This document shows, piece after piece, positions 1-64,000 of a DNA stretch of 64,000 nucleotides. A model generated the notes under the pieces. It was not told the DNA's origin and searched no databases. It saw only the letters and a program-made list of their open reading frames with translations. Every line of letters begins with the position of its first letter. The stretch's first letter is position 1. The translations under genes were made by a program, and so were the position numbers. This DNA comes from Nautilia sp. PV-1 (lineage in GTDB: Bacteria > Campylobacterota > Campylobacteria > Campylobacterales > Nautiliaceae): NCBI RefSeq assembly GCF_004006315.1, contig NZ_CP026530.1, positions 377,618-441,617 of the forward strand. The letters are read 5' to 3'.

Positions 1-4
1 TATT

Positions 5-574
5 ATGAATAATAAAATCGTATGTGTGGGAAGAAATTACGTAGAACATGTGAAAGAGCTTAATAACGAAATGCCGAGTGAGCCTGTATATTTTATGAAA
101 CCTTTTAGCAGTATCAGTAATGAAATTAAACTTCCTGAATATTCTTCTATGCATTATGAGGGTGAAATATGTTTTTTAATTGGCGATACGCTTAAAGTCG
201 GATTCGGGTTTGATTTCACTCTTCGTGAAGTGCAGAGTGAACTCAAGAAAAAAGGACTGCCTTGGGAGAGAGCTAAAGCTTTTAAAGGCGCGGCTGTTTT
301 CAGCGATTTTGTAGAATTTGAAAATATAGATGATTTAGGGCTTGAAGTTTATAAAAACGGAGAACTTATACAAAAAGCAGGTGTGGAGCTTATGATGTAC
401 AAGCCGGAATTTTTGTTTGAGGATATTGAGAGGATTTTTGGATTAAACGAGGGAGATATCGTAATGACAGGAACTCCTAAAGGTGTAGGAATTGTAAATG
501 CAGGGGATGAGTTTGAAGGTAAGATATTGGAAGACGGCAAAGTGCTTGTTTCTAAAAAATGGACAGTTAAATAA
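5..574 (+). CDS. Fumarylacetoacetate hydrolase (FAH) family protein
   Basis: The 189-residue protein has the single-domain FAH fold seen in YcgM/HpcE-like hydratases, isomerases and acylpyruvases. The N-terminus reads VCVGRNYVEHVKEL, followed by a metal-site stretch HYEGEICFLIG near residues 50-60. The C-terminal signature VMTGTPKGVG is present. These enzymes act in the cytosol on 2-oxo acids such as oxaloacetate enol or acylpyruvates. The exact substrate cannot be read here. The start lies 4 bases from the window edge, but the N-terminus matches the family's usual beginning, so the gene is probably whole. Confidence 0.85.
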   Translation: MNNKIVCVGRNYVEHVKELNNEMPSEPVYFMKPFSSISNEIKLPEYSSMHYEGEICFLIGDTLKVGFGFDFTLREVQSELKKKGLPWERAKAFKGAAVFSDFVEFENIDDLGLEVYKNGELIQKAGVELMMYKPEFLFEDIERIFGLNEGDIVMTGTPKGVGIVNAGDEFEGKILEDGKVLVSKKWTVK

Positions 575-578
575 TGGA

Positions 579-604
579 GAATTGAGAATTGAGAATTGAG
601 AACG
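579..604 (+). repeat. Tandem GAGAATT heptamer run before queE
   Basis: The unit GAGAATT is repeated about three times directly after the FAH stop codon. The same wording recurs more loosely at 46415-46480. It looks like slippage-prone intergenic filler. It creates a false TTG start (589) for the next gene. Confidence 0.6.
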
Positions 605-626
605 AAACAAAAAAAAATCAAGGGGT

Positions 627-654
627 CCCCACAAAATCGTCAGATTTTATGGGG
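627..654 (+). promoter_or_regulatory. Hairpin enclosing the queE start codon
   Basis: A 12-bp stem is formed by CCCCACAAAATC (627-638) and GATTTTATGGGG (643-654) with a GTCA loop and one G-T or mismatched pair. The ATG at 649-651 lies in the 3' arm. In mRNA this would bury the start codon. Whether it regulates translation or is a small inserted repeat cannot be told from sequence. Confidence 0.5.
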
Positions 655-1341
655 CATATACCCATAAGCGAAATCTTCTATTCCATTCAGGGAGAAGGTA
701 AATACGCAGGGCATCCGAGTGTTTTTGTAAGAGTCGGGGGATGTAACCTCAAATGTCCCGGATTTGGAGAAAAAGGGTGTGACAGTTACTATGCCGTTGA
801 TAAATCGTACAAAAGCGAATGGAAACTTATGAATGTGGAAGAAATAAAATCCGAAGTTTCCAAATATCTTAATAAAAATACTCATCTTGTAATAACCGGA
901 GGCGAGCCTACACTTTTTTATAAACAGCTGTATCCGCTGGTAGAATGGTTTAAAGGGCAGATTACGATAGAAACAAACACTACGGTTGATATAAATTTTG
1001 AAAAATATCCGGCATATAAAAAAGCGGCGTTTGCCATGAGCGTAAAACTCTCAAACAGCGGTGAAGAATATACTAAAAGAGTGAAAAAGGGAATAATTGC
1101 GTCATATGTCAAAAACGCTCCGAAAAGTTTTTTTAAATTTGTAATTGACAGAGATTTGAACGATGAAATAAAAGAAATTACCGGTGAGACAAATGCAGCG
1201 GTTTACTGTATGCCTCTTGGTGCTGACAGGGAAGAACTTGAAAAAAACGCTCCATTTGTATTTGGGTTTTGCTTAAAACACGGGTATTGTTACAGCGACA
1301 GAATACATATAAGGCTTTTTGGCAAAAAAAAGGGTGTTTAA
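649..1341 (+). CDS. queE: 7-carboxy-7-deazaguanine synthase QueE (radical SAM)
   Basis: QueE converts 6-carboxytetrahydropterin to 7-carboxy-7-deazaguanine, the second dedicated step towards preQ0 and queuosine. The protein opens with ISEIFYSIQGEGKYAGHPSV, the QueE signature. It then has a cluster motif GGCNLKCPGFGEKGC: the third cysteine follows an insertion, as in the CX14CX2C class of QueE enzymes. ITGGEPTL is also present. ATG 649 is chosen because the family begins close to that motif. The in-frame TTG at 589 would add 20 residues translated from the GAGAATT repeat. queD follows about 130 bases downstream. No clear Shine-Dalgarno precedes 649. Confidence 0.9.
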   Translation: MGHIPISEIFYSIQGEGKYAGHPSVFVRVGGCNLKCPGFGEKGCDSYYAVDKSYKSEWKLMNVEEIKSEVSKYLNKNTHLVITGGEPTLFYKQLYPLVEWFKGQITIETNTTVDINFEKYPAYKKAAFAMSVKLSNSGEEYTKRVKKGIIASYVKNAPKSFFKFVIDRDLNDEIKEITGETNAAVYCMPLGADREELEKNAPFVFGFCLKHGYCYSDRIHIRLFGKKKGV

Positions 1342-1377
1342 AATTAAATATAGATAAAAACATATCGCGCTAGTTAT

Positions 1378-1390
1378 AGTGACAGACACT
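1378..1390 (+). repeat. REP-like palindrome copy (AGTGACAGACACT)
   Basis: This copy lies between queE and queD. It is the reverse complement of the family form AGTGTCTGTCACT. Confidence 0.65.
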
Positions 1391-1440
1391 TATAGAAAGC
1401 TAAAAATGTGATAAAATTAAATAAAAATAACTATGTAAAG

Positions 1441-1446
1441 TATAAT
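1441..1446 (+). promoter_or_regulatory. -10 box of queD
   Basis: TATAAT lies 27 bases before the queD start, with AT-rich DNA upstream and no good -35. This is usual for sigma-70 promoters of Campylobacterota. Confidence 0.5.
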
Positions 1447-1473
1447 TTTATATTAATAATAAAAAGGAAATAA

Positions 1474-2058
1474 GTGATAATAAGGAAACTTTTTAAATTC
1501 GAAAATGCCCATATAGTCAGAAACTGCACAAGCAGAAGATGCAGCCGTTCAATTCACGGGCACAGTTACAAAGTAGAGGTAAAGCTAAGTTCAAATTATC
1601 TCGATAATGGTGAAATGGTATACGATTTCGGGCTTATGAAGGTTACGATAAAAGATCTTATCGACAGTTTTGACCATGCGATTACATTATGGGCTAAAGA
1701 TGATGATGAATATATAAAGTATGCCAAGAAGTTTAGCGAAAGATGGATTGTACTGCCTGTAAACCCGTCTGCCGAGCAGTTTAGCAGGGTGTTTTTTATA
1801 ATAATTGACAGGGTTTTAAATTTGATGGAGTTTAATAACGGGGAAAAGGAAGTAAAACTTCACTCAATTACAGTGCATGAAACAGATACGGGATATGCCG
1901 AATGTTTCAGGGAAGATGCGTATAATTTTAAAGGAATGGGCGAAATAAAATTTGAAGATATTATTTTTAGTGATAGAATTAAACAAGAGTGGAACGATTC
2001 AAGGTTATGGGATAAACTTCTAAAACAAGAAAAACTTACTCCTCCAAAAGAAATTTAA
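1474..2058 (+). CDS. queD: 6-carboxytetrahydropterin synthase QueD
   Basis: QueD makes 6-carboxy-5,6,7,8-tetrahydropterin from dihydroneopterin triphosphate, the step before QueE. Zinc ligands are visible as FENAH near the N-terminus and the IHGHSY motif. The catalytic cysteine lies in CSRSIHGH, and a later HETDTGYAE matches the family's Glu-containing end. At 194 residues it is longer than E. coli QueD (about 120) because of an insertion in the middle and a C-terminal tail. The start is GTG, with AAAAAGGA at 1461-1468 as ribosome site. No preQ1 riboswitch was seen upstream. Confidence 0.9.
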   Translation: MIIRKLFKFENAHIVRNCTSRRCSRSIHGHSYKVEVKLSSNYLDNGEMVYDFGLMKVTIKDLIDSFDHAITLWAKDDDEYIKYAKKFSERWIVLPVNPSAEQFSRVFFIIIDRVLNLMEFNNGEKEVKLHSITVHETDTGYAECFREDAYNFKGMGEIKFEDIIFSDRIKQEWNDSRLWDKLLKQEKLTPPKEI

Positions 2059-2116
2059 TCAAAATTTTCTTTTGTTTTTTTTAATTGAATAAAAAAAAGG
2101 TGTTTTGTATTTAAAC

Positions 2117-2145
2117 TTGACATAAAATGACTAAAGTATTATAAT
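2117..2145 (+). promoter_or_regulatory. Consensus sigma-70 promoter
   Basis: TTGACA (2117-2122) and TATAAT (2140-2145) are separated by exactly 17 bases, a full-consensus promoter. It drives the gene starting at 2170 and probably the following run of genes to 4332. Confidence 0.8.
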
Positions 2146-2169
2146 TATAAAAAACTAAAGGAGATTAAA

Positions 2170-2853
2170 TTGATTACTGAACTTAGAGTGATCCAGCTTC
2201 TAAATACATTAGTGTTTGAAACATTGGGACAGCCTGAAAAAGAGAGGGAATTTAAGATTAAATCACTTAAAAAATGGGGATTTGATTTGCTTTTTGGAAA
2301 AAAAGACGGAGAAGAAACCTTTTTTGCCGCAGCCGATAAAAAAGAAGGTGACAAATATACCGAAAACGATATAGAACATGAAGTAATTGAAGTGCTAAAA
2401 GAACTTCCTAAAAACAAGAAACTGTTTGCAAAAATAGAAATGATTGAAGGCAGGGCATATTTATACGTATATTTAAGAGAAGATGATATTGATACGCCTG
2501 TACTTCACGTGCCGGCCGGAGAGCTTTTAATTACGTTTTTGAAAAAACACAAATTTGTACATATTATTGAAGCGTTAAGAAATATAGGAAGCGCCGCAAG
2601 TCTTGTAAAAAAACACGGTGATGAAGGTAAACCGCTTCCGTTTGAAGAACTGCCGCCGGTTCCGAGAAGATTTTTGAGAGATGCTAAAAAAATAGAAAAA
2701 GAGATGGGGTTCGGAAGAATCGCTCTTGCGTATTTCGGTGAGAATAAAAGCGGTGATGCGAGATACTGGATGGAATGGATGGTTCCGACAATTGCATTGT
2801 TTGATGAGAAAATCAGCGAAAAAATAGATAAAGCCCTGGCTGAATTCAAATAA
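2170..2853 (+). CDS. Conserved-looking protein of unknown function
   Basis: I do not recognise this 227-residue protein. It is soluble, lysine- and glutamate-rich, with no signal peptide or membrane segment. A proline-rich turn ([15 protein letters not shown], about residues 155-170) precedes a C-terminal part with [11 protein letters not shown]. The start is TTG, chosen because AAAGGAG at 2157-2163 sits 6 bases before it. The gene lies behind a consensus promoter and 9 bases ahead of the RAMP-like gene, so the two are probably co-transcribed. Confidence 0.65.
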
Positions 2854-2862
2854 GGAGTCGGT

Positions 2863-3576
2863 ATGCTAATATTCTGGAGCGGTACGTCTTTTGAAAAAAA
2901 CGGATTTTTAGAAGATGAGAAGGGTAAGTTTTTACCAAGAAACGCAATACTTGAAGCACTTGAGAGTGCCGTGGTGTTTTATTACATTAAAAAAGACAAA
3001 GAAATTGAAAACCTTGTTAAAAAATATTTGACAACAAAGCCTAAAATAAAAGAAATAAGCAGGGAAATTAAAAAAATAGTATTTAAAAAATACCCTGTAA
3101 TGGAAGGAATTGAAATACCTGAAAAGATCTATCTTCCAAAAGAGAATATCTCAAAAGAGCTTGTAAAAGTTTATGATTTAGAAAAGAAAGAATTTACTAA
3201 CAGCTTTAAAATGGAAATATTCAAAGGTGTTTTGGAAAATGTGCATGTAAAAAGCGAAAATATTGAAAAAATAAAAACGGCATGCAAATCGTACGCAAGG
3301 GCACTGGCAGAATATGAACATAAAGAGCTTAAAAATACGGAATTTGAAGATTTAATTGTAGATATTCAAAACAGCATCGCAAATGAATGGGAAATACCAA
3401 TCAGGGTAGGGTATTGGACGAATACTCCTTATAAAGGAGACTTGCTGTTTTTCTGGAGAATTAAAGAGGTTAGGGAATATTTAATTAAAGAACTTGATAT
3501 TGACATAAGACCGAAAGATGTGCTATATTTACCGCGTACAAATGAATTCCTCGGTTGGGGAGAAATAAAGGATTAA
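2863..3576 (+). CDS. Unknown protein with RAMP-like features (Csm5/Cmr-like ends)
   Basis: The 237-residue protein is not confidently assigned. Its N-terminal segment (F)LPRNAILEALESAVVFYYI resembles the IPGSSIKGALRTA-type segment of type III CRISPR RAMP proteins. Its last residues, NEFLGWGEIKD, resemble the glycine-rich LGWGSG end of Csm5/Cmr6-type RAMPs. No CRISPR array, Cas10 or other cas gene is present in the window. It lies between an unknown gene and the NifX-like pair, with AAGGAG at 2852-2857. It could be an unrelated protein with chance similarity. Confidence 0.5.
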   Translation: MLIFWSGTSFEKNGFLEDEKGKFLPRNAILEALESAVVFYYIKKDKEIENLVKKYLTTKPKIKEISREIKKIVFKKYPVMEGIEIPEKIYLPKENISKELVKVYDLEKKEFTNSFKMEIFKGVLENVHVKSENIEKIKTACKSYARALAEYEHKELKNTEFEDLIVDIQNSIANEWEIPIRVGYWTNTPYKGDLLFFWRIKEVREYLIKELDIDIRPKDVLYLPRTNEFLGWGEIKD

Positions 3577-3577
3577 T

Positions 3578-3970
3578 ATGTCTATAAAAATAGCAGTGCC
3601 TGTAGAAGGTGAAAATTTGGTAATAGTGACAAGAACAGGGAGAGCTCCGTATTTCGCAATATATGAATTTGACGGAAATGAATTTAAACTTGTAGGACTT
3701 AATGAAAACACTCATGCCGGTGAACACGAGCATGAGCACGAACACGGACACGATCACAAAGAAGAACATACGGCAGATGAGGTTGAACATCATCATCAGC
3801 ATGTAAAAGCCAGTAAAGTGGACGGTTGTGATTACATCGTAGTAAGAGCACTCGGTCCAAATATGAAAGATGCTCTTGAAATGGCTGGTGTAAAAACTAT
3901 AAAAGTCAGTAAAAAAGACGGAAATACAGCACCGGAAGTGCTTGAAAAAATCAAAGAGGAGTTAAAATGA
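3578..3970 (+). CDS. NifX/NifB-type FeMo-cofactor-binding domain protein with His-rich insert
   Basis: The fold of the dinitrogenase iron-molybdenum cofactor domain (NifX/NafY/NifB C-terminus) is indicated by the start IKIAVPVEGENLVIVTRTG and the end KVDGCDYIVVRALGPNMKDALEMAG. Between them (about residues 45-75) lies a histidine- and glutamate-rich loop, with runs such as EHEHEHEHGHDH and EHHHQH, a likely metal-binding segment. No nitrogenase genes are nearby, so a role in metal or Fe-S handling is more likely than nitrogen fixation. It overlaps the next, related gene by 4 bases (ATGA). Confidence 0.75.
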   Translation: MSIKIAVPVEGENLVIVTRTGRAPYFAIYEFDGNEFKLVGLNENTHAGEHEHEHEHGHDHKEEHTADEVEHHHQHVKASKVDGCDYIVVRALGPNMKDALEMAGVKTIKVSKKDGNTAPEVLEKIKEELK

Positions 3971-4332
3971 GAGTAGTGATTCCTACTTCAACTCCTGACG
4001 GACTTCTTGCAAAAAGAGGAGCGCATTTCGGGAAGGCTCCTTTTTATATTATTGTAGATATTGAAGACGGAGAAATAAAAGAAGTAAGCGCTGTGGAAAA
4101 TCCGGGACATGCGGGAGGTGCCTGCGGTAACGCTGTAACTAATATTCAAAGTCTCGGAACAGACGCATTAATCGTAGCCGGAATAGGCGGCAGACCTCTT
4201 GAAGGATTTAAACAGGTTGGTATTAAAGTCTATTTTGACAATATGTCTCCTACCGTAGAAGAAGCGGTAGATAAATTTATAAAAGGCGAAATTGAAGAGA
4301 TCAGACCTGAAAATGCGTGTGGAGCGCACTAA
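3967..4332 (+). CDS. NifX/NifB-type cofactor-binding domain protein
   Basis: This 121-residue single-domain protein belongs to the same family as its upstream neighbour: AKRGAHFGKAPFYIIVD near the start and HAGGACGNAVTNIQSLGTDALIVAGIGGRPL in two adjoining stretches of the middle. Cysteines at about residue 52 and near the C-terminus (ENACGAH) could bind a metal or cluster. Start overlaps the preceding stop by 4 bases, which implies translational coupling and perhaps a heterodimer. Its 3' end overlaps the convergent arsC by 32 bases. Confidence 0.75.
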   Translation: MRVVIPTSTPDGLLAKRGAHFGKAPFYIIVDIEDGEIKEVSAVENPGHAGGACGNAVTNIQSLGTDALIVAGIGGRPLEGFKQVGIKVYFDNMSPTVEEAVDKFIKGEIEEIRPENACGAH

Positions 4333-4702
4333 AAAGTCTTTTTTTTATCTCTTCTTTTGTTTTTAAAAACTCTTCATAATCTTTTCCGTCAGGGTCTTCA
4401 AACGGGATATGTATTGTTTTTGTCCCTGGAATCACAGGACATTCTTTTGCGGCATTGTCGCATACTGTTATTGCCAGATCAAAGGGTGACTTATTCATAA
4501 TTTCCTGAATGCTTTTTGAATGATATTCGTCTTTCCATGCGTTTTCTTCAATTAATACTTTTTTTGCGTTCGGGTTTACCCTGCCGCTTGGCTTGCTGCC
4601 CGCACTGTATGCTTTAATATTTGGAAAATATTTGTTTATTAATCCTTCCGCCATAATAGAACGGCAGCTGTTGCCGGTACATAATATTAAAACTTTTTTC
4701 AT
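4301..4702 (-). CDS. arsC: Arsenate reductase (low-molecular-weight phosphatase type, thioredoxin-coupled)
   Basis: The 133-residue protein has the LMW phosphatase loop LCTGNSCRS at residues 7-15 and the downstream pair in VCDNAAKECPV (Cys near 81 and 88). These are the three redox cysteines of S. aureus pI258-type ArsC. HIPFEDPDG supplies the general-acid aspartate. It reduces arsenate to arsenite in the cytosol, using thioredoxin. No ars pump or ArsR is adjacent; a SLC13/ArsB-like permease lies far away at 42.7 kb. It is convergent with, and overlaps, the NifX-like gene. Confidence 0.88.
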   Translation of the reverse strand: MKKVLILCTGNSCRSIMAEGLINKYFPNIKAYSAGSKPSGRVNPNAKKVLIEENAWKDEYHSKSIQEIMNKSPFDLAITVCDNAAKECPVIPGTKTIHIPFEDPDGKDYEEFLKTKEEIKKRLFSALHTHFQV

Positions 4703-4801
4703 TTTTTTCCTTAGATTATAAAATATATGTGAATATTAATAAAATTTTTGGAAAATTAAAAATTAGTCTTGTGTTTTGGTTGAAATTAAAATTTTTTTTG
4801 A

Positions 4802-4807
4802 TATAAT
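4802..4807 (+). promoter_or_regulatory. -10 box of tRNA-Ser
   Basis: TATAAT lies 16 bases before the mature tRNA 5' end, after a T-rich stretch. Confidence 0.55.
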
Positions 4808-4823
4808 TTCAATCCACACACAT

Positions 4824-4916
<93 letters not shown>

Positions 4917-4929
4917 ACTTCAAAAACTC

Positions 4930-5012
4930 CGTAAATTCGGTATCTTTCAAAAATCAAAGAGGTAAGTGTCAGTCGTTTTTGGCGGATTTTTACTGACAAT
5001 TTAACTGACAGT
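4930..5012 (+). repeat. Left-end arm repeats of the element
   Basis: CGTAAATTCGGTAT at 4930-4943 matches 15422-15435 with one mismatch. The 21-bp unit at 4992-5012 (ACTGACAATT, 2 bases, ACTGACAGT) matches 15388-15408 with only the two middle bases changed. GAGGTAAGTGTCAGTCG at 4959-4975 recurs inverted, with one change, at 14286-14302 before the integrase. The arrangement fits arm-type binding sites for integrase or excisionase. Confidence 0.65.
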
Positions 5013-5019
5013 TTATATA

Positions 5020-5973
5020 TCATCTATTTTTACCAAATAATAATTTTTCTTTAGTTTCTTCATCTATCTCGATATCCCACCTATCAGATAAAAAGTCTAA
5101 TAATTTCATTCCTCTTTCATAAATTTCTTTAGGTGTCCATTTTTCATATCGAGCAACTTCTATTTCTGAATAACTACCGTTTTTATATCTTTCTTTTTTA
5201 TCTTCAAAACATTTTTTTCCTAAACTTGCATTTTTAGAAATACTCAAGAGTAATAAATTTCCTAATGAATGTAAATATTTTCTGTTTTTACCTTTAAAAA
5301 TCTTTTTCCAACACTCTAAATTTGAAGTTTCAGGATAAATATGTTCTATACTATCTTTATTAATATCATCCCATTTAACTTTTTGAGTTTCTTCTTTAAA
5401 TTTTTCCTTTTGAAGATATATTTCATACTCATAAAGAAAATAATTCAAATATTTCCAACTATACCATCCATCATAATTTTTAAATAAATTATCAATTTCA
5501 TCTATAAAATTATTTATAGCTACCCACCTATAAGTATTTTCATCTTCATATAATTCATTTTTAATTTTCTCAATAAGTTTATCTACATCTTTATTCTTAT
5601 GAAAGTCATTAGCGTATCTATAAAATCTGCTATTTCCAGTATATCCCCTTCTCTTTGAAATAATAAAAACTAAAAAAATATACAATTCTGCTAATTTTAA
5701 AACTTCTAAAATTTTATCTTTTTCTAAATTATCATACTTCATTAAAACTGCCATTATCAATGGCTTAAATGCTCTAAAACCTATTATATTTAGTTTTTTT
5801 AACCATTCTTTTATTTCATTTGAATAATTAGACTTTTCTGGATTTAGCATATAAAAATATACTTTTACCGCTTTTTTTATATTTTTGACATTATAAAATC
5901 CCCAAACATAGCCTCTTTGGTAATCTGAAATTCTAAAAATTTTAAATAAAGTTTTGAGATTATTATTTTCCAT
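5020..5973 (-). CDS. Shortened GmrSD-type protein (DUF262 remnant plus DUF1524 HNH domain)
   Basis: The N-terminus keeps FRISDYQRGYVWG, the opening motif of DUF262 (GmrS-like ParB/sulfiredoxin NTPase). The usual following DGQQR motif and most of that domain are missing. The remainder (residues about 60-317) is the helical and DUF1524 part, with SIEHIYPE (His-Me/HNH nuclease motif) and LHSLGNLLLLS. Full GmrSD-like proteins are about 550-800 residues; this one is 317, so an internal deletion is likely. It may be a decayed type IV restriction enzyme or a trimmed nuclease. It is the last gene of the cargo operon, 19 bases after its neighbour, with AGAAGGA as ribosome site. Confidence 0.75.
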   Translation of the reverse strand: MENNNLKTLFKIFRISDYQRGYVWGFYNVKNIKKAVKVYFYMLNPEKSNYSNEIKEWLKKLNIIGFRAFKPLIMAVLMKYDNLEKDKILEVLKLAELYIFLVFIISKRRGYTGNSRFYRYANDFHKNKDVDKLIEKIKNELYEDENTYRWVAINNFIDEIDNLFKNYDGWYSWKYLNYFLYEYEIYLQKEKFKEETQKVKWDDINKDSIEHIYPETSNLECWKKIFKGKNRKYLHSLGNLLLLSISKNASLGKKCFEDKKERYKNGSYSEIEVARYEKWTPKEIYERGMKLLDFLSDRWDIEIDEETKEKLLFGKNR

Positions 5974-5992
5974 TATTCATCCTTCTCTTTAT

Positions 5993-6859
5993 TTATATTT
6001 TATAAAACATCTGCAAATCCGTTTTTATTTCACTCCATACATTTAATTTTGCTTCTACTATCCTTATTCCGAATTTATCAATCAGTCCCCACAATAATCT
6101 GCTTATTTCAACATTTATTCCCCAAAATTTCAAATCATATATTTGCCTTTCAAAAGTAACCTCTGAACATGTGTTAAAATGAATATCATTTCCGGCAATA
6201 TCGAAAAAAGTGATTATAATTTCAATGTTTTTGTCGCATATATTCATAGATTTCAAAAACTCTTTAGTTTTAAAATATTTTTTTATACTGTCCTTTTGAA
6301 CTGCTCTGTAAATTTTATCTTTCTTTTTTATTAGAGGAATTAAACTTTTCTTATATTCCTCTTCTAATTGAAACACATCATTTGTGGTAATTTCGGTATT
6401 GTTTTTTATGATTTTATAATCCTCAGTAATCCATATATCTAAATAACTGATATAAAACGGAAATAGTTTAGGTTGTCTATAAAAAACTTCCCTACCTTGC
6501 TCGATAGCTTTAAAATCCAAAATAAAATGCTTTGCAAACTTATCCTGAAATAAAAAATGCTCATCCAAATCTCTCAAATATCTAAAACAAAAATCTTCTC
6601 CTAAGGTTTTTAAAGCTCTTTTAGAAATTTTATAATTTAAAGCAAAACACAAATTATAAATATAATCTCTTTTTTCAACGTTACTTAAATTCTTCCAAAA
6701 ACTAAAATATTTCTCAAACACCTCTTTTTTTGGTGTTTCAAATTCTGCTACTTTACCGTTTTCAAATCTGAATGTGTTTATAAATACTCCATATCTATCA
6801 TCTAAATTTAGCAGGTAATAAATGTTTTCTTTATCAACGAATACAAATGTTTCATTCAT
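5993..6859 (-). CDS. Unknown protein in the element's cargo operon
   Basis: I do not recognise this protein (288 residues from the chosen start). It is soluble, aromatic- and lysine-rich, with no signal or membrane segment. ATG 6859 is chosen over ATG 6871 because GGAGGA between the two codons makes a strong ribosome site for the downstream one. The upstream ATG directly follows the stop codon of the preceding small gene. The middle contains HFILDFKAIEQGREVFYRQP; the C-terminal part NDIHFNTCSEVTFERQIYDL has no known motif. It is co-directional with the PP2C and nuclease genes. Confidence 0.6.
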   Translation of the reverse strand: MNETFVFVDKENIYYLLNLDDRYGVFINTFRFENGKVAEFETPKKEVFEKYFSFWKNLSNVEKRDYIYNLCFALNYKISKRALKTLGEDFCFRYLRDLDEHFLFQDKFAKHFILDFKAIEQGREVFYRQPKLFPFYISYLDIWITEDYKIIKNNTEITTNDVFQLEEEYKKSLIPLIKKKDKIYRAVQKDSIKKYFKTKEFLKSMNICDKNIEIIITFFDIAGNDIHFNTCSEVTFERQIYDLKFWGINVEISRLLWGLIDKFGIRIVEAKLNVWSEIKTDLQMFYKI

Positions 6860-6871
6860 TGCTTCCTCCAT

Positions 6872-7081
6872 TTATATTACAAAGATTTCTATTTCCATCT
6901 TTTGTAAGTTTTGCAGTTTGTTTATAAATTTCTCTTTTGAAATTATTTCACTGTTACCGTTTGGTTTTAAATGCCATATTTCAATATAGTCTTCTCCAAT
7001 AAAAATTTCAAAATTTTCATCTTTTCCGCTTATAAAAATATAATCCTCCCAATAAATAAATAGAAACAAATTTTTTAACAA
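6872..7081 (-). CDS. Small unknown protein in the cargo operon
   Basis: The 69-residue reading frame starts with TTG and lacks a visible ribosome site, so its start, and perhaps its reality, is uncertain. It is rich in aromatic and acidic residues (IYWEDYIFISGKDENFEIFI). The frame ends one codon before the next gene's first possible ATG, as expected for a coupled gene. A 17-codon ATG frame sits in the 64-base gap before it (7139 downwards). Together they could be a broken longer gene. Confidence 0.4.
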   Translation of the reverse strand: MLKNLFLFIYWEDYIFISGKDENFEIFIGEDYIEIWHLKPNGNSEIISKEKFINKLQNLQKMEIEIFVI

Positions 7082-7145
7082 AGTCTGCTTTATCGTTAAA
7101 ATGCTTTCTTAAAAATTTTTTTAAATTGCTTTTCAAAAATTTCCT

Positions 7146-7733
7146 TCATTTCATTTTTATTTCAATATTTTTCCCATTTATTTTAAGAAAAGCTTTTGAA
7201 GGATTAAATTCATCCATTTGATTTATCACATTACCGTCTTTATCGATTACCAAATATTTATCAAACCACTCGCTTTTATAGATGTAGTTTTGAATATTAC
7301 CCCAAAGTTCCAATTTGCCATTATTTTCTTTATAATGTTTTTTCACATATTTTCTAATATACGCCAGTTCCTCTTCTTTATTTTCAAAACTTGCCCTGTC
7401 AATTAAAATATTTCTAAGTCCTTCCATAAACGCCAAAACAAATATCGGCTGAGAAACTCTTTTAAAATTTGTATTCACAAATAAATGTCCGGATTTTCTG
7501 CTTAATTTTTCTCTTGTTTTTTCAAAAATTTTCATATCCTCATCATTTCCGTACAATTCAATAACTTTTTTCAAAAACAACTCACTGCCTAATACAAAAT
7601 CATATTTGAAATTAGTCTTTAAAAACGCTTCGATTCCGTTTTTCTCCAAAAATTTAAGTTTTTCCAGACATGGTTTTAAATTGTTATAGCCGAGTTTTTT
7701 ACATAGAGAGTTTTTATCTTTAAAACTAATCAT
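7146..7733 (-). CDS. Unknown protein in the cargo operon
   Basis: I do not recognise this 195-residue soluble, basic protein. The first 60 residues look helical (CKKLGYNNLKPCLEKLKFLE); the end has a beta-rich segment (YLVIDKDGNVINQMDEFNP). It starts at ATG with AAAGG ahead of it, 43 bases after its upstream neighbour. The gap and neighbouring gene end hold ATTGTGTCGT, the same half-site found at the main operon promoter, at a similar distance from the start. It may therefore also have its own regulated promoter. Confidence 0.6.
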   Translation of the reverse strand: MISFKDKNSLCKKLGYNNLKPCLEKLKFLEKNGIEAFLKTNFKYDFVLGSELFLKKVIELYGNDEDMKIFEKTREKLSRKSGHLFVNTNFKRVSQPIFVLAFMEGLRNILIDRASFENKEEELAYIRKYVKKHYKENNGKLELWGNIQNYIYKSEWFDKYLVIDKDGNVINQMDEFNPSKAFLKINGKNIEIKMK

Positions 7734-7776
7734 AGGAAGCCTTTGAAGTTTTAAGGAATTATAAAAGATTGAGTAG

Positions 7777-8547
7777 TTATATTGTGTCGTCTTTTAAGAT
7801 ATTAAATTCAACTAAATCTTTATCGAGTTCAAACTGTCTGATAATTCTATATTTTAATAAATCACTTTTTAAAATATTCTCGTTTGCATTAATAATATAA
7901 CTTCCGGTTTTTTCGTTATAAACCACTTCACCTCTTGGAAGTTCATAATATTCAAAACAATCAAACAGATAATTTTCATTTTTTAATTTTTCCCACGATC
8001 CTTTAAAGGAAGAGTTTAATTTATATACATCGTTTATTTTTACGGCTTTTTCAATTTCATCTTTTATTACATAAACTTTATTTTCATAAATCCAAAAATG
8101 CCCCACAAATTTTTGCATATACTCCCATAAAATTCGTTTTCTTCCGTTTATTTCATAAATCTCCGTTTTTTCGTAACTGTTTTCAACTATTCCGTTTTTT
8201 ACTTCCAAAATAAGGACTTTTCTTTTTCTTTGTGGGAAAATATAAGGCTCTTTTGAAATAAAAAGTTTCAAATCTTCATTTACCCAATCTGCAAATAACT
8301 CATTTTGGATAATGTCTTTTGTGATGTCTCTGTTTTCAAGTATCAAATAAATTTTGCATAAATAAAGTTTATTGTTTTTTACCGTCCATACGAAATCCCT
8401 TGCAATCCAAGGTGCCGAACAGGAACCTTTCTTTACTTGATTATATTTTTTCATTATCTCATCATTTACAGGATTGTTAAACATCCTGTAAATTTTGTTT
8501 TGATATTTTATACTCGCCCGAGTCGTTTCGTTATCTGGAAAGCTCAT
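7777..8547 (-). CDS. Unknown protein in the cargo operon
   Basis: I do not recognise this 256-residue protein. It begins SFPDNETTRASIKYQNKIYR and contains several short beta-like segments rich in Trp, Tyr and Lys. It has no signal peptide or membrane helix. Its start overlaps the end of the PD-(D/E)XK gene by 17 bases, with AGGAAAG as ribosome site inside that gene. Tight coupling suggests it works with the nuclease. Confidence 0.6.
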   Translation of the reverse strand: MSFPDNETTRASIKYQNKIYRMFNNPVNDEIMKKYNQVKKGSCSAPWIARDFVWTVKNNKLYLCKIYLILENRDITKDIIQNELFADWVNEDLKLFISKEPYIFPQRKRKVLILEVKNGIVENSYEKTEIYEINGRKRILWEYMQKFVGHFWIYENKVYVIKDEIEKAVKINDVYKLNSSFKGSWEKLKNENYLFDCFEYYELPRGEVVYNEKTGSYIINANENILKSDLLKYRIIRQFELDKDLVEFNILKDDTI

Positions 8548-9742
8548 TTTGCTTTCCTAACAATTTATCTTTTAATGTATTTAATTCATTAGCTAATTTT
8601 CTAATTTTACTATTAAATTCTCTATCATTAAAAAGTTCAAAAGACAAACTATTGTTTGGATAAAATCTTAATTCTATATCACTAAACATCCAATAACTTT
8701 CAGTATCTTTATCAAATTTAAAATTATTCAATTTTTCATTAAACCCTTTATACCATAGACAACAATTTTTATAATTATTGCCATATTCAACCCCTATATA
8801 TATACATTTTTTATTTATTATTTTTTTCAAACATATTCCTCTTACTTTTGCTTTTTTTAACTCCTCCAAAGATTTTTCATATGGAATTCTATTTTCATTT
8901 TCGTCATACCAAATATTATAAATATCTTTATCTCCATTTTCCCAACCATCTTCTTTTTTAAAATAATTATCCACTAAAAAATTAAATAAATTCATCCAAA
9001 GTTCATGCTCTTTTTCATACCAAACATCAGGATAGTTTCTGACAATTTCATCTGCAGCTTTTACACTTTCAACATCTTTTCCGATTATTTCTTTCACTTC
9101 TACCTCCTTTTGGGTATTTTTATTTGTCAGTTTTTCAAGCAACAATTTATATTGATAAAGTCCTTCCCTGATAATTGGAACATCACTCACTTCTTTTATA
9201 CACTCGTTCAGCCAATTATAAATTTCGTTTTCAAAAGACAGTAAAAACACTTCTTCATCAATTTTTAAATCCTGTAAGCTTTTATCATCCGGCAAGTGTC
9301 TATCCAATGTAAGATAATATAATTTAAATTCTTTTTTATTTTTGTTCTTTAGGAACTCAAAATAATCTTTTAATTGTTTATTTCCATCATTCGCATAAAC
9401 TTTTGCTTCAATTCCGATTATAAAATCCTCATCTTCAATTAAAATATCAATTCTTCTGTTGTTATCAATTACAAATTCCGCATAACTTTTAGGATTAATT
9501 AATTTCAAATTTTTTAATCCAATTGTTTCTAAAAATAATCTTAAGAATTTATCTTTTTGATTGTGACTCCCATCTGGTGAAAGCAACTCTGCAATTAACT
9601 GAGTGTGAAAAGTTTCAAGATGCCCTATATTCCCTGCTTCAAAAACATTAAAGTTTCTACCTGTGATTTTATCTATTTCATCATATTTTTTGTTAATTGT
9701 TTCTACTTGTTTTAATAAAGATTCAATTTTTATTTTTTCCAT
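8531..9742 (-). CDS. PD-(D/E)XK nuclease superfamily protein (PDDEXK_4-like)
   Basis: The N-terminal half carries a restriction-like nuclease core: helix GHLETFHTQLIAELLSPDG (E43, with E52), then RRIDILIED with D99, then GIEAKVYANDGNKQL with E112, K114 and Q123. This D-x12-E-A-K spacing is typical of PDDEXK_4 proteins, many of which lie in defence loci. The C-terminal half (about 230-403) is of unknown fold and could recognise DNA or a partner. At 403 residues it fits the family. It lies 29 bases after the PP2C gene and overlaps the next gene by 17. Confidence 0.82.
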   Translation of the reverse strand: MEKIKIESLLKQVETINKKYDEIDKITGRNFNVFEAGNIGHLETFHTQLIAELLSPDGSHNQKDKFLRLFLETIGLKNLKLINPKSYAEFVIDNNRRIDILIEDEDFIIGIEAKVYANDGNKQLKDYFEFLKNKNKKEFKLYYLTLDRHLPDDKSLQDLKIDEEVFLLSFENEIYNWLNECIKEVSDVPIIREGLYQYKLLLEKLTNKNTQKEVEVKEIIGKDVESVKAADEIVRNYPDVWYEKEHELWMNLFNFLVDNYFKKEDGWENGDKDIYNIWYDENENRIPYEKSLEELKKAKVRGICLKKIINKKCIYIGVEYGNNYKNCCLWYKGFNEKLNNFKFDKDTESYWMFSDIELRFYPNNSLSFELFNDREFNSKIRKLANELNTLKDKLLGKQNELSR

Positions 9743-9771
9743 AATATCCCCTTTGTGTTATTATATACTTT

Positions 9772-10470
9772 TTACACCTCAATCCCAATAAAGGAAAAAT
9801 TATCTATCTTTTCACTCAAACAGCTTTTAAAAATGATTTCGTATCTGTTTTTTTTACTAAAAATATCAGATAAATTCACGCTTTCATATACCCCGTCCGT
9901 GCATACAAAAAACACATCGTTTTTTTGAACTTTTATTGTTTTTGTTTCAAGTAAAAAATCACTTTTTTCCACAATATCGCAGACAAAATACCCTTCAAGC
10001 ATATTGTAAATGGATGAAAGGTTTTCTCTTCCTTCAAAAAAACAGTTTTTAACATTGTGGTCTTTGGTTAGTAAGATTAATTTATTATCTCTAAACAAAT
10101 AAACCCTGCTGTCGCCTAAATGAAATATTTTCGCATAATCTTCAAAAAAATACACACCGGCTAACGTTGAAGCCGCTCCGGTTAGTTCCCGGTTATGCAG
10201 TCTTAAAATTTCAAGTTCTTCCTGAATTGAGTAAAATCTGAAATTGTTTATATTTTTATTTTTCAATAACTCTAAAACTTTACATGAAATTATTCCGCTG
10301 TCTTTATGAATGCTCAAACCGTCGGCAACAGCAAACAAGTTTTTATCTGTATTTTCACTTTTCACTTCATTAAACGAAATATTGCAAAATGTTTTATCTC
10401 CGATTAAAACTGAATCCTGATTTGAAGAAAATTTTTCGTTTCCTATATTGGTCGTATAAAATACTTTCAT
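9772..10470 (-). CDS. PP2C-family protein serine/threonine phosphatase
   Basis: The 232-residue protein has all PP2C metal motifs in order: NQDS (D19), VADG (D50), HLGDSRVY (D120), TKDH, CTDGVYE (D192) and a closing DN at 223-224. It should remove phosphate from Ser/Thr residues with Mn/Mg. No Ser/Thr kinase is encoded in the element, which is unusual, because such phosphatases often come with one. The start at 10470 shares its A with the upstream stop (TAATG); an ATG 18 bases earlier is less likely. Confidence 0.88.
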   Translation of the reverse strand: MKVFYTTNIGNEKFSSNQDSVLIGDKTFCNISFNEVKSENTDKNLFAVADGLSIHKDSGIISCKVLELLKNKNINNFRFYSIQEELEILRLHNRELTGAASTLAGVYFFEDYAKIFHLGDSRVYLFRDNKLILLTKDHNVKNCFFEGRENLSSIYNMLEGYFVCDIVEKSDFLLETKTIKVQKNDVFFVCTDGVYESVNLSDIFSKKNRYEIIFKSCLSEKIDNFSFIGIEV

Positions 10471-10805
10471 TATTTCATTCCACCCCATAAATAGCCGTAA
10501 AATTTATCGCTTTTAAGTTTTCTTACTTTTGTTTTGTCAATATTTAGTAACTTAAACATTTTATTCAAAATATTAAAATAATCATTATTTATATTACCAA
10601 GATAAAACATTTTATCTTTCATTCCCATTGCTGCCCATACGCCGGGAAAAGGATAAATATACGAAATTTCTTTGTTAAAAGGTTTCAATATTTGAATTTT
10701 AAATAACTCTTTGTGAAAAAAATGAGTTGCCTTTCCTTCATTGTAAAACAGTAATAGTTCATAATTTTCCTTTTCATAAACAAATATTATTCTTGCTCTT
10801 TTCAT
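10470..10805 (-). CDS. Unknown small protein preceding the PP2C phosphatase
   Basis: I do not recognise this 111-residue protein. It has a beta-rich first half (ARIIFVYEKENYELLLFYNE) and a loop ISYIYPFPGVWAAMGMKDK. It has no membrane segment. Its stop overlaps the PP2C start by one base, so the two are translationally coupled. It could be a substrate or regulator of the phosphatase; that is inference from position only. Confidence 0.6.
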   Translation of the reverse strand: MKRARIIFVYEKENYELLLFYNEGKATHFFHKELFKIQILKPFNKEISYIYPFPGVWAAMGMKDKMFYLGNINNDYFNILNKMFKLLNIDKTKVRKLKSDKFYGYLWGGMK

Positions 10806-10813
10806 GGAAACTC

Positions 10814-11269
10814 TTAAATATATCCTTCATCTAAAAACACTTCACTCACATTCAAAATTGCATCAAAAACAAACATCCTTATATCATAAGAGAATATTTC
10901 ATTTTTCTTTATTTCAATCATGTCAGAATATTTGGTTAAATTTTTATCTTTTGTAAAGTTAGCCATTTTTCTTAAAACCGATTTGTCTTTATCAACAAAC
11001 ACTTTTAGCGCTTTTAAACTTTGATTTTTCAATTCTACTACTATTCCGATAAAACCATTGTTTTTTACTTTTGTATTTTTCATATACAACCAAAGGATTT
11101 CGTTTTCAATGAAAGCAGTGTTGTATAATTCAACATAATTGATAAATCTTTTTATGATTTTAAAAATCATAGTTTGAGTTTTATTTTCTATTGATTTATT
11201 AATATTGACGGTTATTTTCCAGTTTTTATATTTTTTTGTAATTACCATATTTGAAGATAAAGTTTTCAT
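10814..11269 (-). CDS. Unknown protein, first gene of the cargo operon
   Basis: I do not recognise this 151-residue, lysine-rich soluble protein. It has beta segments (ITVNINKSIENKTQTMIFKI) and a helical C-terminus (FVFDAILNVSEVFLDEGYI). It is the promoter-proximal gene of the nine-gene operon, with AAAAGGA upstream, and is divergent from the WYL regulator. The gap to the next gene is 8 bases. Confidence 0.6.
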   Translation of the reverse strand: MKTLSSNMVITKKYKNWKITVNINKSIENKTQTMIFKIIKRFINYVELYNTAFIENEILWLYMKNTKVKNNGFIGIVVELKNQSLKALKVFVDKDKSVLRKMANFTKDKNLTKYSDMIEIKKNEIFSYDIRMFVFDAILNVSEVFLDEGYI

Positions 11270-11310
11270 TTACTTTCCTTTTTAGAAATTATATAATTCA
11301 CCATATTCAT

Positions 11311-11332
11311 ATTGTGTCGTTTTTGATACAAT
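11311..11332 (-). promoter_or_regulatory. Inverted-repeat operator between cargo operon and WYL gene
   Basis: ATTGTGTC and GATACAAT form 8-base arms, with one mismatch, around a 6-base spacer. On the minus strand the site overlaps the -35 region of a promoter whose -10 TATAAT lies 17 bases further on, in the 80-base divergent gap. A dimeric regulator bound here could control both directions. ATTGTGTCGT recurs at 7781-7790. Confidence 0.6.
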
Positions 11333-11349
11333 TATCAAAAAGGCTTTAA

Positions 11350-12234
11350 ATGAAAGCGAAAGAATACACAAAGACCCTCTCAATATTGCTTGATTTGATA
11401 AACAGGTTTTATGCGGGTGAAAATCTCAGCACGACAGATATTGAGAACATATACGGAATTTCAAAACGCTCCGCCCAAAGATACATAAATTATCTCAAAG
11501 ACGCAGGGTTTAACATAAAAAGCAAAAGCAGAAAATATTATCTTGAAAATATTATTGACGAAGAAAAAGAGATGATATTTGAAGCAATAGAATCTATTGC
11601 CAAAAATGCAGGTATTGAAAAAGAACTTTTGCCTCTTCTTAAACAGCTTAAACTGATAAGCGAAGAAAACGTTTTTTATTCAAAGCTTGATATCGAAAAA
11701 ATAGAACCTTTTACTTTTAGAAAAATTGAAGAAGCCATAAAAAATAAAAAAATTCTTAAAATCAAATACTTAATGGATGGGGAAATTTACGATTTTGAAA
11801 TAAAACCCCTTAAAATTTCAAATTTTGATGGCTATTGGTATGTAAATGCACTGAATCACAAAGATGAATACAGAACTTATCATATCAAAAGTATCAAACA
11901 CCTTGAAATTACGGATGAATCTTTTGAAGTTGAAAAAGATATTTTAAAAAATCTCGATAAAGCCGTAAACATTTGGTTCGACCCGACTGCCGAGCCTTTT
12001 ACGGTGGAGCTATTCGCCGATGAATACGCTACGAAATATCTTAAAAGAATCCCAATTTCCAAAACTCAGAAAATTATTAAAAACAGTGATGAAACTTCAA
12101 CGATTTACCTGGAAATAACTCATGAAAACGAAATTATCCGTAAACTCCTCATGTGGATTCCAAATCTGAGGGTTATAAGTCCTAAATGGTTGAAAGAAGA
12201 GGTTGATGATTATATTAAAACTTATCTTGCTTAA
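11350..12234 (+). CDS. HTH-WYL transcriptional regulator
   Basis: The N-terminal winged HTH (LSTTDIENIYGISKRSAQRY, residues about 25-50) is followed by a WYL domain (EIYDFEIKPLKISNFDGYWY near 135-160) and a C-terminal extension with the WCX-like segment ITHENEIIRKLLMWIPNLRV. WYL proteins sense nucleic-acid or nucleotide ligands and often control phage-defence operons. It is divergent from the cargo operon across an inverted repeat, so autoregulation and control of the operon are likely. Its 3' end overlaps the convergent relaxase gene by 20 bases. Confidence 0.88.
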   Translation: MKAKEYTKTLSILLDLINRFYAGENLSTTDIENIYGISKRSAQRYINYLKDAGFNIKSKSRKYYLENIIDEEKEMIFEAIESIAKNAGIEKELLPLLKQLKLISEENVFYSKLDIEKIEPFTFRKIEEAIKNKKILKIKYLMDGEIYDFEIKPLKISNFDGYWYVNALNHKDEYRTYHIKSIKHLEITDESFEVEKDILKNLDKAVNIWFDPTAEPFTVELFADEYATKYLKRIPISKTQKIIKNSDETSTIYLEITHENEIIRKLLMWIPNLRVISPKWLKEEVDDYIKTYLA

Positions 12235-13528
12235 TATTGAATTGATTTGTTTTCTTTATTTTTGTATTAGATTTGTTTTTATTAGAAGGTTGATTACCAA
12301 TGCTTTCAGGTTCATTTTCAATTTCCTCATAACCCCTTTCAATTTTAAGTTTAGCATTTTCATCTTCTAACTCTTTGATTTGTTCTTTTAAGGATTTATT
12401 TTTCTCTTTTTCTTCTTTTAGTTCTTTTTGAAGCTGTTTGACTCTGAAAACGGCTTCGATGAATTCTTTTCCGTAGTCTTTTGTAGGGGAAGTAGTAGAT
12501 TTGATTATCGTTTTAGCCGTATCTGTTTTAACAACTTTTTCTTTATTGAGAATACCCGTTTCTGTTGAGTGTTTCTCGATAAGTTTAAGCTGTCTTTTTT
12601 GGATTTTCTCTTTGATTGAATTTTCAAACTCGTTTAGCATATGGTTTATGTCTTTAAGGCTTGAAACTTTTAAAAGTTTTTTGATTTGGGATAAGGTCTG
12701 GTAATCTTCTTTGGTGAAAATTTTGTATTGTTTGTTTTCTTCTTGAAGTTTGTTATAGTCTTTCATCTGGTTTCTTAATTTTTGAATTCTTTTTTCAAGT
12801 CCTTTTTTGGTAAGTTCAAGTTTTCTGATTTCTGCGTCTTTAAGCAATAAATCTTTTTTAAGTTTTTTGTTTTCCTCTTCAGTTTGTTTTCTTAAATTTT
12901 TTTCTTTTTCAAGCTCTTTTTTTAATTTTAAAACTTCATCGTTTTTAATTTTCATGGCTCTTTTGTATTCGTAGGTATTAAGTCTTTTTGGTCTTTTTTT
13001 CTTTTCTTGCGTATAGTTTATACCTCTTGGCATGTTTAAGAGTTTTGCGATTTCATCCTGAAGGGTTATTAAATCTTTTCTGTCCATTTTTCTTCTGACA
13101 CTCACTCCCTCGTTGTCTATTCCCATAAAGAGTATATGAGCGTGATAATTGATTATGGGATTTTCGTTTTCGTCTATGTGTCCTTCGTCTTTGTGGATTG
13201 AGTATTGGATTACTTTGGTGTTGTATCTTTTTTCTATAAATCTTACAACTTTTTCCAAATCCTCTTTTGTGTGTTTTTCGTTAAGGTTGATTATGGCACT
13301 GAAAAGAGTTATCGTTTTTTTATGAAGTTTTTTACCCGTTCTTCTTTGGTAAAGCTCCGTTCTTTTTTTAAGTTCATTGAAATATAATTCCATGGCTTCG
13401 TTTGCTTTTATATTGCAGTAATTATCATCTTTACTGAATATTGAATTGTTTGTATCCTTTTCCCTGCTGTTGTGATAGAATTCACCGATATTCGCTTTTT
13501 CAATATGGATTGAGGATTTTCTAATCAT
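12215..13528 (-). CDS. MobV-type relaxase (Mob/Pre family)
   Basis: The 437-residue protein nicks oriT to start conjugative mobilization. The N-terminus has motif I-like ANIGEFYHNSREKD. The metal-binding motif reads HKDEGHIDENENPIINYHAH (about 115-134), the HxDE...P..HxH pattern of MobV relaxases. Residues about 185-275 and 360-395 are long coiled coils rich in Lys and Glu. AAAGGAG precedes the ATG. The candidate oriT lies directly upstream and a small coiled-coil gene beyond it, so the three form a mobilization module. Confidence 0.85.
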   Translation of the reverse strand: MIRKSSIHIEKANIGEFYHNSREKDTNNSIFSKDDNYCNIKANEAMELYFNELKKRTELYQRRTGKKLHKKTITLFSAIINLNEKHTKEDLEKVVRFIEKRYNTKVIQYSIHKDEGHIDENENPIINYHAHILFMGIDNEGVSVRRKMDRKDLITLQDEIAKLLNMPRGINYTQEKKKRPKRLNTYEYKRAMKIKNDEVLKLKKELEKEKNLRKQTEEENKKLKKDLLLKDAEIRKLELTKKGLEKRIQKLRNQMKDYNKLQEENKQYKIFTKEDYQTLSQIKKLLKVSSLKDINHMLNEFENSIKEKIQKRQLKLIEKHSTETGILNKEKVVKTDTAKTIIKSTTSPTKDYGKEFIEAVFRVKQLQKELKEEKEKNKSLKEQIKELEDENAKLKIERGYEEIENEPESIGNQPSNKNKSNTKIKKTNQFNIKQDKF

Positions 13529-13543
13529 TACGTAACTCCTTTA

Positions 13544-13595
13544 CGCACTTGCGATTGTGAGCTTGCCGAACAATTGCGTAGTGCGTACGCACTAC
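13544..13595 (-). other. Candidate oriT with nested inverted repeats
   Basis: The 187-base gap upstream of the relaxase holds a perfect 18-bp palindrome, GTAGTGCGTACGCACTAC (13578-13595). Overlapping it is a second inverted repeat: CGCACTTGCGATTGT (13544-13558) against ACAATTGCGTAGTGCG (13570-13585), with few mismatches. Position beside a MobV gene and alternative hairpins fit an origin of transfer. The nick site cannot be placed. Confidence 0.6.
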
Positions 13596-13715
13596 ACGTT
13601 TTCGTAAACTCAAACGCTTGTGCTTTTTAATCTATTTATATGAGTTTGAATTTTTTTAATGGGTTACAAGAAAAAAGAAGAAGAAATTAGGAAAGATAAA
13701 ATTGTGAGTCAGTTA

Positions 13716-13904
13716 TTAGTTTATTGTAGAAGATGTTTGAGGTTGTTGAATGTTATTGTTTGGAAGTGAGAGAAGTCTGTTTAATTCAGATTGAGTGATA
13801 TTAATCTGTTCTTTTATCTTTTTTATTTTAGATTCAAGCAGGGCTTCTTCTTTTTGCAGTTTTTCTAATTTGTTGATTAGCTGTTTTATTTTTCTGTAAT
13901 CCAT
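13716..13904 (-). CDS. Small coiled-coil protein upstream of the relaxase
   Basis: The 62-residue protein is almost wholly a coiled coil (residues 3-45, heptads of Leu/Ile with Lys/Glu), followed by a polar tail. It has a good ribosome site (AAAAGGAGT) and the same direction as the relaxase, across the candidate oriT. A mobilization accessory role is an inference from position; there is no recognisable DNA-binding motif. Confidence 0.55.
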   Translation of the reverse strand: MDYRKIKQLINKLEKLQKEEALLESKIKKIKEQINITQSELNRLLSLPNNNIQQPQTSSTIN

Positions 13905-13923
13905 GGGATAACTCCTTTTCTGA

Positions 13924-14041
13924 TTAATTATAATAAAGAAGTGATATTTGAATCGTTTTAGTGAAAAAAATAAAAAAATTTAAGAAATTTTCAAAAATTT
14001 TTTCAATTTCGAGTTTTTTTGAAATTCTTTATTATAATTAA
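13924..14041. promoter_or_regulatory. Divergent control region with 17-bp inverted repeat
   Basis: TTAATTATAATAAAGAA at 13924-13940 is repeated as its exact reverse complement at 14025-14041. Each arm contains a TATAAT pointing outwards, towards the small coiled-coil gene and the excisionase-like gene. Identical mirrored promoters or regulator sites would couple mobilization and excision. Confidence 0.55.
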
Positions 14042-14061
14042 GTAACAAAAAGGATAAGCCT

Positions 14062-14277
14062 ATGAAGCCTTTTTGTTACTCTACCTCTAAAATGGCAAAT
14101 TATCTCGGTGTAAGCAAAGACTTTCTTTTAAAAAACAAAAACAGACTTTTCAAAAAAGGAATCCACTATTACGAACCATACGGAATAAAGAAAACGTTAT
14201 GGAACGTTACCCAGATGGAAAAATGGATAACGGGTAAAGAGGAAAATCCTTTTAAAGAGATTTTAAATGAGCTATAA
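14062..14277 (+). CDS. Excisionase-like HTH protein
   Basis: The 71-residue basic protein has a single MerR/AlpA-like winged HTH (SKMANYLGVSKDFLLKNKNR, residues about 9-28), followed by a beta hairpin with YYEPYGIKKTLWNVTQME. Size, fold and position 39 bases ahead of the integrase gene fit a recombination directionality factor. It could also regulate the integrase promoter. Confidence 0.7.
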   Translation: MKPFCYSTSKMANYLGVSKDFLLKNKNRLFKKGIHYYEPYGIKKTLWNVTQMEKWITGKEENPFKEILNEL

Positions 14278-14285
14278 TTGTATTA

Positions 14286-14302
14286 CGATTGACACTTACC
14301 TC
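14286..14302 (-). repeat. Inverted copy of an element-end repeat before the integrase
   Basis: The reverse complement reads GAGGTAAGTGTCAATCG, matching 4959-4975 with one change. It lies 14 bases before the integrase start, overlapping its leader. Binding here could repress the integrase. Confidence 0.55.
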
Positions 14303-14316
14303 ATAGGAGGTAAGAG

Positions 14317-15426
14317 ATGATAGAAAATCCAAAAGTCAGTTTGTTTAATAGAAAAGGGAAATTATACGTTCAGTATTACATAAACGGCAGATGTGTTCAA
14401 AAATCACTCAAAAGGGAATACACCAAAGAAAATATTAAACTTGCTAAAAAATACGTTATCCCCGAAATCGAGAGGAAAATACTTTTAGGTGAGATTCAGA
14501 ATAAGAAGGTTAAACCAAAAGAGTTTGAATATTACGCCACTATTTACTTAAGACAAAAAGAAAACTTAAAAAGCTACTATGAATACGAAAACATTGTGGT
14601 AAACCAACTTTTTCCGCTTTTTAAACACAAAAAGGTAAACGAAATCACCAAAGGTGAAATAAAAGAGTGGATAGATAAAAGACTTAACGAGGTAACGTCT
14701 AAAAGGTTAAGGAATATCCTTAATATATTAATCGCCGTTTTAGATATAGCCGTAGAGTATGAGCATATACAAATCAATCACGCTAAAAACATTAAACTGC
14801 CTTCACACGTTAAAGTAAGGGAAATGAAACCTTTTAACGAAGAAGAGGTTAAACTCTTAATAAACAATGCGGAAGGTCAGTTTAAGTGTTATTTGGCAAT
14901 AGCTTTTTACACGGGAATGCGTCCCGGTGAGATTATAGCTCTAACCATAAGCGATATTAATCTTAAAGAGATGTATATAAACGTAAACAAAAGAATAAGA
15001 AAAGGCGAAATCGATACACCCAAAACAAAAAACTCTATAAGAAAAGTTCCTGTATTTCAAAACCTTAAACCTTACCTTGAAGAGCTGATTAAAAAAGCCA
15101 AAGAAAATAAAACTTTTAATCTTTTCACAACCAAAACGGGTAAAAGGTATTATTCATCGGATAAACTTCATCCTCAATGGTATGCTTTACTTGAAAAGTG
15201 TAATATAGAAAAAAGGGTGATGTATAACACAAGACACACGTTTGCCACACTTGCCATTAAAAGAGGTGTTCCGATTTTCAACGTATCACAGATACTCGAA
15301 CACAGAAACACTCAGGAAACGCTTGAGACTTACGCCAAATTTATCAACAACGAACACCTGCAGCTTGACAGAAACTTGGAACTTTTCACTGACAATTCCA
15401 CTGACAGTATGTCGAAAAAGGCGTAA
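14317..15426 (+). CDS. Tyrosine recombinase (integrase)
   Basis: The 369-residue phage-type integrase has an N-terminal arm-binding region, a SAM-like core-binding domain (about 70-165) and a catalytic domain. Catalytic residues are visible as FYTGMRPGEI (Arg), the RKGEIDTPKTKNSIRKVP beta hairpin (Lys), NTRHTFATLA (His/Arg) and LEHRNTQETLETYAKF (His and nucleophile Tyr). TAGGAGG precedes the ATG. The attR core starts 20 bases after the stop, the normal place for an integrase gene that defines its own element. Confidence 0.95.
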   Translation: MIENPKVSLFNRKGKLYVQYYINGRCVQKSLKREYTKENIKLAKKYVIPEIERKILLGEIQNKKVKPKEFEYYATIYLRQKENLKSYYEYENIVVNQLFPLFKHKKVNEITKGEIKEWIDKRLNEVTSKRLRNILNILIAVLDIAVEYEHIQINHAKNIKLPSHVKVREMKPFNEEEVKLLINNAEGQFKCYLAIAFYTGMRPGEIIALTISDINLKEMYINVNKRIRKGEIDTPKTKNSIRKVPVFQNLKPYLEELIKKAKENKTFNLFTTKTGKRYYSSDKLHPQWYALLEKCNIEKRVMYNTRHTFATLAIKRGVPIFNVSQILEHRNTQETLETYAKFINNEHLQLDRNLELFTDNSTDSMSKKA

Positions 15427-15435
15427 TTTCGGTAT
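15388..15435 (+). repeat. Right-end arm repeats of the element
   Basis: The 15388-15408 and 15422-15435 units repeat those at 4992-5012 and 4930-4943 in the same orientation. The first lies within the last codons of the integrase gene. After circularization the two sets would flank the core. Confidence 0.65.
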
Positions 15436-15445
15436 TGTCAACATG

Positions 15446-15464
15446 TCCCGCCCTCTCCGCCATT
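15446..15464 (+). other. attR core of the element
   Basis: This is an exact 19-bp copy of the tRNA-Ser 3' end. Chromosomal sequence resumes after it. Confidence 0.88.
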
Positions 15465-15479
15465 TAAATTCTTTATATT

Positions 15480-15492
15480 GGTGTCTGTCACT
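15480..15492 (+). repeat. REP-like palindrome copy (GGTGTCTGTCACT)
   Basis: This copy sits just outside the right end of the mobile element. The first base differs from the family form AGTGTCTGTCACT. Confidence 0.6.
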
Positions 15493-15536
15493 TTATTTTA
15501 TCAAAAACAAAAAAAGAGAAAATTAATAAATATAGA

Positions 15537-16229
15537 TTATTGCTGATTATAAACTTCTTTGTTTTTATTAAGATATTTTTTAAATATTTTTAATGTTTTT
15601 ATGATTGACGTTTTGGCTTCAATACGGTAGTCTTTAATCAGTTTTTGCTCTGTTTTCGGATTGAAGTTTTTTAACAGAGGAACATTTAAGTGATTTATAT
15701 TGTTTACATAGGTGTTAAACAAAAGATTAAAATTATTAATAATTTCTTTTACATTGTTTTTATTGATGTTATTTAGTAATTGTTCTGTTTTTTTTGCTAT
15801 AGAAATGAAATCTGAAGAATTTATGGAGTTTAAAATATTGTTTTTAGCTTTTTGAGGCAGATTAAAAAGTTGAGAGTCAATATAGTCTTTTAAAATTCCT
15901 TTAATTCCGGCAATATTGCCGGAATTGTCAAATTCAGTATTTGAATATGCTTTTTCTCCTTCTAAAAAATTTAAAAGTTTCTCTAACAAAAGAGATGTGT
16001 TTGCCTGTACTTTTGCGGTTTCCATAAGATTGCTGAGGCGAATAAATTTTTGATTGTTTAACATTTTTCTTATTAAATGTATTAATGTTTCCGTTTGGAT
16101 ATATGCATTTTCAAGATTGTAATATTTATCAGCAGTTTTTGTATTAATGTATATTCCGTTTTGAGGTACGAATTTCGTATTTGCGAATAATGAAATTACG
16201 ATAAAAGTAATAAAAATCATTTTTTTCAT
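15537..16229 (-). CDS. Exported protein of unknown function
   Basis: The 230-residue protein starts with a signal peptide (KKMIFITFIVISLFANT, cleavage near residue 17). The rest is helical and Asn/Lys/Leu-rich with no motif I recognise. It probably lies in the periplasm. It stands alone, convergent with the element's right end and divergent from marC. Confidence 0.65.
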   Translation of the reverse strand: MKKMIFITFIVISLFANTKFVPQNGIYINTKTADKYYNLENAYIQTETLIHLIRKMLNNQKFIRLSNLMETAKVQANTSLLLEKLLNFLEGEKAYSNTEFDNSGNIAGIKGILKDYIDSQLFNLPQKAKNNILNSINSSDFISIAKKTEQLLNNINKNNVKEIINNFNLLFNTYVNNINHLNVPLLKNFNPKTEQKLIKDYRIEAKTSIIKTLKIFKKYLNKNKEVYNQQ

Positions 16230-16328
16230 TTTGCTGCCTTTTTAAAGTGTTTTTCTTAATTATAATAAATCATTTTGATTAATTAAAGATTTAATTAATA
16301 TGTTATAGTTACATAAAAAAGGCGAAAA

Positions 16329-16943
16329 ATGTTCAGGGAAATTTTATTTGACACCATATCGATACTTACTATATTAAATCCTGTTGCTGCAGCTGCTATT
16401 ATGCTGTCGTTAGTTAAATATTCGGAAATTAAACACGTGTCTGCCAAAGCTTCGTTTGCCGTATTTGTAGCCTCGGTGGTAACAATGCTGGCAGGAGGTA
16501 TGATTTTGAAATTTTTTGGGATAAATATCCCTTCTATTAAAGCGATAGGCGGTGTTGTTCTTTTGATTATAGCTTTAAACATGATTCAGGGTAAGGAAAT
16601 AGCTCCGACCAATACTACAAAAGACGAGCACAACGCTGCTGAAGAAAAAGAAGATGTGGCTATTATTCCTATGGCCATTCCTATTCTGTTCGGTCCAGGA
16701 GTTATTACTACGATAATAGTATTAAGTGAAAAACATTCTTCCCTGCAGGGGAAAATACTGCTGTTTGTAGCAATAACGTTTTCATCGCTGTTGACGTATT
16801 TAATTTTGAGGAACGGGGCTTTTATTTCAAGGTTTTTGGGTGTAAACGGTTTAAAAATAGTTACCAGGATTATGGGTCTTATAATAGGAGCAATTTCGTT
16901 TTTGTTTTTGGTCGGAGGAATTAAAGCTCTTTGGTACTCTTAA
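16329..16943 (+). CDS. MarC-family (UPF0056) inner-membrane protein
   Basis: The 204-residue protein has six predicted hydrophobic helices. It opens with TISILTILNPVAAAAIMLSL, the MarC family's NP-containing first helix, repeated in the second half as PMAIPILFGPGVITTIIV. Function is unsettled: the family is not a proven antibiotic exporter despite its name. It starts at ATG 16329 after AAAAAGG. The downstream gene has its own promoter. Confidence 0.88.
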   Translation: MFREILFDTISILTILNPVAAAAIMLSLVKYSEIKHVSAKASFAVFVASVVTMLAGGMILKFFGINIPSIKAIGGVVLLIIALNMIQGKEIAPTNTTKDEHNAAEEKEDVAIIPMAIPILFGPGVITTIIVLSEKHSSLQGKILLFVAITFSSLLTYLILRNGAFISRFLGVNGLKIVTRIMGLIIGAISFLFLVGGIKALWYS

Positions 16944-16969
16944 ATCATTTATATGTCATTTTGGACAAG

Positions 16970-17010
16970 TATAATTTTGCTCAGGGGGGAAGTGGCCATG
17001 CCGGCCACTT
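16970..17010 (+). promoter_or_regulatory. Promoter and leader hairpin of the OmpA gene
   Basis: TATAAT is at 16970-16975. AAGTGGCC (16990-16997) and GGCCACTT (17003-17010) form a perfect 8-bp stem with a 5-base loop just inside the expected transcript. No T-tract follows, so it is not a terminator. A 5' hairpin like this could protect an abundant porin mRNA. Confidence 0.6.
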
Positions 17011-17031
17011 TGAATTAAAAAAGGAGATCGA

Positions 17032-18156
17032 ATGAAAAAAATAATAGTGGGAATGTCAATGACTGCTGCTGTTCTTTTAGCTTCCAATCAATATGAAGTA
17101 GGTGTTGGAGCCGGAAGAAACTATGTAAGCAATTCACCTATAGAGAATTATAATTTTTTAAATATAAGAGTAGGGAAATATCTTCAAAAAAACCATATTT
17201 TAAGATTTGAATTGGAAAGAAGCGAAAAAATACTTGGAAATAAAGAAAACTTAACAAGAGCTTTATTAAATGTCGAACATTATTTTCCTTTGGAAAACTG
17301 TAAATTAACGCCTTATGCGTTTGTAGGTGCCGGTTATCAGTGGGTAAGCGGCAATTATGAAGACAATATCGTAGCTGATTTGGGATTAGGAGCTAAATAT
17401 CCTATCAATGATAAATTTGATGCATTTGCAGAACTTAGGGGATTAAGAGATTTTGGAAACAATGATAATCATTACGGTTTGATTTTCGGAATAGTCTATA
17501 ATTTCGGTGCAGAGCAGAAAGTTGTAAAACAAGAACCTGTTAAAAAAGTTTTAGACAGTGACGGTGACGGAGTAGTTGATTCAATGGATAAATGTCCAAA
17601 TACGCCTAAAGGAGTTGAGGTTGATAAAAACGGATGCCAAATTGACAGTGATAACGACGGTGTTTATGATAATGTTGATAAATGTCCAAACACTCCTGCA
17701 GGTGTTGAAGTTGACGTAAACGGCTGTCCGATTGACAGCGATCATGACGGAGTTCCTAATTATCTTGATAAATGTTCGTATACTCCTAAAGGCGTTGTAG
17801 TAGACAAAAACGGATGTCCTATGACATATAATTTTGATATAACGTTTGATAACAACAGCGCAGTAATTAAACCTCAGTTTATGGACAGAATAAATAAATT
17901 TGCTGAATTTTTAAAGAAAAACCCTGCATATAAAGCTGAAATTCAGGGATATACAGATTCTAAAGGTTCAGCGGCTTATAACAAAAAACTTTCTGAAAAA
18001 AGAGCAAAAGCCGTTTATGAAGCATTAATAAATGAAGGTATAAGCAAAGACAGACTGACATATAAAGGATATGGTGAAGAAAATCCTGTTGCTTCGAACG
18101 ATACTGCTGAAGGAAGAGCTAAAAACAGAAGAGTAGTGGCAAAATTATATTTTTAA
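17032..18156 (+). CDS. OmpA-family outer-membrane protein with TSP3 repeats
   Basis: The 374-residue protein has a signal peptide (about 1-18) and an N-terminal beta-barrel (about 20-165). Three thrombospondin type-3-like calcium repeats follow (DSDGDGV, DSDNDGV, DSDHDGV, each followed by DKC..TP.GV). The C-terminal OmpA peptidoglycan-binding domain has FDNNSAVIKP, IQGYTDSKGSAAYNKKLSEK and RAKNRRV. It anchors the outer membrane to the cell wall. AAGGAG lies before the ATG. Confidence 0.92.
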   Translation: MKKIIVGMSMTAAVLLASNQYEVGVGAGRNYVSNSPIENYNFLNIRVGKYLQKNHILRFELERSEKILGNKENLTRALLNVEHYFPLENCKLTPYAFVGAGYQWVSGNYEDNIVADLGLGAKYPINDKFDAFAELRGLRDFGNNDNHYGLIFGIVYNFGAEQKVVKQEPVKKVLDSDGDGVVDSMDKCPNTPKGVEVDKNGCQIDSDNDGVYDNVDKCPNTPAGVEVDVNGCPIDSDHDGVPNYLDKCSYTPKGVVVDKNGCPMTYNFDITFDNNSAVIKPQFMDRINKFAEFLKKNPAYKAEIQGYTDSKGSAAYNKKLSEKRAKAVYEALINEGISKDRLTYKGYGEENPVASNDTAEGRAKNRRVVAKLYF

Positions 18157-18216
18157 TCTCTTCCTCTTCTTTATTCAATCTAATCAATAATTTCACACTA
18201 AATTCATAAGTAATGA

Positions 18217-18222
18217 TATAAT
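18217..18222 (+). promoter_or_regulatory. -10 box of the MscS-type gene
   Basis: TATAAT lies 35 bases before the chosen start, in AT-rich DNA without a clear -35. Confidence 0.4.
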
Positions 18223-18256
18223 AATATAAAAGCATTTTGTTAAAGGCTTGGATATT

Positions 18257-19987
18257 ATGAAAAAAATTATTTTTCTTTTAATGGTTATAATGTTTTCTTT
18301 TGCAAAAGATAGCAGTGTGGATACTCAGATTAACCAGATAATAAGTAAGGTTGCTAAAAATTCGCCTAATTATTCTTTAGATGTGGCGTTGGCAAATAAA
18401 ATAAAAGAACTGAAATTTAATAAATCCGTAATTAATCTTGATTTCAAAAATCAATATGATTATCTGAAATCATTTTATAATTTAATCGAACTGCAGATAG
18501 AATTAAACGATTTACCTCGTAAGATTAATGAAATTAACGATAAACTGTCTATTTTACAAAATCTAACTGATCCAACTTCTAAACTTCAATATCTTTATTA
18601 TGAGAAGCTTTTACAAATTTATAATAAAACTTTTAAATATTTAACGGAAAATATGGGGAAAATGGAAAAATCTCTTCAAAAAAGAATTTTTTCCGTAAAA
18701 TTTGATACTAAACAGGCCAAAGTGAATATTCAGTATTGGCGTAAATTTTTGCTGCAAAAACAAAAAGAGTTCGAAAAACTTAATATTGACTTGCAAAAAT
18801 GGCAGGTTTTAAACAATGAAGAAAATATACAGAATGTAAAAAGACTGATAAAAATTAATTTAGAAAAGCAAAGAGAGATTTATAAACATCTGTTTGATAA
18901 TCAGCTGATAATTTGGTTTTCCGATTTGAAAAATAAAAATAAAAACGCATTTAAAGACGATGATGACCTTTTAAAATATTCTAAACATAGCGGAAAAGAA
19001 TTTTATAATGCGGTTAACCAGATTATAACCGATTTTGAGAATTATACATTTGGAACAAAAGCGCTTGTATACGGAGCGAAAAAAGAAGCGGAACTTACTT
19101 TGCATAAAATAATTTCACTGTTTAATTATCCGCTTTTTAATGTCGGAAACAGGATTATTACTCCTTTGAATTTTGCACTTTTTGTTTTAATTTTAATTTT
19201 TGGATGGTTTATCGGTAAATATTATAAACACATCATTTATAAATTAAGACACAGTAAAAATATTTCTTATGCAACAGCCACCCTGCTGGCTAATATGGGA
19301 TATTATACTATTTTAACGCTTTCATTTTTAATTGCACTGAAAGTAGTGGGGCTTGATTTAAGCTCTCTTGCAATAATCGCAGGTGCTTTGTCTGTCGGTA
19401 TAGGTTTTGGTTTGCAAAATGTCGTCAGCAACTTTGTAAGCGGTATTATCCTTATGTTTGAAAGAAGTATAAAAGTAGGAGATTATATTCAGATTGATCA
19501 GGATACCAGAGGTGAAGTTGTTGATATATCTATGCGTTCAACCGTGATAAGAACCAATGATAATATCAACCTTATTATTCCGAATCAAAGTTTTATTCAA
19601 AACAATGTGATAAACTGGACTTTGGGAGATGATATTGTCAGATTTAGGGTTCCTTTTGGCGTTGCTTACGGCAGTGATGTTGATGAAGTTGAAAAAGTGG
19701 TTCTTAATGCTTTGAAAAATTCCAATCTTCATTATATTAAAAAATATAAAGACAGAAATGTCGAACCTCATATAGTGTTTTTGGAGCTTGGAGACAGCAG
19801 TTTGAATTTTGAACTGTTTATATGGGTAAGAGGGGAATATGCCAGAAGACCGAGAAGAACGAGAAGCGAGTTTTTGAAAATGATTTATAAAGCGTTAAAC
19901 GAAGCCGGAATTAGCATTCCATTCCCTCAGCAGGATCTGCATATTAAAGAATCGGTACCGTTTGAAATTAAAATTAAAAAGGATTAA
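18257..19987 (+). CDS. MscS-family mechanosensitive channel
   Basis: The protein (576 residues from ATG 18257) has a signal peptide and a long periplasmic, largely coiled-coil region to about residue 270. Three membrane helices follow. The pore helix GALSVGIGFGLQNVVSNFVS and the beta-domain signature RSIKVGDYIQI are typical of MscS. The large periplasmic part resembles MscK/YbdG-type variants. ATG 18257 is preferred to TTG 18248 because AAAGG at 18242-18246 is too close to the latter. It overlaps or abuts the EI24-like gene, so they form one operon. Confidence 0.88.
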   Translation: MKKIIFLLMVIMFSFAKDSSVDTQINQIISKVAKNSPNYSLDVALANKIKELKFNKSVINLDFKNQYDYLKSFYNLIELQIELNDLPRKINEINDKLSILQNLTDPTSKLQYLYYEKLLQIYNKTFKYLTENMGKMEKSLQKRIFSVKFDTKQAKVNIQYWRKFLLQKQKEFEKLNIDLQKWQVLNNEENIQNVKRLIKINLEKQREIYKHLFDNQLIIWFSDLKNKNKNAFKDDDDLLKYSKHSGKEFYNAVNQIITDFENYTFGTKALVYGAKKEAELTLHKIISLFNYPLFNVGNRIITPLNFALFVLILIFGWFIGKYYKHIIYKLRHSKNISYATATLLANMGYYTILTLSFLIALKVVGLDLSSLAIIAGALSVGIGFGLQNVVSNFVSGIILMFERSIKVGDYIQIDQDTRGEVVDISMRSTVIRTNDNINLIIPNQSFIQNNVINWTLGDDIVRFRVPFGVAYGSDVDEVEKVVLNALKNSNLHYIKKYKDRNVEPHIVFLELGDSSLNFELFIWVRGEYARRPRRTRSEFLKMIYKALNEAGISIPFPQQDLHIKESVPFEIKIKKD

Positions 19988-19988
19988 T

Positions 19989-20876
19989 ATGGAATTTTTA
20001 TATTCATTGTCTCTTGCGTTTAAAAGTCTTTTAAATAAGGAATTGACGACTGTCTCGGTTATAAACGGAATATTCTGGGCTATAGTATGGTTTGGACTCT
20101 CTTTTTTATTGTGGGATCCTTTTTTAATAGTAACGTCAGTTTTGATTAATATTCTGCCGTTTAAATTTTTGCAGGTTGCCGGAGCTGAATTTATATTAAT
20201 GATTTTCTGGCTTCAGATGATACTTATAACGCTTGGAGTGATTTTTTCACTCTTTAACCAGCTGCTGTCTAAAAAAATACTGCCCGTATTTATTTCTTTG
20301 ATAGTCGCTCTGTTTTGGAGTTTTGTTTTTATGCATTATTATGACGGAATGATAGAGTATATTCAGCATTTAATCAGGATTTTTCCATTTACTACGATAG
20401 AAAAAGCGGTGTCGGTTATATTTAATATATTCGTATTTTATTCTTTTTATATTGCAAGTTTATATTTGGGATTTTTGTTTATTAGTATAAAAAAAGTTAA
20501 TAATATTATTAAAAACGAATATCCTGATATAGAAATACCTCACAAGTTTTCAAGAGTTAAAATTTTTTATATTTTAATCAGAGATCTTTTTTTCTTTTTA
20601 GTTTTATTGTTTCTAACATATCCTTTGCTGTTTATACCTGTGCTAAATATATTTGTAATAATATTTTTATGGAGTTTTTTAATTAAAAACGCTTTAAGCG
20701 AAAGTGTAAAAATGGAATTCGGATGTGATTTTGAAAATAAAAAACTTGTATGGTTTTATTCCATATTCAGTGTATTGTTTAATTTTATTCCGGTAGTAAA
20801 TTTATTTGCTCCGGCAATCGGAATTTTGAGTTTTTCATATTATTGTATGGAACAAAAACTTGATAAAGAAATATAA
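19989..20876 (+). CDS. EI24-like integral membrane protein
   Basis: The 295-residue protein has about six or seven hydrophobic helices. The amphipathic N-terminus (EFLYSLSLAFKSLLNKEL) and the overall pattern resemble the EI24/CysZ family, seen in many Campylobacterota. The late segment FSVLFNFIPVVNLFAPAIGI fits that family. ATG 19989 follows the channel gene's stop directly, with AAAAAGG ahead. An upstream in-frame start at 19962 would overlap that gene. A sulfate-related role is not supported by the context. Confidence 0.6.
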   Translation: MEFLYSLSLAFKSLLNKELTTVSVINGIFWAIVWFGLSFLLWDPFLIVTSVLINILPFKFLQVAGAEFILMIFWLQMILITLGVIFSLFNQLLSKKILPVFISLIVALFWSFVFMHYYDGMIEYIQHLIRIFPFTTIEKAVSVIFNIFVFYSFYIASLYLGFLFISIKKVNNIIKNEYPDIEIPHKFSRVKIFYILIRDLFFFLVLLFLTYPLLFIPVLNIFVIIFLWSFLIKNALSESVKMEFGCDFENKKLVWFYSIFSVLFNFIPVVNLFAPAIGILSFSYYCMEQKLDKEI

Positions 20877-20881
20877 TATGG

Positions 20882-20887
20882 TATAAT
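20882..20887 (+). promoter_or_regulatory. -10 box of the 4.5S RNA gene
   Basis: TATAAT lies just before the RNA 5' end and overlaps the region after the preceding stop codon. Confidence 0.55.
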
Positions 20888-20891
20888 TCCA

Positions 20892-20990
20892 CATCCTCAG
20901 CCCTGTGCAAGGGTGGTAGGAGGCAACGCTTCAGGCCCGGAAGGGAGCAGAGCACCTCCTATCATCTTGTGCCGCAGGTGTCTGGGGACC
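20892..20990 (+). ncRNA. ffs: Signal recognition particle RNA (4.5S, small bacterial type)
   Basis: The apical loop shows the SRP helix-8 signature, TCAGGCCCGGAAGGGAGCAG. Flanking strands pair along a single long hairpin: CCTCAG at 20895-20900 with CTGGGG near 20981-20986, and GGTAGGAGG with CCTCCTATC. Length near 100 nt fits the Gram-negative 4.5S RNA, which binds Ffh for membrane targeting. Ends are approximate. Confidence 0.92.
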
Positions 20991-21006
20991 TTAAAAATAC
21001 GACATT

Positions 21007-21019
21007 AGTGTCTGGCACT
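21007..21019 (+). repeat. REP-like palindrome copy (AGTGTCTGGCACT)
   Basis: Full-form copy between ffs and rplT. Confidence 0.7.
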
Positions 21020-21089
21020 TATATAATTTATCGTGGTTGCTTTCATGTTTTGTTTGATTGTGGATAAATATAGCAGTGTTGAAATTAAC

Positions 21090-21102
21090 AGTGTCTGGCG
21101 CT
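21090..21102 (+). repeat. REP-like palindrome copy, diverged (AGTGTCTGGCGCT)
   Basis: One base of the 3' arm is changed. It lies 71 bases after the previous copy in the same orientation, so the two could be a pair. Confidence 0.6.
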
Positions 21103-21112
21103 ATTTGTAAAA

Positions 21113-21134
21113 TAAAAATCCCGGAAAGGGAAAA
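21113..21134 (-). terminator. Weak terminator after rplT
   Basis: On the minus strand TCCC-TTTCC-GGGA is followed by a T-rich run. The 4-bp stem is short, so the call is tentative. Confidence 0.35.
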
Positions 21135-21136
21135 GA

Positions 21137-21487
21137 TTATAGAGCAGCTTTTGCTTTTTCAACGATTGAAGCAAACACTTCCGGCTCGTTCATTGCTAAA
21201 TCAGCAAGAACTTTTCTGTCTAAATCAATGTTTGCTTTTTTAAGACCGTTGATAAATCTTGAATAGCTTATATCGTTTAATCTACAAGCTGCGTTAATTC
21301 TCATAATCCATAATTTTCTGAATTCTCTTTTTTTCTGTTTTCTGTCTCTGAAAGCGTATACTAAACTTCTTTCAACTTGTTCTTTAGCTTTTCTAAAATG
21401 TTTTCTTCTACCGCTGTAGAAGCCTTTTGCCATTTTTAATATTTTTTTATGTCTTTTTCTTCTAACTGTTCCAGTTTTTACTCTCAT
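21137..21487 (-). CDS. rplT: 50S ribosomal protein L20
   Basis: The 116-residue protein has the L20 start [21 protein letters not shown] and the [12 protein letters not shown] segment, at normal length. It binds 23S rRNA early in large-subunit assembly. It lies 93 bases after rpmI on the same strand; infC is not in the window. Confidence 0.97.
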
Positions 21488-21580
21488 TTTATCTCCTTGT
21501 CATTTTGGCGTGCATCTATGCAACTTAACGCTACAACAGCGTGAGGCTTTTGCGCCTTCTTTGCCGCTTCTTCACTTAAA

Positions 21581-21775
21581 TTAAATACCTAGTAAGTCTC
21601 TTACCGCTTTGATGTTAGTGCTATCTACGTATTTTGGGGCTCTTAAGTTTCTTTTTCTTTTTTGTGATTTTTTAGTCAGGATATGGCTTCTGTATGCCGC
21701 ACCTCTTTTGATTTTACCACTTTTTTTAACTTTGAATCTTTTAGCTGCCCCTCTGTTTGTTTTCATTTTAGGCAT
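21581..21775 (-). CDS. rpmI: 50S ribosomal protein L35
   Basis: The 64-residue basic protein begins [20 protein letters not shown], the L35 signature, and is the usual length. A minus-strand TATAAT at 21804-21809 is a likely promoter for rpmI-rplT. AAAGGAG precedes the start. Confidence 0.96.
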
Positions 21776-21876
21776 AGCTTCTCCTTTTACGAATTGAGAT
21801 GAAATTATAGCATAAAGTTTAAAACTATGCTACAATAAAAAGATACTTAGCTGTAAAAACATATCAAAGGCAAAAT

Positions 21877-22689
21877 ATGACGCTTAAAAATTATCTGGAA
21901 AAAGTATGTTATAAAGAACTGAGTGACATAAAAGATAAAACGTTAGCAGATTTGATTGCTTATATGTATAAATGCGATACTTCGACTTTTTATATAGTAG
22001 ATAACAATAAGCCGATTTTTATATTTACAAGTACAGATATGTTAGAAATATTTATGAAAAACATATTGACTGTTAAAATAATAGATTATATAGAACAAAA
22101 TCCTAAAGAACTGAAGAAACTGCCTATAACCACAAATATTCTTGATGCGTATTATTTTATGAGAAGCAATAAATTAAAGCATATTCCTATAGTAGACGAA
22201 GACAATAATTTAATCGGTGAGATTTCTTTTAAAACGCTCAGTCTTAAAATTGCGGATATAGTAATAAAAGACCCTTTAACCGGACTTTTTAATCAAAAAT
22301 ATTTTGATGTTTTACTGGAAGAGTATAATGAATTTAACAAACCTTTGGGAATTATATACATTGATCTAAAAAATATGAATATACTGGAAGGTTTTTACGG
22401 GGCTGATAAAATTAATGAAATAATTAAAACATATGCCGAGGCTATAAAAAAATCAGTCAGAGATATAGATTTTGTATTTAGAATGGGGCACAGATTTAAA
22501 ATACTTACTTTTAATAATTTGGAAATAACAGATAAAATCGTTAAAAGAATTAAAAACAGACTTGAAAATACAGATTATGAAGGTATAAAAGTGGCTTTTG
22601 ATATAGCTTTTTCACATGTGCCTGAACTGGAAGACAATGTTTTATCCGCTTTAGAGAGCTGTGAAAAAAAATTAATTGAAAGGGACTAA
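21877..22689 (+). CDS. CBS-pair protein with degenerate GGDEF domain
   Basis: Residues about 10-125 resemble two CBS motifs (second: LPITTNILDAYYFMRSNKLK then HIPIVDEDNNLIGEIS). A GGDEF-fold domain follows from DPLTGLFNQKYFDVLL. The active-site loop that should read GGDEF is MGHRF here, so diguanylate cyclase activity is not expected. IDLKNMNILEGFYG keeps the fold's shape. It may act as a nucleotide- or c-di-GMP-sensing effector. Its 3' end overlaps the convergent fabH by 18 bases. Confidence 0.8.
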   Translation: MTLKNYLEKVCYKELSDIKDKTLADLIAYMYKCDTSTFYIVDNNKPIFIFTSTDMLEIFMKNILTVKIIDYIEQNPKELKKLPITTNILDAYYFMRSNKLKHIPIVDEDNNLIGEISFKTLSLKIADIVIKDPLTGLFNQKYFDVLLEEYNEFNKPLGIIYIDLKNMNILEGFYGADKINEIIKTYAEAIKKSVRDIDFVFRMGHRFKILTFNNLEITDKIVKRIKNRLENTDYEGIKVAFDIAFSHVPELEDNVLSALESCEKKLIERD

Positions 22690-23637
22690 AGCGCTTCCCC
22701 AAGTAAATCCTCCTCCGAATGCATCAAGAAGCATTATATCGCCTTTTTTGATTTTACCTGCTTTATACATGTCGTTAATTGCCATAGGTATTGACGCTGA
22801 AGAAGTGTTTCCGTATTTATGGACTGTTAAAACTGATTTTTCTTCAGGCATTTTTATGGCTCTTGCAACTGCGTCAATTATTCTGTAATTAGCCTGATGA
22901 GGTACGAACCAGTCTATGTCGTCGCTTGTCATGTTGTTTCTTTTTAAAATGTCTCTGACGGACTGTGAAAGTGTTTTTACTGCTACTTTAAATGTTTCGT
23001 TCCCTTTCATTTCAAGCCATATTCTGTCCGTGTCGCATCCCAGTTTTACGCCTCTTCCGGGAGTGATTAAGAAATCTTGAAATTTACCGTCTGCATTGAT
23101 GTCTATATCAATAATTGCTTCTTCTTTTTTATCTGTTGCACTTATAATGGCTGCACCGGCTCCGTCTCCAAAAAGAACGCAAGTGGTTCTGTCTTTCCAG
23201 TTTACGATTTTGCTGAGCGTTTCAGCACCTATAATAAGTACGTTTTTATACATTCCGCTTTCAATAAACGCTTTTGCATGGGCTAAAGCATAAATAAAAC
23301 CGGTACAGGCGGCACTGATATCCACGGCCGGTCTGACGATACCTAATTTTTCGGCAACAACACATGCCGTAGATGGCATTGTGAAATAATCGGGAGTAAT
23401 TGTGGCTACAATGATCATATCAATGTCTTCTGGTTTCATAGATGCATTTTTAAGAGCATCGAGAGCCGCTTTATATGCTAAATCGCTTGTTACTTCTTCT
23501 TGGGCAATATGTCTGGTTTTTATACCGGTTCTTTTTGTGATCCATTCATCATTGGTATCAACTATTTTTTCCAAATCTTTGTTAGTTAATATTTTTTCAG
23601 GGACATATGCACCAATACTGGTAAATTTTGCAAACAT
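22672..23637 (-). CDS. fabH: Beta-ketoacyl-ACP synthase III
   Basis: The 321-residue KAS III starts fatty-acid synthesis by condensing acetyl-CoA with malonyl-ACP. The catalytic Cys lies in SAACTGFIYALA (about 113), His in FVPHQANYRI and Asn in YGNTSSASIP. The start region SIGAYVPEKILTNKDLEK is typical. It overlaps plsX by one base (TAATG), the classical plsX-fabH arrangement. Confidence 0.96.
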   Translation of the reverse strand: MFAKFTSIGAYVPEKILTNKDLEKIVDTNDEWITKRTGIKTRHIAQEEVTSDLAYKAALDALKNASMKPEDIDMIIVATITPDYFTMPSTACVVAEKLGIVRPAVDISAACTGFIYALAHAKAFIESGMYKNVLIIGAETLSKIVNWKDRTTCVLFGDGAGAAIISATDKKEEAIIDIDINADGKFQDFLITPGRGVKLGCDTDRIWLEMKGNETFKVAVKTLSQSVRDILKRNNMTSDDIDWFVPHQANYRIIDAVARAIKMPEEKSVLTVHKYGNTSSASIPMAINDMYKAGKIKKGDIMLLDAFGGGFTWGSALVPFN

Positions 23638-24620
23638 TAATGAACCTTTAATGACTCTTGTATTTTATTTGTTACATCATTTTCAATATATTTAACTGCT
23701 TGAAAAATAGCGTTTTTTATTGCTTTTGAATTACTTTTTCCGTGGCTAATTATAACACAGCCGTTTACGCCTAAAAGAGGGGCTCCTCCATATTCCGCAT
23801 AATCCGTTGCTTTTTTCAGTCCTTTAAATACCGGTCTGAGTAACAATGCGCCGATTTTTTGTAAAATTCCTGAGTTTCTAATTTCTTCTTTTATCAGTTT
23901 TCCTATCGTATCGGCCACACCTTCGCTTGTTTTAAGCACAATATTTCCAATAAAACCGTCAGTGACAATCACGTCCGTATCGCCTTTAAAGATATCTCCG
24001 CCTTCTACGTTTCCGATGAAACTTTCAAAATCTTTAAGCAGTTCGTAAGCTTCTTTGGTGATAGAATTGCCTTTGCTTTTTTCTTCACCGTTGCTTAAAA
24101 GACCTATTTTAGGATTTTGGGTGTTTAAAACCACTTTAGCGTAAACTTCGCCCATTAATGCGAACTGATATAAATTATATGCGTCGCAGTCTACATTTGC
24201 GCCTACGTCTAGCACTAAAGAGTATTTTTTCTTTATTGTAGGCATAAATGTTACTATGGCAGGTCTTTTTATACCTTTGATTCTTCCGAGTCTCAGTGTT
24301 GCTAAACTCATGGTCGCACCGCTGTGGCCTGCTGATACAACACCGTCAACTTCTCCTGCTTTTAACAGGTCGATAGACTTATAAATAGTGGATTCTTTTC
24401 TTTTTAATGCTTCAGTAGCACTCTCTCCCATATGAATAACGTCGTCACTATTTATAAATCTAACACGGGAGTGGTATTTTTTTGGCAACAGCTGCTTTAA
24501 TTCTTCTTCTTTACCTACTAAATAAGGTGTAAAGTCTTTTTTTTCAAGAGCTTTTGCTACCCCTTCAATTATTGGAGCAGGACCGAAGTCCCCACCCATT
24601 GCATCAATTGCTATTTTCAT
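23637..24620 (-). CDS. plsX: Phosphate acyltransferase PlsX
   Basis: The 327-residue enzyme makes acyl-phosphate from acyl-ACP for phospholipid synthesis. It starts [20 protein letters not shown] and contains [14 protein letters not shown] and DVGANVDC, all PlsX hallmarks. Its ATG shares a base with the rpmF stop, and its stop with fabH. Confidence 0.96.
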
Positions 24621-24769
24621 TAATACTCACCGCAGCTTGGGCATACTCTATGAGGTCTTTTATAAGCGCCACAGTTTGAACATTTAATTACAGAACTTAA
24701 TTTAATTTTGTAATGAGTTCTTCTTTTAGCTGCTCTTGTTTTTGAGTGTCTTCTCTTTGGAACTGCCAT
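24620..24769 (-). CDS. rpmF: 50S ribosomal protein L32
   Basis: The 49-codon gene encodes a protein starting [20 protein letters not shown] and ending with a zinc ribbon, [20 protein letters not shown]. Four cysteines in two CxxC pairs are present. It sits between yceD and plsX as in many bacteria. AAGGAG precedes the start. The stop overlaps the plsX start. Confidence 0.95.
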
Positions 24770-24778
24770 TGTTTCTCC

Positions 24779-25108
24779 TTAAAATTCTTTGTTAAATTCT
24801 TGTTTTTTACAATCTTCGCATACGTTATAATCGTTTTTAATCAGTTCTGTTTCACTTTTTAACAGCTCTACAGGGTCGAATGTTTCCATTTCAATTATAT
24901 CATACTCTTCGTCAAAGCCTTTATACGGAGGTTTGACGACTTTAAATTTAACATCTTCGTTTACTTCTTTGTTAAATGTCTTCAAACATTTAATACATTC
25001 AACTTCTACACTTCCTTGAAGCTTTCCTTCAATAATAAAAGTGCCGTCTTTTTGTTTTGTACTTTCGGCTTTAAGCTCAAGGTTTTGGAAATTTTTATTT
25101 ATTTCCAA
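24779..25108 (-). CDS. DUF177/YceD-family protein
   Basis: The 109-residue protein has the YceD pattern: IEGKLQGSVEVECIKCLKTF followed by a late CEDCKK, giving two CxxC pairs. Its place directly upstream of rpmF is diagnostic. YceD proteins have been tied to 23S rRNA or L32 biogenesis. The TTG start follows the ndk stop immediately. The protein is somewhat short for the family. Confidence 0.85.
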   Translation of the reverse strand: MEINKNFQNLELKAESTKQKDGTFIIEGKLQGSVEVECIKCLKTFNKEVNEDVKFKVVKPPYKGFDEEYDIIEMETFDPVELLKSETELIKNDYNVCEDCKKQEFNKEF

Positions 25109-25522
25109 TTAAACAATCTCTCTTTCAGCAAAGAAAAATGCGATTTCTTTTTTAGCGTTTTCAAGCGAATCGCTTCCGTGAACAGCGTTTGCTTCGATAC
25201 TTTCCGCAAAATCAGCTCTGATTGTTCCAGGAGCCGCTTCTTTAGGGTTTGTTGCACCCATTAATTTTCTGTTTTTAGCAATAGCGTTTTCACCTTCTAA
25301 TACCATTACTACAACAGGTCCGCTGCTCATGTATTCGCATAAGTCGTTGAAAAACGGTCTTTCTTTATGTACTTCATAAAATTTACCGGCATCTTCTTTT
25401 GTTAGTTTGATTTTTTTCATTGCAGCTATTCTAAGTCCGTTGCTTTCGAATCTGTCAATGATTTTTCCTATAACATTTTTAGCTACCGCGTCCGGTTTAA
25501 TAATTGAAAGAGTTTTTTCCAT
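25109..25522 (-). CDS. ndk: Nucleoside diphosphate kinase
   Basis: The 137-residue enzyme balances NTP pools. It begins [20 protein letters not shown] and has the active-site His in [12 protein letters not shown], preceded by [18 protein letters not shown]. Length is normal. It heads a tight run with yceD, rpmF, plsX and fabH. Confidence 0.97.
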
Positions 25523-25551
25523 ATTTTCTCTCCTTGAGTTTTTAGAGAGGA

Positions 25552-25557
25552 ATTATA
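25552..25557 (-). promoter_or_regulatory. -10 box of the ndk-fabH operon
   Basis: Minus-strand TATAAT about 30 bases before the ndk start. Confidence 0.45.
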
Positions 25558-25592
25558 TCAAATTTTGAAGAAAAAAGAAGAGGGTGAAAGGA

Positions 25593-25865
25593 TTAATCGA
25601 TTACAGGTTCTCCTGGTTCACCTCTGTTTTCTGAGCAAGTTTGTCCTTCTTTGCATTCATCCCAAACGATGCATCCCTCTGTAGGACAAGCTGCTGCACA
25701 TGCTGGTTCGTCGTAGTAACCAACGCACTCAACACATTTATCAGGATTTACGTAATAAATTTCTTCTCCAGTTGGATTTTCGCTATCGTCAACGATTGCT
25801 TCTACTGGACATTCATCAAGACATGCCCCACAGTTAATACAAGTATCAGTAATTTTTACTGCCAT
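25593..25865 (-). CDS. 2[4Fe-4S] ferredoxin (YfhL/Alvin type)
   Basis: The 90-residue protein has CINCGACLDECP for one cluster and CVECVGYYDEPACAAACP for the other. The insertion in the second motif and the C-terminal extension with two further cysteines are typical of Allochromatium-type ferredoxins with very low potentials. In an rTCA-cycle autotroph such a ferredoxin could serve 2-oxoacid synthases, an inference. It is monocistronic or precedes ndk by 70 bases. Confidence 0.92.
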   Translation of the reverse strand: MAVKITDTCINCGACLDECPVEAIVDDSENPTGEEIYYVNPDKCVECVGYYDEPACAAACPTEGCIVWDECKEGQTCSENRGEPGEPVID

Positions 25866-25999
25866 ACTAGCTCCTTTTTTAATATTTGTAATTAGAAATA
25901 TATCATTTATTCCTTAAAAATTGCTTAAATTAAGACATTACAGATATTATATAAATTTTATTAATAAGATGTGTTACTTTTCGGAAAAGGTTAATTAAA

Positions 26000-26012
26000 A
26001 GTGACAGACACT
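26000..26012 (+). repeat. REP-like palindrome copy (AGTGACAGACACT)
   Basis: Copy between the ferredoxin gene and the tRNA cluster. The rest of 25866-26032 shows no gene. Confidence 0.65.
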
Positions 26013-26032
26013 AAGCAATGGGAAGTGTTAAA

Positions 26033-26109
<77 letters not shown>

Positions 26110-26117
26110 TCATTTAA

Positions 26118-26193
26118 TGGTGGTCGCTGCAGGGCTCGAACCTGCGACCCCCAGCTTGTAAGGCTGGTGCTCTCCCAACTGAGCTAAGCGACC
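26118..26193 (-). tRNA. tRNA-Val (UAC)
   Basis: Acceptor GGTCGCT pairs with AGCGACC; encoded CCA; anticodon TAC in CTTACAA; T-arm AGGTTCGAGCCCT. Confidence 0.95.
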
Positions 26194-26206
26194 GGTCTAG
26201 GAATTA

Positions 26207-26282
26207 TGGCGTCCCCTAGGGGATTTGAACCCCTGTCGCCGCCGTGAAAGGGCGGTGTCCTAGACCCCTAGACGAAGGGGAC
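26207..26282 (-). tRNA. tRNA-Glu (UUC)
   Basis: Acceptor GTCCCCT pairs with AGGGGAC; encoded CCA; anticodon TTC in CTTTCAC; T-arm GGGTTCAAATCCC. Confidence 0.95.
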
Positions 26283-26283
26283 A

Positions 26284-26360
26284 TGGTGACCCGTGTTGGA
26301 TTCGAACCAACGGCCCTCTGCTTAAAAGGCAGATGCTCTACCGACTGAGCTAACGGGTCA
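26284..26360 (-). tRNA. tRNA-Lys (UUU)
   Basis: Acceptor TGACCCG pairs with CGGGTCA; encoded CCA; anticodon TTT in CTTTTAA; T-arm TGGTTCGAATCCA. First tRNA of the cluster. Confidence 0.95.
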
Positions 26361-26394
26361 GCTTTTCTTTCACAACTTGTCGTTGTGGACTGAA

Positions 26395-26423
26395 ATTATA
26401 CGCAATAACTTTTTTGATGTCAA
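26395..26423 (-). promoter_or_regulatory. Consensus promoter of the tRNA cluster
   Basis: Minus-strand TTGACA (26423-26418) and TATAAT (26400-26395) are exactly 17 bases apart, 35 bases before tRNA-Lys. All four tRNAs are probably one transcript. Confidence 0.8.
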
Positions 26424-26451
26424 GGGATTTTTGAGAGAAAAAAGAAAAAAA

Positions 26452-27876
26452 TTATTTCTTTATTATTGATTTAATAATTTTGATAATTTTCTTTTTGTCT
26501 ATTTTATTTTTCTTATTGTTGTAAATGTTTTCTTCAAGGTCTTTTAAGACTTTTTCGATTTCAGGATAATATGAATATTCTAAAAGCAGATTAAACAGCT
26601 CTTTTTCATCAGCTTTTTTTATCTGCTTTATTAAATCATTATTTGAGGATGATTTTAAATTAATTAAATATATGCTTAAAATACCCACTATTATTCCTAT
26701 AACAAATACAAGGCCAAGAAGAATGTAGTTTGTTTTTGTTTTATATATTATTTTTTGATTTGTATGTGTTGATATTGTGTGCACAGGGGGATTGTTTTTA
26801 GAGTTTTTAACTGTAATAAGGAGTTTATTGGTTTTGACCGTTTTTAGTTTTCCGTCGAAGGCTTTAAATTCGATAGGAGGTATTGATACGCTTTGATTGG
26901 ATACCAGAGTAAACTCTTTAGTATAAGTGCCGCATAAACTGTCGTTTTTTATAAAAGTTTTAATTACCGGAGAGTTTTCATAAACCGTAGCGTTAGGAAT
27001 GTTCAGTTTAAAATCCGGTAAATCGTAAAAATCTCCGCATCCGCTGATATTGAGGGTTATTTTTACCGGTTCGTTTGCGCTTACTTCTGTTTTATCGGCA
27101 CTGAAATATGCTTTAAAGTTTCCGTAAACGCTGTTGGCCGGGATTGAAGATACGTTAATATCTACCTGATTAGAAAAAATATTTGTATATTTTAGGGTAG
27201 AGGTCATCAGATTGAAAAAAGGATCTTGGAAAGGCGTCTGTTTGCTTAAATATCCGACTTTTGCAAGAATAGGTCCTATTTTGTAATCTCCTGCTTTTTG
27301 AGGAATTATTAAAAACGAATATTCGGTAATGTCAAAACCTTTTTTAATATATTCTTTTTTTGAAATCTGTTTTGTATAAAAGTTGTTGAAATTCGGCTTT
27401 TGTATTTCTATACTTTGAGGGGAAGTACCTTCTTTTTGAAAAAATTTGATTTTAAATACTAAAGGTTCTCCTATATAAGCTTTTGTTTTATTTACGGAGA
27501 GTTTAAGTTTGAAATTGCCGTTTTTGCTTTCTTTAGGCTTTGTTACCGTTATTTTAATTGATTTTGTTTTGAAATCTTTTCCGTCTACATTTACCGTAAA
27601 TGACGGAATAGTAACACTTTTTGTCGGAAAGAATATATAGCTTTTGGAAACGCTTTTTTGCATGTTTCCGTTTAATATGGTTATATTTTGCGTAACCGCC
27701 GTACCCTGGACCGGAAAACCGTCTATATTTTTTATGGCTGGAAACTTTATATTGTTTCCGGTGGCTTCGATTGTAAAAATTACCTCTTCACCGGGGTAAA
27801 TTGTTTTTTTGTTTACGCTTACATTGACATACGCAAACATCAAAATAGGTATTAAAAATAACAGTATTTTTTTCAT
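26452..27876 (-). CDS. batD: BatD-like membrane protein
   Basis: The 474-residue protein has a signal peptide, a long periplasmic part of beta-sandwich repeats with the BatD opening (VSVNKKTIYPGEEVIFTIEA), and one membrane helix near residue 385 (YILLGLVFVIGIIVGILSIY). A short Lys-rich cytoplasmic tail ends it. BatD works with BatA, BatB and MoxR in the Bat stress system; the precise role is not known. It overlaps the TPR gene by 4 bases. Confidence 0.85.
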   Translation of the reverse strand: MKKILLFLIPILMFAYVNVSVNKKTIYPGEEVIFTIEATGNNIKFPAIKNIDGFPVQGTAVTQNITILNGNMQKSVSKSYIFFPTKSVTIPSFTVNVDGKDFKTKSIKITVTKPKESKNGNFKLKLSVNKTKAYIGEPLVFKIKFFQKEGTSPQSIEIQKPNFNNFYTKQISKKEYIKKGFDITEYSFLIIPQKAGDYKIGPILAKVGYLSKQTPFQDPFFNLMTSTLKYTNIFSNQVDINVSSIPANSVYGNFKAYFSADKTEVSANEPVKITLNISGCGDFYDLPDFKLNIPNATVYENSPVIKTFIKNDSLCGTYTKEFTLVSNQSVSIPPIEFKAFDGKLKTVKTNKLLITVKNSKNNPPVHTISTHTNQKIIYKTKTNYILLGLVFVIGIIVGILSIYLINLKSSSNNDLIKQIKKADEKELFNLLLEYSYYPEIEKVLKDLEENIYNNKKNKIDKKKIIKIIKSIIKK

Positions 27877-28628
27877 TCGTTTCCTTTTAATGGTATCAGT
27901 AATGTATTAAACTGCAGAGATTTTAACTGTTTTTCATAAAATTTCATTCTGATATCGCTTGTATTTGTTTCTTTTGTTTTCACAATTCGCTGTTTTTGCA
28001 TTTTTTCCTGTTTTTTATTTTGCTGTTTTGCTGTTTTTTTATTCTGTTTTTCTTTATTATTGTTTTGCTGTCTGTTTTTTTGAGTGTTTTTATTATTTTT
28101 ATTTTGTTTTTTGTTTTTTGTTTTATTTCCGTTTTTATTTTTATTGTTTTTACTGTTTTTGCCGTTTTGTTTATTTTGACTGCCGTTTTTTTTCTTTTTA
28201 TTTTTATTATTATTGTTTTTTTTGTTGTTTTTCTTTTGCTGGTGTTTGTGTTTTAGCAGTTTCTCTATCAGTTTTAGATTATATTCCGCATCTTTGTCTT
28301 TTTTTATTTTTAATGCTTTTTTGTATGCTTCTATGGCTTTTTTATATTGATGTAAAAGAGCATAAGCGTTACCCGTATTATAATATTTTTGAAATTTTAA
28401 ATCTTTTTCATTAATTTTACTGTAAAGAGAAATCGCTTTTTTGTAATCTCCGGCTTTATAGTAACTGTTTGCCGCATTATAAAGGGCTTTTTGCGAATGT
28501 ATTTTTTCATATTCTTTTGCCGCTGAAAGATATTGTCCTTTTTTATAATATTCATCCGCTTTTTTTATAGTGAAAAAATCGAAAGCGAAAAGATTTACTG
28601 CTATAAGTAAAAAGAGTATTTTTTTCAT
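27873..28628 (-). CDS. TPR protein of the Bat operon (BatC/E-like)
   Basis: The 251-residue protein has a signal peptide and about three TPR units (ADEYYKKGQYLSAAKEYEKI, YNTGNAYALLHQYKKAIEAY). A very long Lys/Asn/Gln-rich low-complexity stretch follows (about 130-215). A short conserved-looking tail with SDIRMKFYEKQLKSLQ ends it. Position between BatB and BatD fits BatC/BatE. The low-complexity segment is nearly all AAA/AAC/AAT codons and may vary in length between strains. Confidence 0.8.
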   Translation of the reverse strand: MKKILFLLIAVNLFAFDFFTIKKADEYYKKGQYLSAAKEYEKIHSQKALYNAANSYYKAGDYKKAISLYSKINEKDLKFQKYYNTGNAYALLHQYKKAIEAYKKALKIKKDKDAEYNLKLIEKLLKHKHQQKKNNKKNNNNKNKKKKNGSQNKQNGKNSKNNKNKNGNKTKNKKQNKNNKNTQKNRQQNNNKEKQNKKTAKQQNKKQEKMQKQRIVKTKETNTSDIRMKFYEKQLKSLQFNTLLIPLKGNE

Positions 28629-29422
28629 CTTATTCTCCTAAGAGGAAAAAATATTACAAAGAAAAACAGAATTATTCCAAGTCCGAGAGGAAAATAAAAC
28701 AGTTCCGTTTTGTCTTTTATTTTTATATCTTTATGTTTTGACGAATTAAGAAGTTTTGCCAGCGTTTTTATATTGTTGTTGGAGTATTCCGCCTGAAAAA
28801 CGCTGTTTGCTCTGATATCCGCTTTTTTACACAGATATACGAAAATATTGTCTTTTTTAGGAATGTATATATTCGAAGTAAAAATAACTATTTTAGGATT
28901 TTTTACGAGTTTTTTTGCTGAAGAAATCATGTTGTTTATATCGCTTGTCTGAGTTCTTTGCATGTCTTTGATATCAGTATGGTCAAGCAGATATATCAGA
29001 GATTCGTAATCTTTTGTAGGGGCTGAAATAAGATATGCGTTTTTGTCGAACAGTATCAGAGCCGCATTTTGGGAGTTAAGATGTTTTAAGAGGACTTTTA
29101 TTTTAGAAATAGAGAATTTGTATCTATTCGGATAAAGATCCGTTTTGTCCATTTCGTGACTTATATCAAGGGCTATTACAAGGTTTTGAACAGGAGCTTT
29201 TATTGCTATGTATCCGTTGTCGATAACGGGCCTGCTTAATGCTGTTACAAACAGAGCGAAACTTGCAAGCAGAATGTAAAATTTTAATTTTTTAGGTATT
29301 TTGCCTTTTAGTGTTATTTTTTGTGCGACTTCTTTTGAAAAAGGAAGCTTTTTGTCTTTTATCAAAAACAACGCAGGTATAATAAGCAGCAACAATAAAA
29401 AATAACCGTTTAGAAACTCCAT
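28625..29422 (-). CDS. batB: BatB-like VWA membrane protein with altered MIDAS
   Basis: The 265-residue protein has N-terminal membrane helices, a von Willebrand A domain (about 80-220) and a final helix. The MIDAS motif DxSxS reads DISHE, losing the last serine, and TSDINNM supplies a later part. Metal-dependent binding may be weakened. Starts inside BatA's end (13-base overlap). Confidence 0.78.
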   Translation of the reverse strand: MEFLNGYFLLLLLIIPALFLIKDKKLPFSKEVAQKITLKGKIPKKLKFYILLASFALFVTALSRPVIDNGYIAIKAPVQNLVIALDISHEMDKTDLYPNRYKFSISKIKVLLKHLNSQNAALILFDKNAYLISAPTKDYESLIYLLDHTDIKDMQRTQTSDINNMISSAKKLVKNPKIVIFTSNIYIPKKDNIFVYLCKKADIRANSVFQAEYSNNNIKTLAKLLNSSKHKDIKIKDKTELFYFPLGLGIILFFFVIFFPLRRIR

Positions 29423-30276
29423 ATGTTCTTCCTGTATTGGTATAAGTAAAATAAAAACAGTAAAATAGCTATAAAAAGCAGATACTGGTAATAATATGTG
29501 TTTAATATCTGGATATTGGATTTTATTTTGCTTTTTGTAAGTTTGTCTATGTCTTTATATATCTGCTGAAGGTCTTCCAAAGAAGATGCAAGATAAAATT
29601 TACCGCCTGTCGAATTGGCTATTTTTTGTAAAACGCTAACGTCGGCATCGCTTCCTATACCGATTGCGAATACTTTAATATGTTCTTTTTTCAGTTTTTT
29701 AATAACCACATCCAGAGGCGTTATACTTGCATTGTCCATACCGTCTGTCAGAAGTATTATAATTCTTGAGCCTTTCGTGTTTTTAAAAAGGTTTGACGAT
29801 AAAAAAAGCGCATCGTAAATAGCTGTTTTATTTCCTGCGATTGATACGTATATTCTTTTTAAAATATCATTAAACGTTTTCTTGTCAAAAGTAAGAGGCG
29901 AGGCTATATAAGCTATGTTTCCGAATACCACAAGTCCCAAAGCGTCGTTTTTTCTTTTTTTTGCAAAATCCAGGCTTACCGCCTTTGCGGCTCCTAATTT
30001 ATTAAATTCCTCCATAGAACCGCTTGTGTCGAGGTCTATTACGATATTATATCCTTTTTTGTATGTGTTTGTTATGATTTTGCTTTTTACAGGAGAAGCC
30101 AGTGCGACAGATAAAAAAAGAATTATTAAAAATTCCGGCAGAGAAAATCTGCTTACCGATTTTGCGAAAAGCTGCGTATTAGGAAATATTATTCTGTCAT
30201 CGGCGGATGTAAAAAAATATTTCATTAAAAGATAAACAACCGGGATTAATAAAAATACGGGATATTCAAAACTCAT
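29410..30276 (-). CDS. batA: BatA-like VWA membrane protein
   Basis: The 288-residue protein has two N-terminal helices, a VWA domain with intact MIDAS DTSGSM near residue 93, GNKTAIYDALFL and LLTDGMDN, and a C-terminal helix. BatA is the core of the Bat complex in the inner membrane with its VWA domain in the periplasm or cytosol depending on the model. It overlaps its upstream neighbour by 4 bases. Confidence 0.87.
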   Translation of the reverse strand: MSFEYPVFLLIPVVYLLMKYFFTSADDRIIFPNTQLFAKSVSRFSLPEFLIILFLSVALASPVKSKIITNTYKKGYNIVIDLDTSGSMEEFNKLGAAKAVSLDFAKKRKNDALGLVVFGNIAYIASPLTFDKKTFNDILKRIYVSIAGNKTAIYDALFLSSNLFKNTKGSRIIILLTDGMDNASITPLDVVIKKLKKEHIKVFAIGIGSDADVSVLQKIANSTGGKFYLASSLEDLQQIYKDIDKLTKSKIKSNIQILNTYYYQYLLFIAILLFLFYLYQYRKNIWSF

Positions 30277-30641
30277 TGTGCTATGTCCTCTATAAACTGT
30301 TTTATTTTCTGTTTGGTCTGTTCGTCAAGTTTTTCTACTTTAGGCTTGTATTTGTATTTTTCGAGCTCTTTAGCCAGTTCTTCATAAATTTTTCTGTTTT
30401 CGTCATTCAGAAAATATCTTGCGTATTCGCAAAATTCATATGCCGTTTTTTTTGAATCGCCAAAGTCTAAATTCTGAAGTTTCAGCAAATAAGGGTTTGG
30501 TTTTTTCTTTTTGAAAAATTTATATATTAAATATAAAACAAGCATTACTGCAATAATGCAGCAAATAACGAATATATAAAACTGATAGTCGATTATATGA
30601 GCGTTAGGCTTTATGTCTTTTAACTGTTTTAACAGATCCAT
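30273..30641 (-). CDS. Small membrane protein of the Bat operon (DUF4381-like)
   Basis: The 122-residue protein has one membrane helix (residues about 22-43, FVICCIIAVMLVLYLIYKFF), followed by a basic stretch and a helical soluble part. Place between the DUF58 and BatA genes and size match DUF4381-type proteins of Bat operons. It has no catalytic motif. Confidence 0.7.
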   Translation of the reverse strand: MDLLKQLKDIKPNAHIIDYQFYIFVICCIIAVMLVLYLIYKFFKKKKPNPYLLKLQNLDFGDSKKTAYEFCEYARYFLNDENRKIYEELAKELEKYKYKPKVEKLDEQTKQKIKQFIEDIAQ

Positions 30642-30643
30642 AG

Positions 30644-31447
30644 TTACCTCACCAGCTTTATGAGTTTATATATAGGCTCTTCATCCGTGTATATTTTTGT
30701 AAAAGGTATTTTGCTTTTTTTACACTGCAAGGCGATTTTTGCGTCAAGCCGTTTTATATGTTTTTGCAGTCTGTTTATAGACGATTTGTTGAAATATACG
30801 TTTACCGAATTTAGGCTTACGGGATCTACTATTTCCGTATAGCCGCTGAACTGTGGCGATTCTTCGAATTTGTCTCTTACGGATATTACATAAGTTTCAT
30901 GTTTCAGGTTTCTCAGTTCTACAGGTTTAAAAAAATCCCCTATAATAAACAGAAGGGATTTTTTAAAGCTGTTGAGAAAATCGATGTCGCTTTGAGTGTA
31001 GTCTTCTTGTAAATAGTCTGTTTTAAGCGTGTAGTTTACGAAAGAGTAAACGCTTTTTTTATTTTTTGTAGGTTTGAATATTTTTTTATTTTTACCCAAA
31101 AACACAAGCTGTATTTTATTATCTTCTTCCAAGGCGGCCAATCCCAAAGAAGCTATAATTTCGGCTATAAGTTCCGTTTTAAGTCTTTTGCTTCCGAAAA
31201 ACAGCGTGCCGCTTTTAAGAACGGCTATAATAATTCTCAGCTCCCTTTCTTCGTCATATTCTTTTACTAAGGGTTTATTTATTTTTGCGGATACTTTCCA
31301 GTCTATTTTTTTGGAGTCTTCTCCATAGTTGTATTCCCTGAATTCCCTGAAATCAAGTCCGTTACCTTTAAATTTGGAGAGATTTCTTCCAAGCAACGCT
31401 CCGAAAATTCTCTTTTTGGTTTTTAAAACCAGTGCTTTTGTTTTCAT
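30644..31447 (-). CDS. DUF58 protein of the Bat operon
   Basis: The 267-residue protein carries the DUF58 signature GNGLDFREFREYNYGED followed by KKIDWKVSAK, and a degenerate VWA-like C-terminal half. DUF58 proteins pair with MoxR ATPases. It lies 14 bases after moxR. Confidence 0.88.
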   Translation of the reverse strand: MKTKALVLKTKKRIFGALLGRNLSKFKGNGLDFREFREYNYGEDSKKIDWKVSAKINKPLVKEYDEERELRIIIAVLKSGTLFFGSKRLKTELIAEIIASLGLAALEEDNKIQLVFLGKNKKIFKPTKNKKSVYSFVNYTLKTDYLQEDYTQSDIDFLNSFKKSLLFIIGDFFKPVELRNLKHETYVISVRDKFEESPQFSGYTEIVDPVSLNSVNVYFNKSSINRLQKHIKRLDAKIALQCKKSKIPFTKIYTDEEPIYKLIKLVR

Positions 31448-31461
31448 TTAGTTTCAGCCTT

Positions 31462-32394
31462 TTAAGGAATCGGAATAGCTTTTATTACGTCGTTTATTAC
31501 GTCTTCAATGCTTATTTCGTCTATTTCCGCTTTATAATTTAAAATAATTCTGTGTCTTAATACGTCTTTTGCTACTTTTACAATGTCCAGAGGAGTGACA
31601 TAGTCTTTGTTTTGGATCATTGCATACGCTTTTGAACAGTTATACATAGCTATTGTAGCTCTCGGGCTTACGCCGTATTCGATGTATTCAGCTGTTTCAA
31701 GACCGTATTTCTGAGGATTTCTGGTCGCATCCGTTATTTTTGCTATATATTTTAAAAGTTCTTCGTCCATATGTATTTCGTCAAGTTTTTTTTGCAGGTT
31801 CAAAATATCGTCTATTGTCGCTACCTGAGACGGCTCTTTGGCGCTTTGAGATTTGACTATAAGGATCTCTTCATCTAAAGAGTTGTATGTTACGTTGATT
31901 TTCATAATAAATCTGTCAAGCTGTGCTTCGGGAAGAGGGTAGGTTCCTTCCTGCTCAATAGGGTTTTGAGTCGCTATTACTAAAAAAGGAGGGGAAAGTT
32001 TAAACGTTTCTTTTGCAATGGTTACCTGTTTTTCCTGCATAACTTCCAACAGGGCGCTTTGGACTTTTGCAGGAGCTCTGTTGATTTCATCCGCAAGTAA
32101 AAGATTTGTAAAAATAGGCCCTTTTTTTATTTCAAACTCATTGGTTTTAGGATTGTATATTTCAATTCCCGTGATGTCGCTCGGAAGCAGGTCCGGCGTA
32201 AACTGAACCCTTTTAAAATCAAGACCGATTGTTTTTGCCAGAGTTAAAACGCTTTTTGTTTTGGCAATACCCGGAACCCCTTCCACAAGAAGATGGCCTC
32301 CTGTAATCAGTCCTATAAGCATTGAGTCTATTAAATGCTCGTGTCCTATAATAACTTTTGAAATTTCACTTTTAATATCTTGTATTACCTGCAT
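31462..32394 (-). CDS. MoxR-family AAA+ ATPase
   Basis: The 310-residue ATPase has Walker A EGVPGIAKTKS, Walker B LLLADEINRAPAKVQSALLE, and the sensor region VIATQNPIEQEGTYPLPEAQ followed by LDRF. It is the first gene of the seven-gene Bat operon. MoxR proteins act as chaperones that assemble or activate VWA partners, here BatA/BatB. Confidence 0.93.
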   Translation of the reverse strand: MQVIQDIKSEISKVIIGHEHLIDSMLIGLITGGHLLVEGVPGIAKTKSVLTLAKTIGLDFKRVQFTPDLLPSDITGIEIYNPKTNEFEIKKGPIFTNLLLADEINRAPAKVQSALLEVMQEKQVTIAKETFKLSPPFLVIATQNPIEQEGTYPLPEAQLDRFIMKINVTYNSLDEEILIVKSQSAKEPSQVATIDDILNLQKKLDEIHMDEELLKYIAKITDATRNPQKYGLETAEYIEYGVSPRATIAMYNCSKAYAMIQNKDYVTPLDIVKVAKDVLRHRIILNYKAEIDEISIEDVINDVIKAIPIP

Positions 32395-32423
32395 TGCGAA
32401 CCTCTTTTTTTCTTTAATAATAC

Positions 32424-32495
32424 ATTATATGAGTTAAAAATAAGTGAAACTAATTTTCAGGAATTTAATTTAATTTAATTGCAATAATGTATAAT
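32424..32495. promoter_or_regulatory. Divergent promoters: Bat operon and lipoprotein gene
   Basis: Minus-strand TATAAT at 32424-32429 serves moxR. Plus-strand TATAAT at 32490-32495, after a phased TTTAATTTAATTTAATT run, serves the lipoprotein. Phased AT tracts in place of a -35 are usual in Campylobacterota. Confidence 0.55.
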
Positions 32496-32516
32496 ACTAA
32501 TAAAAAAAGGACGGTT

Positions 32517-32951
32517 ATGAAAAAAATGATTATGGCGCTTGGACTGGGTGCCGTTTTATTTACTGGATGTACTCAGATGTATAATTCAAATGAAGTTGCG
32601 TTAAGCGATGTGAATGTAATGTATACCTATAAAACAGGAGTTGTTACAAGTGTAAAAAAAGTTATTATCAAAGATAACGGAACCGGAGTAATGACGGGAG
32701 CCATAGCCGGAACGGTAATAGGCAGTCTTTTTGGAAACGGAAAAGGAAACGTATTGACTACACTTTTAGGAGGCCTTGGAGGAGCTTATGCAGGATATGA
32801 AGCCGATAAGGCAAACGGCGAGGAACTGTATATAAAACTTGACGACGGCAGAAATATCGTAGCTATTGTCAAAGGCGTAAACATTCAGGCCGGAGATAAA
32901 GTAAGAGTGGTTATTGACGGCAACAGAATTATCAGAGTCGAAAAAATATGA
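32517..32951 (+). CDS. Glycine-zipper outer-membrane lipoprotein (SlyB/17-kDa-like)
   Basis: The 144-residue protein has a lipoprotein signal with lipobox LFTGC (Cys near 18). A glycine-zipper pair follows (GVMTGAIAGTVIGSLFGNGK and GGLGGAYAGYEADK), then a small beta domain. ATG 32517 is chosen because AAAAGGA precedes it; an earlier in-frame ATG lies inside the -10 box. Its stop overlaps the next gene's ATG by 4 bases. Confidence 0.83.
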   Translation: MKKMIMALGLGAVLFTGCTQMYNSNEVALSDVNVMYTYKTGVVTSVKKVIIKDNGTGVMTGAIAGTVIGSLFGNGKGNVLTTLLGGLGGAYAGYEADKANGEELYIKLDDGRNIVAIVKGVNIQAGDKVRVVIDGNRIIRVEKI

Positions 32952-35116
32952 TATTAAAGGTTTTCAGCACCAAAAGGGAGATAAGAGAGTTTGTAAAAAG
33001 CCAAAACGACTCATTTCTTCCTAAACTTATTACTATAGGCGAATTTTTAGATAAATGTATAATTGTAAAAAACGCTTCTTTAATAGACGGCGATTTTAAA
33101 AAAATTTATTTATATAAAGCTCTGGAAAATATTGATATAGAAAAACTGGGTTTAAAAAAAGATTTTTTAAATTTTTTTAAGAATGCTGAATTTATTATCT
33201 CGTTTTTTAACGAGATTTATCTTGAGAAAAGATCCATTGAAGATATTGAACTGGCAGACACCTACCTGGAATATGAAGAGCATCTGTCTGTGCTTAAAGA
33301 GATTTATTATGAATATAAAAAACTGCTTAAAGAAAATTCCCTGTATGATAAAACCGTTTTGGAAGAATACGAAATAAACAGAAACTTTTTTGAGAATATA
33401 GATAAAACGGAAATATATTTAAGCGGATATCTGCCCAAAACGGATCTGGAAATTATAAAAAACATACCCGTGCCTGTGGAAATGGTTTTCAGGGTTACTC
33501 CGTATAATAGAAATCTTATACGAAAAATGTTCGGAGAATTTAAATTAGGAGAATACAGGTTTGATATACATCAAAACATAGTTTTGGATTATAAGCCCCT
33601 GCCTGATATGGCGGATGTTGAAGTTGAGCATTTTTCAAGCAGAATAGCTCAGACTTCATATATTTTTGCCAGTATAGAAGAAATGGTCGCTAAAGGTGTT
33701 AAACCAGAAAAAATAGCAGTAATTCTGCCGGATGAGACATACAGCAGGTATTTGAAACTGCTGGATACGAAAAACAATCTCAATTTTGCCATGGGGGAAA
33801 GTTTTACACATTCGCAGATTTATATTATGCTGGAGGCTGTTTATAATTATACTGTGCAAAAAGATGAGGTTTCTTATCTGAAGGCAAAAGAAAAAATTGA
33901 AGAATTTGAAAAACTGAACACTTTTGACGAAATACTGCAGTTTGTGCTTAAGCATGCAACGTTAAAAGAAAGAAAGCTTCTTGATGAAGAGATTTATAAA
34001 ATTTCAAAGCTGGATGCGTTAAAACATTATTCCAAAGAAGAAATACTGCATTTTCTTTTGGAAAGATTTAAAAACCTTACTTTTGACGACGTTAAAGGCG
34101 GAAAAGTTACTGTTATGGGCGTGCTTGAAAGCAGAGGTATGAAATTTGACGGAGTAATTATAGCCGATTTTAACGATGAATTTGTGCCTAACGTGGGAGA
34201 TAAAGATTTCTTTTTAAATTCTGCAATAAGAAAAAAAGCAAAACTGCCTACCAGAAAAGACAAAGAGGCTCTGCAGAAAAACTATTATTATAATATTTTG
34301 CTTAATGCCAAATTTGCCAAAATTTCATATGTGAAAAACGAAGAAAAGGAACCCAGCAGATTTTTATACGAACTGGGTCTGGATTTTGGGGAAAACAGGG
34401 ATGAGTATTATTCCCAGGCCGTTTATAAAACAAGCAAACCTGAATTTTATGAATATAAAGGAGCGTTTGAGCTTCCGGAAACAATCACCCCTACCAAGCT
34501 CAAAACGCTGCTTGAGTGTCCTATGAAATATTATTTTTCGTATGTATTAAACATTAAAAACGATGAGGATAAAGATTATTTCGGAAGCAGACTGCATAAC
34601 GCACTGCAGATTGTTTTAAAAACACAGCCCGGTTCTGCGGAAGAGTATTTCTCACGTATAATGTCGGAACTTTTGAAAAACTGTTCTAAAAGAGAGTATT
34701 TTGAAATTAAATCGGAGTGGGAGGATAAAATAAAAAAATTCGCCTATATAGATTTTGAAGAACTGACAAAACCTGCGCAGTGCGAAATACAGCTTCCTTC
34801 CGGAAAATATAAAAATTTCATCATTCAGGCAAGGGCCGACAGGGTCATAGGAAATAAAATTTATGATTATAAAACTTCTAAAAAACAGGATTATTTGAAA
34901 GATTTAACGCAGGCAGAAGTATATAAATATCTGATGCCTGAGAGCGAAATATATTATTGGGACATATACAACGTAAAACTCATAAAAGTGGATCCGGATA
35001 TTAAAAGTCTTGAAAAAAAGCTTGATTCTATATCAGGAGAGATTAAAAGAAGCGAAGAGAAAGATATGTGTAAATTCTGTGATTACAGATTTGCCTGTTT
35101 ACACTTTGAATCTTGA
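32948..35116 (+). CDS. AddB-like PD-(D/E)XK nuclease with Fe-S cluster
   Basis: The 722-residue protein lacks a Walker A motif but keeps UvrD-like remnants ([20 protein letters not shown]). The C-terminal nuclease has [29 protein letters not shown] and QAEVYKY, the order of catalytic His, Asp, Asp-x-Lys and Gln. Cysteines in LLECPMKY and [11 protein letters not shown] form a 4Fe-4S site as in AddB. It should be the second subunit of the AddAB helicase-nuclease for double-strand break repair. AddA is not in the window. Confidence 0.8.
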
Positions 35117-36271
35117 CACTTCTTTATAAAGTTTGCTGAATGCGGATTTTAGCATATCCGTAATTTTTGAAATCGATTTTGCTATTGAAACGTTTTGTGT
35201 GGAAATATCGGTAAGTTTTTCAGTGTGGGTCATGAGCTGTTTTGCTTCAAACGCCATGATGGTAACGTTCTTAGTAGCGTCTTTGGCATATAATATATTA
35301 TCTTTATTCATCTGCAGGATTTGCTCCAGCTGTGTGGTGATTTCGTTAGTATGAGAGGCTAAAACATTCATTTTTTCAGAGTTATTGTTGATTTCATTTG
35401 AGGTTAAATCAATGGTTTGAGTAATGTTTTTGATAATGGTTTCTATATTTACCAGAGAATTAGCGCTTTCTTCCGCCAGTTTTCTGACTTCATCCGCAAC
35501 TACCGCAAACCCTCTTCCGTGTTCTCCCGCTCTGGCAGCCTCTATAGCCGCATTTAGCGCAAGAAGCTCGGTCTGTTCGGTAATACTTGAAATTATCTGT
35601 AAAACGTTTTTTATTTCTTCGGTTTGAGAGTTCAGATTGTGAAGGAGGTTGTTTAGTTCCTGCTCTTTTGAATTTATTTTCATAATTTCATCTGTTGTTT
35701 TGATTAAAGAATTGCTGAAATTTTCTAAAAAGTCGGCTGTTTTTATTAACGTATCTGTAGTTGAAGCTACTGATGCTTCCGTTTTGTCAAGATGCTGTGC
35801 CAGCGTATTGGATATTTTTGAAATTTCGCTTGCTTCCACGTCTGTCTGGTGTATTGTGCTTTTTAGCTGTTTTACAATATTTTCCAGTTCTTTTGTATTA
35901 TTTGACACAATAGAACTTGTGTTTTTTATGTCGATAATCACTTCTCTTACGTTTGAAATAAATTTGTTTATATAATCGGCGGCCTGTTTGATTTCATTGT
36001 GCTGTTTAATACTGATCTGTTTTGTTAAATCACCGTCCCCTTCGCTTAGTTCTTTTGAAATAGAAATGTATTCCTGGATAGGGTTTATTACGTAATATTT
36101 TAAAAGATAATATGCAGCCACCTGAATAACTATGGCGATTATAAGATGTTCAAAAGCCGTGGAGATGAAATCGCCGGGATATTCGAAATATGTGTACAAT
36201 AAAAGAATAAAACTCGTTAAGAGGTTGATTCCAAGCAGTTTTAGGTTAAAGTCTTTGACGATAGAATGCAT
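35099..36271 (-). CDS. Methyl-accepting chemotaxis protein
   Basis: The 390-residue chemoreceptor has two close hydrophobic helices near residues 12-60 with almost no periplasmic loop, then HAMP and a long coiled coil. The signalling tip contains [20 protein letters not shown] and [14 protein letters not shown]. Without a ligand domain it may sense through the membrane or through the adjacent STAS/phosphatase proteins. It overlaps the STAS gene by one base and addB by 18 bases (convergent). Confidence 0.92.
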
Positions 36272-36549
36272 CAGATCTTCCTTATTTTAAATTTTTGTGT
36301 AAGTTTTAAAGCGTCTAAAAGTTCATAAAGCGTATTATCGTAAACATTTATCATAATTGCAACCCCTTTGTCGTGAAGTCTTAAAAGTTCCCCTATAATA
36401 CTTGAAGGAAGTGAAAAAGATTTAATATTTAATATGATTTGAGGTTCGTTTTCTTTGGAAGTCAGAATCTGTAACAGTTTCTCAACGTCAGAAATTGTTA
36501 CTACAGGAGAATTTATATTTATTTCGTTTCCGTTTATTTCTATTTTCAT
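36271..36549 (-). CDS. STAS-domain protein (anti-sigma antagonist-like)
   Basis: The 92-residue protein has STAS topology: beta strand [32 protein letters not shown] with a serine in the place of the phosphoacceptor, and [20 protein letters not shown]. It should be the partner of the HATPase domain encoded just upstream. Starts overlap by 4 bases. Confidence 0.75.
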
Positions 36550-38087
36550 TGTTTAACCTTTAAGAAGATTTTAATTGCCGTTCCGTTTTCGTTAAAAAAC
36601 AGTCCGTAGGAGAGGTGCTTTATGATTTTAATCCCCCTCCCGTGATATTTTTTGTAAAATGCGTCTTTTATTGTCTGAACATCGAACCCTTTTGTTGTGT
36701 CTTCGTATTCGATTTTCAGCCAATTTTCATTTTTGCTTAATTTAATTTTAGCGAAAAATTTTTTGTTTTCATCATTTTTAAGCTTCTTTTTTTTATGTTT
36801 CGGAATATCTTTGTTTTCAATATTTAAGATACCGTATTCGTATGTATTAGTGAGTATTTCGTGTAATATCAGATGAATCTGTTCAATCAGCGGGATATTT
36901 TGGGATATCAGTTTTTCAAGAAAATGATCGATTGCATTTTTATTTAATTCCAGCGTATCTTCAAAAAGAGTTTGAAATCCGTTTTTCTCTTTCGTAATAT
37001 AAACGAGGCAGGTATCGTCAATCTGATGGGATTTGGCGTAAAAGTCCTCCATGAGCTCTTTTAAAAAAGTGATTTTGGGAAATATTGATTTAAGCCTTTT
37101 ATAATAAATAGTTTCTTCGTAAGGTGACTCAAAAATACCGTCGCTTGATATCAGCAGTTTGTTTTCTGTTTGAATGCTGTCGATGTGTGTTTGTTGCGTG
37201 TTTACTGTTATTGGATAATTGTTTGCCGGAATTATGTTTTTGGAAGAAAGTATCGGAGGATTCCCGAAATTGGAATAATAAATTTTGTCATCTTTTATAT
37301 ATACAAGCGTAGCGCACAGTATTTCATTGTCTAACAGGATGTTTTTAATATAGTTTACGAAATCGTTAACCAGTTTTTCGAAGTTAAAATCATTATATTC
37401 AATGGCTTTTTTTATTGAATGTTTTAAAAAGGACAATGCGTTAAATGATGTCAAAGAGGCACCTAACCCTTTACCCATGGCATCGATTACACCTATAAAA
37501 TATTCGTTTTTTGAAAGTTTTTTGGTATGAATAGTATCACCCGTGAGCATATCTTTCGGAGCAAAAAAAGTTTCAAACAGGAAATTCTCGTCAAAAAACA
37601 TTTCAAGTTCATTTTGCATTATTTTGTTCTGTTTTCTGTGTATTATCTGTTCCTGTTTTTCTTTATAGCTTAGAAGTTTTTTCAGCTCTTCTTTTTTTTG
37701 AAGCTCCTTTTTGACGAATTTTCTTATGGTCGTAATCATATTTAAAAGCGCTTTTAAATCTATAAGAGAAATATCTTTTGTAAAGAAGTTGTCATAACCG
37801 GTTTCGAGAGCTTGTTCTTTAAGATTCGGATCATTGTCGCCGGTAATCATTATTTTATATGTATATGGCAGATGATGGTTTATTTTTTCCAGGACTTTGA
37901 GTCCGTCTGTTTCTTTTAAATGATAATCTATAAAAACCACATCGGTATCAGTGTTTCCGTTTTCAAAAAAAGTGTAAAAAGAAGAAGGTTCGTTAAAAGT
38001 ATATATATCAATATAGCCGAGTTTTTGCAGCTGTTTTTTGATATACGACAAGAAAACTTTGCTGTCGTCAAGTATTACGATTTTCAT
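36546..38087 (-). CDS. Receiver / SpoIIE phosphatase / HATPase fusion protein
   Basis: The 513-residue protein joins three domains: an N-terminal REC domain (D7-D8, phospho-Asp D54 in VFIDYH, T82, K104), a SpoIIE/PP2C-type phosphatase (about 160-370; VIDAMGKGLGASL, LLISSDGIFES, QIDDTCLVYI), and a C-terminal HATPase kinase-like domain (about 390-513; LHEILTNTYEYGIL, HGRGIKIIKHL). This is an RsbU-like phosphatase and RsbW-like kinase in one chain. It is first in an operon with a STAS protein and a chemoreceptor. Confidence 0.88.
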   Translation of the reverse strand: MKIVILDDSKVFLSYIKKQLQKLGYIDIYTFNEPSSFYTFFENGNTDTDVVFIDYHLKETDGLKVLEKINHHLPYTYKIMITGDNDPNLKEQALETGYDNFFTKDISLIDLKALLNMITTIRKFVKKELQKKEELKKLLSYKEKQEQIIHRKQNKIMQNELEMFFDENFLFETFFAPKDMLTGDTIHTKKLSKNEYFIGVIDAMGKGLGASLTSFNALSFLKHSIKKAIEYNDFNFEKLVNDFVNYIKNILLDNEILCATLVYIKDDKIYYSNFGNPPILSSKNIIPANNYPITVNTQQTHIDSIQTENKLLISSDGIFESPYEETIYYKRLKSIFPKITFLKELMEDFYAKSHQIDDTCLVYITKEKNGFQTLFEDTLELNKNAIDHFLEKLISQNIPLIEQIHLILHEILTNTYEYGILNIENKDIPKHKKKKLKNDENKKFFAKIKLSKNENWLKIEYEDTTKGFDVQTIKDAFYKKYHGRGIKIIKHLSYGLFFNENGTAIKIFLKVKQ

Positions 38088-38137
38088 AGCGGCTCCAATT
38101 TAAAGGTGACATATTTTACCAAAGAATATTAATATGT

Positions 38138-38143
38138 TATAAT
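38138..38143 (+). promoter_or_regulatory. -10 box of the RAYT gene
   Basis: TATAAT lies 75 bases before the gene, so the REP-like palindrome at 38154 should fall inside its 5' leader. Confidence 0.5.
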
Positions 38144-38153
38144 TTCGATATCA

Positions 38154-38166
38154 AGTGTCTGGCACT
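38154..38166 (+). repeat. REP-like palindrome copy next to RAYT (AGTGTCTGGCACT)
   Basis: This is a full-form copy 47 bases before the RAYT start. A partial second one, AGTGACAGTC, follows at 38179-38188. REP sequences flanking their RAYT gene are typical. Confidence 0.75.
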
Positions 38167-38212
38167 GAAAATAAAAAAGTGACAGTCGGTTTTTATTACA
38201 TAAGGAGAGATA

Positions 38213-38959
38213 ATGGCAAGAAAACCAAGAGTTAACGATCCCGGATTTTATCATATAGTAAACAGAGGTGTTAACGGTGCAGAAATTTTTAACGAAAAAG
38301 AAGATTTTTTTAAATTTATGGAACTGATGCTTAAAACTAAATATGATTACAAAGTCGTTTTTCACGCTTTTACCATTCTTCCGAATCATTACCATATATT
38401 ATTAGAAACGACGCTTCCGAATCTCAGTGAAGCTATGAGGTTTTTAAATTCGGCATATGCGGCCTGGTATAACTATAAAACAGGAAGAGTAGGGCATTTG
38501 TGGAAAGGAAGATTTGAAAGTTATATGATGTTTGACGACAACCACAGCTGGAAAGTTATAAAATATATAGAAAGAAACGCTTTGGTGTTAGGGCTTGTAG
38601 ACGATATTAAAGATTACGAATACCAGTCACTTGCTCTTAGATTGAAAAAAAACAAATTCAATGAGATTATCGAAGGCAGTATGATTTTCCAAAAACCTCT
38701 TGAAGAATATATAGAATGGCTTAATAAACCTCTTGAAAAATTTGAACTTGAAGAGATATATAATGAGCCTAAGATTATTAAAGTGGACGGAGAGCTAAAA
38801 GTAATACGCAAAAAAATAAGCGACTTTTTTGAAGAGTATGAAGAAAAAAAAGATGCAATTATGGCTGCAAAAGAAGCCGGATACAAATATACCGAAATAG
38901 CCAGATTTCTAGGTGTAAGCAACGGATATATAAATAAAATATTAAAATCTGAAAATTAA
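38213..38959 (+). CDS. REP-associated tyrosine transposase (RAYT, Y1_Tnp)
   Basis: The 248-residue protein has the IS200-like Y1 transposase fold: FYHIVNRGVNGAEIFNEKED, the His-hydrophobic-His motif LPNHYHILLE, and the segment GRVGHLWKGRFESYMM typical of RAYTs. The C-terminus adds an HTH (YTEIARFLGVSNGYINKILK). Such proteins nick and join single-stranded REP hairpins. The nearby palindrome and its dispersed copies are the likely substrate. It stands alone and ends in a terminator shared with gap. Confidence 0.88.
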   Translation: MARKPRVNDPGFYHIVNRGVNGAEIFNEKEDFFKFMELMLKTKYDYKVVFHAFTILPNHYHILLETTLPNLSEAMRFLNSAYAAWYNYKTGRVGHLWKGRFESYMMFDDNHSWKVIKYIERNALVLGLVDDIKDYEYQSLALRLKKNKFNEIIEGSMIFQKPLEEYIEWLNKPLEKFELEEIYNEPKIIKVDGELKVIRKKISDFFEEYEEKKDAIMAAKEAGYKYTEIARFLGVSNGYINKILKSEN

Positions 38960-38987
38960 AAAAGGGATAAAAAGCCGTCCCTTTTTT
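38957..38987. terminator. Bidirectional terminator between RAYT and GAPDH
   Basis: AAAAAGGGA and TCCCTTTTT form a 9-bp stem around a 10-base loop, with A and T tracts on the two sides. It can end both convergent transcripts; it overlaps both stop codons. Confidence 0.7.
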
Positions 38988-40005
38988 ATAGTTTTTCTGC
39001 TACCATTTGAGCCAGTTCCAAAACTCTTCCGGCATAACCGAATTCATTATCGTACCATGTAAGTATTTTTGCTTTGTTACCTTCAACTACGGCGGTTGAA
39101 AGGGCGTCAATAGTGCTTGAATGTGGATTGCTTATCATGTCGGTAGATACAACTTCTTCGTAAGTTATTCCTAAAATACCTTTCATTTTACCGTTTGCGT
39201 ATTTTTCAAATGTTTTGTTTAAATCTTCAGTGGTAGTTTCTTTTTTAAGTGTTACAGAAATATCTGTAATAGCCACATCGGCAACAGGAACTCTAAGAGC
39301 CATTGCGTGCATTTTGCCTGCTAAATTCGGAATAACTTCTATTGTCGCTTTTGCCGCGCCTGTAGTGGTCGGGATGATATTTACGGCCGCAGCTCTTCCT
39401 CTTCTGTGTTTGCCCGGTTTTTTTCTGTCTATTGTAACCTGGCTTGAGGTATAAGCGTGCACCGTGGTTACAAGAGCGCTTTCCACTCCGAATTCGTCTT
39501 CAAGAATTTTCATAACAGGCGCAAGCGAATTTGTAGTACATGACGCATTTGAAATTACGTGATGGTTTTGAGGATCGTATTCGTCATGATTTACGCCCAG
39601 AACGATTGTTTTGTCCACTTGTTTTCCCGGAGCTGTAATAATTACTTTTTTAGCTCCCGCAGTAATATGTTTTGCCGCATCGTCTCTTTTTGTAAATTTA
39701 CCGGTTGCTTCAAGAACGATATCAATATTCATCTCTTTCCAAGGTAATTTTTCAGGGTCTCTTTCGCTGACGATTGCTATTTCTTTTCCGTCAATAATAA
39801 GAGAATTGTCTGTGTATTCTACATTTACTGGAAATCTGCCGTGAACTGAGTCGAATTTCAGCATATAAGCCAAATCTTCAGGAGTTCCGCTGCCCCCGTT
39901 TGCCACTACAATTTCAATATTTTCAGGTTTTTGTGTTACATAATGCCATAAAACCATTTTTCCGATTCTGCCAAGTCCGTTTATAGCCACTCTTTTTTTA
40001 GACAT
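38986..40005 (-). CDS. Glyceraldehyde-3-phosphate dehydrogenase (GapB-like, first of two)
   Basis: The 339-residue enzyme has the catalytic Cys in SNASCTTNSLAP and His in TTVHAYTSSQ. In the cofactor loop, where NAD enzymes carry Asp, it reads VVANGGSGTPEDL, without the Asp. Together with the HRRGRAAAVN segment this suggests NADP use and a gluconeogenic role, as in GapB; that is inference. It is a single gene, unlike the second GAPDH in the gap-pgk-tpiA operon at 55 kb. Confidence 0.88.
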   Translation of the reverse strand: MSKKRVAINGLGRIGKMVLWHYVTQKPENIEIVVANGGSGTPEDLAYMLKFDSVHGRFPVNVEYTDNSLIIDGKEIAIVSERDPEKLPWKEMNIDIVLEATGKFTKRDDAAKHITAGAKKVIITAPGKQVDKTIVLGVNHDEYDPQNHHVISNASCTTNSLAPVMKILEDEFGVESALVTTVHAYTSSQVTIDRKKPGKHRRGRAAAVNIIPTTTGAAKATIEVIPNLAGKMHAMALRVPVADVAITDISVTLKKETTTEDLNKTFEKYANGKMKGILGITYEEVVSTDMISNPHSSTIDALSTAVVEGNKAKILTWYDNEFGYAGRVLELAQMVAEKL

Positions 40006-40026
40006 AATGTATCCTTTTTTATTGTA

Positions 40027-40032
40027 ATTATA
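40027..40032 (-). promoter_or_regulatory. -10 box of the GapB-like gene
   Basis: Minus-strand TATAAT 22 bases before the start codon. Confidence 0.45.
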
Positions 40033-40101
40033 GCATATACGGGATTGAAATTTATTTGTTAAAATTAGACAAAAATTATCTTTTATGTTATAAGGAGAGC
40101 T

Positions 40102-42018
40102 GTGAAAATATTTATAATTTTTTTAATAGGAGTATTAACAATGGCAAATCATTTACAACACAGCGATAGCCCTTATCTTCTTCAGCATGCTGATAATCCG
40201 GTGGACTGGTATCCTTGGAGTAATGAAGCGTTTGAAAAAGCAAAAAAAGAAAACAGACTTATATTTTTATCTATAGGATATTCCACATGCCACTGGTGTC
40301 ATGTGATGGAGAGGGAGAGTTTTGAAAACAGAGAAATAGCCTATGTTTTAAATAAAAATTTCGTAAGTATAAAAGTCGACAGGGAAGAAATGCCCGACAT
40401 TGATAAAAAGTATCAAAAAATATATCAGATAATGCATAACCGTGCCGGAGGGTGGCCTCTTACTGTTATAATGACTCCAAGCGGAGATGTGTTTTATTCG
40501 GCTACGTATATTCCTCCGCATTTTTCTCAAATGGGTCCCGGACTTAAAGAAATTCTTACATCTATTGCTGATGACTGGAAAAACAATCCGGAAAAAATAG
40601 AAAAAATCGCTTCAAATTTAAAAGAGTATTTAAAAAGCGGCGGAGTTGTTAAGAAAATGGAAATTTCAGACAATATAACTGAAAAAATTCAAACGGAGGC
40701 GTTAAACGCTTTTGATTTTAAATACGGAGGCATGAAAGGAGCTCCTAAATTTCCTATGGAGAGCACGCTTGATCTGTTAATAGATATATATGAGCTTAAA
40801 GGTGATGAAAAAATTTTTGAAATACTGAATGTCACTCTTAAAAAAATGGCGCAGGGAGGAATTTTCGATCAGATTGAAGGCGGCTTTTACAGATATTCTA
40901 CCGATGCGAAATGGGAAATTCCACATTTTGAAAAAATGCTTTATAACAATGCAAATCTGCCTTTTGTATATCTTAGGATGTATGATATTACAAAAAACGA
41001 ACTGTATAAAACGGCTGCATTTAGAAGTCTAGATGAAATGCTAAACAGATACCGTGACCAAAATGGTCTGTTTTACAGCGCAAGCAGTGCTGAAAGCGAA
41101 GGAAAAGAAGGTGCTTATTTCGTATATTCTTATGATGAAATAAAAAACGCTTTTAATGTTTTTGATAACGCATCAGAGCTTATGGAATATTTCGGTATTA
41201 AAAAATACGGAAATTTCAATTCAAGAAACAATCCGGTAATACAAGGGGAAAAACCTGATAATTACAGACATGCTCTTAAAATTCTGCAGGATATCAGAAG
41301 TAAAAGAGAGTTTCCTTTTATAGATACCAAAAAAATAACCGCATGGAACTCAATGATTGTTTCTGCGCTTTTAAAAGCCGGATGTATAGAAGAAAAATAT
41401 AAAAAAGAAGGTTTGAAAACGTTGGATACTCTTTTAAAAACAATGTATTCAGGCAAAACACTGTATCATTCATACAATAAAAACGAAAAGGCAAAAACAA
41501 ATGCTCTTTTAGAAGATTATGCTTATCTTATAAAAGCGCTGATAGACGCTTATGAAGCCACTTTTAATGAAGAATATATAAAAACAGCAGATAAACTTGC
41601 AAAAGAAGTTTTTGTTTTTAAAAAAAACGTTTGGTATATGAATTATGAAAATGATATTGAAGCTGATTTTAGCGACAGTGCTTACGCTTCGTCTCTTTCT
41701 GTTTTGGCACAGGACTTTTTAAGGCTTGCTATTTTGAATTATGATTATAATTTATGGAAGGAGGGTACGGAGATAATAAAAACGGGAGGTTATTATATAA
41801 ACAGATATCCTCTTTATTATCCTTCAATAACCAAAGCCTATTTGATGAAACATTACGGAGTGTATGTTTTAAGTGTTGAAAAACCGGAATGTATTTATAC
41901 GGGGTATCCTTATCTGGAGTTAAAACAAGGGGAAAGCTACGAACTCTGTACGATTGAAAAATGCTTAATAAAAAGCGGTAATCTGGAAAAAATAAAAGAG
42001 ATTCTCAAACACAGATAA
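40102..42018 (+). CDS. DUF255 thioredoxin-fold / glycosidase-like protein (YyaL, SSP411 family)
   Basis: The 638-residue protein has the family start [20 protein letters not shown] and the thioredoxin-like CxxC in [15 protein letters not shown] long (alpha/alpha) barrel part follows, with [26 protein letters not shown] and [15 protein letters not shown]. The reaction is unknown. Two starts are possible: GTG 40102 after AAGGAGA gives a hydrophobic N-terminus ([14 protein letters not shown]) that could export the protein; ATG 40141 after AGGAG gives the usual cytosolic form. Confidence 0.85.
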
Positions 42019-42098
42019 TCTCTTTTTAAATTTTCTTTAAATAATCAAAAATCAAAATGTTTATTTATTTAATATCATATCATAGATATGTGTATTTT

Positions 42099-42111
42099 AG
42101 AGCCAGACACT
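42099..42111 (+). repeat. REP-like palindrome copy, diverged (AGAGCCAGACACT)
   Basis: The reverse complement is AGTGTCTGGCTCT, one change from the full form. It lies between the DUF255 and superoxide reductase genes. Confidence 0.55.
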
Positions 42112-42140
42112 TATATGTTTAAGAAAAACAGAGAAGGGAA

Positions 42141-42602
42141 TTACAGTGTAATTGTATATTCCCAGATTCCGTGTTTATTACATCCTTCTCTGGCTGTAAG
42201 TTTTTTAACACCGTCAAGTTTTACTTTATATGCCGCATATCCCATAGCTTTGCCCGGTTCGAAAAGTGTTCTTGCAACGAGTTTCCCGTCTGCGTCAAGT
42301 TCGATAAAATCAATCCAGTGGCTCTCGCTGCTTGGATGTATTATACCTTCCTGGCCTATTGTAATTTCTACTAAGGTATATCCGTTAGCATCTTTTTTGC
42401 CTATTTTTATTTCAGGTGTGTGTTTTAGTTCGCCTTTTGTAGGGTTTTTTGAATCTTTTTCATATCTGTTTCTGTTGTAAATTTTTTCTCTGTATTTTTT
42501 GTACGGGCTTTCTTCGTACTCATCTTTACTTGCCATTGCCGGTGTTACAGCTGCCGCCATTAATCCTAGCGCTCCGATTTTTAGTGCTTCTCTTCTTTTC
42601 AT
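42141..42602 (-). CDS. Tat-exported superoxide reductase (neelaredoxin/desulfoferrodoxin type)
   Basis: The 153-residue protein starts with a twin-arginine signal (KRREALKIGALGLMAAAVTP). The mature part has the class II SOR iron site: LKHTPEI, IIHPSSESHWIDFIEL and the Cys-x-x-His end GCNKHGIWE. It would reduce superoxide to peroxide in the periplasm. Folded export by Tat fits an iron protein loaded in the cytosol. No N-terminal rubredoxin-like centre is present. Confidence 0.85.
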   Translation of the reverse strand: MKRREALKIGALGLMAAAVTPAMASKDEYEESPYKKYREKIYNRNRYEKDSKNPTKGELKHTPEIKIGKKDANGYTLVEITIGQEGIIHPSSESHWIDFIELDADGKLVARTLFEPGKAMGYAAYKVKLDGVKKLTAREGCNKHGIWEYTITL

Positions 42603-42663
42603 ATTGATCCTTTGAGATAATTTTTATCTCATTTTAACATAAATAAGACAAAACTTCTCTTTT

Positions 42664-43746
42664 TTAATCAAGTATTACAAAAACTAATAGATAAGATAAG
42701 ATAAAATACGGTATGGAGTATTTGTGAAAATCAACATAAGCTTTTGAGGAGTTAAGAAACCTGAGAGCTATTATATTTGCCAGTGACGCAATAATAAATC
42801 CGTTTCCGGCTACATTTACGCCGTAAGCTATCGCCTGATAATCGTGAGAAAATTTGCTTACGAAAATAGCGGCAGGAACGTTGCTCATAAACTGGCTTGC
42901 CGCGACACTAAGGTTAAAGACATTTAATGAATTTAGATTAATGGAGCTTATTATATTCTTTACAAAATCAATATTGCTGATAATGTTAAAATCAATAAAC
43001 ATAAGTATAAATGTAAAAATTAAAAAATAGTCGAATTTTAAAAAAACCTCTTTTTTTATTATTAAAAACCACATTATAACCGCCGGTATTAAAATTTTGA
43101 CGAAATGCATTTCTAATGCAAAAATAAAAACAATAAAAAACACAATTGTCGTAAAAAATAAAAATTTATCGGGTTTAGGTGTTTTAATGTCGGTTATTTC
43201 CAAAGGTTTTTTCGGAAACACTGTTAATGTAAATAAAAAAAGCAAAACGGCGCTTATTACAAATACAGGGCTCATAATACGTAAAAAATCGTAAAAACCG
43301 ACTCCCCATTCTCTGAATAAAAACAGGTTTTGGGGATTGCCTATAGGTGTAAGCAAAGACCCCACGTTTACTGCAATTGCTTCAAAAATAACCAGTTTTG
43401 TTATATCGTTTTTGATAATATGTTTTAACGATATGGTAATAGGAACTACTACAAAAAGAGTTATGTCGTTTGTAAGAAACATAGACAGAAACATACTCAG
43501 CATTACAAAAAACAATGCCAATGTTTTTTCGGTATGCAGGAAAGTTACGAATTTTGCCGAAATATAATCAAATATATTCGAAAGTTTCAAAGCCGTAGTT
43601 AATAAAAGCAGCACGCTTAATGCTCTTATGGTGCTCCAACCTATATAATCATATATATAATTTATTTCTTTTGGGTATACGGTTATAAAAATCAAAAACA
43701 AAAAAAGAAAAATAAAAAAAAGAAATTCTTTTTTTATTAGTTTCAT
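42664..43746 (-). CDS. SLC13/ArsB-type anion or Na+/H+ permease
   Basis: The 360-residue protein has about ten hydrophobic helices. Conserved ion-transporter segments are [17 protein letters not shown] and [18 protein letters not shown], as in the CitM/ArsB/NhaD superfamily. Substrate cannot be told; arsenite, a dicarboxylate or Na+ are possible. It overlaps luxS by 4 bases and so is co-transcribed with it. Confidence 0.8.
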
Positions 43747-44276
43747 TTGCCTAAAATTTTAACCTTTGAAACATCAACGTTGCAATCGTTTGGAATATTC
43801 TCTGGATTTAAAGCCAGGGCTTCGTTATCCATAATTACGATCTTATTGTCCAAAATGTGTTTAGCCACTTTTTTAGCACCGTCGAGTGAATGCATATAAC
43901 AGCTTCCGCACTGGTAAACGTTTGCTTCCGGAATTGTATCCGTTTCAAGCACGTTTTGCATAGATTTTTTCCATGCATTTATTACTTCTTCATTTTCAGG
44001 TTCGCCTATGACGCTCATATAAAACCCTGTGCGGCATCCCATAGGCGATATATCGATTATTTCGTAATTTTGCAGATTGTCTCTCATATATCCCGCAAAA
44101 AGATGTTCAAGCGTATGCATGGCTCTTTCGTCGATAATTTCTTTGTTTGGTTTTGCAAATCTGACGTCATAAACCGTAATAATATCGCCGCTCGGCGTTT
44201 TTACGTGTTTGGCAATTCTTAGTCCCGGACTTGGCATTTTTACGTGGTCTACCAAAAAACTGTCTAACATCGGCAT
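43743..44276 (-). CDS. luxS: S-ribosylhomocysteine lyase LuxS
   Basis: The 177-residue enzyme recycles S-ribosylhomocysteine to homocysteine and makes the AI-2 precursor. It begins [20 protein letters not shown] and has the iron site [13 protein letters not shown] and the later Cys in [15 protein letters not shown]. It heads a two-gene operon with a permease. Confidence 0.96.
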
Positions 44277-44299
44277 ATTTACTCCTTGAATTTGGTGTG

Positions 44300-44400
44300 T
44301 TTGTTATTAGTATATTAGTATGTTAGTGATGGAAAATGGTTGTTAATAATATATGTTTCAACATCCAAATAACCAATATACCAGTAACTAATATACAAGT
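44300..44400 (+). repeat. AT-rich dispersed repeat (AATATACCAGTAAC family), copy 1
   Basis: CAATATACCAGTAAC lies at 44374-44388. The flanks form imperfect inverted repeats (GTATATTAGT near 44310 against ACTAATATAC at 44387-44396). There is no gene in this gap. Confidence 0.5.
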
Positions 44401-44449
44401 TAACTATTATGTTTGCAATTATACATTATTTTTGATAAAATTCCGTTTC

Positions 44450-44553
44450 TAGTTCTCACCTCTTTATTCCTTGGTAGGGTTGCACCGGATTTTGGTGTTA
44501 AAGAAGAGGGAGGCTAAACCCGAACCAAAAACAAAATAATTCAAGGAGAAACA
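44450..44553 (+). promoter_or_regulatory. Structured leader of rpsB-tsf
   Basis: The about 100 bases before rpsB can pair as CCTCTTT (near 44459) with AAGAAGAGG, and GGGTT with AACCC, around GCACCGGATTTTGGTGT. Such leaders let S2 repress its own operon in other bacteria. The call rests on visible pairing and position only. AAGGAG lies at the end. Confidence 0.45.
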
Positions 44554-45390
44554 ATGCCGTGTAATGTAACAATGAAAGACCTTTTAGAGTGTGGTGTACA
44601 CTTCGGTCACCAAAAGAGAAGATGGAACCCAAAAATGAAAAAATACATTTTTGGCGTAAGAAAAAACATTTATATTATCGACCTTCAAAAAACACTAAGA
44701 CATATCAAATATGCATACAATGTAGTTAAAAACGCTGCAGAAGAAGGTAAAACTATTCTTTTCGTAGGTACTAAAAAACAGGCTGTTGACGCTATTAAAG
44801 AACATGCTGAGAGATGTGGTATGCCGTATGTAAACCACAGATGGCTAGGCGGTATGCTTACAAACTTCAAAACAATTCAAAAATCAATCAGAAAATTAGA
44901 AATTATTGAAAAAATGGAAGAAAGCGGACAAATCAATCTTTTAACTAAAAAAGAAAGATTAATCCTTGCCAGAAGAAAAGCAAAACTAGAAAAATTCATC
45001 GGCGGTATCAGACATATGAAAACTGTTCCTGATATGCTGTTTATCGTTGATACTGTAAAAGAAAAAATCGCAGTTGGTGAAGCTAACAAACTTGGTCTTC
45101 CAATCGTTGCGCCTGTAGATACAAACTGTGACCCTGATTTAATCGATGTTCCAATCCCAGGAAACGACGATGCGATCAGAAGTGTAAACCTTTTCTGTAA
45201 AACAATTGCTGATGCTATTATCGAAGGAAAAGAATTAGCGGCTAAAGAAGAAGAAGGTGAAGTAGAACCAATTTCTCAAGAAGAAATCGCTGAAGAAGTA
45301 AAAGAAATTAAAGAAGAAGCTAAAGCAGAAGAAAAAACTGAAGAAGAAATCAAAGCTGAAACTGAAGAAATCAAAGCTGAGGAGGCGTAA
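44554..45390 (+). CDS. rpsB: 30S ribosomal protein S2
   Basis: The 278-residue protein begins [20 protein letters not shown] and contains [20 protein letters not shown] and [20 protein letters not shown]. The last 45 residues are an acidic, Glu/Lys-rich extension beyond the usual end. It is followed one base later by tsf. Confidence 0.97.
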
Positions 45391-45391
45391 T

Positions 45392-46315
45392 ATGGCTAAC
45401 ATTACTGCAGCAATGGTAAAGGCGCTTAGAGAAAAAACAGGCGCCGGAATGATGGATTGTAAAAAAGCTCTTGTAGAAGCTGAAGGTAACGAAGAAAAAG
45501 CGGTTGAGATCCTAAGAAAAAAAGGTCTTGCTAAAGCTGCTAAAAAAGCTGACAGAAACGCTGCTGAAGGTAGAGTTGAAATTTATATTACTGATGATTA
45601 CAAAAAAGGAAGTATCGCAGAAGTTAACTGTGAAACTGACTTCGTAGCGAAAACTGACGAATTTGTTGAATTTGTAGCTGAAACTGTTAAAACTGTAAAT
45701 GTTAACGACATCGCTGATACTGAAGCTCTAAACAAAGCTCCGTTCGGTAACGGAACTTTTGAAGAAGAACTTAAAGTTAAAATCGCTAAAATCGGTGAAA
45801 ACATCGTAGTTAGAAGAATCGGAACTATTAAAGCTCCTGAAAACGGAATCGTAAACGGATACATCCACGCCGGCGGAAAAGTTGGTGTGCTTGTAGCTGC
45901 TGCATGTGACAGCGAAAAAACTTGCGAAGCAATCAAAGATACTTTAAGAGATATCGCAATGCACATTGCTGCAATGAAACCTCAGTACCTAAATCCTGAA
46001 GCGGTACCGGCTGACGTTATCGAAAAAGAAAAAGAAATCGCAAAAGCTCAGCTTCTTAAAGAAGGTAAGCCTGAGCAGGTAATTGATAAAATTATCCCTG
46101 GTAAAATCAAAAGATTCTACAGCGACGTATGTGTTACAGAACAAGAATACGTAAAAGCTGAGAAAAAAGAAACTGTAGCAGAAGCTCTTAGCAAAGCTGC
46201 TAAAGCTGCTGGCGGAGAAGCTAAACTTGTTGACTTCATCAGATTTGAAGTTGGTGAAGGTTTGGTTAAAAACGCATGCAACATGGCGGATGAAGTAGCG
46301 GCGGCTCTTTCTTAA
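45392..46315 (+). CDS. tsf: Elongation factor Ts
   Basis: The 307-residue protein recycles EF-Tu-GDP. The N-terminal UBA-like part reads VKALREKTGAGMMDCKKALV and the core has SIAEVNCETDFVAKTDEF. Length is normal for the family. Forms the classic rpsB-tsf operon. Confidence 0.97.
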   Translation: MANITAAMVKALREKTGAGMMDCKKALVEAEGNEEKAVEILRKKGLAKAAKKADRNAAEGRVEIYITDDYKKGSIAEVNCETDFVAKTDEFVEFVAETVKTVNVNDIADTEALNKAPFGNGTFEEELKVKIAKIGENIVVRRIGTIKAPENGIVNGYIHAGGKVGVLVAAACDSEKTCEAIKDTLRDIAMHIAAMKPQYLNPEAVPADVIEKEKEIAKAQLLKEGKPEQVIDKIIPGKIKRFYSDVCVTEQEYVKAEKKETVAEALSKAAKAAGGEAKLVDFIRFEVGEGLVKNACNMADEVAAALS

Positions 46316-46343
46316 TCCCCGCTTCTTTTTATTTTTAATTAAT

Positions 46344-46356
46344 AGTGTCTGGCACT
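46344..46356 (+). repeat. REP-like palindrome copy (AGTGTCTGGCACT)
   Basis: Full-form copy 28 bases after the tsf stop codon. Confidence 0.7.
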
Positions 46357-46530
46357 ATACTTGAAGCGCAAAGTATATAATTTAATATTAAAATGTAGAA
46401 TGTAAATGAAGAATGAAGAATTGAGAATTTAAGACGTGAAGTTGAGAATAAAAAATTGAAATATGGAATTGAGAATATAAGATGGGAATATAAATTCAGC
46501 AGTGATTAGTATATAAATTATTACTATTTT

Positions 46531-46542
46531 TTGTCAGACACT
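46531..46542 (+). repeat. REP-like half copy (TTGTCAGACACT)
   Basis: Only one arm is kept. The reverse complement begins AGTGTCTGACA. Confidence 0.4.
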
Positions 46543-46697
46543 GTGTAGATCGATATTTTTAATATAAGAAAATGTGTGTTTTACATACCGGCTGTATTCC
46601 GGATTACGCTTGACATTATGAAAAATATAATTAAATTTTTTATCAACTATCAACTATTGACCATTGACTGATCCTAAGTTCATCATGTGACTAATAA

Positions 46698-46713
46698 CAA
46701 ATATACCAGTAAC
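46698..46713 (+). repeat. AATATACCAGTAAC-family repeat, copy 2
   Basis: CAAATATACCAGTAAC matches the copy at 44374 over 14 of 15 bases, in the same orientation. Confidence 0.5.
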
Positions 46714-46750
46714 CAGTCCGCAATAATTAATAACAGCTTTGAACTTTTGC

Positions 46751-46756
46751 TATAAT
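46751..46756 (+). promoter_or_regulatory. -10 box of the lolD-fliR operon
   Basis: TATAAT lies 18 bases before ATG 46775. This rules out an upstream in-frame start at 46739. Confidence 0.55.
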
Positions 46757-46774
46757 TCTCAAAAAAAGGCAGTT

Positions 46775-47422
46775 ATGCTTAAAGCGGTTAATTTAACACA
46801 TTCATTTGATTATTTATTGTTTGAAGATGTTAATATTCAAATCAAAAAAGGTGAAAAAGTCGCCATAGTCGGAAGCAGCGGCAGCGGAAAATCTACTTTT
46901 TTACATATACTTTCAACGTTTTTATCTCCTCAAAAAGGCGAAGTTTATATAAACGGCAAAAATATATACTCTTTAAAAGAAAAAGATTTAATACAAATAA
47001 GAAAAAAAGAGATTGGTATTATTTTTCAGTTTCATTATCTGTTTAATACTTTTACGGCATTGGAAAATCTGGAAGCTGCGGCTCTGATAAGCGGTGAGGA
47101 TATTGATTTTGAATTACTGGAAAGACTGAATATTAAAGACGTTATACATCAAAACATTCAAACATTAAGCGGAGGACAGCAGCAAAGAGTCTCTATAGCA
47201 AGAGTGTTAACAAAAAAACCTAAAATTATTTTTGCTGACGAACCTACCGGAAATCTTGATAAAAAAAACGCATATGAGGTGATAGATGTATTAAAAGAGT
47301 ACTGTGATAATCATAACGCGTCGCTTATTACCGTAACTCACGATATGGACGTTGCGGACAAATTTGATAAAGTATATGAACTGAAAGAAAAAAAACTGGT
47401 ACTGTTAGATGGAGATTCTTAA
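46775..47422 (+). CDS. lolD: ABC transporter ATPase, LolD-like
   Basis: The 215-residue ATPase has Walker A GSSGSGKST, the signature LSGGQQQRVSIARVL and Walker B IIFADEPTGNLD, with the H-loop in VTHDMDVAD. The LolD/MacB subfamily extracts lipoproteins from or exports them through the inner membrane. Permease genes are not adjacent. It overlaps fliR by 14 bases, an unexpected pairing that is a common type of operon in Campylobacterota. Confidence 0.88.
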   Translation: MLKAVNLTHSFDYLLFEDVNIQIKKGEKVAIVGSSGSGKSTFLHILSTFLSPQKGEVYINGKNIYSLKEKDLIQIRKKEIGIIFQFHYLFNTFTALENLEAAALISGEDIDFELLERLNIKDVIHQNIQTLSGGQQQRVSIARVLTKKPKIIFADEPTGNLDKKNAYEVIDVLKEYCDNHNASLITVTHDMDVADKFDKVYELKEKKLVLLDGDS

Positions 47423-48176
47423 TTATTTAACGCCCGTAAATGTAGTTACGTATCTTTTACTGTTTGTAAGGCTTAGTTCTTTTTTGGCTTTTATACCGTT
47501 TTTTAATTATTCTGCTATTCCGATGAATGTTAAAGCCGCTTTTGCTTTTTGGCTCAGCATACTGCTTTATCCTCTTACTCCGAAATTTGCATACGATATA
47601 AACATTGCTACTATTACACTTAGTATATTAAACGAAATAGCTTTTGCTTTTTTCGTAGGAGCGGCTTTGCAGCTTATATTTGATGTTTTGAAATATGCGG
47701 GAGAGCAGATAAGCTTCGTTATGGGATTTACGCTTGCAAATGTTATAGATCCTAACGCAGGTACACAGACTACGATTATTTCTCAGTTTTTTACATGGGT
47801 TGCCATTTTGGTGTTTATAAGCTTCGGGGGTGACCATCTTGAAATTCTGTTTTTGAGTAAAACCCTTTCCATGCTGCCTTTCGGGGAGTTTTTCAGTTAT
47901 CATAACGTATACGAATATTTTCTTATTTATATGGGTAAGTATTTTCTTCTGGGTGTAGCAATGGCGTTTCCGATTATAGCTATATCTCTTTTGGGAGATA
48001 TAATATTCGGAATGATTATGAAAACAATGCCTCAGTTTAACCTGCTGGTAGTCGGGTTTCCTATAAAAATAACTATCTCTTTTATGGTGCTTATTGCAAT
48101 TATTTCCTCATTAATGAGGCTGTTTTCAAACGAAATGCTTCAGGCCTTTGCCGCTGTTATGCATTTTATCGGCTGA
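47409..48176 (+). CDS. fliR: Flagellar export apparatus protein FliR
   Basis: The 255-residue membrane protein has about six to seven helices. It has FliR features in LLFVRLSSFLAFIPFF, the loop ALQLIFDVLKYAGEQISFVM and FTLANVIDPNAGTQTTIISQ. It is part of the flagellar type III secretion gate with FliP, FliQ and FlhB. Other flagellar genes are not in the window. Confidence 0.92.
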   Translation: MEILNYLTPVNVVTYLLLFVRLSSFLAFIPFFNYSAIPMNVKAAFAFWLSILLYPLTPKFAYDINIATITLSILNEIAFAFFVGAALQLIFDVLKYAGEQISFVMGFTLANVIDPNAGTQTTIISQFFTWVAILVFISFGGDHLEILFLSKTLSMLPFGEFFSYHNVYEYFLIYMGKYFLLGVAMAFPIIAISLLGDIIFGMIMKTMPQFNLLVVGFPIKITISFMVLIAIISSLMRLFSNEMLQAFAAVMHFIG

Positions 48177-48687
48177 GCCTGTATGATGTGGCTAAAATTT
48201 TCAGATGATGAAAAAACGAATCGAATTCTTTAATCAAATATTTGTCGGTGTCAATTATAATGTATTCGTAATTTTTATAAAAAGCGCTGTATGAATAATT
48301 TGCACTACCCGTTACTATATATTTATCATCAATAATGGAAAGTTTAACGTGCATTTTTGCTTTTTGGCCGTCTTTGTATTTTTTGCCTGAAAGCAGATAA
48401 ACATGGAAATTTCTTAAAGTTGCAAGTCTCGGAATTACAGAATATTTATATTTTGATTCTTTTTTATCTGCGATAATTGTAATCTTTACGCCTTTTTTTG
48501 CTGCTATTTTTAATGCACGGGCAAGTTTTCTGTTTGTAAAAGTGTACATGGTGATTTTTATTTCTTTTTTTGCGTGTGTAAACAGGTAATACAGTCTGTT
48601 TTCGGCTCTTTTTCCGTCATGAGGCATAAAGTATACTTCCGATGCGAAAAGCAGCGAGGCAAACAGTAAAAATATAATTTTTTTCAA
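48166..48687 (-). CDS. Exported phospholipase D-like nuclease (single HKD motif)
   Basis: The 173-residue protein has a signal peptide (KKIIFLLFASLLFASEV) and one PLD motif, HVKLSIIDDKYIVTGSANYS, with His, Lys, Asp, Gly and Ser/Asn in place. Single-HKD proteins of this size are Nuc-type endonucleases that dimerize. TTG 48687 is chosen because AAAGGA lies upstream; earlier starts would run into the divergent gene. It ends 11 bases inside the convergent fliR. Confidence 0.85.
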   Translation of the reverse strand: MKKIIFLLFASLLFASEVYFMPHDGKRAENRLYYLFTHAKKEIKITMYTFTNRKLARALKIAAKKGVKITIIADKKESKYKYSVIPRLATLRNFHVYLLSGKKYKDGQKAKMHVKLSIIDDKYIVTGSANYSYSAFYKNYEYIIIDTDKYLIKEFDSFFHHLKILATSYRLSR

Positions 48688-48733
48688 AATCCGTCCTTTT
48701 TTACTATAATTATAATAAAAAACGGGGTTGGCC

Positions 48734-50221
48734 ATGAAAATTCTTCTAATTACTTCAAATGCGACTATAGAAAAACTTTTTGTTTTAAGTGCGGAAAAGA
48801 AAGGCGATGAGGTAAGTATTGGCACGGCGGACAATATTCCGGAAGGAAACTTTGAAGCTGTTTTTGTAGATAAAGACCAGTTTACTCAGGAACTGTTTGA
48901 CAAGCTTATTGAAAATTATCCAAATGCTAAATTTGTACTTATTGTTGCGAAAAACGATGAAAAAATAGTCGGTTTTGACGAATATCTTACAAAACCTTTT
49001 TTGCCTACGGACTTAATGGAACTGCTGGAAAAACTTCCAAATATGACAAAGACTTCGCATACGGAAGAAAGCGGAGATATAGATATTGAAAGTTTTGAGG
49101 ATTTGAAAGATCTTGATTTTGAAGATGATCTTGATACAGATTTAGACGGATTGGATGAACTTGATGATGATCTAAATATTGATTTGGAAGATGATTTCAG
49201 CCTGGACGGTGAAAACGAAGAAAGCGAAGTAGAACCTCTTGATGATATAATTACGGAAGAAAATGAGAAAACGGGAGATAAAGAGGAAAATCTTGATATT
49301 GATGATATGTTCGAAGATATAGAAAGCGAAGAAGATCTTAAAGATTTGGATGCAAAGGATGAATTTACAGCCGGTGATGAAGAAGATTTTGAAATCAGTG
49401 AAGAAGAACTAGAAGGCGAAGCTCCGGATGATGATATAGAAGAAAGTTTTGAAATAGACGAAACAGAACTTGCCGAGGAAGAGCCTGAAGAATTAAAAGA
49501 ACTTTCTGAAGAGACCCAGGAGCTTGATGATGAACTAAACGAAGATATTTTAAGCGAAGAAAATGAACTGGCGGAAGAAAATAATATAGAAGAACATAAT
49601 GAGCTTGATATTGACGAACTTGCAGAAGAAATGAAATCAGAAAGTGAACAGGAACAGACACAAGAAGACGAATTACAAGAAGAAAATGAAGAAAGTGAAG
49701 AAAGTGAAGAAAAACCGGAAGAAATTTTAGATACGGTTCAAGAAAATAAAGAAGTTCCTGATGAGCAGAATGAAGAATTTGATTTAGACGAACTTGTAGA
49801 AGAAAATGTAAATATTAACGAGCCTCAAACAGAAGAACCGGAAGAAGAGGCTGAATCATTGGAGGATATTACGGAATTAAGCTCTGATGAAGAAAATGAA
49901 GAAGAAAATATTGAAGAAAATCCGGAGGAAATAGAAGATCTGAAAGATCTTGACGAACATGATCTGGCTGAAGTGCTTGGAGAAGAACTTCCTGAAGAGG
50001 AAAAATCTCAGGAAAATGAAGAAATAAACGAAAATGATATTGAAGAAATAAATATAGATGATAAAATTCCGGAAATAAAAGAAGCTCATGAATTGGAAAA
50101 TATTGTAAATAAAGAGCAGACTGCGGAAGAAAAAACTCTTGGCAGTATTTTAAATATAAATTGGGAAGAGCTTAAAAAAGCAAAAGCAAAAGTTACAATT
50201 ACCATAGATTTTGGAGATTAA
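48734..50221 (+). CDS. Pseudo-receiver protein with very long acidic domain
   Basis: The 495-residue protein begins with a receiver-like fold (about 1-105; KILLITSNATIEKLFVLSAE, VFVDKDQ, FDEYLTKPFLPTD). It keeps a central Asp and a Lys-Pro pair. About 340 residues that are mostly Glu and Asp follow, with a recurring EDLKDLD/ELDIDELAEE-like unit, then a short conserved-looking tail (LGSILNINWEELKKAKAKVT). No catalytic domain is seen. It may be a scaffold or charge buffer. It sits directly ahead of gmk with one base between. Confidence 0.75.
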   Translation: MKILLITSNATIEKLFVLSAEKKGDEVSIGTADNIPEGNFEAVFVDKDQFTQELFDKLIENYPNAKFVLIVAKNDEKIVGFDEYLTKPFLPTDLMELLEKLPNMTKTSHTEESGDIDIESFEDLKDLDFEDDLDTDLDGLDELDDDLNIDLEDDFSLDGENEESEVEPLDDIITEENEKTGDKEENLDIDDMFEDIESEEDLKDLDAKDEFTAGDEEDFEISEEELEGEAPDDDIEESFEIDETELAEEEPEELKELSEETQELDDELNEDILSEENELAEENNIEEHNELDIDELAEEMKSESEQEQTQEDELQEENEESEESEEKPEEILDTVQENKEVPDEQNEEFDLDELVEENVNINEPQTEEPEEEAESLEDITELSSDEENEEENIEENPEEIEDLKDLDEHDLAEVLGEELPEEEKSQENEEINENDIEEINIDDKIPEIKEAHELENIVNKEQTAEEKTLGSILNINWEELKKAKAKVTITIDFGD

Positions 50222-50222
50222 T

Positions 50223-50846
50223 ATGAATGGAAAAAACGGCAGTATTTTAGTTATTTCAGGGCCTAGCGGCAGCGGTAAGACAAGTTTGGCGAGAGTTGTA
50301 TGCGAAGAGCTTGGTGATAAAGCTTATTTTAGTATATCAAGTACGACCAGACCGATAAGAGAAGGTGAGCAAGACGGTGTGGATTATTTTTTTTTAACAA
50401 AAGACGAATTTATTAAAGACATTGAAGACGGATATTTTCTGGAATGGGCCGAGGTGCACGGGAACTTTTACGGTACCAGTAAAAGACAGATTGACGCCGC
50501 TTTGCAAAAAGGGCAGATTGTGTTTTTGGATATAGACGTTCAGGGATATGAACTGGTTAAAAAATCTTATCCAGATATTACTACGGGGATTTTCGTAACT
50601 ACGCCCAATCAGGAAGTGCTTAAGGAAAGACTTCTTAAAAGAGGGACCGAAACGGAAGAGAGCCTCAGGCTTAGAATGTTTAATGCGATAAGAGAAATGC
50701 AAAAAATAGACGAATACGATTTTCTTTTGATAAACGATGATTTTGACGAAGCGAAAGAGCTTTTAAGAAGTGTTGCAATTGCGAGTTTAATCAAAAGAAC
50801 GAAATATAATATAGAAGAATTTATAAAAGAATGGAAAGGAAGTTAA
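50223..50846 (+). CDS. gmk: Guanylate kinase
   Basis: The 207-residue enzyme converts GMP to GDP. It has P-loop [12 protein letters not shown] and the GMP-binding [23 protein letters not shown] 50223 is chosen because it follows GGAG and the upstream stop. Its stop overlaps the argS start (TAATG). Confidence 0.95.
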
Positions 50847-52444
50847 TGAAACAAAAAGTTGCCGGGAAGTTTAAAGACCATTTAGGAGAAATTCCTCCGT
50901 TATCCAAACCGAAAAACAAAGATTTCGGACATTTTGCGGTTCCTATTTTCAAATACGCAAAAATGAACAAACAAAACCCTCAGGAGTTTGCGGCTGCTTT
51001 ATGCGACGCACTCGGAAACTGTGAGGAATTTGAAAAAGTTGAAGCGGTAAGCGGATTTGTAAACATTACACTTAGTGACAGCTTTTTAAACGAATTTGCA
51101 AACAAAGTATTAAGTGAAAAAGAAAATTTTGCCAAAGGAAGCGGCAAAGAGAGAATACTGCTTGAATATATTTCGGCAAACCCTACGGGCCCACTTCATA
51201 TAGGACACGCAAGGGGAGCGGTATTCGGTGATGCGATCGCAAGAATCGGAAGACATATCGGATATGACGTAGTGACCGAATATTACGTAAACGACGCCGG
51301 ACGCCAGATTACGCTTCTCGGACTCTCCGTATATCTTGCGGCAAGAGAGATTCTTGGACTTGACGTTAAATGGCCTGAAGAGTACTACAGAGGGGAATAT
51401 ATAAAAGACCTGGCCGTAGAAGCCATAAAAGAATTCGGCGAGGATTACTTCAAAGCTGAAATAGATGCGGAAAACTTTAATGACGACAAGCTCAACATGT
51501 GGGCAAAAGATAAAATGCTAAACCTTATAAAAGAGGATATTAAAGTCCTAAACGTTACGCCTTTTGATAACTGGGTGAGCGAAAAAGAACTTTATAAACA
51601 CTGGGATGAGGTAAGGGCGATACTTGAAAAAAACGGAGCACTTTATGAAAAAGACGGTAAAGTATGGCTCAAATCCAGTGAATACAAAGACGAAAAAGAC
51701 AGAGTCGTAGTAAGAGAAGACGGAAGACCTACATACCTTGCTGGGGATATAATTTACCACTGGGATAAATTCAAAAGAAATTACGACAGATACATAAATA
51801 TCTGGGGAGCCGACCATCACGGTTATATCGCAAGGGTAAAAGCGGCTATTAAATTTTTGGGATTTGATCCTGAAAGACTTGAAATACTGCTTTCACAAAT
51901 GGTAAAACTCCTAAAAGGCGGAGAGCCTTATAAAATGAGCAAAAGGGCCGGTAACTTCATACTCGTAAGCGATGTGGTAAAAGATGTGGGAGCGGATGCT
52001 CTTAGATTCGTATTTTTAACCAAAAAAGCGGATACTCACCTTGAATTTGACGTGGATGAGCTTAACCGTCAGGATTCGAGCAATCCGGCATATTACATAA
52101 ACTACGCACATGCGAGAATTAAGTCGATTTTCAGAAACAAAGAGATGAACCTTGAAGATACTGCAAATACCGAATTTAAAGACTTAAGCAAAGATGAAAA
52201 AGATTTAGTATTTTTAGCGCTTCAGTTTCCGTATGTATTGGAAGATGCTTTTACAAACAGAGAGCCTCACAGACTTACAAACTATCTGTATGAACTTGCA
52301 AGCGAGTTTCACAGTTTCTATAACAAAAACAAAGTAATCGGAAGTGAAAAAGAAGAAGTGAGACTAAAAATTTTAGCGGTTGTTGCAAGTATTATTAAAC
52401 TCGGACTCTCACTTTTAGGAATTGAAGCAAAAGAGAGAATGTAA
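50846..52444 (+). CDS. argS: Arginyl-tRNA synthetase
   Basis: The 532-residue class I synthetase has the HIGH motif as [26 protein letters not shown], and the KMSKS-like [18 protein letters not shown] and the C-terminal anticodon-binding domain follow. The start shares its A with the gmk stop; AAAGGA lies ahead. Confidence 0.96.
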
Positions 52445-52445
52445 A

Positions 52446-52476
52446 ATTAATGGAAAATTTAAAATGGAAAATGAAA
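52446..52476 (+). repeat. Imperfect AATGGAAAAT repeat before mntA
   Basis: AATGGAAAATTTAAAATGGA-type wording repeats two or three times across the argS-mntA junction and supplies the ATG of the next gene. It is similar in style to the GAGAATT run at 579. Confidence 0.45.
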
Positions 52477-52838
52477 AATTACTTTTCTTTTTAAAAGAGT
52501 TTTTTAAAGAGGCCGACGGTATTTGGCTTTTCGGCTCTTATGCAGACGGTACATATAATGAAAACAGTGATATAGATATTGCCGTTTTATTCAAAAATAA
52601 AATCTCACCAGTAGATCTTTTCAAAATGAAAGAAAATCTTGAACTTATATTAAAAAAAGATATTGATTTAATTGATTTAACGGCAGTTAATGATGTTTTT
52701 GCTTATGAAATCGTTACAAAAGGAAAAAATATAAAAAAAACAAAATTTGCTGATGATTATGAATACAGAATATGGCTGAGATATTTAGATTTGCAGGATG
52801 ATAGAAAAGAAATAATCAAGGAATTTTTAAATGGATGA
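52464..52838 (+). CDS. mntA: MntA-type nucleotidyltransferase antitoxin
   Basis: The 124-residue protein has the minimal nucleotidyltransferase signature GSYADGTYNENSDIDIAVLF (GSx10DxD), residues about 27-46. MNT antitoxins silence HepT by adding AMP to the toxin's active-site tyrosine. Overlap of 8 bases with the next gene supports the pair. ATG 52464 is preferred; a further in-frame start at 52422 would lie in argS. Confidence 0.85.
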   Translation: MENEKLLFFLKEFFKEADGIWLFGSYADGTYNENSDIDIAVLFKNKISPVDLFKMKENLELILKKDIDLIDLTAVNDVFAYEIVTKGKNIKKTKFADDYEYRIWLRYLDLQDDRKEIIKEFLNG

Positions 52839-53238
52839 GGTAATAATTAATAAATGTGAGTCAATAAAAAGATGTCTTGCAAGGATTGAAGAAGATTATG
52901 ACGACGAGTTTGAGAAAAGCTATACAAAGCAGGATGCCGTAATTTTAAATATTCAAAGAGCCATTCAGCAGGCAATCGATTTAGGTTCTTATATTGTTAA
53001 AAAACATAAGCTGGCTATACCTAAAAGTTCAAAAGAGATTTTTGAGATACTTCAAAAAAGCGGTGTGATTGATAAAAATTTAAGTGAAAACCTGCAAAAA
53101 ATGACCGGTTTTAGAAATATTGCAATTCATGAATATACCAAACTTCAGCTTGACGTAATTAAATATATTATTGAAGAGAGATTAAAAGATCTTATTGATT
53201 TTGAAAGGGCTGTTATAAACTATGAAAGCGATGATTAG
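52831..53238 (+). CDS. hepT: HepT-type HEPN RNase toxin
   Basis: The 135-residue helical protein has the HEPN motif RNIAIHEY (Rx4HxY, about residues 101-108), after the typical helix AVILNIQRAIQQAIDLGSYI. It is predicted to cleave RNA and to be neutralized by the MNT partner. It overlaps the DUF523 gene by 17 bases, so the TA pair is embedded in a housekeeping operon. Confidence 0.87.
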   Translation: MDEVIINKCESIKRCLARIEEDYDDEFEKSYTKQDAVILNIQRAIQQAIDLGSYIVKKHKLAIPKSSKEIFEILQKSGVIDKNLSENLQKMTGFRNIAIHEYTKLQLDVIKYIIEERLKDLIDFERAVINYESDD

Positions 53239-53644
53239 CGAGTGTATGCTGGGAAGACCCTGCAGATATGACGGCAACTCGAAACCTCTTCCCGATGAAG
53301 TTATAAACAGACTAAAAGAAAAATATGAGCTTATACCTTTTTGTCCGGAGGCGTTTTCACTTCCGACTCCGCGTCCCCCGGCAAGGTTTGTCGGAGATAA
53401 AATAATAGACATAAACGGAGTGGATAAAACGGAAGCTTTTTTTAAAGGTGCGAATGAAGCGCTTAGAATCTGTAAGGAACTAAATATTAAAATATTCATA
53501 GGAAAAGAAAAATCTCCGAGCTGCGGGGTTAACAAAACAAGCGCTTACGTAAACGGATGTGAGTGTAAGTGTGATGCACCTGGGCTTACGAGTAAAATAT
53601 TAAAAGAAAATTCAATAGAGTTACTTAGTGAATGGGAGATCTGA
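53222..53644 (+). CDS. DUF523 family protein
   Basis: The 140-residue protein starts with SECMLGRPCRYDGNSKP and has FCPEAFSLPTPRPPAR and KSPSCGVN, the DUF523 pattern with conserved cysteines. Function is unknown; a metal- or redox-linked role is possible. A second in-frame ATG at 53231 is an alternative start. It is convergent with the lipoprotein gene, overlapping by 24 bases. Confidence 0.82.
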   Translation: MKAMISECMLGRPCRYDGNSKPLPDEVINRLKEKYELIPFCPEAFSLPTPRPPARFVGDKIIDINGVDKTEAFFKGANEALRICKELNIKIFIGKEKSPSCGVNKTSAYVNGCECKCDAPGLTSKILKENSIELLSEWEI

Positions 53645-54094
53645 TTTTGTGTAATTTTTTATACATTTATCTTTTGGTTTTACATATTCTAAAGTATAAT
53701 CACTAATCCAATATTTTTTATTATCAATTTCAATCTGCACATCTCTTGTTTTTGGAACAAATAATTTATCAAGTAAAAAAGGTGTTGTAATAACATATTT
53801 ACCTGTTAATTTAAAGTGATGGTTTTTTATTTCGGTTATTTTCCAGCCTTGATAATAAAAGCCTTTAAACTTATTGTCACATATTTTTTTATTATCATTA
53901 CAAACATACAAAAAGTATTCATCTTTTGGAAAATTAGTGTCGGAATAATGGTTTAATGCAGTCTTATCATCAATTTTATATAAATAAACATTATTTGCAA
54001 AAGTATATTTACCGTTACAGTTACTGTTGTGATAAGTGTCGATTTTACAACCGGTAAAGAAAAGAGAAATAAAAAGTAAAAAAAATTTAGTCAT
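53621..54094 (-). CDS. Lipoprotein of unknown function
   Basis: The 157-residue protein has a signal with lipobox FFTGC (Cys 16). The mature part is beta-rich, with several cysteines (NSNCNGKY, VCNDNKKICDNKF) that may form disulfides. I know no family. Its start overlaps the end of rsfS by 8 bases. Confidence 0.65.
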   Translation of the reverse strand: MTKFFLLFISLFFTGCKIDTYHNSNCNGKYTFANNVYLYKIDDKTALNHYSDTNFPKDEYFLYVCNDNKKICDNKFKGFYYQGWKITEIKNHHFKLTGKYVITTPFLLDKLFVPKTRDVQIEIDNKKYWISDYTLEYVKPKDKCIKNYTKSDLPFTK

Positions 54095-54416
54095 TTCTCA
54101 GTCTGTTTTTGATCTGATCCAAGAATTTATCCATCTGATATTTTGCTCTGTATTCTTCACTCATTAGATGTATTAGCATATCTCCTAAATCTATTACCGT
54201 CCAGTCGTCGCTGGAATCAACGCCTAAAAATGTTTCACCCATAGGTTTTAGTGTTTTTTTAAGATGGTCAAGCAGTGCCTGAGCGTGTTTGTCTGCCATG
54301 GTAGTAGCAACTATTACATAATCTACAAAATAGTCTTTGTCTTTTAAATCGTAGTCGATAACGTCAAGCGCTTTTTTCTCTTCAAGTAATTCTTTAATTT
54401 TTGCAATTCTTTCCAT
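54087..54416 (-). CDS. rsfS: Ribosomal silencing factor RsfS
   Basis: The 109-residue protein has the family's ALDVIDYDLKDKDYFVDYVI and the conserved DSSDDWTVIDLGDMLIHLM. It binds L14 and blocks subunit joining in starvation. It overlaps nadD by 23 bases, as often found. Confidence 0.94.
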   Translation of the reverse strand: MERIAKIKELLEEKKALDVIDYDLKDKDYFVDYVIVATTMADKHAQALLDHLKKTLKPMGETFLGVDSSDDWTVIDLGDMLIHLMSEEYRAKYQMDKFLDQIKNRLRND

Positions 54417-54933
54417 AAAACTCCTTTATTTCGTTTTCTATAATTTCAGGCAGATATTCGAACTTACATTTTCTGATTTGGGTAGAACTTATAGGTATGT
54501 CGATATCCAAAACTTTTTTGATATTATATTTACTTAAAAGTTTTTTATCAACTGTGCCTCTTTTTGCAACAATAAGCTCTACTTTTTTTAAAATGTCATT
54601 AATTCTGTGCCATTTATCAAGTGTATGCAGATTGTCGCTGCCTATTATAAAATAGTCGGGTTTGAAATGTTCTATAGTTTCAATTGAATAAACCGGCCGG
54701 TTTTTAGAAATTTCAAAATCGCTGATTTCTACGTTTTTAAAATTTTTAAAAATTTTTTCAAGCCATTTCAGTCTGAGTTCAGGCGGTGCGGAAAAAGAGT
54801 TTTTAAGAGGATTTAGAAAATTAGGCATTATTATAAGTCTGTCAATATCCACATTTTCAAAAGCTTTTTTAACTATTTCAACATGTCCTAGATGAGGCGG
54901 GTCAAAACTTCCTCCGAAAATTGCACTCTTCAC
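54394..54933 (-). CDS. nadD: Nicotinate-nucleotide adenylyltransferase
   Basis: The 179-residue enzyme makes deamido-NAD. It has the start AIFGGSFDPPHLGHVEIVKK with the HxGH nucleotidyltransferase motif, IIGSDNLHTLDKWHRI, and the late ISSTQIR. It is transcribed with rsfS and divergent from gap. Confidence 0.95.
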   Translation of the reverse strand: MKSAIFGGSFDPPHLGHVEIVKKAFENVDIDRLIIMPNFLNPLKNSFSAPPELRLKWLEKIFKNFKNVEISDFEISKNRPVYSIETIEHFKPDYFIIGSDNLHTLDKWHRINDILKKVELIVAKRGTVDKKLLSKYNIKKVLDIDIPISSTQIRKCKFEYLPEIIENEIKEFYGKNCKN

Positions 54934-54957
54934 TTATAACCTTTTTTCAAATTGTAC

Positions 54958-54963
54958 TATAAT
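54958..54963 (+). promoter_or_regulatory. -10 box of gap
   Basis: TATAAT lies 28 bases before the gap start in a short divergent gap with nadD. Confidence 0.5.
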
Positions 54964-54991
54964 TACGAAAATTTTTATTTAAAGGCTTGTA

Positions 54992-55966
54992 ATGAAAATA
55001 GCTATTAACGGGCTTGGAAGAATAGGAAGAAATATATTAAGAGTCGCCGTAAACAGAAATATAGAAATTGTTGCGGTTAATGATATTATGGATATTAACA
55101 CGGCTGCTTATTTATTAAAATTTGATACCGTAAGAGGTTCTATGGATGTAGAGGTTATAGGAGAAGATATTATAAAAATAGGGGATAACTTTATAACTTA
55201 TACTACTTTTCCGTCTCCTAAAGATACACAGTTTCATGAAGCGGATGTCGTATTTGAATGCAGCGGCAAGTTTTTAACAAGCGATGAAGTGAGGCACCAT
55301 ATCAAAGGCAATGTAAAAAAAGTAATTATTTCAGCGCCTGCTGCAGATGATACTTCGACTTATGTTTTAGGCGTTAATCATAAAGATTACAAAGGAGAGA
55401 GTATTATTTCAAACGCTTCGTGTACTACAAACTGTCTTGCGCCCGTAGCTAAAATAATAGATGAAAAATACGGGATTGAAAAAGGGTTTATGACTACAAT
55501 TCACAGCTATACGATGGATCAGAAACTGCTTGACGCGCCAAATTACAGGGATATAAGACGCTCGCGTGCGGCGGCTGAGAATATAATTCCGACTTTTACA
55601 GGGGCTGCAAAAGCAGTATATAAAGTGCTTCCGGGGCTAAAAGGCAAACTCGACGGCAGAAGCGTAAGAGTGCCTGTTGCCAATGTCTCACTTATGGATT
55701 TAGTTTTGGAGCTTAAATCTGATGTAACTGCTGATGAAATTAACGAGCTTTTAGAGTTTCATGCCAAAACGGATTTAAAAGGAATTTTAGAAATTGACAA
55801 AGAATACAGAGTCAGCAGCGACATCAATTCAAATCCTGCAAGCAGTATAGTTGCATATGATTTAACACAGGCAAACGGAAATCTCGTAAAAATATTTTCA
55901 TGGTATGACAATGAGTGGGGATATTCCAACAGAATGATTGAAATGGCCGAATTTATATTGAAGTAA
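54992..55966 (+). CDS. gap: Glyceraldehyde-3-phosphate dehydrogenase (second, glycolytic-operon copy)
   Basis: The 324-residue enzyme begins KIAINGLGRIGRNILRVAVN. It keeps the NAD-specific Asp in IVAVNDIMD. Catalytic residues are in SNASCTTNCLAP (Cys) and TTIHSYTMDQ (His); SWYDNEWGYSNRM is the usual end. It precedes pgk and tpiA; pgk also has its own promoter. Confidence 0.95.
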   Translation: MKIAINGLGRIGRNILRVAVNRNIEIVAVNDIMDINTAAYLLKFDTVRGSMDVEVIGEDIIKIGDNFITYTTFPSPKDTQFHEADVVFECSGKFLTSDEVRHHIKGNVKKVIISAPAADDTSTYVLGVNHKDYKGESIISNASCTTNCLAPVAKIIDEKYGIEKGFMTTIHSYTMDQKLLDAPNYRDIRRSRAAAENIIPTFTGAAKAVYKVLPGLKGKLDGRSVRVPVANVSLMDLVLELKSDVTADEINELLEFHAKTDLKGILEIDKEYRVSSDINSNPASSIVAYDLTQANGNLVKIFSWYDNEWGYSNRMIEMAEFILK

Positions 55967-55987
55967 AAAACTGGCTGAAGGAGGATT

Positions 55988-56068
55988 GTTAATGGTATAT
56001 TGACAATGATATTCAAAAATTAAAGAAATCATTATCTATATTTTTCTGAGCACCAATATACCAGCAAC
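55988..56068 (+). repeat. AATATACCAGTAAC-family repeat, copy 3, with inverted ends
   Basis: GTTAATGGTATATTG (55988-56002) and CAATATACCAGCAAC (56054-56068) are inverted copies with two mismatches around 51 bases. The whole could fold into a hairpin or be a small non-autonomous element. Confidence 0.55.
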
Positions 56069-56099
56069 CAAGACACAAATAAGAAAAAAACAAATATGC

Positions 56100-56105
56100 T
56101 ATAAT
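56100..56105 (+). promoter_or_regulatory. -10 box of pgk
   Basis: TATAAT lies 19 bases before ATG 56125, which excludes the in-frame TTG at 56107. Confidence 0.55.
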
Positions 56106-56124
56106 TTTGACAAAAAGGAGAAGT

Positions 56125-57317
56125 ATGAAGATTAACTCGCCAAAAGATTTGGATTTTAAACCCGGAAGCTCTGTTTTCTTAAGATGCGATTTTAACGTTC
56201 CTCTTGATGAGTTCGGTAATATTACCGATGACAGACGTATAAGAATGGCGCTTCCTACTATTAAATACCTTCTTGATAACGAATGTAAAATAGTTATAGC
56301 GTCTCATTTAGGACGTCCAAAAGGTAAATTTGATGAAAAATATTCATTAAAGCCTGTTGCAAAAAGACTTTCACACCTGTTAAAACAAGACATCATAATG
56401 GCTAATGACGTTGTAGGCCCGGATGCTAAGGAAAAAGCTTCAAAACTTAAAAATGCAGAAATACTTTTACTGGAAAATGTCAGATTTGACAGCAGAGAAA
56501 CAAAAAATGACGAAGGCTTTGCAAAGGAGCTCAGCGAATTCGGAGAATTTTATATTAATGATGCTTTTGGAGTTTCCCACAGGGCTCACGCAAGTGTAGA
56601 AGCAATTACGAGATTTTATGATAATGAGCATAAAGCCGCAGGGTTTTTGCTTCTTAAAGAAATCAATTTCTTTTATAAACTTCTTGAGAATCCGGTACGT
56701 CCTTTTGTAGCGGTAGTAGGAGGAAGCAAAGTAAGTGGAAAGCTTCAGGCTCTTATTAACCTTCTTCCTAAGGTAGATAAAATTATTATAGGCGGGGGAA
56801 TGGCTTTTACATTTCTAAAAGCTCAGGGATATAATGTCGGAAATTCTCTTGTAGAAGACGACTTGATTGATGAGGCTTTAAAAATAATGGCTGAAGCGAA
56901 AAGACTTGGCGTAAAATTTTATCTTCCGGTTGATATTGTTATAGCCGACAAGTTTGCGGAAGACGCTATGGTTAAATATGTAACTTCTCAGGAAATTCCT
57001 GACGGCTGGATGGGACTTGATATAGGACCTGCAAGTGTGAGACTTTTTGGAGAGGTTTTATGGGATGCCCAGACAATTTTATGGAACGGTCCTATGGGTG
57101 TATTTGAAATGGATAAATTCAGCAGAGGTACATTTAAAATTTCACATGAAATAGCAAGAAGCCACGGTATTAAAGTTGTAGGGGGTGGAGATACGGCCGA
57201 TGCTGTTCAAAGAGCCGGAGATGATGAAGAAATGACGTTTATTTCAACAGGTGGGGGAGCAAGTCTTGAACTTCTTGAAGGCAAAAAACTTCCTGGAATT
57301 GCCGCATTGGAGATATC

Positions 57318-57321
<4 letters not shown>
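56125..57321 (+). CDS. pgk: Phosphoglycerate kinase
   Basis: The 398-residue enzyme has the N-terminal signature [29 protein letters not shown], and the C-terminal nucleotide-binding GGGDTADAV followed by [21 protein letters not shown] precedes ATG 56125. It overlaps tpiA by 4 bases. Confidence 0.96.
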
Positions 57322-58825
<1,504 letters not shown>

Positions 58826-58827
58826 TC

Positions 58828-58846
58828 GGGCTTTTTAAGCCCTTTA
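58828..58846 (+). terminator. Rho-independent terminator after fabI
   Basis: GGGCTT-TTT-AAGCCC forms a 6-bp stem directly after the stop codon, with TTT following. Confidence 0.6.
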
Positions 58847-58855
58847 GTAACAATT

Positions 58856-58868
58856 AGTGTCTGTCACT
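58856..58868 (+). repeat. REP-like palindrome copy (AGTGTCTGTCACT)
   Basis: Full-form copy after the fabI terminator. The rest of 58869-59071 is AT-rich and holds no visible gene. Confidence 0.68.
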
Positions 58869-59071
58869 ACAGTTGTAATGAATATACAGATTTTACTATA
58901 TAAGCGATATAAATTAATCAATGTAAAATTTATGAAAGATTTGTTGTGTTTAAATAATATGCCATATCTTGTATATAGGTTTTTAATACAAAAAGTTACA
59001 TGAAAGTGAATTTTTTTAAAAAAAAGCACAAAAATAACACTAATTTATTTGATTTTTAAAAATTTTGTCGA

Positions 59072-59077
59072 TATAAT
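59072..59077 (+). promoter_or_regulatory. -10 box of the porin gene
   Basis: TATAAT lies 33 bases before the start, behind AT tracts. Confidence 0.5.
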
Positions 59078-59110
59078 TGTGAGACAAAACAACAAAACAA
59101 AGGAGAGAGA

Positions 59111-60235
59111 ATGCTAAAAAAACTATCTTTAGCAGCTTTAATAGCAATGGGTTCAATGAGCGTAGCAAGTGCTACACCTCTAACAGAAGCAATCAAAGGT
59201 GTTGATTTAAATGGTATGTTAAGAGTAAGATATTACCATGAAATGCCAAAAGACCAAAACTCTTACAACAGATGGAGAACAAACGCGATTTTAATTTTCA
59301 GCGTACCTGTAAGCGAAGAATTAAAATTAGTAGTAAGAAACTCTGTTCAAACAAATGTTTATACCGATGACGATACTTTAAATCCTAACGGAACATCTTC
59401 AAGTGCAATTGATGATAGTATTGCTAACAACTTACTATTCTTAAAATATTCAAGCAACGGAGTTAATGCGATCTTAGGTAAAATTCCAGTAAAAACTTCA
59501 ATTACAAGTGCTGATCCAGCAACTCCAGGGCATGGTGCAGGTGCTGTTGCAACTTACACAGTAAACAAAAACTTAACTGTTGGTGCAGCATATGTAGATG
59601 CGCTTAAAACTGGTGGTGATAAATTAGCTAACGATATTTATGCTGGTGTTGCAGTGTTTGATGCTGGTGTTGTAAAAGGTAACTTCTGGGCATACCACAT
59701 TACAAATTACTCAAAAGCAATTTATACTTTAAGTTTAAGTGCTAATCCTGTTGAAGGAGTAAGTGTTCAAGCTGATTACGGACATGGTAAAAATGACACT
59801 GATCATTTTGCAAATGTAAAATCTTCTTCATACTTTGATGTGGTTGCAAGTGCTAAACAAGATGCATTCTGTGCAACACTAGGTTATGCTTACCACAATG
59901 ATGGAAACAGTGTAATTGTAACATCTGCTGACGCACCATTTGGTAATGTAATTCCAACAGCAAATAATTACAATATTGCTGGTGCGGATTATAAAGTTAG
60001 TTCAGTTTTTGCTAAACTTGGATACAATGTTGATGCTAAAACAAGCGTATTCGCAGCTTATCAGCATCAAAATGATAAATCAACAGACAATAATGACTTG
60101 AATGAATATACTGTTGGTGGAAGCTATGCTTACACTAAAAAAATGTCATTCTCTGCTTATTATGACTATGCTGATTTCAAAGTTAACACTGATGATAACG
60201 GAGAATTCAGATTCCAAGCTCTATACAAATTCTAA
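59111..60235 (+). CDS. Campylobacter-type major outer-membrane porin
   Basis: The 374-residue protein has a signal peptide (about 1-21, cleavage after SVASA) and a 16-strand-like alternating beta pattern that ends with aromatic LYKF. The opening of the mature protein, LTEAIKGVDLNGMLRVRYYH, is like Campylobacter/OprD-type porins. Codon choice (many TTA and GCA/GCT) differs from its neighbours, as expected for a highly expressed gene. AAAGGAGAG precedes the ATG. A strong terminator follows. Confidence 0.85.
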   Translation: MLKKLSLAALIAMGSMSVASATPLTEAIKGVDLNGMLRVRYYHEMPKDQNSYNRWRTNAILIFSVPVSEELKLVVRNSVQTNVYTDDDTLNPNGTSSSAIDDSIANNLLFLKYSSNGVNAILGKIPVKTSITSADPATPGHGAGAVATYTVNKNLTVGAAYVDALKTGGDKLANDIYAGVAVFDAGVVKGNFWAYHITNYSKAIYTLSLSANPVEGVSVQADYGHGKNDTDHFANVKSSSYFDVVASAKQDAFCATLGYAYHNDGNSVIVTSADAPFGNVIPTANNYNIAGADYKVSSVFAKLGYNVDAKTSVFAAYQHQNDKSTDNNDLNEYTVGGSYAYTKKMSFSAYYDYADFKVNTDDNGEFRFQALYKF

Positions 60236-60243
60236 TTCAACTT

Positions 60244-60262
60244 CCCCTTTCGGGGTTTTTGT
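60244..60262 (+). terminator. Terminator after the porin gene
   Basis: CCCC-TTTC-GGGG is followed by TTTTTGTTTT, 8 bases after the stop. Confidence 0.7.
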
Positions 60263-60274
60263 TTTATAAACTAA

Positions 60275-60287
60275 AGTGCCTGACACT
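60275..60287 (+). repeat. REP-like palindrome copy (AGTGCCTGACACT)
   Basis: The reverse complement is AGTGTCAGGCACT. It lies between the convergent porin and Crp/Fnr genes. Confidence 0.65.
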
Positions 60288-60305
60288 TATTATTTTTGAT
60301 AGTGT

Positions 60306-60947
60306 TTAACTTTCATTTAGTTTACTTTTTAATTTCTCAAAATCATTTACTTTTATCGATTTTTCACAATAGCATATAATTTCTTCATTTTTTAACTTAC
60401 TGAGTATTCTGCTGAGTGTTTCAGCGCTCATTCCCAGTTCTTTAGCAAGCATGTATTTCTTCTTTCTGACGAATTTTTGCGGGAAATTAAGAAGTGTATA
60501 TATGACTCTTTTCGTTGCGTCAAACTTTTGCAGTTTGTTAAATTCCAGCTCCTGCATAAGCTGATTACTGAGCATTTTAATGATTCTGTCGCTAAAGGGT
60601 GGATTTGAGATATATTTTTGGAATTTGGAATAATCTATTTTGATTATTTCGCTTTCATTTTCACTGACGGCGCTAAGACAGTAGGGCCTGTTTTGTATTT
60701 GCGAGATTAACCCGAATATGTCACCGCATCCGAACTGGTTTTTAGGAATGATGTTGCCTTTAAGGTCTACGTCATACATTAGCACCTGTCCGTATACAAT
60801 TCCGTAAAAATAGTTTTCTTTTTCACCTTCATAAAATATTATCTGGTCTTTACTGTAATGTTTTATGGTTGAAAAAGAAGAAATTTCTTTTAAAAGAGAT
60901 TCTTCTATATTGAAAAAAAGAGAAATTTTTTTAAGTTTATTAATCAC
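60306..60947 (-). CDS. Crp/Fnr-family transcriptional regulator
   Basis: The 213-residue protein has a cNMP-binding beta roll (about 15-115; YSKDQIIFYEGEKENYFYGI) and a winged HTH with KELGMSAETLSRILSKLKNE. The N-terminal cysteines of Fnr are absent, so it is not an iron-sulfur oxygen sensor of that type. Its start overlaps the homoserine dehydrogenase stop by one base. Confidence 0.88.
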   Translation of the reverse strand: MINKLKKISLFFNIEESLLKEISSFSTIKHYSKDQIIFYEGEKENYFYGIVYGQVLMYDVDLKGNIIPKNQFGCGDIFGLISQIQNRPYCLSAVSENESEIIKIDYSKFQKYISNPPFSDRIIKMLSNQLMQELEFNKLQKFDATKRVIYTLLNFPQKFVRKKKYMLAKELGMSAETLSRILSKLKNEEIICYCEKSIKVNDFEKLKSKLNES

Positions 60948-62200
60948 TAGTCTTCTATCCTAATGTAGTTAATAGGTTTAATTACGAAATCAAGATTTTC
61001 TATTTCTTTTATTGCTTTTTTTATTTCTTCTTCTACACATTTGTGTGTTGAAAACAGCAGTTTTACATATCCGTTTTTCGGTTTTTGAAGAAAACTTTCT
61101 ATTGAAATATTGTTTTTGGCAAGTATATTTGCGATTTTTTCAAGAACGCCTAGTTTGTCGTTTACCGCAATTCTTAAATAATATTTCGTTTCTATTTTAT
61201 TTGACGGTTTGAGTGTTACTTTTTCGTTTTCAAGAGGTTTTTTATAGCCCAGCATTGGATTTACATTTCCTCTTGCTATTTCTATAATATCGCTAATAAC
61301 AGCGCTTGCCGTAGCGTCTCCTCCGGCACCGGGACCGTAATACATTGTTTCTCCCACAACATCTCCGATTACGCTTACGGCATTCATTACTCCGTCGACT
61401 TTTGCAATCATCTGAGTGTTTTTAATTAAAGTCGGATGTACTCTGAGTTCAACCTGATTTTCTATTTTTTTTGCAATACCAAGAAGTTTTATTTCGTATC
61501 CGAATTCTTTTGCAAATTCTATGTCGGTAAGATTTATGTTTTCAATGCCTTCTATTAAAATATCTTCGGGTTTTGCATCTATGTTATAAGCAATACTTGC
61601 CAATATCAGCAGTTTGTGTGCAGCATCAAAACCGCCTACGTCAAATGTCGGGTCTGCTTCTGCATAACCGAGATCCTGCGCTTCTTTTAGCACTTCTTCG
61701 TAATTTCTTCCGTTTTTCATTTCAGTAAGAATATAGTTGCAGGTACCGTTTATAATACCTTTTATTTCTTCAATATGGTTTGCGCTAAGGCCGTCTCTCA
61801 GAGCTTTTATAATAGGTATGCCTCCTGCGACGCTTGCTTCGTATTCAAACGGTGTAGAAGCAATGCTTTGAAGTTCAAATCTGTGATAAGCCAAAAGAGC
61901 CTTGTTTGCGGTTACTACTGCTTTGTTGTGTTTAAGGGCGTCTTTCACCACTTCATATGCTTCGTTAATTCCGCCCATAAGTTCCACTACTATATCTATT
62001 TCCGGGTCCTGTGTAACTTCTTTATAGTTGTCGGTGAGCTGAATATCAATATCTCTTTTTTTGTTTAGGTTTCTTACTACACCGGTTTTGACGATAATTT
62101 CTTTTCCGGCTCTGGCTTTAATAAGGTCTTTGTTTTTTTGAATGTTTTTAACAACGCTTTGTCCTACTGTTCCGACTCCGACAATTCCTATTTTAACCAT
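60947..62200 (-). CDS. hom: Homoserine dehydrogenase
   Basis: The 417-residue enzyme makes homoserine for Met and Thr. It has the NAD(P) motif [23 protein letters not shown], the active-site Lys region [25 protein letters not shown], and a C-terminal ACT domain ([20 protein letters not shown]). ATG 62200 is taken, since AAAGGA lies upstream; it overlaps the preceding gene's end by 8 bases. Confidence 0.95.
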
Positions 62201-63395
62201 CAAAATCCTTTAAAAATTGTTTAATGTTTTTAGCCGCCTGGCGGATTCTTTTTTCATTTTCTATTAATGCTATTCTTACATAGTCATCACCGTATGCACC
62301 GAATCCTATACCGGGACTTACCGCAATGTGCGCTTCGGTTAACAGTCTTTTAGAAAATTCAAGGCTTCCGAGATGTCTTACTTTTTCAGGAATTTTTGCC
62401 CATACGAACATACTTGCATTAGGCTTTTCTATTTCCCATCCTGCGTTTGCAAAACTTTCTATAAGCACGTCTCTTCTTTGTCTGTATGTTTCAACTATGT
62501 CTTTTACTAAATGCTGATAATCCCTGAGTGCTACAGTAGCCGCCACCTGTATAGGTGTAAACATTCCGTAATCAATCCATGATTTGTATTTTTGAAGCGC
62601 TCCTACCAAAACAGGGTTTCCTACAATAAATCCTACTCTCCATCCTGCCATGTTATAGCTTTTGCTGAGTGTAAAACTTTCAACCGCCACTTCTTTAGCG
62701 CCTTTTGCTTCGAAAATACTTGGAGTTTTATAGCCGTCAAAAGTAATATCCGCATATGCTATATCGCTTATGATATAAAGTCCTTCTTCTTTTGCGAAAT
62801 CTACAGCGTGCTGATAAAATTCTTTAGTAACAGTAACCGTTGTAGGGTTATGCGGGAAGTTTAATACTAAAAATTTAGGTTTCGGTACCGCTTCAATCAT
62901 AGCGAGTTTAAGCTGTTCGAAAAATTCGTCTTCTTTCAGTTCGTATTTTTCATTGTATTTAAGTTCTACTTTTCTTACACTTGCACCTGCAAGCATAAAA
63001 GCGTATGAATGGATAGGATAGGTTGGATCCGGGACAATCGCCACATCACCCACATTTGTAATCGCCTGGGTTAAATGTACGTAGCCTTCTTTGCTTCCCA
63101 TCGTAACAACTGCTTCGGTTTCCGGGTTTAGCGATACATTATATCTTCTTGCGTACCAGTTACAGATAGCTTCTCTTAATTTATATATACCTTTACTTAC
63201 AGAGTATCTGTGGTTTTTAGGCTTCTGTGCTGCTTCAATCAGTTTATCTACAATAGGTTTGGGAGTAGGGCCGTCTGGATTTCCCATAGAAAAATCTATA
63301 ATGTCTTCTCCCGCTCTTCTTGCCTGAAGTTTGAGTTCGTTAATTACTGCAAAAATATAATTAGGAAGTCTTTCTATTCTTTCAAAATGGTTCAT
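62193..63395 (-). CDS. Class I/II aminotransferase (AlaC / LL-DAP aminotransferase-like)
   Basis: The 400-residue PLP enzyme has [46 protein letters not shown] and the PLP lysine in [15 protein letters not shown]. It is closest in look to AlaC/YfdZ-type alanine or glutamate-pyruvate aminotransferases; an aspartate role is possible given the homoserine dehydrogenase next to it. It overlaps both neighbours. Confidence 0.88.
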
Positions 63396-64000
63396 TTAAT
63401 TCCTTTTATATAAATTCCTCTTTTAAAGTTTTCTTTCGAAAATGTGTCTGTAATTTTAATATAACTGCATTCTGCCGGTATATTTATATAAATGCTTCTT
63501 TGAGGGTTTTGTTTTGAAATTATATTTAAAATATTCAGATTTCTGTCATAAAATACAATATAAGGATACCATTTGTCAAACTTTGAAGATACAATAAGCA
63601 TTTTTCTAAAACCGTTAGGATTTAACCAGTAAACGCCTTTTGCGTTTAAAAGTTTTGTTTTTTTGCCAATAACTTTTAAATCATCCAGTCTCTCGTTTGT
63701 GCAGTCTAGTGTGTATTTGTAATTTTTATCTTTTTTTATACCTATGATTTTACATCCGTACTGTGAAATAGTATTTGTAAATAAAAGAGGGTCTATATAA
63801 TGTGTTGATTTCATTTCAAGGGTTAATGAATAAGTATCAGATTTTTTAGTTATCTGTACCGGATAGAAATAATAATAGCCCAGTGAATCCAGTGTTTTGT
63901 ATAAGATTTTTGTATTAAAAACCGGATCGCTGTTTTTGAATACAAAAGTCGGATGAATCAGTTTCGGTTTATTGAAAAAAATCTCTAAAAGACCGTTGTT
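63392..64000 (-). CDS. Unknown protein, 5' end beyond the window
   Basis: The frame stays open to the window end, so the ATG at 63814 is internal and the gene continues past base 64000. The visible 202 residues are beta-rich with many Asn, Tyr and Lys ([20 protein letters not shown]). There is no known motif. The stop overlaps the aminotransferase ATG by 4 bases, so they share an operon. Confidence 0.6.

Follow-up and report, generated by a model that had tools for sequence, protein, structure and literature searches.

The closest described relatives of the operon analysed here are partner-switching systems in which HsbR (Pseudomonas) or CrsR (Shewanella) combines a REC domain, a PP2C phosphatase and an RsbW-like kinase in one chain and acts together with a STAS partner, HsbA in P. 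aeruginosa or CrsA, and the known targets of these switches are FlgM, HsbD and RpoS (PMC6482189). In 2022, a pathway was proposed in which a REC-PP2C-kinase protein acts on a STAS target and thereby on a chemoreceptor, with N. profundicola AmH as the example and without experiment (PMC9239204). The receptor CetA of Campylobacter jejuni has a transmembrane hairpin and a HAMP domain and no ligand domain, and it is co-transcribed with a cytoplasmic protein, CetB, that is thought to supply its input, although the CetA-CetB interaction itself is inferred in that paper (PMC2628428). In gammaproteobacteria, the sections of PMC7184735 on the Stage 1 F7 clusters describe a McpA-like receptor gene that adjoins genes for an anti-sigma factor antagonist and a serine phosphatase, and no function is given there for the latter two. 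In Sinorhizobium and Agrobacterium, the STAS-only protein CheS binds CheA and affects CheY dephosphorylation, and no partner-switch kinase/phosphatase operon is described with it (PMC12654446). The SiaABCD system of Pseudomonas aeruginosa consists of a PP2C phosphatase, a HATPase kinase and a STAS-fold protein and, as cited in PMC9239204, targets the diguanylate cyclase SiaD. The Sigma-B/Rsb system, finally, has a sigma factor gene in its operon.

Nautilia sp. PV-1 is a deep-sea vent bacterium, and the window analysed here is a stretch of 64,000 nucleotides of its genome. Within this window, three overlapping genes on the minus strand encode the following features:

36546-38087, minus: fusion protein of 513 aa (REC, long helix, SpoIIE/PP2C phosphatase, RsbW-like HATPase kinase; open reading frame, Pfam and AlphaFold2)
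37743-38081, minus: REC domain, residues 3-115 (Pfam, alignments)
36990-37598, minus: SpoIIE/PP2C domain, model residues 164-366 (Pfam, alignment, model)
36558-36974, minus: HATPase domain, model residues 372-510 (Pfam, alignments, model)
36271-36549, minus: STAS-fold protein of 92 aa (open reading frame, model, structure comparison; no Pfam match)
36403-36405, minus: codon of Ser49, the predicted phospho-acceptor (conservation, profile alignment to RsbV)
35099-36271, minus: chemoreceptor of 390 aa (transmembrane hairpin, HAMP, MCP signalling domain, no ligand-binding domain)
36092-36250, minus: two predicted transmembrane segments with a short loop, about residues 8-60 of the receptor (hydropathy, alignment)
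35717-35788, minus: N-arm of a patch common to partner-switch receptors of other families, receptor residues 162-185
35447-35608, minus: receptor tip, residues 222-275, canonical but for two changes (tip comparison)
35222-35275, minus: C-arm of the same patch, receptor residues 333-350

The first-pass annotation had already described REC, SpoIIE and HATPase domains in one protein, followed by a STAS protein and an MCP without ligand domain, and this is confirmed by the open reading frames, by Pfam for the fusion and the receptor, and by the structural model for the STAS protein. The gene overlaps of 4 bases (ATGA, 36546-36549) and 1 base (TGATG, 36271) that it reported are likewise read directly in the sequence. 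The arrangement resembles HsbR-HsbA and CrsR-CrsA, and differs in that a chemoreceptor is encoded by the third gene. Unlike the Sigma-B/Rsb operon, this one has no sigma factor gene, neither within it nor among its neighbours (open reading frames and Pfam), and unlike the Stage 1 F7 genes, which according to the same sections sit in a large che cluster, its genes form an operon of their own. The SiaABCD enzymes are separate proteins, unlike the fusion found here, and CetB is a PAS protein whereas the neighbour of the Nautilia receptor is a STAS protein, so that the likeness to CetA/CetB is one of logic only.

In case of the fusion protein, Pfam assigns Response_reg to residues 3-115 (3e-16) and SpoIIE to residues 194-364 (6e-9). 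The HATPase_c_2 match at residues 400-505 (1e-4) lies under the Pfam cut-off, and this assignment is backed by the model and by conserved motifs. The AlphaFold2 model (pLDDT 89.4) matches RssB of P. aeruginosa (3f7a) and the solved RsbU-RsbW fusion of Rv1364c (3ke6), and its PP2C part matches the PP2C domain of SiaA (6k4e, Z 22.9). The annotation had considered a phosphatase and a kinase for one STAS protein in a single chain to be unusual, which HsbR, CrsR (PMC6482189) and Rv1364c contradict. All REC phosphorylation residues are kept in the alignments (D7/D8, D54, T82, K104), the phosphatase metal site (D184, D202, D316, D357, D358) is invariant in 85/85 sequences, and the N-box of the kinase is intact, with E410, N414 and E417 invariant in 84/84. 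Judged from the alignments, the kinase G1 box (DxGxG) is the only altered element among the catalytic residues and the acceptor serine: D463 and G467 are kept, and the first glycine is Thr465. This position holds Thr or Ser in 7/7 Nautiliaceae and Gly in 77 of the 84 aligned sequences, and the kinase activity is therefore not assured. A profile search of the Nautilia sp. PV-1 genome gave no sign of a further stand-alone RsbW-like kinase.

The STAS protein alone has no Pfam or NCBIfam match, and its identity therefore rests on the AlphaFold2 model (pLDDT 93) and structure comparison; this lack of a Pfam match, like the replaced G1 glycine of the Nautiliaceae kinase, distinguishes the operon from the HsbR and CrsR systems. 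The model matches RsbV of the RsbV/RsbW complex (6m36_B) with Z 11.4 across 89 residues, and SiaC with Z 10. Single-sequence and profile searches of PDB sequences gave mostly chance coiled-coil matches apart from RsbV. Ser49 is invariant in 68/68 aligned sequences and is the predicted equivalent of RsbV S56 and SpoIIAA S58. The adjacent S50 had been a candidate counterpart of SpoIIAA S58 and was rejected, as S49 is the residue indicated both by the profile alignment and by how the known proteins are numbered. A profile search found no second STAS protein of the same family in the genome.

From these features we infer both enzymatic activities: the HATPase domain would phosphorylate the STAS protein on Ser49, the SpoIIE domain would dephosphorylate it, and the REC domain would set the balance, probably by way of the long helix between it and the phosphatase. 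Of the two forms of the STAS protein, one, and most likely that without phosphate, would then bind the cytoplasmic part of the receptor, at the HAMP domain or at the patch in the bundle (residues 162-185 and 333-350), and bias its signalling to CheA. By analogy to what is thought of CetB and CetA, the signalling state of the receptor most likely depends on whether the STAS protein is phosphorylated, and a receptor that is blind to outside ligands would in this way report an internal state. We infer the binding, its direction, the binding form and the output to CheA, and consider it somewhat probable that the operon is a partner-switching module with the chemoreceptor as its output.

In the receptor, the MCPsignal domain is clear (residues 208-321, 7e-31, Pfam) and HAMP is weak (residues 62-109). 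The hydrophobic segments at about residues 10-28 and 43-61 are separated by a short loop only, so that there is no periplasmic sensor, and without a sensor domain an input from the cytoplasm is needed. The genome encodes chemotaxis machinery that comprises CheW domains in CheA-, CheW- and CheV-sized proteins, CheR and 12 MCP genes. The receptor tip deviates from the consensus in having QTE for QTN (E235) and ESA for RTQ; among the 11 MCP tips that were extracted for this genome, all 10 others have QTN. The N-to-E change is fixed in the Nautiliaceae receptor and may alter its coupling to CheA. As these changes are unlike the other extracted tips of the same genome and unlike other partner-switch receptors, and as the Nautiliaceae receptor clade has a long stem branch of 2.04 changes per site, the receptor could also have left the chemotaxis array and act in the membrane as a scaffold by which the fusion protein and the STAS switch are localised or activated. 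We regard this as very unlikely, because the tip is otherwise unchanged, without variation in 7/7, and because partner-switch receptors outside the Nautiliaceae have fully canonical tips.

The annotation had suggested a search for the operon in other genomes, and the complete fusion-STAS-MCP arrangement was found in 7 Nautiliaceae genomes, a recurrence that argues against chance. An orthologue of the receptor (63-86% identity) occurs in exactly 7 of 21 Nautiliaceae genomes, namely in those that encode both fusion and STAS protein, and the score falls to 181 bits for the next best MCP in any genome. Among 80 GTDB loci that were picked by fusion similarity alone, 48 have an MCP gene on the same strand and no more than 300 bp from the fusion or the STAS gene; at least five gene orders occur, and the receptors are of the NIT, CZB, PAS-split or no-LBD type. 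Close to the fusion, MCP genes have a density of 99 per Mb, as compared to about 5-12 per Mb genome-wide; the density at distances above 2.5 kb in the loci (25 per Mb) was not used as background, because it includes receptors 1.5-3.6 kb from the fusion. In one Nautiliaceae genome (G011), the system is split into a STAS protein, a NIT-MCP, a separate HATPase and a REC-SpoIIE protein. Two STAS-MCP pairs (L209, L219) have no adjoining fusion, and REC is absent from the fusions of two species, G004 and G008, with STAS and MCP retained, which indicates that the STAS-MCP pair is the constant core. Only G004 and G008 count here, as an apparent REC loss in G009 and G049 was rejected because their fusions are cut by contig ends.

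This distribution bears on two further explanations. The operon could be an HsbR/HsbA-like switch on flagellar gene expression (FlgM/FliA) or on another regulator, with a receptor that is merely co-transcribed as part of the same motility response. The domain architecture and logic do match HsbR-HsbA (PMC6482189), and as FlgM is encoded in the Nautilia genome, an HsbA-like target is possible, but the all-or-none co-occurrence of the receptor, its adjacency in many gene orders and the STAS-MCP pairs without fusion exceed what shared expression would produce, and we consider this explanation unlikely. The signal could also run in the reverse direction, with the receptor phosphorylating the REC domain of the fusion via CheA and the STAS protein acting on a target outside chemotaxis, for example a sigma factor, FlgM or a diguanylate cyclase. 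Such a flow would agree with the complete set of REC phosphorylation residues, the absence of an adjoining histidine kinase gene from the open reading frame list, the presence of FlgM in the genome, and a REC-GGDEF-EAL gene beside the STAS or phosphatase genes in L206 and L037. Many Sulfurimonas partner-switch receptors moreover carry a full NIT sensor, and in these systems the input could come from the receptor. The fusions that have no REC domain and yet are accompanied by STAS and MCP, namely those of G004 and G008 and many of Sulfurimonas, the Nautiliaceae receptor without sensor domain, and an operon without any GGDEF, sigma, anti-sigma or FlgM gene make the reverse direction unlikely. 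As the pairing of fusion, STAS protein and receptor recurs in dozens of related bacteria, the STAS protein is probably the route by which internal signals reach the receptor, in line with the receptor as output.

A possible site for this input is the patch that the receptor has in common with partner-switch receptors from other families, a similarity that was reached by 0/269 circular shifts. Judged from the survey, the patch is enriched in partner-switch receptors and not exclusive to them: 3 of 14 strong matches have no adjoining STAS gene, and its interpretation as a specific docking signature was therefore rejected. Since it also coincides with the adaptation region of the receptor, it may instead be a signature of methylation or of lineage.

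The link of partner switching to chemotaxis, which the annotation had presented as new, is well supported by comparative genomics but was already proposed in 2022 (PMC9239204). The pathway given there for N. profundicola AmH and other Campylobacterota is identical in architecture and proposed logic, and its N. profundicola example is almost certainly the same operon; we found no experimental study of it in the open-access full-text literature. Beyond that one-sentence prediction, the present analysis covers the breadth in family and phylum and the split and permuted versions; new are the receptor co-occurrence, the adjacency in 48/80 loci, the shared patch, the REC absence together with STAS-receptor pairs without fusion, and the N-to-E tip change.

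Chemoreceptors are usually tuned by ligands and methylation. More tentatively, and with less confidence than for the operon itself, partner switching might be a widespread and ancient chemotaxis input, in which the phospho-state of the STAS protein, set by the fusion, would act on a dedicated receptor patch close to where adaptation takes place, so that phosphorylation would be a counterpart of ligand binding or methylation, and would be the sole receptor input in Nautiliaceae. The module is often present in Sulfurimonas and its relatives, which makes it testable, and the operon offers residues to mutate, namely S49 of the STAS protein, the receptor patch and D54 of the fusion REC domain. If a serine-phosphorylated adaptor indeed sets the receptor output, partner switching would have an output beyond transcription and c-di-GMP, and internal regulatory networks would gain a direct handle on taxis.

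The three minus-strand reading frames described in the first-pass annotation, with their domains, coordinates and overlaps, were all borne out by ORF calls, Pfam and the sequence, and they lie in a genome that consists of one contig of 1.79 Mb.

38213-38959, plus strand: IS200-like Y1_Tnp protein, 248 aa
36546-38087, minus strand: REC-SpoIIE-HATPase fusion
36271-36549, minus strand: predicted STAS-fold protein
35099-36271, minus strand: chemoreceptor (MCP)
32948-35116, plus strand: PD-(D/E)XK nuclease gene, convergent to the receptor gene

The 3' ends of the receptor and nuclease genes overlap by 18 bases (35099-35116). The Y1_Tnp protein has weak helix-turn-helix matches at its C-terminus, and since proteins alike in size hold the same operon-side place in three compared genomes (G002, G004, G008), its gene may be a domesticated RAYT-like gene.

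Pfam gave no STAS assignment for the 36271-36549 product, and its family generally escapes Pfam, with a weak PF01740 match in only 7 of 60 aligned members. The STAS fold is predicted from an AlphaFold2 model (pLDDT 93) that structurally matches RsbV, SpoIIAA, RsfB and SiaC. In the fusion model (pLDDT 89), REC, a 49-residue helix (108-156), SpoIIE and HATPase follow in order, and structure comparison relates it to P. aeruginosa RssB and the RsbU-RsbW fusion Rv1364c. In alignments, the window fusion has the REC residues. Among 85 fusions the phosphatase aspartates do not vary, and neither do E410, N414 and E417 of the kinase N-box in the 84 fusions that include them. At the G1 box, the first glycine is conserved in 77 of 84 fusions and replaced by Thr or Ser in all 7 from Nautiliaceae. 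In the STAS protein, Ser49 does not vary (68/68) and, by profile alignment, corresponds to the RsbV serine that follows Asp, which we take to be the phosphorylated one (RsbV S56, SpoIIAA S58).

The search in other genomes that had been proposed for this operon found the fusion with STAS in 7 of 21 Nautiliaceae genomes, with a receptor orthologue as third gene in the same 7. As several genomes without the operon are 96-100% complete and its presence varies inside one genus, the three genes are gained and lost together. Two fusions (G004, G008) begin past the REC domain, with STAS and receptor retained. Another Nautiliaceae genome, G011, has a split version (L206:1404-7090) of STAS, NIT-MCP, separate HATPase, REC-SpoIIE and REC-GGDEF-EAL, which possibly links the switch to c-di-GMP.

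Of 80 loci from named genomes, selected solely by similarity to the fusion, 48 carry a chemoreceptor gene on the same strand and no more than 300 bp from the fusion or the STAS gene; in 44 of the 48, STAS too is found on that contig stretch. The sample is dominated by Sulfurimonas, and its loci are therefore not independent. Near the fusion, receptors reach a density of 99 per Mb, versus roughly 5-12 per Mb for whole genomes (this one has 12 genes in 1.79 Mb; a further count gave 5-17 per genome). Most often the genes run STAS, NIT-sensor MCP, fusion (Sulfurimonadaceae, Sulfurospirillum), and fusion-STAS-MCP with CZB, fusion-STAS-PAS-MCP, fusion-STAS-MCP and MCP-fusion-STAS, the last also in Deferribacterales, occur as well. 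The fusion is permuted in G024, with HATPase first, and STAS-MCP pairs stand without a nearby fusion at loci L209 and L219. At L213:4766-7024 a permuted fusion has the order HATPase, REC, SpoIIE, with STAS and an MCP adjoining. At L212:1589-5984 an MCP adjoins a protein with SBP_bac_3 and PAS domains and SpoIIE, and no STAS was found alongside. In the fusion tree, the presence of an adjacent MCP requires at least nine changes; the MCP tree places the Nautiliaceae receptors in a single, fully supported clade and the partner-switch receptors in at least two distant positions. Outside the window, at G000:C1:218315-222507, a 622-aa protein with two MCP signalling domains adjoins a 408-aa double-CheW protein and the genome's sole CheR gene; G012:C94 has a double-MCP protein like it, of 617 aa.

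When receptors were compared in ungapped register, anchored at the tip (residues 222-275), the extra similarity of partner-switch receptors with differing sensors to the Nautiliaceae receptor was confined to residues 162-185 (N-arm) and 333-350 (C-arm), presumably the level of the adaptation region by Tsr numbering. The mean excess of this patch is 0.21 versus 0.00 elsewhere, reached in 0 of 269 circular shifts, a count that is descriptive because the patch was chosen from the same data. An N-arm profile gave 14 matches at E 1e-15 or better in 60 genomes, 11 with STAS adjacent and three without, and the patch is thus a subfamily feature that is associated with the partner switch and not diagnostic of it. 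In the Nautiliaceae tip, QTN has E for N and RTQ is replaced by ESA, changes seen neither in 10 other tips extracted from the genome nor in other partner-switch receptors.

Across all variants, STAS and receptor are constant, while REC, kinase and phosphatase are variously fused, split, permuted or missing. As this core is constant and the Nautiliaceae receptor has no outside sensor, we lean towards the STAS protein acting as input to the receptor, by analogy with CetB, which is thought to act as input for CetA (PMC2628428). It is also possible that signals run in the reverse direction, or that the STAS protein has an HsbA-like target.

Kinase and phosphatase for one STAS protein in a single chain had been called unusual, and the chemotaxis link new. 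Neither holds: REC-PP2C-kinase fusions that act on a STAS protein are already described (PMC6482189), and the output was predicted earlier, with N. profundicola AmH as example and experimental proof lacking by that paper's own account (PMC9239204). An McpA-like receptor, an anti-sigma antagonist and a serine phosphatase also occur together in F7 stage 1 clusters (PMC7184735). Given the earlier fusions and the published prediction, the operon is a switch of known type whose output is a predicted one, and what is added here is how strong and how broad the association is, together with specific residues for testing.
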